From assembly GCA_017521805.1 (NCBI GenBank), contig JAFXDK010000045.1, forward strand, positions 1 to 38,128: a DNA stretch of 38,128 nucleotides. The letters are read 5' to 3'. The stretch is from Ruminococcus sp. (GTDB lineage: Bacteria > Bacillota > Clostridia > Oscillospirales > Ruminococcaceae). Under the pieces are notes generated by a model. The model was not told the origin of the DNA. It searched no databases and saw only the letters and a list, made by a program, of their open reading frames with translations. The first letter of the stretch is position 1; each line of letters starts with the position of its first letter. Both the position numbers and the translations under genes were made by a program. Below are positions 1 to 38,128 of the stretch, piece by piece.

Positions 1-84
1 CAGCATCTCTAAAGGATCGCCTATTTTACTTATCTTTTCCATTCTATTTTCTTCATCAAAGAAGCTTTTCTGTCTTACTTTCAT
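1..84 (-). CDS. IS5-family transposase, N-terminus only (cut by window edge)
   Basis: Twenty-eight codons are readable from an ATG at 84 down to the window edge. The peptide begins MKVRQKSFFDEENRMEKISK and continues to GDPLEML. The F-F-D ... K-I-x-x-x-G-D-P-L pattern is the start of DUF772-type IS5-family transposases. It ends at position 1 because the window does, so nothing can be said of the catalytic domain. The call is supported by an 18-bp terminal sequence just upstream that recurs as the ends of a miniature element near 4 kb. The ATG lies only six bases beyond a good -10 box, so the first start could be leaderless, or translation could begin at the Met at residue 15. Confidence 0.8.
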   Translation of the reverse strand, partial: MKVRQKSFFDEENRMEKISKIGDPLEML

Positions 85-90
85 ATCTAT

Positions 91-119
91 ATTATATCAT
101 ATTTCCCCGTTTTTGTACA
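91..119 (-). promoter_or_regulatory. Transposase promoter
   Basis: Reading the minus strand, TGTACA (114-119) is followed after exactly 17 bases by TATAAT (91-96). This is a good -10 with a weak -35. It would start transcripts almost at the transposase ATG, leaving little or no leader. Confidence 0.55.
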
Positions 120-132
120 GGGGTTTTTAGAG

Positions 133-2952
133 ATGCCCTTATATTTTTCTTGGAAAAGTGGTGTAAGAAAGGCAGTCTTGCCCCTCTTTTCAGTAAATCA
201 GGGCATAAACCTGAATCTCAGCAATTTGGCAGCGGAAGATATTACCTTCATCGGTAATGTTAGCAATAAGGGAACTATTCTTATTCCTGCAAGCTTTGCC
301 ATTCAAAATGCTCCTAAGAGCGGCAACGTGAAGATTGGCGAAAAGTCATATACATGGAGCAGCGGAAATACCAACTGGATATGCAATGATTTATCAAGCC
401 ACTTTGGCGGTGAAGCAACCTGCACCGATCAGGCAGTCTGTGAAATCTGCGGCGAAAGCTATGGTGAGCTTGATCTCAGTAACCATGTTAGCGATGTTTA
501 CACCTACTCAGACAACGGTGACGGTACACATACCAAGATTCACCAGTGCGGTTATGTGGAAAATGCAAGCGAGATTCACAGCTATGTTTATACCGCAGAT
601 GAAACCACAGACACCATTACTCATGTTTGCATTTGTGACAGCGTAGAAGTGAGCTTCACTCTTAACATTCCCACTGCAGCCTACGGCGACAGCCCTATGG
701 CAGTACCTCATTTTATTTGCAGCGATACCACCTATGCAGGGGAACTTCCTGTGATTACAATTGACGGCGAAGAAAACAATTTCCCCACAAATGCAGGCAC
801 CTACGAAGTTATTATGACATTGGGCGAAGTGAGCGTCAGCGGAGAGTATGTGATTGAAAAAGCAGAAGCATCCGTTTTGACTGCACCTATCGGCAATACC
901 ATGATTTACAATGGTGAGGCACAGGAGTTGATTACAGCAGGCACAGCAAAGGGCGGCACAATGCTTTATGCACTCTCCGAGGACGGCGATTACAATACAG
1001 ATATTCCGACAGCGGTCAATGTAGGCATATACAATGTCTGGTACTATGTAAAGGGAGATGAAAATCACATTGACAGCCCCAAGGTAAGCGTAACAGCTGA
1101 GATTGCAAAGGCGAAAATCACAGCAATGACACCGCCCGAGGATATGACGCTGACAGGATATTTTACTAATGCAGAGGACATCATTGCAATACTTCCCACA
1201 ACGATTGAGATTGAATCAGAGGACGGCACAAATGAGCTTCCAGTTACATGGACATTTGACGGCGAATTTGATACATCCTCTCTTGCAGAGAATAATTTTA
1301 TATGGACTGCGGATATCGGTAATTTAGATGCAAATGGTTTTGCAGTTTCCGGTGAAATCACAGTCACAAACGTGGAATATATCGAAATTAATGAGAAAAA
1401 CTTCACCGATGAAACTTTCCGTGACTATGTGAACGAGAATTTTGACACAACAGATGACGATGTTCTGACTGCGGAGGAGATTGCAGCGATAGAATTTATC
1501 AATGTTTCCGTTATGGGCATCGAGGACCTCACAGGTGTGGAATATTTCACAGAACTTGCCTATTTGGACTGTTCCGCCAATCAGCTGAAATTTCTTGATG
1601 TGAGCAAGAATACGGCACTGAACGATCTGGTCTGCTTATTCAACCAGCTTACATGTCTTGATGTTAGTAATAACATGGCACTGACTGCACTGGAGTGTGA
1701 CAGCAATGACTTGACGAGTCTGAATGTGAGCAATAATACGGCACTGCAGGTTCTGTCTTGTTCTGGTAACTTGCTGACAAGTCTTGATGTGAGCAATAAC
1801 ACGGCATTAATCAATCTGAACTGCGAAGAAAACATTTTTACAATTGAATTTATTGAAGGCAAATTTGACCTTTCCACTATGCCCGAAGGCTTTGACATAA
1901 CAAAGGTTTCAGAATGGAACAATGGAACAGTAAACGGGACAATCCTGAGCATTATTGACACGGCAGAGGATATCACATATACATATACCCTTGGCAACGG
2001 CGAAACAGCGATTTTCACAGTAAATTGCAAAGGGCAGATATACGACATTGCCAATGCGGAAATTGTTTTTGGCGACGCTCTGACTTACAATGGCGAGGAA
2101 CAAAAACAGATTATTACTGTATACTATGACGGAATCCGCCTGCCTTCTGTTCATTGCAAGATTTCAGGCAATAGAGGTACCGATGCAGGAAATTACACTC
2201 TGACTATCGAAGGTTTAATTGATTTCTACGGCACTAAGACAGCAAACTGGACCATAGCAAAGGCAACTCCGGAAGTAGCTTCTATTATTTCTGAGGACGA
2301 ATACTTTGTAGGAGATGCACTTCCCGAAATTGGTTACGAAAGCAAAATCAGCGGTATCATTGAATGGATGACAGAGCTTGTAAACGGTTTGGTTGAGGGC
2401 GAAAACGAGCTGGAATGGCAGTTCACTCCCGATGATGCAGACAACTATGAGGTAGTAACAGGCACAGCAGTTGTAGAAGCACAGACAACTACTACGACAA
2501 CTACCACTACAACCACTACAACTACTACCACCACAACTACAACCACATCCAGTACAACCACTTCCACAACGACTGAAACAACCACATCAAGCACAAGTAC
2601 ATCCACAACTACTGAAACTACAACTTCAAGTACAAGTACATCTACAACTACAGAAACAACAACTTCAAGTACCACAACAACTACTCCGACTCACATTGCA
2701 TCCGATGATGAGCTTTGTGATTGGGCAGTGAAGGATTATGCGGAAAAGACAGGCGTAACTCCCGAAAATGCAGAAATCGAGTACACAGCTGACAGCAGCG
2801 CAGTGATTACTCTGACAGATGCTGAAGGTAATGTTCTGGATATTTACAACATTAATCCATTCACAGGTGTGGATACTGAATCTAATGGCGGCGAAGTAAA
2901 TCTCCCTCAGACAGGTTACAGCGTGATTTATAACTATTGCTCCCCCAACTAA
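133..2952 (+). CDS. LPXTG surface protein with leucine-rich repeats, truncated at both ends
   Basis: The 939-residue frame is a cell-surface protein. It has Cys-pair segments near residues 95-160, MBG-like beta domains ending in 'NAGTY' motifs (about 180-320 and 640-720), and an acidic helix pair at about 430-455. Leucine-rich repeats of about 21 residues built on 'LDVSNNTAL' follow (about 470-575), then a Thr/Ser linker (about 784-852), a small C-terminal domain and LPQTG at 924-928. There is no signal peptide or ribosome site. The first ATG lies within the IS5-family terminus, so the true 5' end has been lost. The stop at 2952 lies inside an inserted miniature element, and the missing anchor is still readable at 3097-3175. 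It is very probably a pseudogene now. A sortase follows directly, as expected for its partner. Confidence 0.85.
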   Translation: MPLYFSWKSGVRKAVLPLFSVNQGINLNLSNLAAEDITFIGNVSNKGTILIPASFAIQNAPKSGNVKIGEKSYTWSSGNTNWICNDLSSHFGGEATCTDQAVCEICGESYGELDLSNHVSDVYTYSDNGDGTHTKIHQCGYVENASEIHSYVYTADETTDTITHVCICDSVEVSFTLNIPTAAYGDSPMAVPHFICSDTTYAGELPVITIDGEENNFPTNAGTYEVIMTLGEVSVSGEYVIEKAEASVLTAPIGNTMIYNGEAQELITAGTAKGGTMLYALSEDGDYNTDIPTAVNVGIYNVWYYVKGDENHIDSPKVSVTAEIAKAKITAMTPPEDMTLTGYFTNAEDIIAILPTTIEIESEDGTNELPVTWTFDGEFDTSSLAENNFIWTADIGNLDANGFAVSGEITVTNVEYIEINEKNFTDETFRDYVNENFDTTDDDVLTAEEIAAIEFINVSVMGIEDLTGVEYFTELAYLDCSANQLKFLDVSKNTALNDLVCLFNQLTCLDVSNNMALTALECDSNDLTSLNVSNNTALQVLSCSGNLLTSLDVSNNTALINLNCEENIFTIEFIEGKFDLSTMPEGFDITKVSEWNNGTVNGTILSIIDTAEDITYTYTLGNGETAIFTVNCKGQIYDIANAEIVFGDALTYNGEEQKQIITVYYDGIRLPSVHCKISGNRGTDAGNYTLTIEGLIDFYGTKTANWTIAKATPEVASIISEDEYFVGDALPEIGYESKISGIIEWMTELVNGLVEGENELEWQFTPDDADNYEVVTGTAVVEAQTTTTTTTTTTTTTTTTTTTTTSSTTTSTTTETTTSSTSTSTTTETTTSSTSTSTTTETTTSSTTTTTPTHIASDDELCDWAVKDYAEKTGVTPENAEIEYTADSSAVITLTDAEGNVLDIYNINPFTGVDTESNGGEVNLPQTGYSVIYNYCSPN
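2482..2690 (+). repeat. Threonine-codon simple repeat and degenerate 39-base repeats (Thr/Ser linker)
   Basis: A run of ACA/ACT/ACC codons (about 2482-2550) is followed by repeated blocks encoding TSSTSTSTTTETT-type units. This gives a flexible, probably glycosylated linker between the stalk and the wall-proximal domain. Such tracts can change length by slippage. A shorter Thr-rich linker occurs in the lipoprotein carboxypeptidase at 19213. Confidence 0.75.
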
Positions 2953-3094
2953 ACCTTGCCATCAAATACTCGGCATAAAGAAAATTTCTCTGCGTCAGAA
3001 AAACTTGAAATGCGACAGCATTACTGCGTTTTTCTTCCTTGATAAATTTCCTTTCTGCTTTCGTCTTTTTGGCAAGGTATAATTGGTGGAGCAA
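2937..3094. mobile_element. TA-flanked miniature inverted-repeat element, copy 1 (158 bp)
   Basis: The ends are imperfect inverted repeats of about 24 bp: the left begins TTGCTCCCCCAACTAAACC and the right ends with TTGGTGGAGCAA. TA dinucleotides at 2935-2936 and 3095-3096 flank it, as expected for Tc1/mariner/IS630-type transposition. A near-identical copy lies at 13187-13333; this one carries about 11 extra bases near 3037-3048. It carries no transposase. It is inserted in the sorting signal of the LPXTG gene. Confidence 0.88.
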
Positions 3095-3096
3095 TA

Positions 3097-3175
3097 CATT
3101 ATGCTTGCAGCTGCTGTAATTATGATTTTCGGTATCTATGCAATGGCAAAGAGCAGAAAAAGAGATGAGGAATAA
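3097..3175 (+). pseudogene. Detached C-terminal anchor of the LPXTG protein
   Basis: Immediately right of the miniature element the sequence reads IMLAAAVIMIFGIYAMAKSR then KRDEE and a stop at 3173-3175. This is a hydrophobic span followed by a basic tail, the missing half of an LPXTG sorting signal. Removing the element plus one TA joins LPQTGYSVIYNY to this segment in frame. On its own the segment has no convincing ribosome site and would not be made. Confidence 0.9.
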
Positions 3176-3192
3176 TCCTCGATAACATCAAT

Positions 3193-3218
3193 AAAGGAGC
3201 GTCTGCGGGCGCTCCTTT
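3193..3218 (+). terminator. Terminator after the LPXTG gene
   Basis: A 9-bp stem AAAGGAGCG / CGCTCCTTT closes an 8-base loop. It lies 17 bases after the ancestral stop of the LPXTG gene. The following T tract is short, so strength is uncertain. Confidence 0.6.
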
Positions 3219-3220
3219 AG

Positions 3221-3249
3221 TTGCAATATGAAGTAAAATTTGCTATAAT
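3221..3249 (+). promoter_or_regulatory. Sortase promoter
   Basis: TTGCAA (3221-3226), a 17-base spacer and TATAAT (3244-3249) lie just upstream of the sortase ribosome site. The sortase is therefore transcribed separately from the LPXTG gene in front of it. Confidence 0.7.
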
Positions 3250-3271
3250 ATAAACAAAGGACGGTGGTACG

Positions 3272-3760
3272 ATGAAGACGAAAAAGAAAAAAATCCTCTT
3301 TATTACAGGTTTTATTGCAATGCTCCTTGGTATTTCTGTGCTTGGCGTATTTGGCTGGAAACGTATCAGCCGTGAGATTGAAAAACAGCGGCTTCTGAAT
3401 GAGTGCGTTGTATTTGAGATACCCGACCTTGACATTAAGGCTCCCGTTATGGACGGTACTGAACATGAGGTGCTGTCAAAGGCGGCAGGACATTTTCCGG
3501 GCACAGGTGCAGTCGGTTCAGGAAATTACTGTATTGCAGGACACAACAGCACCATTTATGCAGAGATTTTCAATGAGATGAAGCGTATCAAGATTGGTAT
3601 GGAAATGTATCTGATTGACAATGATGAGCAGAGAACAAAGTATACATACACAGTTACAAAAAATTTCATTGTCGAGCCAAGTGAAACATGGGTTCTGGAT
3701 GATTTCGGCGATGACCGTATCACCATTGTGACTTGTACGGATGATGGTACACAAAGGTAG
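3272..3760 (+). CDS. Sortase, prematurely terminated
   Basis: Sortases cleave LPXTG-type signals and join the protein to the cell wall. An N-terminal anchor (about residues 8-28) precedes the catalytic fold. The triad can be read as His91 in 'CIAGHNS', Cys155 in 'TIVTCTDD' and Arg162 in 'GTQR'. The reading frame stops with TAG immediately after Arg162. Past that stop the same frame continues with IVVGEL, the expected final beta strand, before sequence turns into a recombinase fragment. This argues for a nonsense change in a once complete gene of about 170-175 residues. The start is set by AAAGGACGG upstream. It sits after an LPQTG protein that has itself been broken. The class (B, D or other) cannot be fixed by eye. 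Confidence 0.85.
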   Translation: MKTKKKKILFITGFIAMLLGISVLGVFGWKRISREIEKQRLLNECVVFEIPDLDIKAPVMDGTEHEVLSKAAGHFPGTGAVGSGNYCIAGHNSTIYAEIFNEMKRIKIGMEMYLIDNDEQRTKYTYTVTKNFIVEPSETWVLDDFGDDRITIVTCTDDGTQR

Positions 3761-3790
3761 ATTGTCGTTGGTGAACTTCAGACAGAACAG

Positions 3791-3960
3791 TACCCATAGC
3801 CTTGAAATGTTCGAGTTCATGTTTAATGTCGGACTTATTTCTGCTAAGTCTGTCAAGTTCCTTGATAACGAGAGTATCGCCCTTGCGGAGAATCTGCTGT
3901 TTCATATATTGATAACCGACACGCTCTGTGTCTTTACCCGATTCTCTGCAAGGTATTGCC
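3791..3960 (-). pseudogene. Serine recombinase (resolvase/invertase) fragment
   Basis: The minus strand encodes ESGKDTERVG ... LRKGDTLVIKELDRLSRNKS ... ELEHFKAMG, the middle of a resolvase catalytic domain (about residues 50-105 in family numbering). The N-terminal part with the active Ser and the DNA-binding C-terminal part are both absent. The fragment abuts the end of the sortase on one side and a miniature element on the other. It is a relic of a mobile element or DNA-inversion gene. Confidence 0.75.
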
Positions 3961-3976
3961 CATAAGGTAAACTTAA

Positions 3977-4135
3977 GGGCATCTCTAAAAAACCCTTTTG
4001 AGAAAAAGCAGCTATGCACGACATCTACTGCGTCAACCTCCCTTGGAGTGCGGCAGCACGCCTGCGGAAGGTTTCCTTGCAGCTGCCATACCTATCTGCT
4101 TTTTTCTTTAACCAAATGGGTTTTTAGAGATGCCC
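3977..4135. mobile_element. IS5-related miniature element (159 bp) with TTAA target duplication
   Basis: The left end GGGCATCTCTAAAAAACCC (3977-3995) and right end GGGTTTTTAGAGATGCCC (4118-4135) are inverted repeats differing by one A. TTAA flanks both sides (3973-3976 and 4136-4139). The right end is identical over 18 bases to the IS5-family end at 121-138, so that element is the likely source of transposase in trans. The interior codes for nothing; it contains diverged inverted segments around AAAAAGCAG and CTGCTTTTTT. Confidence 0.88.
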
Positions 4136-4240
4136 TTAAAATTATAATTTCAGAAAAATTTGGATATTCGTTTTTGGTATAAATCAGCCAAAGAGTCAAA
4201 TAATAACACCGCAAGCAAATTTATATTGCGGAGGTTAATT

Positions 4241-4780
4241 ATGAAAGCAACAGGAATTGTAAGAAGAATAGATGACCTTGGACGTGTGGTTATTCCTAAG
4301 GAGATTCGACGCACAATGCGAATCCGCGAGGGAGATCCGCTGGAAATTTATACAAACAGCGACGGCGAGGTTATTTTCAAGAAATATTCGGCAATCAGCG
4401 AAATGAGCGAAAATGCTTCAAATGTAGCCGAGGTTATGTACAAGACAGCAGGATGTCCTGTTATTATATTTGACAAGGACCATGTTGTAGCGTCAGCGGG
4501 AATTCCCAAAAAAGAGGCGGTAGACTGTAAGCCCTCAGCACAGCTTGAGGGAATTATGGAGAATCGCGGACAGTATTTTTGTCCCGACGGAAGCAGCAAC
4601 AACTTTTATCCTGCTGAGAATCTGGAGCGAACTGCAATTGCGGCATTGCCGATAATAAGTAACGGCGATGTTTCGGGAGCTGTAGCGTTTATGACATCTG
4701 AGGAGCATACAGAGGCTTCCGATTTGCAGAAAAGCCTTATTACAGCGGCTGTGCGTTTTCTTTCAAAGCAGCTGGAATGA
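4241..4780 (+). CDS. spoVT: Stage V sporulation protein T
   Basis: SpoVT is a forespore transcription factor that modulates sigma-G-dependent genes. The protein has 179 residues, against 178 in Bacillus subtilis. The N-terminal AbrB/MazE-type swapped-hairpin domain (about 1-50) has the hallmark sequence MKATGIVRRIDDLGRVVIPK followed by EIRRTMRIREGDPLEIY. The remainder is a GAF-like domain ending in an amphipathic helix 'SLITAAVRFLSKQL'. I chose the ATG at 4241 because GGAGG lies eight bases upstream and the AbrB domain begins there; an in-frame start at 4160 adds unrelated residues. It is a single-gene unit between a miniature element and a convergent aquaporin gene. It supports the view that the host sporulates. 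Confidence 0.95.
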   Translation: MKATGIVRRIDDLGRVVIPKEIRRTMRIREGDPLEIYTNSDGEVIFKKYSAISEMSENASNVAEVMYKTAGCPVIIFDKDHVVASAGIPKKEAVDCKPSAQLEGIMENRGQYFCPDGSSNNFYPAENLERTAIAALPIISNGDVSGAVAFMTSEEHTEASDLQKSLITAAVRFLSKQLE

Positions 4781-4793
4781 TATGATTAGAAAA

Positions 4794-4829
4794 AAGCTCT
4801 CCCGTTCAAAACAGGAGAGCTTGTTTTTT
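4794..4829. terminator. Bidirectional terminator between spoVT and the aquaporin gene
   Basis: Stem AAGCTCTCC (4794-4802) pairs with GGAGAGCTT (4814-4822). T-rich sequence follows on the plus side and an A run precedes it, so it can serve both convergent genes. Confidence 0.85.
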
Positions 4830-4836
4830 GAAAAAA

Positions 4837-5592
4837 TTACTTTTTCTTTGTAGGCTTGTTGTTGTTTTTAGCGTCAACCTTTGCTGGCTTTTCGGGCTCT
4901 TTTGAAAGGTATGTATAAACACCTGCTGCAGCCGCTGCGCCGAGGAGGGGTCCTGCAATGAATACCCATACGCATGAAATTGGGTCTGTATTGCCGTCAA
5001 TTGCAGCAACAATAGCAGGTCCGATGCTTCTTGCAGGGTTTACAGATGTACCTGTAAGACCGATTCCGAGGATATGAACCAGTGTCAATGTAAGGCCGAT
5101 AACAAGTCCGCCGAAAGAGCCGTGACCTGCCTTTTTGGAAGTAACACCGAGAATTGTCATAACGAAAATGAATGTGAGAACAAACTCGACAATAAGACCT
5201 GCAAGAGCGTTATCGCCAACGCCGCCAAGTCCATTTGAACCAAAACCGCCTGTCATATCCTTAACATTGCCAAGGGAGAAGATAGCGGCAAGCAGACCAG
5301 AGCCTGCAAATGCACCTGCGCATTGAGCGATAATGTAGCCGATAAAATCGCTGAATTTCATACCGCCGCTGAGAAGAACACCCAGTGAAACAGCAGGATT
5401 GATATGGCATCCTGAAATATTGCCTACGCAGTAAGCCATACCAACAATTACAAGACCGAAAGCTAAAGCTGTGAGGATATATCCGCCTCCTTGTGCGGCA
5501 TTGCAACCTACAAGCATAGCTGTTCCGCAGCCGAGAGTAACAAGCACGAGAGTACCGATAAACTCAGCTACATACTTTTTGAAAGCAATCAT
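4837..5592 (-). CDS. aqpZ: Aquaporin Z-like water channel (MIP family)
   Basis: The product is a six-helix membrane channel of 251 residues with both NPA boxes, HINPAVS (NPA at 65-67) and SVNPARS. Residues that set pore selectivity in AqpZ seem conserved: a Phe in 'TALAFGL', a His in 'LTLVHILG', and Thr and Arg in 'TGTSVNPAR'. That pattern favours an orthodox water channel over a glycerol facilitator. The C-terminus has an unusual Lys/Asn/Pro-rich cytosolic tail (EPEKPAKVDAKNNNKPTKKK) of about 20 residues. AAGGAGG lies upstream of the start at 5592, and a consensus promoter sits 50 bases above. It is a single-gene unit. Confidence 0.93.
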   Translation of the reverse strand: MIAFKKYVAEFIGTLVLVTLGCGTAMLVGCNAAQGGGYILTALAFGLVIVGMAYCVGNISGCHINPAVSLGVLLSGGMKFSDFIGYIIAQCAGAFAGSGLLAAIFSLGNVKDMTGGFGSNGLGGVGDNALAGLIVEFVLTFIFVMTILGVTSKKAGHGSFGGLVIGLTLTLVHILGIGLTGTSVNPARSIGPAIVAAIDGNTDPISCVWVFIAGPLLGAAAAAGVYTYLSKEPEKPAKVDAKNNNKPTKKK

Positions 5593-5638
5593 ATACTTTC
5601 CTCCTTAATATAAAATTTGGGATAATCCCGACAAATTA

Positions 5639-5667
5639 ATTTTACCATAATAAGCAGAAATTGTCAA
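5639..5667 (-). promoter_or_regulatory. Aquaporin promoter
   Basis: On the minus strand TTGACA (5662-5667), a 17-base spacer and TAAAAT (5639-5644) form a near-consensus sigma-A promoter directed at the aquaporin gene. Confidence 0.8.
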
Positions 5668-5757
5668 TAGTAGTCAAAAAATGCACCTTACAATTATTTT
5701 GTATATATTTTGTTGGAATTGCACAGAAAAAATAGCTATGTAAAATATTTCTGATAC

Positions 5758-5786
5758 TTGACATTAATAATAAAATAGTTTATAAT
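5758..5786 (+). promoter_or_regulatory. Promoter of the SGNH esterase gene
   Basis: TTGACA (5758-5763), 17 bases, TATAAT (5781-5786) is a perfect sigma-A consensus. It predicts a start near 5793, so the in-frame ATG at 5787 is not the translation start. Between this and the aquaporin promoter (5668-5757) I see only AT-rich sequence. Confidence 0.88.
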
Positions 5787-5837
5787 ATGTGTATAAATAG
5801 AGGTTCCCAATATATACTCAAATCTGGAGGAAAAAAT

Positions 5838-7166
5838 ATGAAAATAAAAAAACATATATCTGTTATGCTTGCTTCTGCTCTTGCAGCATCTTCTTTCTCT
5901 GCTGTTTCTGCATCTGCTGAAAGCTATGGCGATAATGTGGACATAATGGTACTCGGTGACAGTATTGCGTCAGGTTACGGACTTACTGAAAATCAGTACA
6001 ACTATGGTCAGCTTATTGCTGATTATCTCGGCGGAAATGTTTACAACTATGCGGTGTCAGGCTATGATTCCACAGAGGCTCTTGCTCTGCTCCGCGGATT
6101 CAGTGCAGAACAGAAATCTCAGCTTGCAGAAAGCGATGTTGTAATTATTTCTATCGGTGGAAATGACATGATAGGTTATGCTGCATCATCTTTGATAGAA
6201 TTTGCAGCTGCTAATAATTTGCTTGCAGAGGGTAAAACAATAGATGACCTTCCCGAGAATAAAAATTTTGATACTCTCAGTGAATTTGTTGATATTGACG
6301 CTTTAAAGGCATTTGCAGGTAACTTTGTTAATTCTCTTGTTCTTAATAACGAGCTTAGCAGTATATATCAGAACATTACATATACCGATGAGAATAATAA
6401 TGGTTCTGCTTACGTTCAGGTTATTGCCAAGACGGTAATTCCTAATATAAAGGCTATGAGAGATGAAATCAAAGCAGCGAATCCCCAAGCGAGAGTTATT
6501 GTCCAGACTGTTTATAATCCCTTGCAGTTCAGCTCAGAGTACGAGGCAAATCTGAAAGAATCTGTTTCTGCAACATATTTTACAGCATACTCAACTTTTA
6601 AAACTTATTTCAGTAATATTACAAGAAGGTTTTCGGAGCAGTTGAAGGAAGTTGATGGTATCGAAATTGCTGATGTTCTTACAGATATATCTTCAACAGA
6701 CAGTAATAAGCAAAGCTATGGCTGGTATTTCACCAAGGCTCAGGGTGGGAAAAATCTTGATATACATCCCACACAGGCAGGCCATACTGCAATAGCTGTT
6801 AATATCCTCAATGTTCTCGGCGAAAAGCGAGAGGACGGTGGACTTCTTAAAATGACTTTCGACAGCCTTAAAAATTATCCTGCATATGCTCTGGAGCAGT
6901 ACAAAAAGGTTGCAGGCAGCTATTGTCTCGGTGACATAACAGAGGACGGATTGATTGATTCCTCAGATGCTTCTATTATACTCCAGCAGTACGCTTTGGT
7001 TTCCACAGGTAAGGATATTTCAGTATCAGCGGCACAGTTTGAAGCCGCAAAGCTGACAGATGATGACGTTGTTGATGCTTCCGACGCTTCTGTTGCCCTT
7101 GCTTATTATGCTTATATTTCTACAGGCGGCAAGGGTTCATTTAAGTATTTCGTTGCAAACAAATAA
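5838..7166 (+). CDS. Secreted SGNH/GDSL esterase with C-terminal dockerin
   Basis: This is probably a carbohydrate esterase displayed on a cellulosome. A Sec signal peptide occupies residues 1-27 (cleavage near SASAES). The SGNH fold shows block I 'VLGDSIASGYG' with nucleophile Ser42, block III 'SIGGNDM' (107-111) and block V 'DIHPTQAGH' with Asp308 and His310. Residues 364-430 form a type I dockerin with two Ca-binding segments, 'GDITEDGLIDSSDAS' and 'LTDDDVVDASDAS'. That would dock the enzyme onto a scaffoldin. The start is fixed by GGAGG eight bases before ATG 5838, beyond the transcription start. The exact ester removed (acetyl, feruloyl or lipid) is not readable from sequence. Confidence 0.9.
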   Translation: MKIKKHISVMLASALAASSFSAVSASAESYGDNVDIMVLGDSIASGYGLTENQYNYGQLIADYLGGNVYNYAVSGYDSTEALALLRGFSAEQKSQLAESDVVIISIGGNDMIGYAASSLIEFAAANNLLAEGKTIDDLPENKNFDTLSEFVDIDALKAFAGNFVNSLVLNNELSSIYQNITYTDENNNGSAYVQVIAKTVIPNIKAMRDEIKAANPQARVIVQTVYNPLQFSSEYEANLKESVSATYFTAYSTFKTYFSNITRRFSEQLKEVDGIEIADVLTDISSTDSNKQSYGWYFTKAQGGKNLDIHPTQAGHTAIAVNILNVLGEKREDGGLLKMTFDSLKNYPAYALEQYKKVAGSYCLGDITEDGLIDSSDASIILQQYALVSTGKDISVSAAQFEAAKLTDDDVVDASDASVALAYYAYISTGGKGSFKYFVANK

Positions 7167-7172
7167 AAAATG

Positions 7173-7199
7173 CGGCAGTTTCTGTAAATGAGACTGCCG
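7173..7199 (+). terminator. First hairpin after the esterase gene
   Basis: CGGCAGTTTC pairs with GAGACTGCCG (one G-T pair) around a 7-base loop, shortly after the esterase stop. No T run follows, so it may stabilise the 3' end while the next hairpin terminates. Confidence 0.5.
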
Positions 7200-7211
7200 T
7201 CAGATTGTCCA

Positions 7212-7241
7212 AAATCCCCGACTTTTCGGGGATTTCTCTTT
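7212..7241. terminator. Terminator between the esterase gene and the thi operon
   Basis: AAATCCCCGA (7212-7221) pairs with TCGGGGATTT (7226-7235) around a 4-base loop, followed by a T-rich stretch. Read from the other side it can also end the thi operon. Confidence 0.85.
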
Positions 7242-7281
7242 GTTTATGATTTGGATATACGCAACACATATGATTATTTCG

Positions 7282-8085
7282 TTATATTTTTTTTAATATA
7301 AAATCATGGTTGAGTGGACCGCTACCCTTCCCTAAATCAAGCATAGCAGACAACGCACCTGAAATATATTCCTTGGCAAGCCTTACCGACTGCTTTAAAT
7401 CATATCCTTGGGCAAGATTTGAAGCAATTGCACTTGAAAGCGTACAGCCTGTGCCATGAGTGTTTGGGTTGTCAATACGAGCACTTTTAAACCAAGTTAT
7501 TTCGCCATTTTCATAAAGCAAATCATCAGCGTCACTGATACTGTGACCGCCTTTGAGAAGTAACGCACAGCCGTAGGATTTATTGATATATCCTGCGGCT
7601 TTCTCCATATCTGCTTTGGTTGTGATTTTTATTCCAGATAGTACTTCCGCTTCAGGAATATTCGGTGTAACAACTATTGCAATTGGTAATAATTTTTCTT
7701 TCAGCACAGCTACCGCATTTTCAGATATCAGCCTTGCTCCGCTTGTTGCAATCATAACAGGGTCAAGCACGATATTTTTTGCCTTGTAAAAGCTGAGCCG
7801 TTCAGCAATCACCTCAATAAGCTCCACATTTGCGGTCATACCGATTTTAACAGCATCGGGAAAAATATCCGTAAAAACCGCGTCAAGCTGCTGTCTGAGA
7901 AATTCGGGTGAAACTTCCGAAATTGCTGTAACTCCCATTGTATTTTGTGCGGTAAGTGCTGTAATCGCACTCATTCCGTAAACGCCGTTTGCAAGCATTG
8001 TTTTCAAATCTGCCTGAATTCCTGCGCCGCCGCTTGAATCGCTTCCTGCGATTGTAAGGGCGGTTTTAATTTTGTTGTAATGCAT
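7282..8085 (-). CDS. thiD: Hydroxymethylpyrimidine (phosphate) kinase
   Basis: ThiD phosphorylates HMP and then HMP-P, giving the pyrimidine diphosphate used by ThiE. The protein has 267 residues, the usual size for this ribokinase-like enzyme. It shows 'ALTIAGSDSSGGAGIQADLK' near the N-terminus, 'DPVMIATSG' in the middle, and the anion-hole segment 'NTHGTGCTLSSAIASNLA' near residue 210. It is the last gene of the thi operon. The start codon lies 20 bases inside thiE, with AAGGGAGG just ahead, so the two are translationally coupled. Confidence 0.96.
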   Translation of the reverse strand: MHYNKIKTALTIAGSDSSGGAGIQADLKTMLANGVYGMSAITALTAQNTMGVTAISEVSPEFLRQQLDAVFTDIFPDAVKIGMTANVELIEVIAERLSFYKAKNIVLDPVMIATSGARLISENAVAVLKEKLLPIAIVVTPNIPEAEVLSGIKITTKADMEKAAGYINKSYGCALLLKGGHSISDADDLLYENGEITWFKSARIDNPNTHGTGCTLSSAIASNLAQGYDLKQSVRLAKEYISGALSAMLDLGKGSGPLNHDFILKKI

Positions 8086-8701
8086 TAAAAGCCTCCCTTA
8101 ATTCTTTAGCGGCATTACAGGGATTATCCGCTTTCATAATTGCAGAAACCGCACATATACCGTCGATTCCGCTGTTTTTGAGAATATGGATACTATCTTT
8201 GTTTAAGCCACCTATAGCATTGACTTTAATTGGTACAGCCTTGACAATATCTTTCAGCGTATCAACGGAAGTCAGTACAGTTTTCACCTTTGTAGTTGTA
8301 GGATAAATTGCACCTACTCCGAGATAATCCGCGCCCTGCTCATAGGCTTCAAGAGCCTGCGGAACAGTTTTTGCCGTAGCGCCTACGATTTTATCATTGC
8401 CCATAAGCTTTCTTGCAATGCTTACAGGCATATCAGACTGTCCCACATGAACACCCTCTGCATTTATAGCTAAAGCAATATCAACTCTGTCATCGATGAT
8501 AAGGGGGATATCGTACCTCTTTGTGATTTCGTGTACCTTTTCGGCAAGGGAGAGATATTCCCTTGTCGTTCTGTCTTTTTCACGAATCTGTACAAGGGTT
8601 ACACCACCCTTGCAGGCTTCTTCAACACGATAGAGAAATTCCTCCTCGCTGTAATTCGTGCTGTCTGTTATAAAATACATTGTTGTATCAAGCTGTTTCA
8701 T
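8066..8701 (-). CDS. thiE: Thiamine phosphate synthase
   Basis: ThiE joins HMP-PP with the thiazole phosphate carboxylate to form thiamine phosphate. The 211-residue TIM barrel shows 'LVQIREKD' (about 36-43), 'LIIDDRVDIAL' (pyrophosphate and Mg site), 'GVHVGQSDMP', 'GATAKT', 'YLGVGAIYPTTTK' and 'AIGGL'. These are the family's ligand-binding strands in order. The start is preceded by GTGAGG. It lies seven bases after thiH and overlaps thiD. Confidence 0.96.
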   Translation of the reverse strand: MKQLDTTMYFITDSTNYSEEEFLYRVEEACKGGVTLVQIREKDRTTREYLSLAEKVHEITKRYDIPLIIDDRVDIALAINAEGVHVGQSDMPVSIARKLMGNDKIVGATAKTVPQALEAYEQGADYLGVGAIYPTTTKVKTVLTSVDTLKDIVKAVPIKVNAIGGLNKDSIHILKNSGIDGICAVSAIMKADNPCNAAKELREAFNALQQN

Positions 8702-8708
8702 AACTACC

Positions 8709-9962
8709 TCACATATAAATATAATCGTTGAGTACTGGCTGTAATCCCTCGTTTTCGATGTCCTTGTACATCACATCAAGGGAACGTTCGTCGTTGATTT
8801 CAAACTGTTCATCGCCCTCTGTGCCGTCAGATTCTTTGCCATTGTACTTGCTTTCGTGATCACCGATACCTGTGGAAACACCTGCTGAAACCTTTGTTGC
8901 GGCAATTTTTACTATGCCGTTGCGGAAACTTTCACTTTCCCTTGATGAAACGGTAATTCCTACAAAGGGCAGAAAAATTCTATATGCACATATAATCTGG
9001 CAAAGCTGTGTTTCATGAACATCAAGAGGATTAATTTTATCATTGTTGATAATCGGGCGAAGTCTTGGACAAGACAGCGACATTTCAGCATGAGGATATT
9101 TACGCTGTAAATAATAAACATGCAATGCGCTTGCAAGAGCATCTTTTCTGAAATCCGAAAGACCTAAAAGCGCTGAGAATGCAACACCGCGCATACCGCC
9201 CATAAGCGCACGTTCCTGTGCCTCAAAACGATATGGATAAATACGCTTGTGACCAAGCAGATGCAGTTCGGAATAACGGTCGCTGTCATAGGTTTCTTGA
9301 AATACCGTAACATAATCCGCACCGCATTGATGCAGATATTTGTATTCATCAGTATTTACTGGATAAATTTCAAGACCTACCATGCGGAAATATTTTCTCG
9401 CAAGCTTGCAAGCCTCACCTATGTATTCAATATTGCTCTGACTGCGGCTTTCGCCTGTTAAAATCAGTATTTCTTCCATTCCGCTGTCGGCAATTATCTT
9501 CATTTCTTTTTCAATCTGTTCCATATTCAGTTTCATACGGCTGATGTCATTGTAGCAGTTGAATCCGCAGTATACGCAGTAATTCTCGCAGTAATTTGCA
9601 ATATACAGCGGCGTAAACATATACACCGTATTGCCGAAATGCTTTGAAGTTTCAAGCCTTGCACGCTGTGCCATTTTTTCTAAAAAAGGCTCTGCAGCAG
9701 GGGATAAAAGTGCCTTAAAATCTTCAATTGTGCATGTTTCATGTTCAAGTGCCGCTTTTACGTCTTTTGCATTATATTTTGAATAATCATAGATATCCAT
9801 TTCTGACAGCACTTTTTCCATAATATCTGACTGTATCTGCTCCATACCCTGCATATATTCCATGTGATTTGTACGGCTTGCAGGCTCAGTTTCAAGCTTA
9901 TGTTTCTTTTCCAGAGCAGATGGAGAAAGATGCTTCCCGTCTACAAAAAATCTGTTGTCCAT
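8709..9962 (-). CDS. thiH: 2-iminoacetate synthase (tyrosine lyase, radical SAM)
   Basis: ThiH cleaves tyrosine to dehydroglycine, the anaerobic source of the thiazole C-N unit; aerobes use ThiO instead. The 417-residue protein carries the radical-SAM cluster motif in 'CENYCVYCGFNC' near residue 129. A 'LILTGESR' strand and a C-terminal 'VSAGVSTGIGDHE' segment follow, as in ThiH. GAGGTGACAC precedes the start inside the end of thiG. Its presence says the host makes thiazole without oxygen. Confidence 0.95.
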   Translation of the reverse strand: MDNRFFVDGKHLSPSALEKKHKLETEPASRTNHMEYMQGMEQIQSDIMEKVLSEMDIYDYSKYNAKDVKAALEHETCTIEDFKALLSPAAEPFLEKMAQRARLETSKHFGNTVYMFTPLYIANYCENYCVYCGFNCYNDISRMKLNMEQIEKEMKIIADSGMEEILILTGESRSQSNIEYIGEACKLARKYFRMVGLEIYPVNTDEYKYLHQCGADYVTVFQETYDSDRYSELHLLGHKRIYPYRFEAQERALMGGMRGVAFSALLGLSDFRKDALASALHVYYLQRKYPHAEMSLSCPRLRPIINNDKINPLDVHETQLCQIICAYRIFLPFVGITVSSRESESFRNGIVKIAATKVSAGVSTGIGDHESKYNGKESDGTEGDEQFEINDERSLDVMYKDIENEGLQPVLNDYIYM

Positions 9963-9970
9963 GTGTCACC

Positions 9971-10738
9971 TCAATCTCTTAAAAAGCCTGTTAATGGGTC
10001 AGATGCGGAAGCTCCTCTTGTGAGAACACGTCCAAGTCCTGAAAGATACGCCTTTCTGCCTGCTTCAACGGCATTTTTAAAAGCGCTTGCCATAAGCGGC
10101 AAATCTCCTGCCGTAGCAAGTGCCGTATTCGCCATAATTGCAGCTGCTCCCATTTCCATAGCCTCACAAGCCTGTGACGGTCTGCCGATGCCTGCGTCAA
10201 CAATGACGGGCAGGTCAATTTCGTCCACAAGTATCTGAATAAACTCTCTTGTGGCAAGTCCCTTATTGGAGCCGATAGGAGCCGCAAGTGGCATGACAGC
10301 CGCCGCACCTGCATTTACCAAATCTCTTGCCGCATACAGATCGGGGTACATATACGGCAATACAACAAAGCCCTCTTTTGCAAGAATTTCAGTAGCCTTT
10401 ATGGTTTCATTATTATCAGGGAGTAGATATTTCGTATCGCGCATAATTTCAATTTTTACGAAATCACCGCACCCGATTTCACGGGCAAGCCTTGCAATTC
10501 TGACAGCTTCTTCTGCAGTTCTTGCACCCGATGTGTTCGGGAGAAGAGTTACTCCTTTTGGTATGTAGTCGAGGATATTTTCATGTTCCTTAGTGTTGGC
10601 ACGGCGTACCGCAAGAGTAATAATTTCGGCACCTGCGTCACGGACAGCCGACTCAATCAGATTCAGAGAATATTTTCCCGAACCGAGAATAAAGCGTGAA
10701 TTAAATTCGTGTCCGCCTAAAATAAGTTTATCTTCCAT
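9971..10738 (-). CDS. thiG: Thiazole synthase
   Basis: ThiG builds the thiazole ring from deoxyxylulose phosphate, the ThiS thiocarboxylate and dehydroglycine. The 255-residue TIM barrel begins '[20 protein letters not shown]', includes the '[10 protein letters not shown]' strand with the Schiff-base Lys, and ends with phosphate-binding '[18 protein letters not shown]'. I place the start at 10738 because GAAAGGA lies 10 bases upstream and the family begins there; a longer in-frame start at 10810 runs back into thiF. It is adjacent to thiH, its complex partner. Confidence 0.96.
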
Positions 10739-10751
10739 AATAAAATCCTTT

Positions 10752-11378
10752 CTATATTTCAAATTTTCCTGATAAAATTCGCAGAACTGTATTTGCCTGA
10801 TGTGCGGCACAAAGCATTACACGGGGAGCGAACAGCGTACCGTCATCAGCAACATCACTTGTACCGTCACCGCAGATATATAGCCTTTTGCCGAGCCTTT
10901 TTGTCTGTATTGTGTTCCCTGTATGAAGTCCCGACATTCCCGAAGCCGCAACTATATATTTTACGGGATAAAGCTCGGATATTCCATTTACAAGCATTGC
11001 CTTGCTTTCGGCATTGTCGAAACATTCGCAGATTACATCGCAATGGGATAATATTGACAGATTATCCTCTGTAAGCTTTAATGTGTAGGTTAAGATATTG
11101 CAGTAAGGAGAAATTTCAGAAAGCGTTTGTTTCAAAGCATCTGTCTTATACATTCCAAGCTGTGAAACTGCATATTGCTGACGATGCAGATTTGAAATAT
11201 CCACCTTGTCAAAATCTATGAGATGCAATGTCCCCACTCCTGCCCTTGCAAGAGATATAGCCGTATTTGAGCCGAGGCCTCCAAGACCGCATACCGCAAC
11301 ACAGGCTGATGAGAATTTTTGTTGTAATTCTGCCCCGTGCCGCATTTCAAGGGCATTGTACCAGTCATTATTTGTCAT
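10752..11378 (-). CDS. thiF: ThiS adenylyltransferase (E1-like, ThiF family)
   Basis: ThiF adenylates the C-terminal Gly-Gly of ThiS so that sulfur can be added. The 208-residue protein has the Rossmann nucleotide loop '[20 protein letters not shown]' near residue 28, '[13 protein letters not shown]' and a Lys in 'GMYKTDAL', as in MoeB/ThiF enzymes. It is the short clostridial form without the C-terminal extension of E. coli ThiF, and the paired CXXC zinc site is not obvious. GGGAGGCGG nine bases upstream supports the start at 11378; an in-frame ATG at 11396 would overlap thiS. It follows thiS with a one-base gap. Confidence 0.92.
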
Positions 11379-11379
11379 A

Positions 11380-11577
11380 TCAGCCGCCTCCCACAAAGCT
11401 TACAATTTCAACGCAGTCGTCCTCTTTTAAAATTGTATCTGAATACTGGGATTTCGGCAGAATATCACCGTTCAGCTCAACTGCAACACGCTTTATATCA
11501 TAGCCGCTTTCAGTTAGATATTCAGCAACATTTTTCCCTGCAATATTTTCAACGTTTTCACCATTTACTTTAATCAT
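11380..11577 (-). CDS. thiS: Sulfur carrier protein ThiS
   Basis: ThiS is a ubiquitin-like protein whose C-terminal Gly-Gly is thiocarboxylated and gives sulfur to the thiazole ring. The 65-residue sequence ends 'DCVEIVSFVGGG', with one Gly beyond the usual GG. 'MIKVNGENVE', 'VAVELNGDILP' and 'EDDCVEIVSFVGGG' match the beta-grasp strands. It lies between thiC and its activator thiF. Confidence 0.94.
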   Translation of the reverse strand: MIKVNGENVENIAGKNVAEYLTESGYDIKRVAVELNGDILPKSQYSDTILKEDDCVEIVSFVGGG

Positions 11578-11586
11578 CTCAGCACC

Positions 11587-12885
11587 TCACAGAATGTCGA
11601 TATATTCGCCCTCGAGTGCCTTATTCATACTTCTTACGGCACAGAATTTACCGCACATTGAACAGCTTTCCTCAATTTCAGGCTTTCTGCTGTCACGGAT
11701 AGCCTTTGCAGTATCAGGGGCAATAGCACATTCCCACTGCATATCCCAATCGAAAGTTCTGCGTGCATCAGCCATTTTGTCGTCAATATCCCTTGCGTGA
11801 GGAATATGTTTTGCAATATCAGCGGCATGGGCGGCAATTTTAGAAGCAATGATACCCTGCTTTACATCGTCAACATTGGGGAGAGCAAGGTGTTCGGCAG
11901 GTGTTACATAGCAGAGGAATGCCGCACCCGAAGCTGCCGCAACTGCACCGCCGATTGCAGAAGTTATATGGTCATAACCTGGAGCAATATCGGTTACAAG
12001 AGGACCGAGGACATAGAATGGCGCACCCATGCAAATTGTCTGCTGGAGCTTCATATTTGCTTCAATCTGGTCAAGGGGCATATGTCCAGGACCCTCAATC
12101 ATAACCTGTACATCTTTTTCCCATGCCCTTTTTGTAAGCTCGCCAAGGCGCACCAATTCTTCAATCTGACACACATCGCTTGCGTCAGCAAGACAGCCGG
12201 GACGGCAGGCATCGCCAAGGGAAATAGTCACATCATACTCACGGCAGATGTCGAGAATCTCATCGTAATATTCATAAAAGGGATTTTCATTGCCTGTCAT
12301 GCTCATCCATGCGAATACAAGAGATCCGCCACGGGATACAATGTTCATTTTACGCTTGTGCTGCTTGATTTGCTCAATGGTCTTGCGTGTAATTCCGCAG
12401 TGAAGCGTTACAAAATCCACGCCGTCCTCTGCGTGCAGACGTACTACATCAATGAAATCCTTAGCTGTCAGTGTTGCAAGGTCGCGCTGATAGTGAATTA
12501 CGCTGTCATAAACGGGAACAGTTCCAATCATAGCAGGACACTCTGCAATCAGTTTTTGTCTGAAAGGCTGAGTATTGCCGTGAGAGGACAAATCCATAAT
12601 TGCCTCAGCGCCCATATTTACCGCCGCCATAACCTTTTCCATTTCAATGTCATAATCCTTGCAGTCACGAGATACACCGAGATTTACATTGATTTTGGTG
12701 CGGAGCATTGAGCCTACGCCATTTGGTTCAATGCATTTGTGCAGTCTGTTTGCACAAATTGCGACCTGACCTTTTGCCACAAGGTCACGGATTTCTTCTG
12801 ATGTGCGGTATTCTTTAGCCGCAACCGCTTCCATTTCCTTTGTGATAATTCCTTTTTTTGCGGCTTCCATTTGAGTTTTGTACAT
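11587..12885 (-). CDS. thiC: Phosphomethylpyrimidine synthase
   Basis: ThiC is a radical-SAM enzyme that rearranges AIR into HMP phosphate. At 432 residues it is the short form lacking the N-terminal domain of E. coli/plant ThiC. Conserved segments include '[11 protein letters not shown]', '[11 protein letters not shown]', 'DFVTLHCGI', 'SLGDACRPG', 'MIEGPGHMP' and 'DIAPGYDHI'. The C-terminal cluster motif reads 'CSMCGKFC', spacing CX2CX3C, one residue shorter than the 'CSMCGPKFC' type. GGAGGAAAG precedes the start. As first gene of the operon it sits directly under the TPP riboswitch. Confidence 0.96.
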
Positions 12886-12923
12886 AACTTTCCTCCGTAA
12901 TTTTAATTCAAATTAACAGACGG

Positions 12924-12957
12924 AAATAAAAAAGAAGCTGCCGAAAAGGACAGCTTC
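12924..12957 (-). terminator. Riboswitch-controlled terminator ahead of thiC
   Basis: In the minus-strand RNA GAAGCTGTCC pairs with CGGCAGCTTC around UUUU (one mismatch region), followed by a U run (12924-12933). It lies between the TPP aptamer and thiC, so it is the expression platform. Confidence 0.85.
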
Positions 12958-13008
12958 CGAAGTTCATGCATAAAAAATGCACCGACGTGCAAGCGTCAGC
13001 GCTTTACA

Positions 13009-13096
13009 GTCGTCCCTACGTTGGCATTATCCAAATCAGGTTATCGGTCGGAGGTTATACCTCCCTCTCAGCCTGTAACACAAGCTCCCGTCTGTT
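13009..13096 (-). ncRNA. TPP riboswitch (THI element)
   Basis: The minus strand carries the conserved THI-element segments in order: 'GGGAGCTTG', 'GGCTGAGAGGGA', 'ACCGATAACCTGATTTGG', 'ATAATGCCAACGTAGGGA'. The stem-loop GAGGTATAACCTC is the variable P3 region. With thiamine diphosphate bound, the downstream hairpin should form and stop transcription before thiC. The whole aptamer plus terminator is enclosed by an exact 11-base inverted repeat (12913-12923 and 13088-13098). Confidence 0.96.
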
Positions 13097-13109
13097 AAAT
13101 TGTATTTAT

Positions 13110-13138
13110 ATTATATCATACTTTGATGAGCATTGCAA
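13110..13138 (-). promoter_or_regulatory. thi operon promoter
   Basis: On the minus strand TTGCAA (13133-13138), 17 bases, TATAAT (13110-13115). The predicted start is about 8 bases before the riboswitch 5' strand, which fits a riboswitch-led transcript. Confidence 0.8.
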
Positions 13139-13186
13139 GAGAAATTATAAGTTTTAAAATTTACTTTTGAAATTTGTACTATAATA

Positions 13187-13333
13187 TTGCTCACCCAACT
13201 AAACCTTGCCATCAAATACTCGGCATAAAGAAAATTTCTCTGCGTCAGAAAAACTTGAAATGCGACAGCATTACTGCGTTTTTCTTTTCCTTTCTGCTTT
13301 CGTCTTTTTGGCAAGGTATAATTGGTGGAGCAA
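13187..13333. mobile_element. TA-flanked miniature element, copy 2 (147 bp)
   Basis: Nearly identical to copy 1 at 2937-3094 but lacking about 11 internal bases and with one change in the left end (TTGCTCACCCAACT). TA at 13185-13186 and 13334-13335 flanks it. It lies between the divergent thi and GNAT promoters and interrupts no gene. Confidence 0.88.
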
Positions 13334-13386
13334 TAGCACAAAATCCCACGCAAGTGGACGATGCAAATACATACATAAAAAATCAC

Positions 13387-13415
13387 TTGACAGCAATTAT
13401 AAATCATGCTATAAT
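13387..13415 (+). promoter_or_regulatory. Promoter of the GNAT gene
   Basis: TTGACA (13387-13392), 17 bases, TATAAT (13410-13415): exact sigma-A consensus. Transcription should start near 13422, leaving a leader of about 155 bases before the acetyltransferase start. Confidence 0.88.
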
Positions 13416-13469
13416 AAACTCAATGAAGCGGAAAATGTTGCTTCATAAATATATTTAAGGAGAGTTTGT

Positions 13470-13505
13470 TTGAAAAACACAACTAAAAAGGAGATAGCAG
13501 CGTAA
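13470..13505 (+). CDS. Possible 11-residue leader peptide
   Basis: A TTG start with AAGGAG seven bases upstream opens the frame MKNTTKKEIAA, ending in TAA at 13503-13505. The stop is the base before a 12-bp hairpin. Position and spacing suggest a regulatory leader ORF; no homology can be claimed. Confidence 0.45.
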   Translation: MKNTTKKEIAA

Positions 13506-13570
13506 ACGGGAGGTTTGCGAATATCTATCTCACACAAGCCTCCCGTGTTCAGTCAACACATTTCAGGAGG
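13506..13570 (+). promoter_or_regulatory. Putative translational attenuator before the GNAT gene
   Basis: ACGGGAGGTTTG (13506-13517) pairs with CAAGCCTCCCGT (13535-13546) over 12 bp with one G-T, around a 17-base loop. No T run follows. The 3' arm contains CCTCC, which could instead pair with the AGGAGG ribosome site of the acetyltransferase (13565-13570). The two pairings exclude each other. A small hairpin ATGAAGC/GCTTCAT (13423-13446) lies at the predicted 5' end of the RNA. Confidence 0.5.
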
Positions 13571-13577
13571 AAAAACA

Positions 13578-14234
13578 ATGAATAAAAATGACTATATTAT
13601 CCGTTTGGAAACAGAAAAAGACTATTATGAAGTTGAAAACCTTGCCCGTGAAGCGTTCTGGAATCTGAGTAATCCGGGCTGTGACGAGCATTACTTTATC
13701 CATGTGATGCGAGAGCATGAGTCGTTTATTCCCGAGCTTGCTCATGTGATTGAGCTTGACGGTAAAATAATCGGCTGTATCATGTATACGAAATCCAGCC
13801 TCGCAGATGAAAACGGCACAGAAAAGCCCGTTCTTACTATGGGACCGCTTTGCATACATCCTGATTATCAGCGTATGGGACTGAGTAAGGCACTTCTGGA
13901 GCATACTTTTGATATTGTAAAGGCTATGGGATATGATACCGTTATTAATTTCGGCAATCCTGATAATTACGTTGCTCGCGGCTACAAAAGCTGTAAAAAG
14001 TATAATGTATGCTTTGAGGGAGATGTGTTCCCTGCCGCATTGCTTGTAAAGGTTCTCAGCGATGACGCACTGGACGGAAGAAAATGGTTCTATCACCCCA
14101 ATAATGCCGATGAGCCCTGCGGCGATACCGAAGCAGTTGCGGAATTCGACAAGCTTTTTCCGCCAAAGGAAAAGGCATGGCAGCCCAGTCAGGAGGAATT
14201 CTACATTCACAGTCATTCTGTAATTAACTGGTAA
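13578..14234 (+). CDS. GNAT family N-acetyltransferase
   Basis: The 218-residue protein has a GNAT fold: 'KIIGCIMYTKS' (strand 4), 'VLTMGPLCIHPDYQRMGLSK' with the acetyl-CoA loop Q98-R-M-G101, and 'INFGNPDNYVARGYKSC' near residue 145. A C-terminal segment of about 60 residues includes 'CGDTEAVAEFDKLFPPKEK', seen in relatives of unknown substrate. The start at 13578 has AGGAGG seven bases upstream; an in-frame ATG at 13515 would read through the leader hairpin. The leader ORF and hairpin hint at inducible translation. Substrate unknown; small-molecule or antibiotic acetylation is possible but unproven. Confidence 0.88.
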   Translation: MNKNDYIIRLETEKDYYEVENLAREAFWNLSNPGCDEHYFIHVMREHESFIPELAHVIELDGKIIGCIMYTKSSLADENGTEKPVLTMGPLCIHPDYQRMGLSKALLEHTFDIVKAMGYDTVINFGNPDNYVARGYKSCKKYNVCFEGDVFPAALLVKVLSDDALDGRKWFYHPNNADEPCGDTEAVAEFDKLFPPKEKAWQPSQEEFYIHSHSVINW

Positions 14235-14245
14235 TAACGATACTT

Positions 14246-14275
14246 AAAGCCGACAGTTATTCGCTGTCGGCTTTT
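14246..14275. terminator. Terminator shared by the GNAT and YlbJ-like genes
   Basis: AAAGCCGACAG (14246-14256) and CTGTCGGCTTT (14264-14274) form an 11-bp stem followed by T residues. On the opposite strand the hairpin overlaps the last codons and stop of the convergent YlbJ-like gene. Confidence 0.85.
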
Positions 14276-15309
14276 ATCATGCCCTTTATTTTCGCCGATT
14301 CCGCAATAACCGCCCCTGTCATTATAATCAGCATTACCGACGGCACAGGCGACGCTTCACGGTGCATACAGCCTGACGCGGCAAACACTGCTGTGACATC
14401 CCCCGATATGAATATCGGCTGAAGTATACGGCAAATTCCATAGCTTAAAACCGCCGCTGCAATCCGTATTGCCACAAGAGGAAAAACAGACAGTTTTCCA
14501 CGGAATATAGCCGAAATCTGAAAAAACACGCATACTCCCCCAAACGAAATAAGCGCCGCCGCTGTTGGAATATTCACAGATATTTCAGATATTGCGGTAA
14601 TATCCAGAACTGCAGAAAAAATGTTCTCGTCAAGGTGAAAAATATCCGCAATCTTTCCAATTATCCCCGATTTCTCCAGCATTTTCGAGAATACCGAAAA
14701 TATTATAACACAAAAGCACATATCCCTCAGAGATTTTCCCGCAGATGCTACGGAATCTGTCAGCGCATCCCCAGAAACAGTTGTTTTTCGGAATTTTTCT
14801 TCTATGGGATTCTTTCTGAAATATGGCGATAAAATAATCGCCATAATCAATTCCGCAGACAGATTTGAAACAAGGATAAGTCCTCCGATTTCCGCTGTAG
14901 AGGCTGCACAGCCGAAGATAAATGCCGCCCCTGCCCCGAAGCAAAGTCCTGCCATTAGCTCCGCTGTTTTTTTCGGCAGTCTGCCCTCCGTATACATTGA
15001 GTATATTATTTTTGCACCAACGGGATAGCCCGAAATAACTGAAAAGAGAAATACAGCTCCAACTTCTCCGTTCATGCCGAAAATCCGCCGTGTTATCGGG
15101 GATATATACCGTCCTGCTGTTGATAATACGCCGCATTTCATAAGCAGTACAGATGCAGTCATCATGGCATACAGAGAGGGAATAAGTATTGTGATACAGC
15201 GATTTATTCCCACAGCCGCCGCCAATTTCACATCTGGAGGAAAACACAGACAGAACAAACAGAAGCTCACAGAAAAAACAACTGTGAGTATTTTTTTTGC
15301 GTTTTTCAT
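14257..15309 (-). CDS. ylbJ: YlbJ-like sporulation integral membrane protein
   Basis: The 350-residue polytopic protein has about eight hydrophobic segments and two hallmarks of YlbJ and nucleoside-recognition (gate-domain) proteins: 'ILIPSLYAMMTASVLL' near residue 43 and 'SVISGYPVGAKIIYSMYTEG' near residue 100. YlbJ is made in the mother cell under sigma-E in Bacillus and is needed for a resistant spore. Divergence from yqfC-yqfD, also sigma-E genes there, supports the assignment. AGGTGATG precedes the start. It is somewhat shorter than B. subtilis YlbJ (about 400 residues), so treat the symbol as family-level. Its 3' end lies within a terminator hairpin. Confidence 0.72.
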   Translation of the reverse strand: MKNAKKILTVVFSVSFCLFCLCFPPDVKLAAAVGINRCITILIPSLYAMMTASVLLMKCGVLSTAGRYISPITRRIFGMNGEVGAVFLFSVISGYPVGAKIIYSMYTEGRLPKKTAELMAGLCFGAGAAFIFGCAASTAEIGGLILVSNLSAELIMAIILSPYFRKNPIEEKFRKTTVSGDALTDSVASAGKSLRDMCFCVIIFSVFSKMLEKSGIIGKIADIFHLDENIFSAVLDITAISEISVNIPTAAALISFGGVCVFFQISAIFRGKLSVFPLVAIRIAAAVLSYGICRILQPIFISGDVTAVFAASGCMHREASPVPSVMLIIMTGAVIAESAKIKGMIKADSE

Positions 15310-15319
15310 AACATCACCT

Positions 15320-15353
15320 GCATAATCATATTATTAAAAGTAAATGATTATGC
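15320..15353. repeat. Perfect 10-bp inverted repeat between divergent sporulation genes
   Basis: GCATAATCAT (15320-15329) and ATGATTATGC (15344-15353) are exact inverses with a 14-base AT-rich spacer. They sit in a 55-base gap between the YlbJ-like gene and yqfC. CATAATCAT resembles a sigma-E -10 on both strands, but no matching -35 is at proper spacing, so it may be an operator. Confidence 0.6.
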
Positions 15354-15364
15354 GGAGGTAAAAT

Positions 15365-15625
15365 ATGTTTGATAAATTAACAGAGAAAACACAGTCGGCT
15401 TTGTTTATGGATGTGGGAATCCACATAAGCGGAAATCGCGAGCTTATACTTGAAAATTGCCGAAGAATTGAAGAATGCAGCGATGTCCTCATGTCTCTTT
15501 CCTGCGGCAGAATACTTGTAAATATATGGGGAAGCGAGCTTCGGGCATACGATTACAAAACAGGAGGCATTGTAATTCGCGGCAAAATTTCCCGAGTTGA
15601 ACTTGAAGAAAGGAGAAGCAGATGA
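15365..15625 (+). CDS. yqfC: Sporulation protein YqfC
   Basis: The 86-residue protein matches the small YqfC family in size and pattern: 'GIHISGNRELILENCRRIEE' then 'LSCGRILVNIWGSELRAYDY' and 'GGIVIRGKISRVEL'. It is likely a mostly beta protein related to the YabP family. GGAGG precedes the start by six bases. Its last four bases overlap the yqfD start (ATGA), so the two are coupled, as in other spore formers. Function in spore formation is not defined at the molecular level. Confidence 0.9.
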   Translation: MFDKLTEKTQSALFMDVGIHISGNRELILENCRRIEECSDVLMSLSCGRILVNIWGSELRAYDYKTGGIVIRGKISRVELEERRSR

Positions 15626-16785
15626 AAAATCAGATACGAGGCTGTGTAAAAATTAACGCTCAGGGAAAAAATCTCTACGGTTTTATAAATCACCTGCACT
15701 CGAAAAGAATCGCCATTTTTCGCCAATATGTCAAAAATGGCACGCTGTCAGCAGAAATATACCGCACCGATCTTGACGATGTACGTGAAATTGCCAATGA
15801 AACTGATATAAAACTGACATATTTCGAATATGACACCATTTCAAATGAAATTATACGCAGACGGGGCAGATTCGGCATTATACTTGGAATAATCCTGATT
15901 CTTGGTGCGTCGCTCTACTTTTCAAGTGTTGTTGTTACCATAGAAATTCAGGGAAATACCACCGTCAGCGATACTGTTATTATGTCGGCACTTTCAGAAA
16001 TCGGAATTGAAGAGGGTACGCAATTCGGACAGATTAACTATGTATGGAGCGAAAATCAGCTTCGTCTTATGATTGACAAAATCGCGTGGGTTGGTATGCA
16101 CCGCACAGGACACCGCCTTGTAGTTGAGGTCACGGAAATTGTGGAAAAGCCCGATATGCTTATCGAGCGCATCCCCTGCAACGTTGTAGCGGCACGAGAC
16201 GCTGAAATCGTCAGCACAACAGTTCTGGACGGACAGCTTATGCATATTATAGGTGATTATGTGCTTGCCGGAGATATGCTGATAAATGGTGTAACATCTG
16301 ACATTAACGGAAATATTACACTTCATCATGCAATGGGCGAAATAATAGGCATATACAATGAAACCGTTGAGTTTAACGGAGAATTCACAAAAGAACGTCT
16401 TTTGTCTACAGGAAAAAAAGACAAACGGCGCAAGCTGAAACTGTTCAGCCTTGAAATTCCGCTGTATTTCGGAAAAAATCATTATGAATACTCAAAAAAT
16501 GAGTTGACGGAAAAACCGCTTTATATTTTCGGTAAAAAGCTTCCCATAAGTCTGAAATCCACAGAATACAGCGAAATGTCACGTACTGAAAAACAGCTTG
16601 ACGAGGATACGCTAAGGGCTGAATTAATGGAAAAGGTGTATCTTTACGAAAAAAATTTTTTTGAAAATTGCGAAATTATTGAGAGGGATATTACAGAAAG
16701 CATAACCGACGAGGATATGACGCTTTCTGTAAACTATAAATTAAAAGGCGATATATGCGAACAGCGTGAAATTATGGTGAAATAA
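15622..16785 (+). CDS. yqfD: Sporulation protein YqfD
   Basis: At 387 residues it is near the 398 of B. subtilis YqfD. A cytosolic N-terminal domain (about 1-85) is followed by one membrane span, 'FGIILGIILILGASLYFSSV' (about 86-106). A long extracytoplasmic part starts with a POTRA-like region, 'VVTIEIQGNTTVSDTVIMSA', and includes 'PCNVVAARDAEIVSTTVLDG'. In spore formers it is made in the mother cell under sigma-E. Translation is coupled to yqfC. A strong terminator follows at once. Confidence 0.92.
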   Translation: MKNQIRGCVKINAQGKNLYGFINHLHSKRIAIFRQYVKNGTLSAEIYRTDLDDVREIANETDIKLTYFEYDTISNEIIRRRGRFGIILGIILILGASLYFSSVVVTIEIQGNTTVSDTVIMSALSEIGIEEGTQFGQINYVWSENQLRLMIDKIAWVGMHRTGHRLVVEVTEIVEKPDMLIERIPCNVVAARDAEIVSTTVLDGQLMHIIGDYVLAGDMLINGVTSDINGNITLHHAMGEIIGIYNETVEFNGEFTKERLLSTGKKDKRRKLKLFSLEIPLYFGKNHYEYSKNELTEKPLYIFGKKLPISLKSTEYSEMSRTEKQLDEDTLRAELMEKVYLYEKNFFENCEIIERDITESITDEDMTLSVNYKLKGDICEQREIMVK

Positions 16786-16786
16786 C

Positions 16787-16825
16787 AAAAAGGATTCCAA
16801 AGCATACCTTGGAATCCTTTTTGTT
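16787..16825. terminator. Bidirectional terminator between yqfD and the cellulase gene
   Basis: CAAAAAGGATTCCAA and TTGGAATCCTTTTTG form a stem of about 15 bp with a short loop. T and A runs are built into the stem ends, so it works for both convergent genes. Confidence 0.9.
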
Positions 16826-18906
16826 TATTTCGCTCCGGAAATTATACCCTCCAGAAGCGTATCATTCCATTTCATTGACGTTCTGTTGAGGATTCCATAG
16901 CCGTCATCTCCTCTTGCTATGTTGTTATCCCATACAAAGCATCTGATACCGCGCTTTTTCGCCGATGAAATATAATAATTGTAATATTCGCTCCGTGTGG
17001 AATCATCTGCAATTCCCACACAGCCAAATTCAGCAATAATAAGCGGAGTTCCCTTGTCAATGAATTTCTTCTTCATTGAATCAAATTTAGTATCAAGCTC
17101 CGATTTTTCAGCCTGTCCGAAAGTGGTTATTTCTCCCGAAGCAAACCGCCATGGCGCATAGTAATGTATTGAAACAATAAGATTTCTGTCATTCGGAACA
17201 ATAACGTCATTCATGGCAACTTCTTCGGCACAAGCGCCGTACGCGGAAATAATAAGAGATCTTTCGTTGTTTTTGCCGCCGCTTGCACGGACTGTATCAA
17301 CAAAATCCTGAACATAACGGTTTACAATCGCACGTTCTGCCGCAGTTCCGCCCATCCATTCATTAGCACTGCCGATAGTTCTTGCCTCGTTCATACCCTC
17401 GAAAATAAGCCTGTCGCCGTAATCTGCAAAATATGCCGCAACCTGCTCCCATATCTTCTTGAATTTGACACTATCACCGGCGTATTCCGCTTCTGTGGGA
17501 TTGAACCAGATATAATCATCGTGGTGCATATTGATTATAACGTACATATCGTTATCGTATATATAATCAACGACTTCTTTTACACGGTCAAGCCACTCCG
17601 TCTGGATAGTATCGCCGTCCATATGTTCGCCCCATGTTACAGGAACACGGATAGCGTTGAAGCCTGCATCCTTTACGGATTTTATAAGAGCCTCCGTAGT
17701 TCTGGGATTTCCCCAGCCTGTTTCTGTATCAAGCCCTGTTTTATTAGTATTGTAACACTCAAGGCTGTTTCCGAGATTCCAGCCCACCTTTATATCATCT
17801 ACAATTTCGGCGGAACTGCGGAAACCATAGGATTCTGTCTGCTCTGCCTTTGGCGGCTTATTCTCCGTTTTATCGGGAGTTACTGCCGCTGTTGAGCCGC
17901 CGAGACTATATTTTATTGTAACTGAATCAAGAGTTGCATCTGACTGCTCACTCCACCAATAGCCCAACACGAGCTCACCGTCCTCTGCCGCATAATTTTT
18001 TGCCTGAGATTCAAGAATCCATGTCAGAGAAATTGAGGAATCATCTGTAAATTCCGCAATATCAACTGACTGATATTCGCCCTTTGAAGAATTGTAACCG
18101 AATCCTCCTGTAAACTTTCCGAATCCATCTGCCGCGCTGATATTATACGTCACAGCCTGCGGAACAGCCCCTTTTGGAAGCGAATCCGTAGGGATACGTA
18201 TTGTGTTGTCCTCATCACTGTAGTTGACAGACTTGTTTACATCAATTGTAACCGTATCATCACACGGGATATCGGCTGTACGGGTAATATTGCACACAAC
18301 ATTTTCCACACGCAAACCAGAAGCACCGCCCCACCAGTAGCCGAACATAACATTTCCCTCAGGGGTTATGTAATCGGAAACATCATCGGGAACATTCCAC
18401 GTGATTTCGCCGTATGTACCCTCTGTAGGTGCGTAAAAATCGGGAGTCTGATACCAGTTTTCGCTGTTGGCATCGGGACAGCCTTCGCTTACATCGACAC
18501 CGCAGCCGCCCTTGAACTGTCCAATATCATAACCGTCAGAGGAATAAATTGTAAAAATAAAGGACTTAATTCTGTCACCCTCACGAATAAAATCCGCAAG
18601 AGGAATATTTACCGTATTACTGCCATGCTCCATGCCTATATAAACATTTATGTTCTGCTGTATTCCCAGTTCAGCAGTAACTGTCTCAACAGGACTTATA
18701 TGCTCTGTAGGAGGTTCTGTTGGAGGCACTGTAACAGTTTCTTTTTCAGTAACAGCTTCTGTAACTGTTACATCATCAGTCGTTTTTGTTTCCTCGGGAA
18801 TATTTTTATCGGAAGTTTCCGAGGGAGAATTGATAAGTTTCCTGCTGAATGTTGCTACACAGGCAAGAAGAAGTGCTGAAAAAATAACAGCTATTTTCCT
18901 TTTCAT
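16825..18906 (-). CDS. GH5 endoglucanase with two N-terminal beta-sandwich modules
   Basis: The C-terminal 335 residues are a GH5 barrel resembling subfamily 4: 'VGWNLGNSLE' (374-383), 'IRVPVTWGEHM' (419-429), 'MHHDD', acid/base Glu507 in 'FEGMNEAR', 'VSIHYYAPW' and nucleophile Glu626 in 'IIAEFG'. Upstream are a signal or anchor helix (5-20), a Pro/Thr/Glu linker (30-75) and two tandem modules (about 78-210 and 215-336). Each module ends with 'GYWW', a pattern of carbohydrate-binding modules on Ruminococcus cellulases. There is no dockerin. The N-terminal helix is followed by Arg-Lys and has a poor lipobox ('LLLAC'), so the enzyme may stay anchored to the membrane or be freely secreted. It likely cleaves beta-1,4-glucan; xyloglucan or mannan activity is possible. 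Confidence 0.92.
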   Translation of the reverse strand: MKRKIAVIFSALLLACVATFSRKLINSPSETSDKNIPEETKTTDDVTVTEAVTEKETVTVPPTEPPTEHISPVETVTAELGIQQNINVYIGMEHGSNTVNIPLADFIREGDRIKSFIFTIYSSDGYDIGQFKGGCGVDVSEGCPDANSENWYQTPDFYAPTEGTYGEITWNVPDDVSDYITPEGNVMFGYWWGGASGLRVENVVCNITRTADIPCDDTVTIDVNKSVNYSDEDNTIRIPTDSLPKGAVPQAVTYNISAADGFGKFTGGFGYNSSKGEYQSVDIAEFTDDSSISLTWILESQAKNYAAEDGELVLGYWWSEQSDATLDSVTIKYSLGGSTAAVTPDKTENKPPKAEQTESYGFRSSAEIVDDIKVGWNLGNSLECYNTNKTGLDTETGWGNPRTTEALIKSVKDAGFNAIRVPVTWGEHMDGDTIQTEWLDRVKEVVDYIYDNDMYVIINMHHDDYIWFNPTEAEYAGDSVKFKKIWEQVAAYFADYGDRLIFEGMNEARTIGSANEWMGGTAAERAIVNRYVQDFVDTVRASGGKNNERSLIISAYGACAEEVAMNDVIVPNDRNLIVSIHYYAPWRFASGEITTFGQAEKSELDTKFDSMKKKFIDKGTPLIIAEFGCVGIADDSTRSEYYNYYISSAKKRGIRCFVWDNNIARGDDGYGILNRTSMKWNDTLLEGIISGAK

Positions 18907-18925
18907 TAATTACATTCCTTTTCAA

Positions 18926-18990
18926 TTCGCAGACACTCTGCGAAAACAATCATATATGCTGATTATAGCATATTTTCGCCAATATTGCAA
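18926..18990 (-). promoter_or_regulatory. Cellulase promoter and leader hairpin
   Basis: On the minus strand TTGCAA (18985-18990), 17 bases, TATAAT (18962-18967). The leader then forms a perfect 8-bp stem TTCGCAGA/TCTGCGAA with a 3-base loop (18926-18944), about 20 bases above the start codon. It could protect the mRNA end or bind a regulator. The rest of 18991-19130 shows nothing clear. Confidence 0.65.
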
Positions 18991-19130
18991 CAATTACGGT
19001 ATTTTTAAAATGCAAATAATCTGTGAATGAATTAAATATTACAACGTTCTTTGCAGGAGCGATAATAATAACTCTTTTGCGGCTAAGCTTTTTGAAAGGG
19101 CTGCGCTGCATTTATATAAATATGTTATAA

Positions 19131-19159
19131 TTGACTTTCGGATGAATTTCGTGTATACT
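19131..19159 (+). promoter_or_regulatory. Promoter of the carboxypeptidase gene
   Basis: TTGACT (19131-19136), 17 bases, TATACT (19154-19159), about 53 bases before the start codon. Confidence 0.8.
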
Positions 19160-19212
19160 ATATAATAGGCAAGAATTCGTATGAATAATTAGAATTTTCA
19201 GGAGTTGTTTTA

Positions 19213-20247
19213 ATGAGAAAACTTTTGATATATATTACCGTGATGATATGCTCAGTATTTCTGATGACATCCTGCGGAAAAGATAAAAAAAGTGAAAAAA
19301 GCGGCATGTTCGCCGAAAAGGAAATTGTGACAACAACCCAAACAACAACCACAATATATACAACAAAATCAACAGCAACAAAACATACAACAACACAAAC
19401 ACGAATAACCACAACTACAACAAAAAACATTACAGAATCTCCCACAGAACCGCAGATAAAACTATATACAGCCGCGGCAGTATGTGCGTTAAACGGCGAT
19501 ACCCCGATTTTTGCAGATAATATCCACGATTCCATTGCCCCTGCAAGTATGACAAAGCTTATGACAGCCTGCATTGCCCTTAAATATATGAAGCCTGACG
19601 ATATATTGACAGTAGGCTCCGAATTGGGCTATGTACAGCCATATTCCAGCATGTGCAATATACTGCCGAATCAGAAGTTTACTCTGTACGACCTGCTGAC
19701 AGGTCTGCTTCTTTCTTCGGGTAATGACGCGGCTTATACAATAGCTGTAAACACGGCAAGGATTGAATCAGGAAACGATTCTATGACCGATTCTGAGGCT
19801 ATTGAGCATTTCTGCGGACTTATGAATCAGCTTGCAAATGAACTTGAAATGACAAATACCCATTTTGCAACCCCTGACGGTTGGGATCACTACCAACAGC
19901 TTACAACAATTCATGATTTGATAAAACTGACGAAATATGCCGTGAAAATCAAGGAGATACAGGAAATCACTGCAACTCCGAAAAAAAATGTTACAGCAAA
20001 AACTGGAGAAAGCTTTGACTGGACAAATTCAAACATGCTTCTTCACGAAGAAAGCGATTACTATTGTCCTTACGCTATAGGTACTAAGACGGGCTCAACG
20101 GTACTTGCCGGAAATTGCCTGATATCTGAGTTTTATGTCAATGCAAGAAATTATATAATCATCGTTGCAGGCTGTCCCACTAATGAAAGTCGATTTGAAG
20201 CTACACTTGAATTATTCAACGAATACTGTTTGAATGAAAATAATTAA
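19213..20247 (+). CDS. Lipoprotein D-alanyl-D-alanine carboxypeptidase (S11, PBP5-like)
   Basis: The enzyme trims the terminal D-Ala from peptidoglycan stems. A lipoprotein signal ends at 'LMTSC' (Cys21). A Thr-rich linker (about 39-72) spaces the catalytic domain from the membrane. The three penicillin-binding motifs are in order: S112-M-T-K115, S169-G-N171 and K-T-G in 'IGTKTGSTV' near residue 294. It ends shortly after the catalytic domain; the C-terminal beta domain and amphipathic anchor of DacA are missing, which fits anchoring by the N-terminal lipid instead. CAGGAG precedes the start. It could act in sporulation or vegetative wall maturation. Confidence 0.92.
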   Translation: MRKLLIYITVMICSVFLMTSCGKDKKSEKSGMFAEKEIVTTTQTTTTIYTTKSTATKHTTTQTRITTTTTKNITESPTEPQIKLYTAAAVCALNGDTPIFADNIHDSIAPASMTKLMTACIALKYMKPDDILTVGSELGYVQPYSSMCNILPNQKFTLYDLLTGLLLSSGNDAAYTIAVNTARIESGNDSMTDSEAIEHFCGLMNQLANELEMTNTHFATPDGWDHYQQLTTIHDLIKLTKYAVKIKEIQEITATPKKNVTAKTGESFDWTNSNMLLHEESDYYCPYAIGTKTGSTVLAGNCLISEFYVNARNYIIIVAGCPTNESRFEATLELFNEYCLNENN

Positions 20248-20253
20248 GCGAAA

Positions 20254-20286
20254 TGCCGTGCATATTTTTATGCGCGGCTATTTTTT
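20254..20286 (+). terminator. Terminator after the carboxypeptidase gene
   Basis: GCCGTGCATA and TATGCGCGGC pair over 10 bp (one G-T) and are followed by a T run. Confidence 0.8.
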
Positions 20287-20306
20287 GAAATTTTTTCAGA
20301 AAATAC

Positions 20307-20335
20307 GTGACAAAATAGGAATTATGTGGTATAAT
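20307..20335 (+). promoter_or_regulatory. metG promoter
   Basis: GTGACA (20307-20312), 17 bases, TATAAT (20330-20335). The gap to the start codon is about 50 bases, too short for a T-box leader. Confidence 0.7.
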
Positions 20336-20387
20336 AAATATGCTGATTTCATTCGTCAGCAAATACATCCGAATTGGAGCGATTATT

Positions 20388-22373
20388 ATGTCAAAGAAAA
20401 CTTTTTACATTACCACACCTATTTATTACCCCTCGGGTAATCCACATATCGGTCACAGCTACACAACAGTAGCATGCGACTCTATTGCACGTTTCAAGCG
20501 AATGCAGGGATATGATGTAATGTTCCTCACAGGTACAGATGAGCATGGTCTGAAAATTGAGCAGAAAGCCGCTGAACAGGGCGTTACACCAAAGGAATAC
20601 GTTGATGTTATCGTTGACAAATTCAAGAACCTCTGGCAGTATATGAATATTTCCTACGACAGATATATCCGTACAACCGACGATTATCACGTAGAATCCG
20701 TGCAGAAGATATTCAAAGCACTCTACGATAAGGGATACATCTATAAGGGCGAATATTCGGGAAAATACTGCACTCCTTGCGAAAGCTTCTGGACAGATTC
20801 ACAGCTTGACGAAAACGGCTGCTGCCCCGAGTGTCACAGACCTGTAAAATTTGCCAAGGAGGAAGCATACTTCTTCAAGATGTCACCCTTTGCAGAGCGT
20901 ATTGAGAAACTTCTCCTTGAAACTGACTACCTCCGCCCAAAGACAAGAGCAATTGAGCTTGTAAACAACTTCATCAAGCCCGGTCTGGAGGATCTCTGCG
21001 TATCACGTACAACTTTCAAATGGGGCGTTCCCGTTTCATTTGACGACAAGCACGTTGTTTATGTATGGATTGACGCACTTTCCAACTACATCACAGCTCT
21101 CGGCTATATGAACGACAAGTATGATGATTTCGAAAAATACTGGAGCGCTGATGTTCATATGGTTGCAAAGGATATTATGCGATTCCACGCTATTATCTGG
21201 CCTGCAATGCTTATGGCGCTTGACCTGCCCCTTCCTAAGCATCTTGCAGTTCACGGCTACATCACAATGCAGAGCAAGGGCGGCGAAAGCGTAAAGATGT
21301 CCAAATCTCTCGGCAACGTAGTTGACCCATTTGTACTGGGCGAGCGTTACGGCTGTGACGCTATCAGATACCATATTCTGCGTGAAATGGCTCTCGGTGC
21401 TGACAGCCTTTTCTCCAACGAGATTATGATTAACCGTATCAATTCCGACCTTGCTAACGGCTTCGGAAACCTTGTTTCACGTACTGTTGCTATGGCTGAC
21501 AAGTATTTCGGCGGAACTATCCCTTCTGACCGTCAGGCTGACGCTATCGACGATGATTTCAAGAATGTTGTTCTCGGTGCTGTATCAGCTGTTGAGGCTG
21601 CTATGGACGAAACTAAGATTAAACAGGCTCTTGAAGAAATCTTCAAGGCTGTTGACCGCGCTAATAAATATATTGACGAAACTGAGCCTTGGAAGCTTGG
21701 CAAGGACGAATCCGCAAAGGGCAGACTTGCAACTGTTCTGTACAATCTCCTTGACGGTATCAGAATTATTTCAACTCTCCTTAGCCCATTTATGCCTGCA
21801 ACTATGCCTGAGGTATGGAAGCAGATTGGCGCAACTGAGGCTGATGTGGTTTATGATAAGCTGTCCGTGTTCGGTGTTCTCCCCGAAAATGTAACAGTAT
21901 GCAAGGGTGCAATCCTGTTCCCAAGAATTGACGTTGACAAGGAAATCGAGGAACTTAACTCAATTATTCAGAAGAATATGGAGACTGCACAGGCTAACCT
22001 TTCCGCTGAAGAAAAGGGCAAAGCTCCTGCTGAAAAAATTGAACTTGCAGAGGAAATCACAATTGAGGATTTTGCTAAGGTTGAGTTGAGATGCGCTAAA
22101 ATCCTCTCTGCTGAAAAGGTAAAGAAGTCCGATAAGCTTCTCTGCTTACAGCTTGATGACGGCATGGGCGGCAGACAGGTTGTTTCGGGAATTGCTGAAT
22201 ACTACACTCCTGAGGAGCTTGTTGGAAAGAAAATTCAGCTTGTGGCAAATCTCAAGCCTGTAAAGCTTCGCGGAGTTGAAAGCTGCGGTATGATTTGCGC
22301 TTCTGATACTCCCAACGGTGTAAAGGTGCTGTTCCTTGATGACAGTATTCCCTGCGGTGCGAAGATTAGATAA
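20388..22373 (+). CDS. metG: Methionyl-tRNA synthetase
   Basis: The class I enzyme charges tRNA-Met. The 661-residue protein has 'YYPSGNPHIGHSYTT' (HIGH motif), a zinc knuckle with 'CTPCESF' and 'CCPECHRP' near 125-148, and 'KMSKSLGN' near residue 303. After the anticodon-binding helices a C-terminal EMAP/Trbp111-type tRNA-binding domain (about 555-661) begins 'TIEDFAKVELRCAKILSAEK', giving a dimerising long form. I place the start at 20388 behind TTGGAGC; the upstream in-frame ATG at 20340 lacks a ribosome site and is too near the promoter. Single-gene unit. Confidence 0.97.
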   Translation: MSKKTFYITTPIYYPSGNPHIGHSYTTVACDSIARFKRMQGYDVMFLTGTDEHGLKIEQKAAEQGVTPKEYVDVIVDKFKNLWQYMNISYDRYIRTTDDYHVESVQKIFKALYDKGYIYKGEYSGKYCTPCESFWTDSQLDENGCCPECHRPVKFAKEEAYFFKMSPFAERIEKLLLETDYLRPKTRAIELVNNFIKPGLEDLCVSRTTFKWGVPVSFDDKHVVYVWIDALSNYITALGYMNDKYDDFEKYWSADVHMVAKDIMRFHAIIWPAMLMALDLPLPKHLAVHGYITMQSKGGESVKMSKSLGNVVDPFVLGERYGCDAIRYHILREMALGADSLFSNEIMINRINSDLANGFGNLVSRTVAMADKYFGGTIPSDRQADAIDDDFKNVVLGAVSAVEAAMDETKIKQALEEIFKAVDRANKYIDETEPWKLGKDESAKGRLATVLYNLLDGIRIISTLLSPFMPATMPEVWKQIGATEADVVYDKLSVFGVLPENVTVCKGAILFPRIDVDKEIEELNSIIQKNMETAQANLSAEEKGKAPAEKIELAEEITIEDFAKVELRCAKILSAEKVKKSDKLLCLQLDDGMGGRQVVSGIAEYYTPEELVGKKIQLVANLKPVKLRGVESCGMICASDTPNGVKVLFLDDSIPCGAKIR

Positions 22374-22470
22374 GATATGTTGATTATTATGGGCGGATAA
22401 TCTCCGCCTGTAATTTCAAGAATAAATTTAAAGGTTCCCTTTAGATTTTTCGACAAAAACAGGTGGTATT

Positions 22471-22947
22471 ATGGAATACATTACATTAAAATGCAGTCAT
22501 TGTGAAAAGAAACTGCTTACTTACAATCCCACATCACGAAAATACAAAAGTCCGCTGAAAAAATGCAAAAAGTGCGGAACGGAATATCTCGACCCTCGCT
22601 GCCACGAAATTGCGGCTGAGGGGATTCCCGCTGATACGTTCAGTATTCCGTCGTATCTTGTTCTGATTGCAGTTGGCGGACTTATCATCTGGAGAGGATT
22701 ATATTTATTCAGCAGATGTCATCTGAACACATCTGACAGTCTCCCGTGGCTTATGCCCACGGCATTCACAATAATGGGCATTGTATTCGCCCTTTGGGGA
22801 CTTATTGAGATTATTTCCATTGCAACAGGCAAAAAAGCAGAAAAATTCGAACGATTAAGACAGGAATCGGAAGAACGGCTTCTTGACAACAGTTATGCCC
22901 GTACACTGCTTAATTTAGGATATTGCATCCCAGAAAAATACATATAA
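22471..22947 (+). CDS. Small zinc-ribbon membrane protein
   Basis: I do not recognise this 158-residue protein as a named family. An N-terminal rubredoxin-like zinc ribbon has the pairs 'CSHC' (about 8-11) and 'CKKC' (about 32-35). Two hydrophobic spans follow (about 62-82 and 92-118), then a charged cytosolic helix 'KKAEKFERLRQESEERLLD'. AGGTGG precedes the start. It forms a probable two-gene unit with the next membrane protein, 12 bases on. The zinc ribbon suggests a protein- or nucleic-acid-binding head at the membrane. Confidence 0.75.
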   Translation: MEYITLKCSHCEKKLLTYNPTSRKYKSPLKKCKKCGTEYLDPRCHEIAAEGIPADTFSIPSYLVLIAVGGLIIWRGLYLFSRCHLNTSDSLPWLMPTAFTIMGIVFALWGLIEIISIATGKKAEKFERLRQESEERLLDNSYARTLLNLGYCIPEKYI

Positions 22948-22959
22948 GGAGTTTTAAAC

Positions 22960-23553
22960 ATGAGCAGAGGTTTTAAATTATTTTTAGGAGTATTAATGGT
23001 ACTCGGAATTGCAGTATATCTTATAGCTACAGCAATTTTTGATATGACAAACAAAGAAGATTTGCACACTGTAAATATCGATATGGCAACAGAAGTTCTT
23101 GAAGTTGAACATTCAATCAGCGGATTGATTCCAATGGGAACTGACCATTACTATATTGGCATCAACGAGGATACTGCTGAGGCGTACATAATAAAAGCAC
23201 CCAAAAAATGGCTTGATGATAATTTCGGTGTAGATAAAATGGCTCGCAAGGCAGGCGGTCTGGATATTACAGCATTGGCAAAATCCATAACCGATTCAGA
23301 AACAAGAAATGCAATCAGCAGCAATGTTTCACAGGTGGACGGGCTTACCTATCCCGTAGGAACAAATTATCTGGACACTGGCTATAAATCAAAAATTGTA
23401 ACAAAGCTTATACTTTTTGCGGGAATGTTGTTTTTAGCAATTTCAGGTTTTGTGATAATGAAAAAAGGCAGGGAATCAGCACGTGTATTATCAATAATCT
23501 TTGGTGTATTATTCTTAGCATGGTGCATTGCTTTTCTTATTTTAATTGTTTAA
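22960..23553 (+). CDS. Membrane protein of unknown function
   Basis: Not recognised. The 197-residue protein has one N-terminal span (about 6-27), an extracellular domain of about 110 residues (about 30-142; 'VLEVEHSISGLIPMGTDHYY', 'APKKWLDDNFG'), and two C-terminal spans (about 147-164 and 175-196). The layout is that of a small surface-exposed domain held by three helices. AAGGAG lies upstream. It appears cotranscribed with the zinc-ribbon protein. Confidence 0.7.
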   Translation: MSRGFKLFLGVLMVLGIAVYLIATAIFDMTNKEDLHTVNIDMATEVLEVEHSISGLIPMGTDHYYIGINEDTAEAYIIKAPKKWLDDNFGVDKMARKAGGLDITALAKSITDSETRNAISSNVSQVDGLTYPVGTNYLDTGYKSKIVTKLILFAGMLFLAISGFVIMKKGRESARVLSIIFGVLFLAWCIAFLILIV

Positions 23554-23560
23554 TTTACAA

Positions 23561-23591
23561 AAATGCCGATATCGCGATGATATCGGCATTT
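23561..23591. terminator. Terminator between the membrane-protein pair and the LRR-dockerin gene
   Basis: AAATGCCGATATC and GATATCGGCATTT form a perfect 13-bp stem around five bases. It serves both convergent genes. Confidence 0.88.
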
Positions 23592-23597
23592 GTTTGT

Positions 23598-25103
23598 TTA
23601 TTCAAGCTTTGCGTCAATTCTCTGGATCGTAACAGCGTCCTCAGGAGTTACTCCGTTGCCTGTATCAGCAATATCGGCATTTGCAGCACCCTGCTCCGAT
23701 AATCCGTATTTATCAGGATTGCCAAGGCTCTGGAAAATAGCCGTAGCGTCGGCAATTGAAACCTTTCCGTCACAGTTTGCGTCGCCGAGGAGTGTAGGTG
23801 CTAATGGTGTTTTTTCTCCGTCCAGAGCTATAAATGCTCTGTTATACTTTTCAGCATATTCCTGTGCCGTCGAGCCCCTGTAGCCGTAAATTACTGTTTT
23901 TTCGGGAATGGAATATTCTGAAAGTTCACATTCAGGATTTCTTATTGTGATTGTTTCAAGCGGCGGCTCCCATAAAGAGTTCACATCAAAAACGTCCTCT
24001 CCGATAAACTCCACATTTTCAGGTATATCTATAGATGTCAGTTCATAACAACCCCAGAACGCTTCATCTTCAATTCTCTTTACATTTTCTCCTATTTTCA
24101 CTTTAGTGAGAGATTCGCATAAACGGAATGTCATTTCTTTAATTTCTGTAATACCATTACCGATTGTTACTTCTTTTAACCCGAAGCATTGTAAAAATGC
24201 ACTCTCACCTAAATAGATTACATTATCAGGAATCGTTACGCTTCGTAATGTTTCATTCTGGAAAAATATACCTTCATTGATATGTGTAACTGTTTCAGGA
24301 ATAGTTAATTCAGTGAGTTTTGTGTTGCTTGAAAATGCTTCGCCGCCGATAACTCTGATTCCCTCGGGAAGTTCTTTTTCATCTGAAATTTTTGTACCGT
24401 TAATCAATACGCCGTTTTCATATACAACGGAATTTTGCGTGCCAAACCAAGGCGTGTTATGAAAGGCTTCAATTCCCAATATTTCAAGATTTTCAGGAAA
24501 ATCTACAGAAGTTAAATTCTGACAGTAATAAAAAGCTTGATAGCCTATTTCGGTTACTCTGTCAGGAATAGTTACTTCTTCAAGGTTTTGGCAGAAATAA
24601 AAGGCTCTCTCGTCGATAGTTTTAACGCTGTCAGGAATAGTGTATTCTTTTATACTGTTCTTTTCGGGACAGTTAATTAAAAGGGATTTATCCTTGTTGT
24701 ATAAAATACCCTTATCACTTGAATGATACTTGTTATCTTCTCCCACTTCTATGGCAGTAAGATTCGGGTAGCCGGTAATAAAACTATAAACCAGAGTTCC
24801 TACTTTATCACCGATTATTATCTTTTTAATATTATTATAATGATAGTCCCATGGTGCTCCTCCAACGTAAACAATACCGTCGGAGTCCATATTTCCCTCG
24901 CCGTCGATAGTGAGTATTCCCTCACTGTCAATAGACCATGTTAAATTTTCGCCAAATTCTCCGCTTGTAGCGTCTGTATAGTCTATCGGCACTGATAAGG
25001 CAGAAGCCATAAAATTTTTGCAGGGAATAACTTCGGTAAAAGAAACAGCAGAAGCCGCCAATAATCCTGCAAGCAGAATTGATGTTATATTTCTCATTTT
25101 CAT
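23598..25103 (-). CDS. Secreted leucine-rich-repeat (BspA-like) protein with dockerin
   Basis: A signal peptide (about 1-33) is followed by a short beta domain with 'WSIDSEGILTIDGEG' and then LRR_5/BspA-type repeats (about 110-400) of about 23 residues, with phrases such as 'TIPDSVKTIDERAF' and 'IPDRVTEIGYQAF'. The C-terminal 65 residues are a type I dockerin: 'LGDANCDGKVSIADATAIFQ' and 'ADTGNGVTPEDAVTIQR'. The protein should therefore join the cellulosome as a binding or structural part; no catalytic motif is visible. I choose the ATG at 25103, with GAGAGGGG about nine bases before; an in-frame ATG at 25136 has no ribosome site. Confidence 0.9.
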   Translation of the reverse strand: MKMRNITSILLAGLLAASAVSFTEVIPCKNFMASALSVPIDYTDATSGEFGENLTWSIDSEGILTIDGEGNMDSDGIVYVGGAPWDYHYNNIKKIIIGDKVGTLVYSFITGYPNLTAIEVGEDNKYHSSDKGILYNKDKSLLINCPEKNSIKEYTIPDSVKTIDERAFYFCQNLEEVTIPDRVTEIGYQAFYYCQNLTSVDFPENLEILGIEAFHNTPWFGTQNSVVYENGVLINGTKISDEKELPEGIRVIGGEAFSSNTKLTELTIPETVTHINEGIFFQNETLRSVTIPDNVIYLGESAFLQCFGLKEVTIGNGITEIKEMTFRLCESLTKVKIGENVKRIEDEAFWGCYELTSIDIPENVEFIGEDVFDVNSLWEPPLETITIRNPECELSEYSIPEKTVIYGYRGSTAQEYAEKYNRAFIALDGEKTPLAPTLLGDANCDGKVSIADATAIFQSLGNPDKYGLSEQGAANADIADTGNGVTPEDAVTIQRIDAKLE

Positions 25104-25147
25104 AGTAAAAACCCCTCTCATACTTATTATATTCATATGCTACATTT

Positions 25148-25176
25148 ATTTTAACATATAATTGTAATTTTGTCAA
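25148..25176 (-). promoter_or_regulatory. Promoter of the LRR-dockerin gene
   Basis: On the minus strand TTGACA (25171-25176), 17 bases, TAAAAT (25148-25153). Confidence 0.8.
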
Positions 25177-25189
25177 TCTTTTTGTTTTT

Positions 25190-25229
25190 ATATAAAAATT
25201 CCGCACAAATTCAAAAATCTGTGCGGAAT
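25190..25229 (-). terminator. Terminator after aspartokinase
   Basis: ATTCCGCACA and TGTGCGGAAT form a 10-bp stem (25198-25229), followed on the minus strand by T-rich sequence. It separates the aspartokinase gene from the LRR-dockerin gene. Confidence 0.85.
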
Positions 25230-25240
25230 AGTAATAATAT

Positions 25241-26575
25241 TTATTTTTCAGAATTAATAAACATATCGTAGATACGTCTGATAGCTTCGGGGAGGTCGCT
25301 TTCACTTACACCGATGATTACATTAAGCTCGGAAGAACCCTGATCGATAAGCTTAACATTGATTCTTGCATGAGCCATAGCAGCGAATACTCTTGCAACA
25401 GTACCACGAGTATTCTTCATACGTCTGCCCACAACAGCGAGAATTGCGATATTATCCTCAATTTCAAGGTGGTCGGGATTAACCTCACGGCGGATTTCAG
25501 CAAGCACCTTTTCACGAACAGGCTCCAGCTTTGCACTGTCAACAGTAATGCTCATTGTGTCGATTCCCGAAGGCATATGCTCAAAGGAAATGCCGTTCTG
25601 ATAGAGCACATTCAGAACCTTCATACCGAAACCAAGCTCATTATTCATCATAGCCTTTTCGATATTGATTGTGCTGAATCCCTTTTTACCAGCAATACCT
25701 GTGATTGTGTGTCCAAGGCTTTCACGGCTGAAGTCATAGTCGTTGGAAACAATCATTGTACCTGCGTCCTCAGGTCTGTTTGTGTTGCGGATATTGATTG
25801 GTATACCTGCGGAACGAACAGGGAAAATAGCGTCCTCGTGGAGAACAGATGCACCCATATATGCAAGCTCACGAAGCTCACGGTAAGTAATTGTCTCGAT
25901 AGCCTCAGGATTTTCAACGATTCTGGGGTCTGCTACAAGGAAACCTGAAACATCTGTCCAGTTCTCGTAAATCTCAGCATTTACAGCGTTTGCAATAATA
26001 GAGCCTGTTACATCTGAACCGCCTCTTGAAAATGTCTTGATAACACCCTCTGTTGTCTTGCCGTAGAAGCCGGGGATAACAGCGTTGTCAAGGTCTTTCA
26101 GCTGTGCTCTTACAGCCTTTACTGTCTCGTCAAGGAGAAGCTGTCCCTTTGTATCAAATATGATAACATCAGCGGCATCTACGAAATTAAAACCGAGATA
26201 TGCGGCTAAAACTTTACCGTTGAGGTACTCACCGCGGCTTGCGGCATAGTCCTTAGCAGGACGGGATTTGAGCTCATTTACAATAATATCAAAATCTGCA
26301 TCAAGGCTTATATCAACGCCAAGGTCGGAAATAATGCCATTGTAGCGGTCTTTGATAATCTGAAAATCTTCTGTGAAATCAACTCCGCTGCCTGCAAGCT
26401 CACAGCACTTGTAGAGCATATCTGTAACTTTAATATCATCAGAAAAACGCTTTCCGGGAGCAGAGGGAACAACGTATCTGCGCTTATCATCTGATTTTAT
26501 AATATCGGCAACCTTGCGGAACTGGTTAGCATCTGCAAGTGAACTGCCGCCGAATTTTACAACTTTATTAGCCAT
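25241..26575 (-). CDS. lysC: Aspartate kinase
   Basis: Aspartokinase makes aspartyl phosphate, the first step to Lys, Met, Thr and diaminopimelate. The 444-residue protein has 'VVKFGGSSLADANQFRKVAD' at the N-terminus, 'FSRGGSDVTGSIIANAV' near 185, 'WTDVSGFLVADPRIV' and 'GASVLHEDAIFPV'. Two ACT domains (about 300-440) include 'NIAILAVVGRRMKNTRGTVAR', suggesting feedback control by lysine and/or threonine. 'YVVPSAPGKR' with the inserted segment after it is typical of clostridial forms. It stands alone, with no lysine riboswitch visible in the short leader. Diaminopimelate is also used in spores as dipicolinate. Confidence 0.93.
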   Translation of the reverse strand: MANKVVKFGGSSLADANQFRKVADIIKSDDKRRYVVPSAPGKRFSDDIKVTDMLYKCCELAGSGVDFTEDFQIIKDRYNGIISDLGVDISLDADFDIIVNELKSRPAKDYAASRGEYLNGKVLAAYLGFNFVDAADVIIFDTKGQLLLDETVKAVRAQLKDLDNAVIPGFYGKTTEGVIKTFSRGGSDVTGSIIANAVNAEIYENWTDVSGFLVADPRIVENPEAIETITYRELRELAYMGASVLHEDAIFPVRSAGIPINIRNTNRPEDAGTMIVSNDYDFSRESLGHTITGIAGKKGFSTINIEKAMMNNELGFGMKVLNVLYQNGISFEHMPSGIDTMSITVDSAKLEPVREKVLAEIRREVNPDHLEIEDNIAILAVVGRRMKNTRGTVARVFAAMAHARINVKLIDQGSSELNVIIGVSESDLPEAIRRIYDMFINSEK

Positions 26576-26620
26576 AGGAAATACCTGCCTTTACATAATT
26601 GTTATTTTTCTATCATACTT

Positions 26621-26649
26621 ATTATATCCCAAATTATGACAAAAATCAA
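26621..26649 (-). promoter_or_regulatory. Aspartokinase promoter
   Basis: On the minus strand TTGATT (26644-26649), 17 bases, TATAAT (26621-26626). The leader is about 40 bases, too short for a lysine riboswitch. Confidence 0.65.
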
Positions 26650-26733
26650 TTGGCAGAAATACAGAAAATAAAATCACTGAAATTGTTTTTTTAGTGAATA
26701 CGCTTGTACGTCGGTGACGGACAGTTTTTGATA

Positions 26734-26891
26734 ATTAAGAATTATGAATTGGGAATTAAGAAAAATGCGTAATTCTTAATTCGTAATGCGTAATTATTTT
26801 ATGTCGTTTTGCGTAGGGGCTGCATTTGGCAGTCCGCAATTTCGGAACGAAATTCATTTTTCCAACAAACTCAGCGGAGGATTTCCTCCGC
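26734..26891. repeat. Non-coding repeat cluster
   Basis: This stretch between aspartokinase and the ExbBD-like operon holds AATTAAGAATTA with its inverse TAATTCTTAATT about 25 bases on, followed by GCGTAATTA-type repeats. A stem-like 'GGGGCTGCATTTGGCAGTCC' lies at about 26816-26835, and a perfect hairpin GCGGAGG/CCTCCGC at about 26874-26891. Motifs of this kind are scattered between genes in many Clostridia. The last hairpin may end the ExbBD-like operon but lacks a T run. No gene is seen here. Confidence 0.55.
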
Positions 26892-26900
26892 CATATAAAA

Positions 26901-27356
26901 TTACTTGAATATGATATTTTTAAATCCACTTGATTCAAGTGCTTCTTCAAAATTATCCCTTGCATTTACCGTTGCAGTGCTTTCGCAAGAAATATATATT
27001 TCAGCAGATGTATCATTTTTACTTATTTCTGTCATTAATTCTTCTAACTGCATTTTTTTATTATTATATATGTAATCTCTGCCGTCTATTGTAACTTCAA
27101 CTTTAATTTTTTCTGGTTCTGTCACTACTGTTGTGGCAATTTCAGTTTCAGCAACTGTATTTGTCTCTTTCTCAAAATCTGTTTGCTCAGAAACTTCTGT
27201 TTCATTTCCTGTAATACCGTCTTTGCCTGTTCCTATTCCAAAATCACAGCCTTTCTGTGATAAGAATAAAGCCACTGCCGCCGCAGCCGCAGTAATACCA
27301 GTACCAGCAAATACTTTTCCACTTCTTTTACCTTTTCGACCATTATCTTTTTTCAT
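26901..27356 (-). CDS. Small membrane protein with ExbD-like extracytoplasmic domain
   Basis: Third gene of the motor-like operon, 151 residues. A basic N-terminus and one span (about 14-32, 'VFAGTGITAAAAAVALFLSQ') lead to an acidic Thr/Glu linker (about 48-82). A compact C-terminal domain follows: 'KVEVTIDGRDYIYNNKKMQL', 'EELMTEISKN', 'AEIYISCESTATVNARDNFE' and 'LESSGFKNIIF'. This order (strand, 'DG', short turn, 'L-E-E-L' helix, strand, helix, 'G-F-x-x-I') resembles the periplasmic domain of ExbD/TolR. The membrane Asp of ExbD is absent. AAAGGGAG precedes the start. Homology is inferred by eye only. Confidence 0.65.
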   Translation of the reverse strand: MKKDNGRKGKRSGKVFAGTGITAAAAAVALFLSQKGCDFGIGTGKDGITGNETEVSEQTDFEKETNTVAETEIATTVVTEPEKIKVEVTIDGRDYIYNNKKMQLEELMTEISKNDTSAEIYISCESTATVNARDNFEEALESSGFKNIIFK

Positions 27357-27371
27357 ATAATTAAGCTCCCT

Positions 27372-27935
27372 TTATTTTGAAACGTTAATTGTAGCAAAAT
27401 AAAAATTTTTATATTCATTTTGCATTTTATTTACAGCTTTTTCAATTTTTTCGACTGCTTCAGCAGAACCAATATTATCACCATTATAAATCAAATTGCA
27501 GATAATTACATCGTCAGATTTATAATTTGAAGATTCTATAATATCAGCTATCTGCTTGTTAAAATTCAGTGTACTCTCATACTTCATCTCCAATAATTTT
27601 TCATTACCTCTTAAAACATTGATATACAGCCCTTCATCGTCAATTTTTTCAACAAGATTTATTGACAAAACCTGATTATCATTATACGCTGAAAGTGCTT
27701 CTTGATTTTTCGCAGCATTTTTATCAAGATTTAAAAGCCTGTCTCTTTCTATTTCATATTTTTTTCGTTCTTCCTCAGCTTCTTCTAATTTTGCTTCGTA
27801 TTCGATTTTTGTCTGATTCGCTTCATTTGTTGCCGTTTCAATTTCAAATGTACTAAACAGAATAAAGAAAAAAAGAATTATCATAATTACATCAAGTAAC
27901 GATGTAAAATCAAGAATTATTTCTCTTACTTTCAT
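27372..27935 (-). CDS. ExbD/TolR-like proton-channel subunit with coiled-coil stalk
   Basis: 187 residues. The single span 'TSLLDVIMIILFFFILFS' carries Asp15, at the place of the ion-carrying Asp of ExbD ('LIDVMLVLLIIFM') and MotB. A long charged coiled coil (about 35-85, 'YEAKLEEAEEERKKYEIERD') follows, then a domain of about 95 residues ('LYINVLRGNEKLLEMKYEST', 'VIICNLIYNGDNIGSAEAVE') that could again be ExbD-like. ExbD itself lacks such a stalk and is about 140 residues. The start overlaps the stop of the ExbB-like gene by four bases. Confidence 0.8.
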   Translation of the reverse strand: MKVREIILDFTSLLDVIMIILFFFILFSTFEIETATNEANQTKIEYEAKLEEAEEERKKYEIERDRLLNLDKNAAKNQEALSAYNDNQVLSINLVEKIDDEGLYINVLRGNEKLLEMKYESTLNFNKQIADIIESSNYKSDDVIICNLIYNGDNIGSAEAVEKIEKAVNKMQNEYKNFYFATINVSK

Positions 27936-28432
27936 TTTACTGCCCTGCGTCTTTTGTTTTCATTTTTTGAGTCTTTTAAGGATATTCCGCTATCCTCAAA
28001 TTTCTTTATCAGGTTTGCGAGTTTCTGAATATTGTTTTCAACAGATGTGGAAATAAAGGCGTTTACTATTTTAAAGCTAATGGAAAAAATTATACCCCAA
28101 GTTGTAGAAGTCAATGCATCAAAGAAATTATTTTTCGCATTGTTTATATTTGACAAATCAAGTTCCAGCAAAGCCTTAACTGTTCCGAACATACCTAACA
28201 ATGGAAAAATTGAAATTGCTGTTATAAACAAGGTATAACTTGCTGTCAGCCAATTGTAAATATGGGTTGTATAACTAATATTTTTTTCATGTTCAAATAT
28301 ATTTATTTCTTTTTTTGTTTTTTTATTATAATACCGAACCAGCAATAAACATAGTACGGTCAAGAAAGCCGAAATCAAGATATACACATCAGAGGAAAAT
28401 AAACTTTTCCAAATCTTTTCTCCAAAACTCAT
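27932..28432 (-). CDS. ExbB/TolQ/MotA-like proton-channel subunit
   Basis: 166 residues with three spans (about 14-34, 60-85, 107-129). The family signature is clear: 'IFPLLGMFGTVKALLE' (76-90) and 'ALTSTTWGIIFSISFKIVNA' (106-125), matching the 'PLLGLLGTV' and 'TTxxGL' helices lining the ExbB/TolQ pore. In ExbB-ExbD, TolQ-TolR and MotA-MotB this subunit forms a pentamer around two Asp-bearing helices and turns proton or sodium flow into rotation. I set the start at 28432, behind AGAGGTGG; a longer frame from 28492 would start upstream of the promoter. It is the first gene of a three-gene operon. Confidence 0.85.
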   Translation of the reverse strand: MSFGEKIWKSLFSSDVYILISAFLTVLCLLLVRYYNKKTKKEINIFEHEKNISYTTHIYNWLTASYTLFITAISIFPLLGMFGTVKALLELDLSNINNAKNNFFDALTSTTWGIIFSISFKIVNAFISTSVENNIQKLANLIKKFEDSGISLKDSKNENKRRRAVK

Positions 28433-28450
28433 AAAACCACCTCTACTAAC

Positions 28451-28479
28451 ATTATACAACAAAAGCAATAATATTGCAA
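28451..28479 (-). promoter_or_regulatory. Promoter of the ExbBD-like operon
   Basis: On the minus strand TTGCAA (28474-28479), 17 bases, TATAAT (28451-28456), less than 20 bases before the first start codon. The leader is very short. Confidence 0.8.
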
Positions 28480-28506
28480 GATTTATCGACAAATTTCTTG
28501 AATAAA

Positions 28507-28541
28507 CTCACAAAAAGGCGGAGAAATGAAATCCTCCGCCT
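28507..28541 (-). terminator. Terminator after the glucokinase gene
   Basis: AAGGCGGAG and CTCCGCCTT pair over 9 bp (about 28514-28541). On the minus strand the hairpin runs into TTTTTG. It isolates the ExbBD-like operon from the GH25-manA-glk operon upstream. Confidence 0.85.
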
Positions 28542-28556
28542 TACTTATAACATTAA

Positions 28557-29513
28557 TCAACCATTAGCTCTGCCGAGGAAAGCCGCACCGATGATACCTG
28601 CATCGTTGCCAAGCTCAGCAATAACTATCTTTGTATTCTTTTCTGAATCACGGGTATAAACTTCCTTTTCAACAATAGCCTTCATGGGAAGAAGCAGAGC
28701 ATCGCCCTCGTTGCACACGCCGCCGCCAATGCAGAGAACATCAGGCTGGAAGATATTGATTGTATTTGTAATACCTGCCGCAAGATACTTTATGTACTTA
28801 TCAACAACAACCTTTGCGTATTCGTCACCCTCTCTCATGGAATCAAAAGATGTACGCGCTGTTACTTTGCCATTTTTCTCGCCAAGCTTAGCCATAACGC
28901 TGTCGGGATGCTCTGCAATAGCCTCCTTTGTCATGCGGATAAGACCTGTAGCCGAGGAATAAGCCTCGAAGCAGCCCTTACGTCCGCAGGAGCACTGCGC
29001 ACCGTCAACCTCAATAACAGTATGTCCGATTTCTGCACCTGCAAAGTTTGAACCTGCGTAAATCTTGCCGTCAACGATGATACCGCCGCCAACGCCTGTA
29101 CCGAGAGTAATACATACAGCGTTTTTTGCACCTTTAGCAGCACCTGCTACAAACTCACCATATGCAGCAGCATTTGCGTCGTTCTCGATAAATACAGGCT
29201 TGTCGATAGTCTCGCGGATATACTCAACCATAGGAGTATTCTTGAATCCAAGGTTATTGGAATACTCGATAATACCTGTGGAGCTGTTTGCAATACCGGG
29301 AGTACCAATTCCAACCCATTCAATCTGCTCGATTGTAAGACCTGCATTTTCAACAGCCTGCAAAGCCATTTTTGCCATATCATCGGCAATTTCTTTTTCG
29401 GGACGGGGACAATTCGTCTTTGTGCTTGCCTTTGCAACGATTTTGTAATTATCGTCAACAACACCTGCAACAATATTTGTTCCGCCTAAGTCAATTCCTA
29501 CATAGTATTTCAT
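28557..29513 (-). CDS. glk: ROK-family glucokinase
   Basis: It phosphorylates glucose with ATP, feeding cellulose breakdown products into glycolysis. The 318-residue protein has the phosphate loop 'GIDLGGTNIVAGVV' at the N-terminus, catalytic Asp in 'FIENDANAAAYGE', 'LGTGVGGGIIVDG', 'AEIGHTVIEVDGAQCSCGRK' followed by 'GCFEAYSS' (ROK zinc motif), and 'GGGVCNEG'. I place the start at 29513 with GGAGG upstream; an in-frame codon at 29537 would overlap manA. Last gene of the GH25-manA-glk operon, 16 bases after manA. Confidence 0.93.
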   Translation of the reverse strand: MKYYVGIDLGGTNIVAGVVDDNYKIVAKASTKTNCPRPEKEIADDMAKMALQAVENAGLTIEQIEWVGIGTPGIANSSTGIIEYSNNLGFKNTPMVEYIRETIDKPVFIENDANAAAYGEFVAGAAKGAKNAVCITLGTGVGGGIIVDGKIYAGSNFAGAEIGHTVIEVDGAQCSCGRKGCFEAYSSATGLIRMTKEAIAEHPDSVMAKLGEKNGKVTARTSFDSMREGDEYAKVVVDKYIKYLAAGITNTINIFQPDVLCIGGGVCNEGDALLLPMKAIVEKEVYTRDSEKNTKIVIAELGNDAGIIGAAFLGRANG

Positions 29514-29529
29514 TTTAAAACCTCCATTT

Positions 29530-30468
29530 TTATACAACAGTATATATTATACTGCAATTACCTTTTATATGCCACTTTGTGCCTGCAGTGACAAAATAGC
29601 TCTCACCTTTGGCAATATTCAGGTTATCTTCGTCGGAAATAACCTCTCCAATGCCCTCTGTAACAAGGATATGTGCAAAGGAATCTTCAGAAATATGCTC
29701 ATTTCCTGTACCGCTGATATCCTCTTTACAGACGCGGAAATATTCACAGCTTATAAGTTCGCAATCTTGATTATCTTTGCTGTTTTTGTGTCGCTGAACA
29801 GGAATAGCCATAGCATTGCGGTCTGTGACATCAAGAGCCTTTTCAATGTGAAGCTCACGAGGATTTCCGCTGTCGTCCCGCCTGTCGTAGTCATACACAC
29901 GATAGGTTACATTTGAGCTTTGCTGTATTTCCGCAATAAGACAGCCTTTTCCTATAGCGTGGAGCGTTCCTGCCTGAATAAGAAAAACGTCTCCATTTTT
30001 CACGGGGACAACATTCACCTTGTCAAGCAACGAATTATTCGCAATAGCCGCCTTGAACTCATCTTTTGTAAGTTCCTCTTTGAAGCCGTAAATAATCGAT
30101 GAATCCTTATCGCAGTCAATTATATACCACATTTCCGTTTTGCCGCTGTCTCCCTCGTATTTTTCAGCATATTCATTATCGGGGTGCACCTGCACAGACA
30201 GATTATCTTCAGCGTCAATAAGTTTTACAAGTATAGGGAATTTTCCGCCGCACTTCTCACCGGCTGTTTCGGGAAATTTGTGCAAAAATTCCGCTAAAGT
30301 CATTCCGTCATAATCGCCGCCGTCAATTACACTCATACCGTCGGAGTGACAGCTTAGCTCCCAGCTTTCCGCAAGGCGCAGAGAATTGCTTTTCTTGCCG
30401 AATTCATTGCGCAGACGATTACCGCCCCATATATAATCCTTTGTAGTTGATTTAAGTCTCAGTATCAA
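29530..30468 (-). CDS. manA: Mannose-6-phosphate isomerase, class I
   Basis: It interconverts mannose 6-phosphate and fructose 6-phosphate, for mannan use or GDP-mannose supply. About 312 residues, the short bacterial form. Zinc ligands and active-site stretches are visible: 'LSVQVHPDNEYAEK', 'GKTEMWYIID' and 'IQAGTLHAIGKGC', with 'VTYRVYDYDRRD' later. No ATG fits. I prefer the TTG at 30468, eight bases after GAGGA; the TTG at 30483 is in frame but falls inside the end of the GH25 gene without a ribosome site. It lies five bases after the GH25 stop, so it is coupled to it. Confidence 0.93.
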   Translation of the reverse strand: MILRLKSTTKDYIWGGNRLRNEFGKKSNSLRLAESWELSCHSDGMSVIDGGDYDGMTLAEFLHKFPETAGEKCGGKFPILVKLIDAEDNLSVQVHPDNEYAEKYEGDSGKTEMWYIIDCDKDSSIIYGFKEELTKDEFKAAIANNSLLDKVNVVPVKNGDVFLIQAGTLHAIGKGCLIAEIQQSSNVTYRVYDYDRRDDSGNPRELHIEKALDVTDRNAMAIPVQRHKNSKDNQDCELISCEYFRVCKEDISGTGNEHISEDSFAHILVTEGIGEVISDEDNLNIAKGESYFVTAGTKWHIKGNCSIIYTVV

Positions 30469-30472
30469 AATA

Positions 30473-31195
30473 TCATTCCTCAATTATAAGTTGTTCAAGT
30501 TCTTCTTTTGTTCCTCGGAACACGTTAAAATCAATGCATGGCTCTTCGCCGTAATAGCCATCAAGCTGTCCTTTATCGCTGTACTGCCAGAACTGCCATT
30601 CAAGAAAATCGGGCTCAAATTGTGTACAGCGAATCCAGAGAGGATAATCGGAAAAATTCTCCTTGACATATCTGTAATACACGGGAATTGTTGTGTATAT
30701 TATAGGTTTTACACCATAATGCTTTTCCAGATTTTCCAGCAGCGGAGCAAGAATCGCCTCTGTTTCTTCAAAAGTAGGCTTATTTGCGGATTTATCGCCG
30801 TAATACTCAATATCAACAACAGGCGGAAGCTGAATTTTATCCTTATCTACAGTATTTATAAAATTCTCCGCCTGAGTTTCTCCTGCGCTGTCAAAACTGA
30901 AAAAATGATAGCAGGAGCATAAAATATCAGTCTCTGCAATATTTTCAAGATTCCTGCTGACAAATCTGTCAATATAACCGCTGCCCTCGGTAGCCTTTAT
31001 AAATGCAAAATCCACATTCTGATTTTCAATGGTTTTCCAGTTGATAACTCCCTGATAATTTGAAACGTCCACACCGAAAATCTCATACTTTTTCTTATTT
31101 GGCTGAGCCGTAGCAAAAAATGCAGAAGCGCAGACAGTTATAATACTCATAACAGCACCTATGAATACAGCAATTATTTTTTTCTTGTTTATCAA
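30473..31195 (-). CDS. GH25 lysozyme-like muramidase
   Basis: GH25 enzymes cleave the MurNAc-GlcNAc bond of peptidoglycan. 240 residues with a signal or anchor helix (about 5-30) and a GH25 barrel: 'FGVDVSNYQGVINWKTI' (about 40-56), 'FAFIKATEGSGYID', 'CYHFFSF', catalytic DXE in 'PPVVDIEYYG', 'KPIIYTTIPVYY', 'PLWIRCTQ' and 'WQFWQYSDKG'. No binding repeats are attached. The start is TTG, with GGAGA upstream. It heads an operon with manA and glk, an odd mixture of wall hydrolysis and sugar metabolism. It may act in wall turnover or on other bacteria. Confidence 0.92.
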   Translation of the reverse strand: MINKKKIIAVFIGAVMSIITVCASAFFATAQPNKKKYEIFGVDVSNYQGVINWKTIENQNVDFAFIKATEGSGYIDRFVSRNLENIAETDILCSCYHFFSFDSAGETQAENFINTVDKDKIQLPPVVDIEYYGDKSANKPTFEETEAILAPLLENLEKHYGVKPIIYTTIPVYYRYVKENFSDYPLWIRCTQFEPDFLEWQFWQYSDKGQLDGYYGEEPCIDFNVFRGTKEELEQLIIEE

Positions 31196-31230
31196 ATCAA
31201 TTCTCCATAATCACATAATTTATCATTATA

Positions 31231-31259
31231 ATTGTACCCTATTTTTGCGAATAAGTCAA
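31231..31259 (-). promoter_or_regulatory. Promoter of the GH25-manA-glk operon
   Basis: On the minus strand TTGACT (31254-31259), 17 bases, TACAAT (31231-31236). Confidence 0.8.
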
Positions 31260-31338
31260 CATAAAACAGAAAATTTTTTTTAATAAACAAATATAAATGC
31301 ATAATCGGGGCATTATAACTTTAAAGGAGATGAATTTT

Positions 31339-31782
31339 ATGAACATTACACCACAGGCATACAAAAAAATGGCAGATAACGCTGCACCTCGGTCAAATAC
31401 AGCAGTAAATACAACATATGCTTTTGTAATAGGCGGAGGAATCTGCGTTATAGGTCAGCTTATACTTTCTGCTTTTCAGAATATTGGATTTTCACCTGAA
31501 AATGCAGGAACATGGACATCTGTAATACTTGTCTGCACAAGCGCGCTTCTAACAGGTCTCGGCTGGTACGAGCGGATTGCCAAGCATGCAGGGGCAGGTA
31601 CCCTCGTACCAATCACGGGATTTGCAAATTCCGTAAGCTCCTCTGCCGTTGAAGCGCAATCAGAGGGACTTGTGCTGGGAGTAGGCACAAAGATTTTCAG
31701 CATTGCAGGTCCTGTAATACTCTACGGATGTACTGCGGCTTTTCTTTATGGTTTAGTATATTATATCGTTTCTTTGTTTTAG
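31339..31782 (+). CDS. spoVAC: Stage V sporulation protein AC
   Basis: SpoVAC is a membrane channel subunit needed for dipicolinate movement in forming and germinating spores. The 147-residue protein has the family's 'YAFVIGGGICVIGQLI', 'GLGWYERIAKHAGAGTLVPI' then 'TGFANSVSSSAVEAQSEG' and two or three further spans to the C-terminus. The start at 31339 has AAAGGAG nine bases ahead; the ATG inside that box is too close to be used. CATTATA at 31311-31317 resembles a sigma-G -10, as forespore expression would need. The usual neighbours spoVAD and spoVAE are not here. Confidence 0.93.
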   Translation: MNITPQAYKKMADNAAPRSNTAVNTTYAFVIGGGICVIGQLILSAFQNIGFSPENAGTWTSVILVCTSALLTGLGWYERIAKHAGAGTLVPITGFANSVSSSAVEAQSEGLVLGVGTKIFSIAGPVILYGCTAAFLYGLVYYIVSLF

Positions 31783-31798
31783 AACAGAACTATTGAAA

Positions 31799-31890
31799 AA
31801 GGCGCTGTAAAAAAAGTGAAACCAAAAGTCCGAGTAGACCATTTCCATGGCTCACTCGGACTTTTGGTTTCACTTTTTTTACAGCGCCTT
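31799..31890. repeat. Perfect palindrome with 37-bp arms
   Basis: The left arm 31799-31835 (starting AAGGCGCTGTAAAAAAAGTG) and right arm 31854-31890 (ending in the exact inverse) match over 37 of 37 bases. The 18-base centre itself contains CCAT-TTCC-ATGG. The RNA could fold into one very long hairpin and may end spoVAC transcription. Perfect arms of this length look like a foldback or palindrome-associated mobile element rather than an ordinary terminator. It marks the border with the defence genes. The rest of 31891-32035 shows no gene. Confidence 0.9.
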
Positions 31891-32035
31891 CATTGGCTGT
31901 CTTGTACAAAATAGATGACATGAAAACGACAATGCGATATACTTAGTTTTATAAATTAGGATTTAATATTTACGCTTATTTCTTTTACATATATGATAGT
32001 GAGAGTTAATGCATACAAAATTAGCAGTATGTTAT

Positions 32036-33442
32036 CTACGCTTTGCTTGCCGAAAGTTTAGGCGTTGCATCAACAATCAAATAGGAAATTTTCCTCTTGA
32101 TTTCTTGATCTAAACCATTATAAAAGCTGATGAAATTCTCTAATGCTTTGGGATGACCGTTGTCTATGATTAGGTAGATGGCTTGTTTGGTCTTTTCTTG
32201 CCTCATGTATATGGGTAACTGAATTTCAATTCCATGCCGCAACTGAGAATTTGACGTCAACTTTGTTTCTACAACAACCTTATCATTTGACCCACATGAG
32301 AGCTTGAAATCAACTGGACCTCGACCGTTGTTTCCCTCTTTTGTGAGGTCGATATTATTCGCATCGCAGTACGAGTCAGCAATGCCAAAGAATAAAAGTT
32401 GTGCCGCAGATTCGTGTTTAGGCACTCCAGTGGAATCATACAATAATTTCGACAATCCGTTATCTTCAACGAGGCTTTTGAATTGATCACATATTACTCT
32501 GGCAATAGAAAGAACATCGTCTATTGTTTCAAGCGGTAGGCCAGTTAAAGCCAAAGGGTATTCAGACACATATTCTCGTGCAGCAGCAAGCCAAGCATAC
32601 TCTCCAGCGGGATCGCTTGAAAAATCGTAGGCATTTTTAGGCATTGTTTTATAAGCAGTGACTAAGGCCGAACGAAAGCTTAGACTGCTATGCATTAACG
32701 AAAGAATCTGTGATTTATGAAGTTTATTTTTCTTGCCAAGGCCAAAGTAAGCGTTGATCTCTTGGCGAACTCGCTCATTTTCTTGGTAAATTCGATCAAT
32801 ATCGTCAAAATCGTCGGCGATAGGTAACGGGCTGAGAATTGTTGACGGAAGAAGGAGCAACGGCTTCTTGTTATGCGGATTTCTACAGGTTAAATATTGC
32901 CGCGGGCCAAAATGGACTGTAATGCTTGGAATGCCCGCTAACGTTACTACACGTTGTGTATATTTCAGGATTTCTTCCCTCAAGATAAAAGTTATCAAAT
33001 CGCTAACACGATCACAGCCAATGCCCTCTTGGAACACACCAAGTAGTTCGAACAGAACCGGGTCCGTTTCTCCCTCAGTCATTAATTCCTTGATTGTATT
33101 CAAAATAGCATCGCGCAATACTGCTCCGATAGCATTTCCTCCGGTTCCATTTTGAGAATAGCCAAAGCAAGTGCCAGATAGTTCTCTGAATGTTAAAAGA
33201 CGATCGGCTCGTCTCCAATACATATCACCACTTCGTTTAGAATGGTGCAATAGCGTTATTATGTTGGAAAAATAACCTTCAACTTTTGAACGAGCACCAA
33301 CAAACTCGGGCTCCGTGCAGAGTTCAAGCAACGCAGGATCAATAAATACCCGCGTATCAACATCGAGTATCACATCAAATACGCCAGTACTTTCCAGCGC
33401 AGAACTCGGAACATTAAATTGTTCAGAAAACGTAATAGGCAT
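32036..33442 (-). CDS. Putative PD-(D/E)XK nuclease partnered with a HEPN protein
   Basis: The 468-residue protein is not one I can name. The last 125 residues have a restriction-endonuclease-like core: a helix Glu344 in 'KHESAAQLLFFG', Asp378 in 'GRGPVDFKL', Glu392-Thr-Lys394 in 'KVVVETKL', and Gln408 in 'IEIQLPIYMR', spacing typical of PD-(D/E)XK nucleases. The N-terminal 340 residues are mixed alpha/beta with a 'FILREEILKYTQR' helix and may sense or bind a target. GAAGGA precedes the ATG at 33442; a longer frame to 33487 overlaps the upstream gene. It forms an operon with the HEPN gene 23 bases upstream. DNA cleavage in phage defence is likely but inferred. Confidence 0.7.
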   Translation of the reverse strand: MPITFSEQFNVPSSALESTGVFDVILDVDTRVFIDPALLELCTEPEFVGARSKVEGYFSNIITLLHHSKRSGDMYWRRADRLLTFRELSGTCFGYSQNGTGGNAIGAVLRDAILNTIKELMTEGETDPVLFELLGVFQEGIGCDRVSDLITFILREEILKYTQRVVTLAGIPSITVHFGPRQYLTCRNPHNKKPLLLLPSTILSPLPIADDFDDIDRIYQENERVRQEINAYFGLGKKNKLHKSQILSLMHSSLSFRSALVTAYKTMPKNAYDFSSDPAGEYAWLAAAREYVSEYPLALTGLPLETIDDVLSIARVICDQFKSLVEDNGLSKLLYDSTGVPKHESAAQLLFFGIADSYCDANNIDLTKEGNNGRGPVDFKLSCGSNDKVVVETKLTSNSQLRHGIEIQLPIYMRQEKTKQAIYLIIDNGHPKALENFISFYNGLDQEIKRKISYLIVDATPKLSASKA

Positions 33443-33465
33443 ATTCAATCCTTCTTTCTTTATCG

Positions 33466-34887
33466 CTAACAAATTATCACACCGCACCTAAACAACTCGT
33501 TAATCGCATTCTGTATATTTTTTGTTTCGACACCGTAAAGCTTGAGCTGCATTGCATAAACAATGCGTTCTGTATAAACGAGATCAATCAAGGACTTGTC
33601 AATGAAATCAATATCCATATTTCCGTGCGCATAGTTATTCCGTTGATCTGCTAACCGTTTCCCCATTTCGGAATAGAGCAGCTCTGTGTCGTTCATCGAA
33701 TACAGTCTCTTGCCAAAAAGATCAATTATTTCACCAAGTTCGTTGCCTATGTGAACAACTTCAGACTGAAGAGAATTAGATGTAATAAGTTTTCGAAGGA
33801 ACTTATATTTGTCCTTAAGATCGCCAGTACTGTTATCTATGAGTTTTTGAATTTCCTCAGTTGCTGCGGCTTCGATTGCAAGCGTTTTGTCTGACTTTGT
33901 TATTCCTTGGGGATAGAGTCGTTTGAACTCCCATTCGAAAGCAGCTGTAATCATAACGAAACGAGCAGCATTTATGCGACACCCTGAAACATAAGTGTCT
34001 GGAATATGTCGTGTGTAGAGCACTCGTAAAGCTATGTCACTCATTATCCGCCCTTCTGCACCAGACAGATATGCCAACTTTATATATCGGCCTTTCTGCA
34101 GTGTTTCTGGTTCTTCCTCACTAGTTTCGCCCAGCATATTGAATGTGGCAAAAATCCTTGTTTTATCCTCATCTGCCGGAGTCGATAAATCGGCGGTCGG
34201 AAGAAACACGTTTTTTCGATAACACATAAATTGCAGAAATTCTTTTGCCACGAACCAGAGCCGAACAATGAAAGAATAATCCTCCGTAGGGGCAAAACGG
34301 AACGACATTGTAGATCGGAGCGTTAATGGAGGTTGACCAATCTTTGTACTGAATGATCTTGCAATTCCAAAACTGACACTCACATCTTTTCCATCCACCT
34401 GAAATAATTGTGGCGCTGTTGTTGTAGCATCAAAATCTTCGGTTTGAACAGAAAGGATGCCATGAGAATGGAACTGTTCGTGGTCATAAGTACAACTGAA
34501 TCCCTGTGTTACTGGATGGATGCAGTCAAGCTCAGCGCATATGAAGACCATTTTTGAAATAGGCTGAGTATCAGTTTTGCAAAGAATATAGGCAGCTACT
34601 TCTACAAACAAAACCTCGTTATAGCTTCCGATATGTGCCCCTTGTTTCGCCAGAAAGACCATTGCTTGGCCAGTCTCATTGCATTTGCCAATAAGATATG
34701 GTTCATCCATTGAGGGAGAAGCCATTGTATAAACGCCAGGACGGATTTCCTTCATAAGTATTGTATGGCGAACTTCATCCCGTTTATCGGTAGGAGGAAT
34801 TAGTCGCAGTTCTTCCTTGTCAAAGGCATAGGAAAACTCTATTCCTTTATATGTCAATTTTCCGGTATACAAATCAAGCTCTTCCAT
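33466..34887 (-). CDS. ApeA-like HEPN-domain protein (putative defence RNase)
   Basis: 473 residues. An N-terminal region of about 270 residues is beta-rich ('LDLYTGKLTYKGIEFSYAFD', 'RSTMSFRFAPTEDYSFIVRL'), as in the N-terminal domain of ApeA proteins. The C-terminal 170 residues are helical and carry the HEPN RNase motif R416-N-N-Y-A-H421 (Rx4H) in 'DQRNNYAHGNMD'. HEPN proteins of this kind cut RNA to abort phage growth. AAGGAGG lies just before the start. It is the first gene of an operon with a PD-(D/E)XK protein. Whether the nuclease partner acts on DNA with it is inference. A toxin-antitoxin role is an alternative, but the lengths are too great for usual HEPN-MNT pairs. Confidence 0.72.
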   Translation of the reverse strand: MEELDLYTGKLTYKGIEFSYAFDKEELRLIPPTDKRDEVRHTILMKEIRPGVYTMASPSMDEPYLIGKCNETGQAMVFLAKQGAHIGSYNEVLFVEVAAYILCKTDTQPISKMVFICAELDCIHPVTQGFSCTYDHEQFHSHGILSVQTEDFDATTTAPQLFQVDGKDVSVSFGIARSFSTKIGQPPLTLRSTMSFRFAPTEDYSFIVRLWFVAKEFLQFMCYRKNVFLPTADLSTPADEDKTRIFATFNMLGETSEEEPETLQKGRYIKLAYLSGAEGRIMSDIALRVLYTRHIPDTYVSGCRINAARFVMITAAFEWEFKRLYPQGITKSDKTLAIEAAATEEIQKLIDNSTGDLKDKYKFLRKLITSNSLQSEVVHIGNELGEIIDLFGKRLYSMNDTELLYSEMGKRLADQRNNYAHGNMDIDFIDKSLIDLVYTERIVYAMQLKLYGVETKNIQNAINELFRCGVIIC

Positions 34888-34943
34888 ATTGCCTCCTTAA
34901 ATATATACAAATAGCAGAACTCTCTTCATGTTTTGTCACCTAT

Positions 34944-34972
34944 ATTATACCACATTTCGCCATCTTTTTCAA
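34944..34972 (-). promoter_or_regulatory. Promoter of the HEPN / PD-(D/E)XK operon
   Basis: On the minus strand TTGAAA (34967-34972), 17 bases, TATAAT (34944-34949), about 55 bases before the HEPN gene. Confidence 0.78.
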
Positions 34973-35005
34973 TATAAACTCAGAAATTTTGTCATACCCA
35001 AATAT

Positions 35006-35038
35006 AAAAAGAACCCAGCTGTCTTATCAGCAGGATTC
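35006..35038 (-). terminator. Minus-strand terminator without an obvious gene
   Basis: On the minus strand GAATCCTGCTG pairs with CAGCTGGGTTC with mismatches and is followed by TTTTTATA. Nothing coding lies upstream on that strand before the divergent gene, so it may shield the HEPN operon or end a small RNA. Confidence 0.55.
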
Positions 35039-35066
35039 AGAAGTCGTTTCTTTTTTTGATTTTGTT

Positions 35067-35085
35067 GCCCGATTTCGGGCTTTTT
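35067..35085 (+). terminator. Plus-strand terminator without an obvious gene
   Basis: GCCCG-ATTT-CGGGC followed by TTTTT is a compact intrinsic terminator. No plus-strand gene ends here. Confidence 0.6.
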
Positions 35086-35146
35086 GCATAAAAGTGTCCA
35101 ATCAGTCTTTTTTATAAAACCCGCTATTTTGCGTTAAAAATAGTAG

Positions 35147-35185
35147 TCAACTCTCAACAGTCCAATTAAACTGTTCAAAAGTTGA
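35147..35185. promoter_or_regulatory. Dyad (possible operator) upstream of the DUF6602-like gene
   Basis: TCAACT ... AACAGT (35147-35161) is mirrored by ACTGTT ... AGTTGA (35170-35185) around an 8-base centre. It ends 15 bases before the -35 box of the next gene, a place for a dimeric regulator. Confidence 0.45.
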
Positions 35186-35199
35186 TTCCTATTCAAGTA

Positions 35200-35228
35200 T
35201 TGACATAAATATAATGATATGGTATACT
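35200..35228 (+). promoter_or_regulatory. Promoter of the DUF6602-like gene
   Basis: TTGACA (35200-35205), 17 bases, TATACT (35223-35228). The leader to the start codon is about 130 bases and contains no clear structure. Confidence 0.82.
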
Positions 35229-35362
35229 AATGTAGCATAGTGGTTGACGGATTTCAGCTTTCATATAATCTTATGAAAAACAATAGGTTGATTCGAACAC
35301 TAAATTTTAATTTTTAATAAACCTTTTTATTGCTAACGATTTATCCAAGGGAGTGCGTTGAT

Positions 35363-36661
35363 TTGGCAAATATTATTAAAAACATAAGCGAGTTACTTCT
35401 TGCAATTAGAGATAAGGGTGTTGGTGAAATAGAGCCGTTTTTGAAAATAAAACACGGTTCAACCATAGGTGACATGTATGAAGGACTTACGAAAGACATT
35501 GCTGAAAAATCCATTTTTGACGGATTGGATTTACGTGTAGTATCTGGTAAAATAACTAACTCCGATGGAGTATTTAGCGATCAGATTGACTGCATGATAG
35601 TAACAGGAGTTGGAGAAAAAATACCATTTACTGAAGATTACGTTTATCCTATAAATAATGTAGTTATGGTTATTGAAGTTAAGAAAAAACTACACTCAAG
35701 TGAGATGTCTGACGGATATGATAATCTTCAGAGTGTTATAAGAACTCAAGCAAATGATTATCGCCAATTAAAAGGGAATTCGATTAAGGATGCTTTTCGC
35801 TCAATCGCAAAAAAGCCTTTAAACGATTTAAATGATATAACAGGTCTTGATTACCAGGAACAAATGCTGTATCATACTTTGGTTATTGAAGATTTGCTTC
35901 CTGTAAGAGTGATTTTTGGGTATTCTGGATTTGCCAAAGAGAATACACTCAGAACAAAATTTATTGAATATCTTACACAGCACTTATCAACATCTGACAA
36001 TCCTAAATATGGTTATGGTCCGACTTCATTTCCTAATTTAATAGTCGCAGGGGATTATTCTTTGATCAAAACTAATGGAATGCCTTATAGCATTCATACA
36101 GATGGCGTTAAGGGGTTCTGTTGGATGGCTTCATATAGACACAACCCCATCCTTCTCCTCTTGGAATTATTATGGACAAGATTAAACTATCAATATAACC
36201 TGCCTCCTGAGTTTTTCGGAGATGAACTCATTAATGAATCTCTTGCGCCTTTACTTAGCATACATGCAATGGATGATTATAAAGGGTGGGAATATACCGA
36301 AATCACCTATTCTGATTCCGATTTGACATCAATTGACTCCGAAGAAAAGGAATGGCAACCGACTATTTTGAATGAAGATGAATACATAGTGATGAATAAG
36401 CTGTGCGAGGGGAAAACATTTACAGTAGATGAACTATCTAAAATGATTAGCAGTGAAGAAAATGCAAAAGCTATAATAGAAAAACTCTCGTGGTCTCATT
36501 TAATATATGTTGAAAACGGAATAATAAAACTACTTACGAAAGAATGTAAATGTGCTATTGTTCCTCATTTTGGTTTTGTCGCAGCTGATGATTATGATGG
36601 CCGTTTAATGAATTGGATTATGAAGAAAATGAAAGAAATTCGTAAAAATCACCAAATATGA
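35363..36661 (+). CDS. DUF6602-like PD-(D/E)XK nuclease-fold protein
   Basis: 432 residues from a TTG start at 35363, chosen because AAGGGAG lies nine bases upstream; the TTG at 35330 has no ribosome site. The N-terminal 200 residues resemble DUF6602: 'IKHGSTIGDMYEGLTKDIAE' (Glu40), 'SDQIDCMIV' (Asp76), 'VVMVIEVKKKL' (Glu105-Val-Lys107). This is a PD-(D/E)XK core, so nuclease activity is plausible. The middle contains 'HNPILLLLELLWTRLNYQYN'. The C-terminus has a winged-helix-like stretch 'FTVDELSKMISSEENAKAII' (about 365-400). It is divergent from the HEPN operon. Such genes occur near restriction-modification and other defence genes. I do not know its target. Confidence 0.65.
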   Translation: MANIIKNISELLLAIRDKGVGEIEPFLKIKHGSTIGDMYEGLTKDIAEKSIFDGLDLRVVSGKITNSDGVFSDQIDCMIVTGVGEKIPFTEDYVYPINNVVMVIEVKKKLHSSEMSDGYDNLQSVIRTQANDYRQLKGNSIKDAFRSIAKKPLNDLNDITGLDYQEQMLYHTLVIEDLLPVRVIFGYSGFAKENTLRTKFIEYLTQHLSTSDNPKYGYGPTSFPNLIVAGDYSLIKTNGMPYSIHTDGVKGFCWMASYRHNPILLLLELLWTRLNYQYNLPPEFFGDELINESLAPLLSIHAMDDYKGWEYTEITYSDSDLTSIDSEEKEWQPTILNEDEYIVMNKLCEGKTFTVDELSKMISSEENAKAIIEKLSWSHLIYVENGIIKLLTKECKCAIVPHFGFVAADDYDGRLMNWIMKKMKEIRKNHQI

Positions 36662-36702
36662 GTCTTAAACGCAGTTAATAAAGCCAAATACCGTGATATA
36701 AT

Positions 36703-36742
36703 GAGCCTGTGAAGACCTTTTTCAACTTCGCAGGCTCTTTTT
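36703..36742 (+). terminator. Terminator after the DUF6602-like gene
   Basis: GAGCCTGTGAAG (36703-36714) pairs with CTTCGCAGGCTC (36726-36737, one mismatch) and is followed by TTTTTA. Confidence 0.85.
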
Positions 36743-37113
36743 ATGTGCGGATGGCGCAAATGAACGTCAAAATCCAAAATACACCTTCCACTTAACAAAA
36801 ATGCCAATAAAAAACGATAGCAAGGTAATCTTTTTTGGGGGCAGTGTAATGCATCTGAAAGCGGTATTACGGGGCTGAAAAATCTGCCGTCTGAGTAATC
36901 GTTTTTCTATTTCCTCGAAAACAACGCATTATCTTCATTTGGGTATATTAATGCACCCTAATTCCTTTGAATCAAAATCATGGTACTAATATGTCAATAC
37001 GTGACGAAATTGATCACCGCCGCAAATCACGATTCTACGAGGTTTTTCAAGCATTCCATTGCTTGAGGAGCTTATTTTTTTGCTTAACGGTAACGACTTT
37101 CGTACCCCCGTCC
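36743..37113. other. Intergenic stretch with no supported gene
   Basis: No frame here has both a start with a ribosome site and a believable protein. A frame on the plus strand that continues to 37599 lies opposite three small minus-strand genes and is discounted. A small hairpin TCAAGCA/TGCTTGA occurs at 37047-37066, followed by a T run. The stretch probably spans the border between chromosome and the mobile element to the right, but I could not identify an attachment repeat. Confidence 0.5.
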
Positions 37114-37494
37114 TCAGTTGGTCAGGGCTTCTTTTCTTGCAATCAAACTGAATCCCTCACTTTCCTCAGCAAGGTATTCGTACAAATCCTCTGCCGAAGT
37201 CAAGAGATAGACCTCAATCTTGTTGCCCTTGGAAATCCCAAAAAAGTATTCGCCATTCTCATCTCTCTCGTAGAGGTAATCACGGATTACTCCCAAGCGG
37301 TCGAAGGTGATTACCGTGAGCATCGTAATCAGATCCTGCTGAAACTCAGTTTCTTCCATGATGCACTCTACGTATTTATCGGGAAGGTCGCCGCTGCATT
37401 CCAACAGTTCCTTTTTGTCATCTACGTTCTTCATCAGCATAGAAACAATTGCCACAAATGTTGTCTTAGAAATCATCATATTCTTTCCCTCCAT
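37114..37494 (-). CDS. Hypothetical protein of a probable mobile element
   Basis: 126 residues, acidic, without signal or membrane segment. It has helical stretches 'TTFVAIVSMLMKNVDDKKEL' and 'DRLGVIRDYLYERDENGEYF', and ends 'EGFSLIARKEALTN'. Not recognised. GGAGGG in the sense strand lies before the start region. It is the last gene of a closely spaced minus-strand series typical of conjugative or integrative elements in Firmicutes. Confidence 0.6.
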   Translation of the reverse strand: MEGKNMMISKTTFVAIVSMLMKNVDDKKELLECSGDLPDKYVECIMEETEFQQDLITMLTVITFDRLGVIRDYLYERDENGEYFFGISKGNKIEVYLLTSAEDLYEYLAEESEGFSLIARKEALTN

Positions 37495-37502
37495 GTTTCG
37501 GT

Positions 37503-37748
37503 TTACATCATGCTCATGCCCTCGTCGGGTTCTTCGTTCATTTCCTCGGCAGAGCAGATTTCCACATACTCACCAAGAATGTTCAAAGCCTCGGAATAAC
37601 TTCCGGAGGCTGTAACTCTGCTTTGCATTTCCTGTGCCTGTTCTTTCAGTCCGTTTTCACGGAGTGTCCTGCTTGCTATACCAAGCAGATTAAAAATGTT
37701 TCCGTCCGCACCGATTAGCGAACACTTGGGTTTCTCATTCATCGCCAC
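37503..37748 (-). CDS. Small hypothetical protein of a probable mobile element
   Basis: 81 residues: 'NEKPKCSLIGADGNIFNLLG' then 'IASRTLRENGLKEQAQEMQS' and a C-terminal acidic tail with Met residues. The 'KCxLxGxDGNxFxLxGxAxxxL' opening recalls small accessory proteins carried by clostridial integrative elements; this is recollection, not a search result. It overlaps the end of the next gene upstream by 14 bases; the Met at residue 3 is an alternative start. Confidence 0.65.
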   Translation of the reverse strand: MAMNEKPKCSLIGADGNIFNLLGIASRTLRENGLKEQAQEMQSRVTASGSYSEALNILGEYVEICSAEEMNEEPDEGMSMM

Positions 37749-38013
37749 GATATTCCTCCACCATTTCCCTCAGTTCGAGTTTCTCGCTGTCGATATAATC
37801 CTTTGCCAGCTGCTCTGCTTCATGGATGTCATTTTCCAGAAGCTCATAGCCGACTGCTGCATAGATGATGTCGACAGCGTTTTTCTTTTCTTTGCTGTCA
37901 TAAATCTCAATCATGAAGCCATCGCACTGAACAGATTGACCGTCCCGATTTACTCGGAACGGTCTGCTCGGTGTGATCTTCACTTCAAAGCCCTTGTATT
38001 TCGTAATTATCAC
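37735..38013 (-). CDS. Small hypothetical protein of a probable mobile element
   Basis: 92 residues: 'KYKGFEVKITPSRPFRVNRD' then 'GFMIEIYDSKEKKNAVDIIY' and 'AEQLAKDYIDSEKLELREMV'. Not recognised. The start codon is GTG at 38013, placed only two bases after the stop of the upstream frame, with AGGGG directly adjacent. Spacing is poor, so re-initiation after the upstream gene is likely. It overlaps the next gene downstream, so the series is one coupled operon. Confidence 0.6.
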   Translation of the reverse strand: MIITKYKGFEVKITPSRPFRVNRDGQSVQCDGFMIEIYDSKEKKNAVDIIYAAVGYELLENDIHEAEQLAKDYIDSEKLELREMVEEYRGDE

Positions 38014-38015
38014 CC

Positions 38016-38128
38016 CTATTCAAAAGTCATCTGAAAGTCATCGGTTTCTTCCATATCTTCTTCAATATCCTCATCTTCCTCCTGTTCCTGATGCTGTACA
38101 TGATATACCGCACGTTCAAGAGCAGCTC
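38016..38128 (-). CDS. C-terminal end of a further mobile-element protein (cut by window edge)
   Basis: The frame open to the window edge ends 'AALERAVYHVQHQEQEEDED' and 'IEEDMEETDDFQMTFE', stop at 38016-38018. The tail is very acidic. Nothing upstream is visible, so no function can be given. The two-base gap to the following GTG start suggests coupled translation. Confidence 0.55.
   Translation of the reverse strand, partial: AALERAVYHVQHQEQEEDEDIEEDMEETDDFQMTFE

Follow-up and report, generated by a model that had tools for sequence, protein, structure and literature searches.

A three-gene ExbB-ExbD-like operon with a separately anchored ExbD-type head in Ruminococcus: a candidate ion-driven motor of a monoderm envelope

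Rotary motors made of a channel ring and an axle are already known, mainly from bacteria with two membranes. As set out in the sections of PMC12905483 devoted to ExbBD and TolQR, a five-subunit ring and two axle helices couple ion flow to rotation, while TonB and TolA are third chains that are bound to the motor ring and whose arm is pulled; the same sections have the ExbD head binding a TonB peptide and the ExbD and TolR heads binding peptidoglycan (PMC12905483). The non-flagellar class of these 5:2 motors is described, in a passage of PMC12505986, as structurally very varied. For Gram-positive bacteria, a 2022 review of 5:2 motors remarks in its part on Ton orthologues that these, facing a thick wall and lacking ExbD, await testing of whether and how they work (PMC9389320), and a 2025 survey speaks, in the passage concerned, of the Ton systems of monoderms, monoderm Clostridia included, as "likely non-functional" (PMC12204202).

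The locus analyzed here lies in a stretch of 38,128 nucleotides from Ruminococcus sp. (assembly GCA_017521805.1, contig JAFXDK010000045.1), the whole of which we call the window. On its minus strand, three genes, here named B, D, and X, form a tight unit that carries the motor residues and runs from the ATG of B at 28432 to the stop codon of X at 26901, with the start of D overlapping the stop of B by 4 bases and a gap of 15 bases between D and X (Table 1). The unit is flanked upstream by a gene for a ROK-family kinase and downstream by one for an amino-acid kinase with ACT domains, which we take to be an aspartokinase. Terminator-like sites of the kind found behind X number 4 in the stretch versus 0.9 in shuffled sequence; promoter-like sites of the kind found before B are no commoner than chance, with 12 found and 10.8 expected from shuffles.

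Table 1. Features of the B-D-X locus, in positions of the window.
Feature	Positions	Strand	Remarks
Gene B	27932..28432	-	ExbB/MotA-type channel subunit, 166 aa, short cytoplasmic loop
Codon of Thr84 in B	28181..28183	-	aligns with E. coli ExbB Thr148; Thr in 109/109 rows
Codon of Thr110 in B	28103..28105	-	aligns with E. coli ExbB Thr181; Thr in 109/110 rows
Gene D	27372..27935	-	ExbD-type axle subunit, 187 aa
Codon of Asp15 in D	27891..27893	-	aligns with E. coli ExbD Asp25; Asp in 109/109 rows
Rod of D (residues 28-68)	27732..27854	-	continuation of the membrane helix in the AlphaFold2 model
Outer domain of D (residues 89-187)	27375..27671	-	three strands, helix, strand, helix, strand
Gene X	26901..27356	-	151 aa; basic N terminus, single membrane helix, flexible linker, ExbD-type head
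Outer domain of X (residues 84-151)	26904..27107	-	ExbD/TolR fold
Terminator-like hairpin	26872..26893	-	directly 3' of X; 9 pairs, 6 of them G-C
Promoter-like TTGCAA-17-TATAAT	28451..28479	-	directly 5' of B; weak

The protein encoded by B contains the channel domain of 5:2 motors, matching Pfam MotA_ExbB with 30.8 bits against a cut-off of 22.9 (E 2.7e-7), and is the sole PF01618 match in the window's genome. Together with the alignment of B to residues 134-199 of E. coli ExbB, this score argues for the proposal of a preliminary description, made from the DNA letters, that the first protein is a stator-type channel subunit. B has two clear hydrophobic windows. A third is less pronounced, its best mean over 17 residues being 1.53 at residue 113; it aligns with the last membrane helix of ExbB and probably represents a third membrane helix. 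Besides the two threonines, P77, G80, and G83 are each conserved in 109 of 109 rows; the 110 rows for Thr110 include both pieces of a B gene that is split in locus L063 (8888-9383, genome G046), where it is broken over two overlapping reading frames and D and X match over their full length. When the B family profile was compared with PDB sequences, weak matches to MotA, PomA, and ExbB were obtained, the best being to the MotA chain 8gqy_A (E 0.0021). Searches of PDB sequences with single B or single D yielded nothing useful, and no relative was found in the viral contigs scanned with B alone.

As expected of the second subunit of a 5:2 motor, D has a single membrane helix with a conserved aspartate, and the membrane aspartate noticed beforehand in the second protein thus proved to be invariant in the family and aligned with that of ExbD; an acidic residue falls within the membrane window in 107 of 109 rows. 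Against Pfam ExbD, D scores 22.7 bits (E 1.1e-4), just under the curated cut-off of 25.4, and among the 31 relatives in the family alignment 17 match Pfam ExbD at E<=0.1. The AlphaFold2 model of D consists of one helix from residue 2 to 68, a short helix, and then the outer domain. This outer domain matches ExbD structurally no better than it matches unrelated folds, and of the 50 Foldseek matches listed for the D model, 49 are reverse transcriptase chains; the RNase H domain of reverse transcriptases has a strand order similar to that of the D outer domain. The D family profile gave a weak MotB row among unrelated rows when compared with PDB sequences. No OmpA-type match was found for D in Pfam at E<=1 or among the best 25 of 104 families matched by its relatives, in agreement with the earlier statement that the axle subunit has no OmpA-like peptidoglycan domain.

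TonB has a basic N terminus, a single helix, a flexible arm, and a small outer head. The product of X has the same layout, with an arm of about 43 flexible residues between membrane helix and head. By sequence alone, the kinship of this head to ExbD is weak: for X itself, Pfam gives no ExbD match at E<=1 and NCBIfam a weak one to ExbD_2 (E 0.098), 8 of 29 relatives match Pfam ExbD at E<=0.1, and among 10 outer domains searched on their own two match ExbD at E<=1, each time in the correct register and under the cut-off. The X family profile retrieved membrane and linker matches from the PDB sequences and did not find ExbD, and an hhalign comparison of the D and X profiles gave a probability of 4.5%, i.e., no sequence kinship between the two. 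The structural model settles the matter, in that the best match of the predicted X head is ExbD, an outer domain of the ExbD type. Thus, the earlier view of the third gene as a separately anchored domain of the ExbD periplasmic type is supported by the modeled head, and that part of the expected agreement with ExbB and ExbD folds stands; for the D outer domain, of which the same was expected, the structural comparison does not set ExbD apart from unrelated folds. Since X has no acidic residue in its membrane window in any of 118 rows and thus lacks the membrane aspartate of ExbD and TolR, it does not qualify as another axle of the familiar type. No TonB row appeared for X in Pfam at E<=1 or among the best 25 of 34 families of its relatives. 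An extra copy of X directly after the first (B-D-X-X) was observed in 12 of 109 distinct loci, namely, L080, L081, L084, L125, L126, L139, L154, L170, L171, L176, L177, and L179.

In comparison with ExbBD-TonB, the set has a channel subunit with both conserved threonines, an axle subunit with the membrane aspartate, and a third chain of TonB-like layout; it differs in the ExbD fold of the X head, in the absence of a TonB-dependent receptor from 60 genomes of the genus, in a host that appears to be monoderm, and in the length of B, which has 166 aa versus 244 aa in E. coli ExbB. A complete Ton system is ruled out by the receptor count (PF00593 in 0/60). From TolQR-TolA of the Tol-Pal system it is set apart by a genome without the tested outer-membrane markers and by the lack of a shared neighbor that could serve as a TolB or Pal candidate. 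The Myxococcus gliding motor AglRQS likewise combines one ExbB/MotA-type with two ExbD/MotB-type proteins; however, in the review passage on this motor, AglQ and AglS both carry the conserved membrane aspartate (PMC9389320), so that a second axle of the AglRQS type is ruled out for X. With MotAB, the set shares a homologous channel ring, as the best PDB match of the B profile illustrates, but B is too short for the MotA cytoplasmic domain and D has no OmpA-type match. A flagellar stator is ruled out: the window neighbors are not flagellar, D has no OmpA-type row, and there is no other PF01618 match in the genome. Two loci reached by weak B hits, L085 and L088, look by eye like flagellar-type clusters, presumably of the motA-motB-fliM-fliY-cheY kind, and one genome of the same family, G167, carries both a B-D-X set (L080) and a separate flagellar operon (L088).

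Zorya systems possess a ZorB-type axle with an OmpA peptidoglycan-binding domain, and their effector genes, ZorC/D or ZorE, are encoded next door. They belong to the same 5:2 motor family, as a passage in PMC12905483 has it, and B gives a weak ZorA match (E 0.085); nevertheless, the ZorA model, with 383 positions, is much longer than B, D has no OmpA-type match, and no effectors are shared nearby. Zorya is ruled out, as D has no OmpA-type row, no Zorya model was matched among 93 next-door proteins or 10 window neighbors, and no neighbor family is shared by more than 6 of 55 B clades.

With B as a single-protein query, relatives were found in 33 of 60 genomes of the genus, and the 39 genomes sampled from the rest of the order gave none; as about half of the genus genomes are without the set, it is not essential. 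Including the window's genome in each count, the B profile reached 13 of 394 genomes of the order, eight of them strongly, 18 of 391 of the class, three of them strongly, and, under the stricter limit of 1e-9, 1 of 398 of the phylum. The GTDB species set gave 453 pattern matches, 431 of which encode a relative; the best 80 of these 431, which were kept, include R. flavefaciens strains, R. albus 8, and [Clostridium] aminophilum as well as many Lachnospiraceae and Oscillospiraceae, largely from rumen and gut according to their titles. The 122 loci assembled comprise 104 with B-D-X, 13 with B-D-X-X, one with a two-piece B before D-X, and four in which a contig edge lies after or within D. Once 13 duplicates are taken out, 109 distinct loci are left (93 B-D-X, 12 B-D-X-X, 1 split B, and 3 at a contig edge), and 106 of them keep B, D, and X side by side, the remaining 3 stopping at the contig edge. 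The conserved order of the three genes that had been predicted for relatives is therefore real, and with B above its Pfam cut-off, so is the three-gene ExbB-ExbD-like motor operon as such.

These counts have a defined scope. The 122 loci leave out 15 weak class-level B hits in short loci as well as L085 to L090, weak B hits that were taken as MotA upon inspection of two of the six; the counts come from a search of all six frames, since the gene caller had missed B in 20 loci; and alignment A1 is without L043 and the split B of L063. Because the loci were found through B, the search for partners apart from B covered X within the genus. Strong X matches (at least 117 bits) occur in 32 of 60 genus genomes, every one of them at the B locus, and the only genus genome with B and without X, G025, is a contig-end case. 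X matches of any strength occur in 46 of the 60, those away from the B locus reaching at most 34.7 bits and covering mainly the membrane and linker part. Of the 34 genus genomes (out of 60) with PF01618, 32 owe it to the B of a B-D-X set, and the two other matches, in long frames, are read as MotA.

All three genes are clearly under purifying selection and are kept for use: the median pairwise dN/dS is 0.06 in B, 0.10 in D, and 0.15 in X, and no value exceeds 0.35. These figures come from 14 pairs, which gave 13 usable values for each gene; the pair L037/L063 includes the split B as is, which raises the B value of that pair. The outer parts change fastest, and X is the fastest of the three genes. 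Tree distances correlate between the genes (Mantel 0.75 for B-D, 0.50 for B-X, and 0.69 for D-X, with a largest null value of 0.16, over the 104 loci, L063 aside, in which all three genes are complete), a correlation that shared descent alone would also give. Between L121 and L123 (7959-9423), which occupy the same chromosomal site, DNA identity falls from 98.9% in B to 79.7% in D and 68.7% in X, while the long flanks are 93-97% identical. Between the window (20293-28432) and L121, the operon is 65.7% identical, compared with 88% for the amino-acid kinase gene and 91% for a further common gene that we take to be methionyl-tRNA-synthetase-like. These alignments suggest that the outer parts, in D and X, have been exchanged for other alleles among close relatives. 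Relative to L121, the window carries the segment of B-D-X plus the amino-acid kinase gene in inverted orientation.

The host of B-D-X appears to be monoderm. The TonB-dependent receptor family PF00593 was found in 0 of 60 genus genomes, the window's included, compared with 3 of 14 in the control rings; Omp85 was found in one of the 60, which is not the window's; and the window's genome has 8 sortase matches. The markers tested hence support the earlier assumption of a host without an outer membrane. The sole Omp85 match lies at G055:C29:4138-5307 in a 74% complete genome and is perhaps contamination, and the best sortase match of the window's genome lies at 3416-3778 of the window, in a frame that contains a single TAG.

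As for gene neighbors, no family recurs in more than 6 of 55 B clades, so that there is no widely shared fourth gene. B, D, and X have no PADLOC match up to E 10. In a test with one locus per B clade, restricted to proteins of 100-900 aa, 16 PADLOC models were matched among 93 next-door proteins versus 38 models among 85 proteins three genes further out, and of the best 25 of 124 Pfam families next door most are metabolic or housekeeping. A PADLOC scan at E 0.01 left 9 of the 10 window neighbors unmatched; the tenth, encoded at 32036-33487, 3.6 kb upstream of B and separated from it by four genes, one of which is on the other strand, weakly matches the defense candidate PDC-M36A (E 4.8e-6). 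No Zorya model was matched in the 93 next-door proteins or the 10 window neighbors, and the operon accordingly stands without a Zorya set beside it, as had been stated. With no widely shared neighbor family and no excess of defense matches nearby, B-D-X seems complete in itself. At 32036-34887, the window holds two minus-strand genes that overlap and encode proteins of 483 and 473 aa, neither with a Pfam match at E 0.01; owing to the weak PDC-M36A match of the first, this pair may be a defense system.

We propose, with a probability of about one half, that B-D-X is a self-contained motor, driven by ions and akin to ExbBD and TolQR, in which X is the arm that passes force to a partner in the wall or at the surface. 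By homology, five B subunits would form a channel ring around two D membrane helices, and ions moving past Thr84 and Thr110 of B and Asp15 of D would turn the ring against the axle. The long helix of D would hold its outer domain far from the membrane, and X would take the place of TonB or TolA, with a separately anchored helix that presumably lies beside the B ring, a flexible arm, and a head of ExbD fold. Rotation of the axle would pull on the X arm or wind it up, and through the X head, or through a pair of D and X heads, the force would reach peptidoglycan or a protein of the wall or surface. Such a motor fits the non-flagellar class, as described in a passage of PMC12505986, as a compact member. 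At somewhat less than even odds, it could represent a new 5:2 architecture: a proton-driven rotary machine that works mechanically across or on the thick Gram-positive wall, in which a separately anchored ExbD head replaces the TonB/TolA arm, so that rotation would be coupled through two different outer domains, those of axle and arm, to a partner in the wall or at the surface that differs between strains. Among the open-licence PMC matches listed, there was no description of a three-chain motor with a detached ExbD head in a monoderm.

X may be an anchor rather than a force transmitter. In this scenario, its ExbD/TolR-type head would grip the peptidoglycan and prevent free spinning of the B ring, leaving the work to the rod and head of D, and the anchoring role of the MotB outer domain would have moved to a separate chain. 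The flexible X linker would suit a search of the wall, and the outer domains of ExbD and TolR, whose fold the X head shares, are credited with a peptidoglycan-binding site in PMC12905483; the relevant section adds, however, that their dimer interface must open before peptidoglycan is bound, and the rapid change of X (a median dN/dS of 0.15, and 68.7% identity versus 98.9% for B in one pair) is easier to reconcile with a variable partner than with an invariant polymer. We regard this anchoring role as unlikely, yet as the leading alternative to the arm. A Zorya-like sensor of phage attack or envelope damage, in which the motor would open or turn when the wall is disturbed, would account for the patchy occurrence in the genus (33/60), for the fast divergence of D and X with apparent allele replacement between close relatives, and for the weak similarities of B to ZorA and of the gene at 32036-33487 to PDC-M36A. 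Yet B, D, and X are without PADLOC matches, as are nine of the ten window neighbors, the tenth being four genes from B; no effector gene is shared; PADLOC models are no commoner next door than three genes further out; and the best 25 of 124 Pfam families next door are mostly metabolic or housekeeping, which makes a defense role improbable.

A purely electrical function is slightly less probable again: B-D-X would be a gated ion leak for the control of pH or membrane potential, without mechanical output, in which X and the D head do nothing but open and close the path. Conservation is among the highest at the residues of the ion path, whereas the outer parts vary, which is in keeping with such a leak; a valve, however, would hardly need a rod some 40 residues long, two heads on different chains, and a third subunit that is retained so strictly. 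Very improbable, finally, is a leftover Ton system without use, even though the monoderm Clostridia are among the hosts to which the passage in PMC12204202 denies likely function. Selection largely refutes this idea: dN/dS is well below 1 in all three genes, the motor residues are nearly invariant, gene order is kept in 106/109 loci with a single split B (L063) among the 109, and the 60 genus genomes hold no TonB receptor. Chance open reading frames or a decaying remnant are ruled out by the kept order, the dN/dS values, and the conserved motor residues.

With its ExbD-type subunit, nearly invariant motor residues, purifying selection, and named hosts (Ruminococcus flavefaciens, R. albus 8, and [Clostridium] aminophilum), B-D-X offers a clean case against loss of function in Ton-like systems of monoderms. 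A construct of three genes makes it testable whether and how such systems work in Gram-positive bacteria, and the division of outer domains between axle and arm may help to show which outer domain transmits the force in Ton and Tol.

Two further observations concern genes found beside B. Directly upstream of B, 14 loci from 2 B clades (L032:7059-7985, for instance) encode a membrane protein of the lysylphosphatidylglycerol-synthase type (PF03706), which is probably local synteny. In the window, positions 22471-23553 encode a protein of 158 aa with a weak zinc-ribbon match and a protein of 197 aa, both of which have relatives directly before B in L121.
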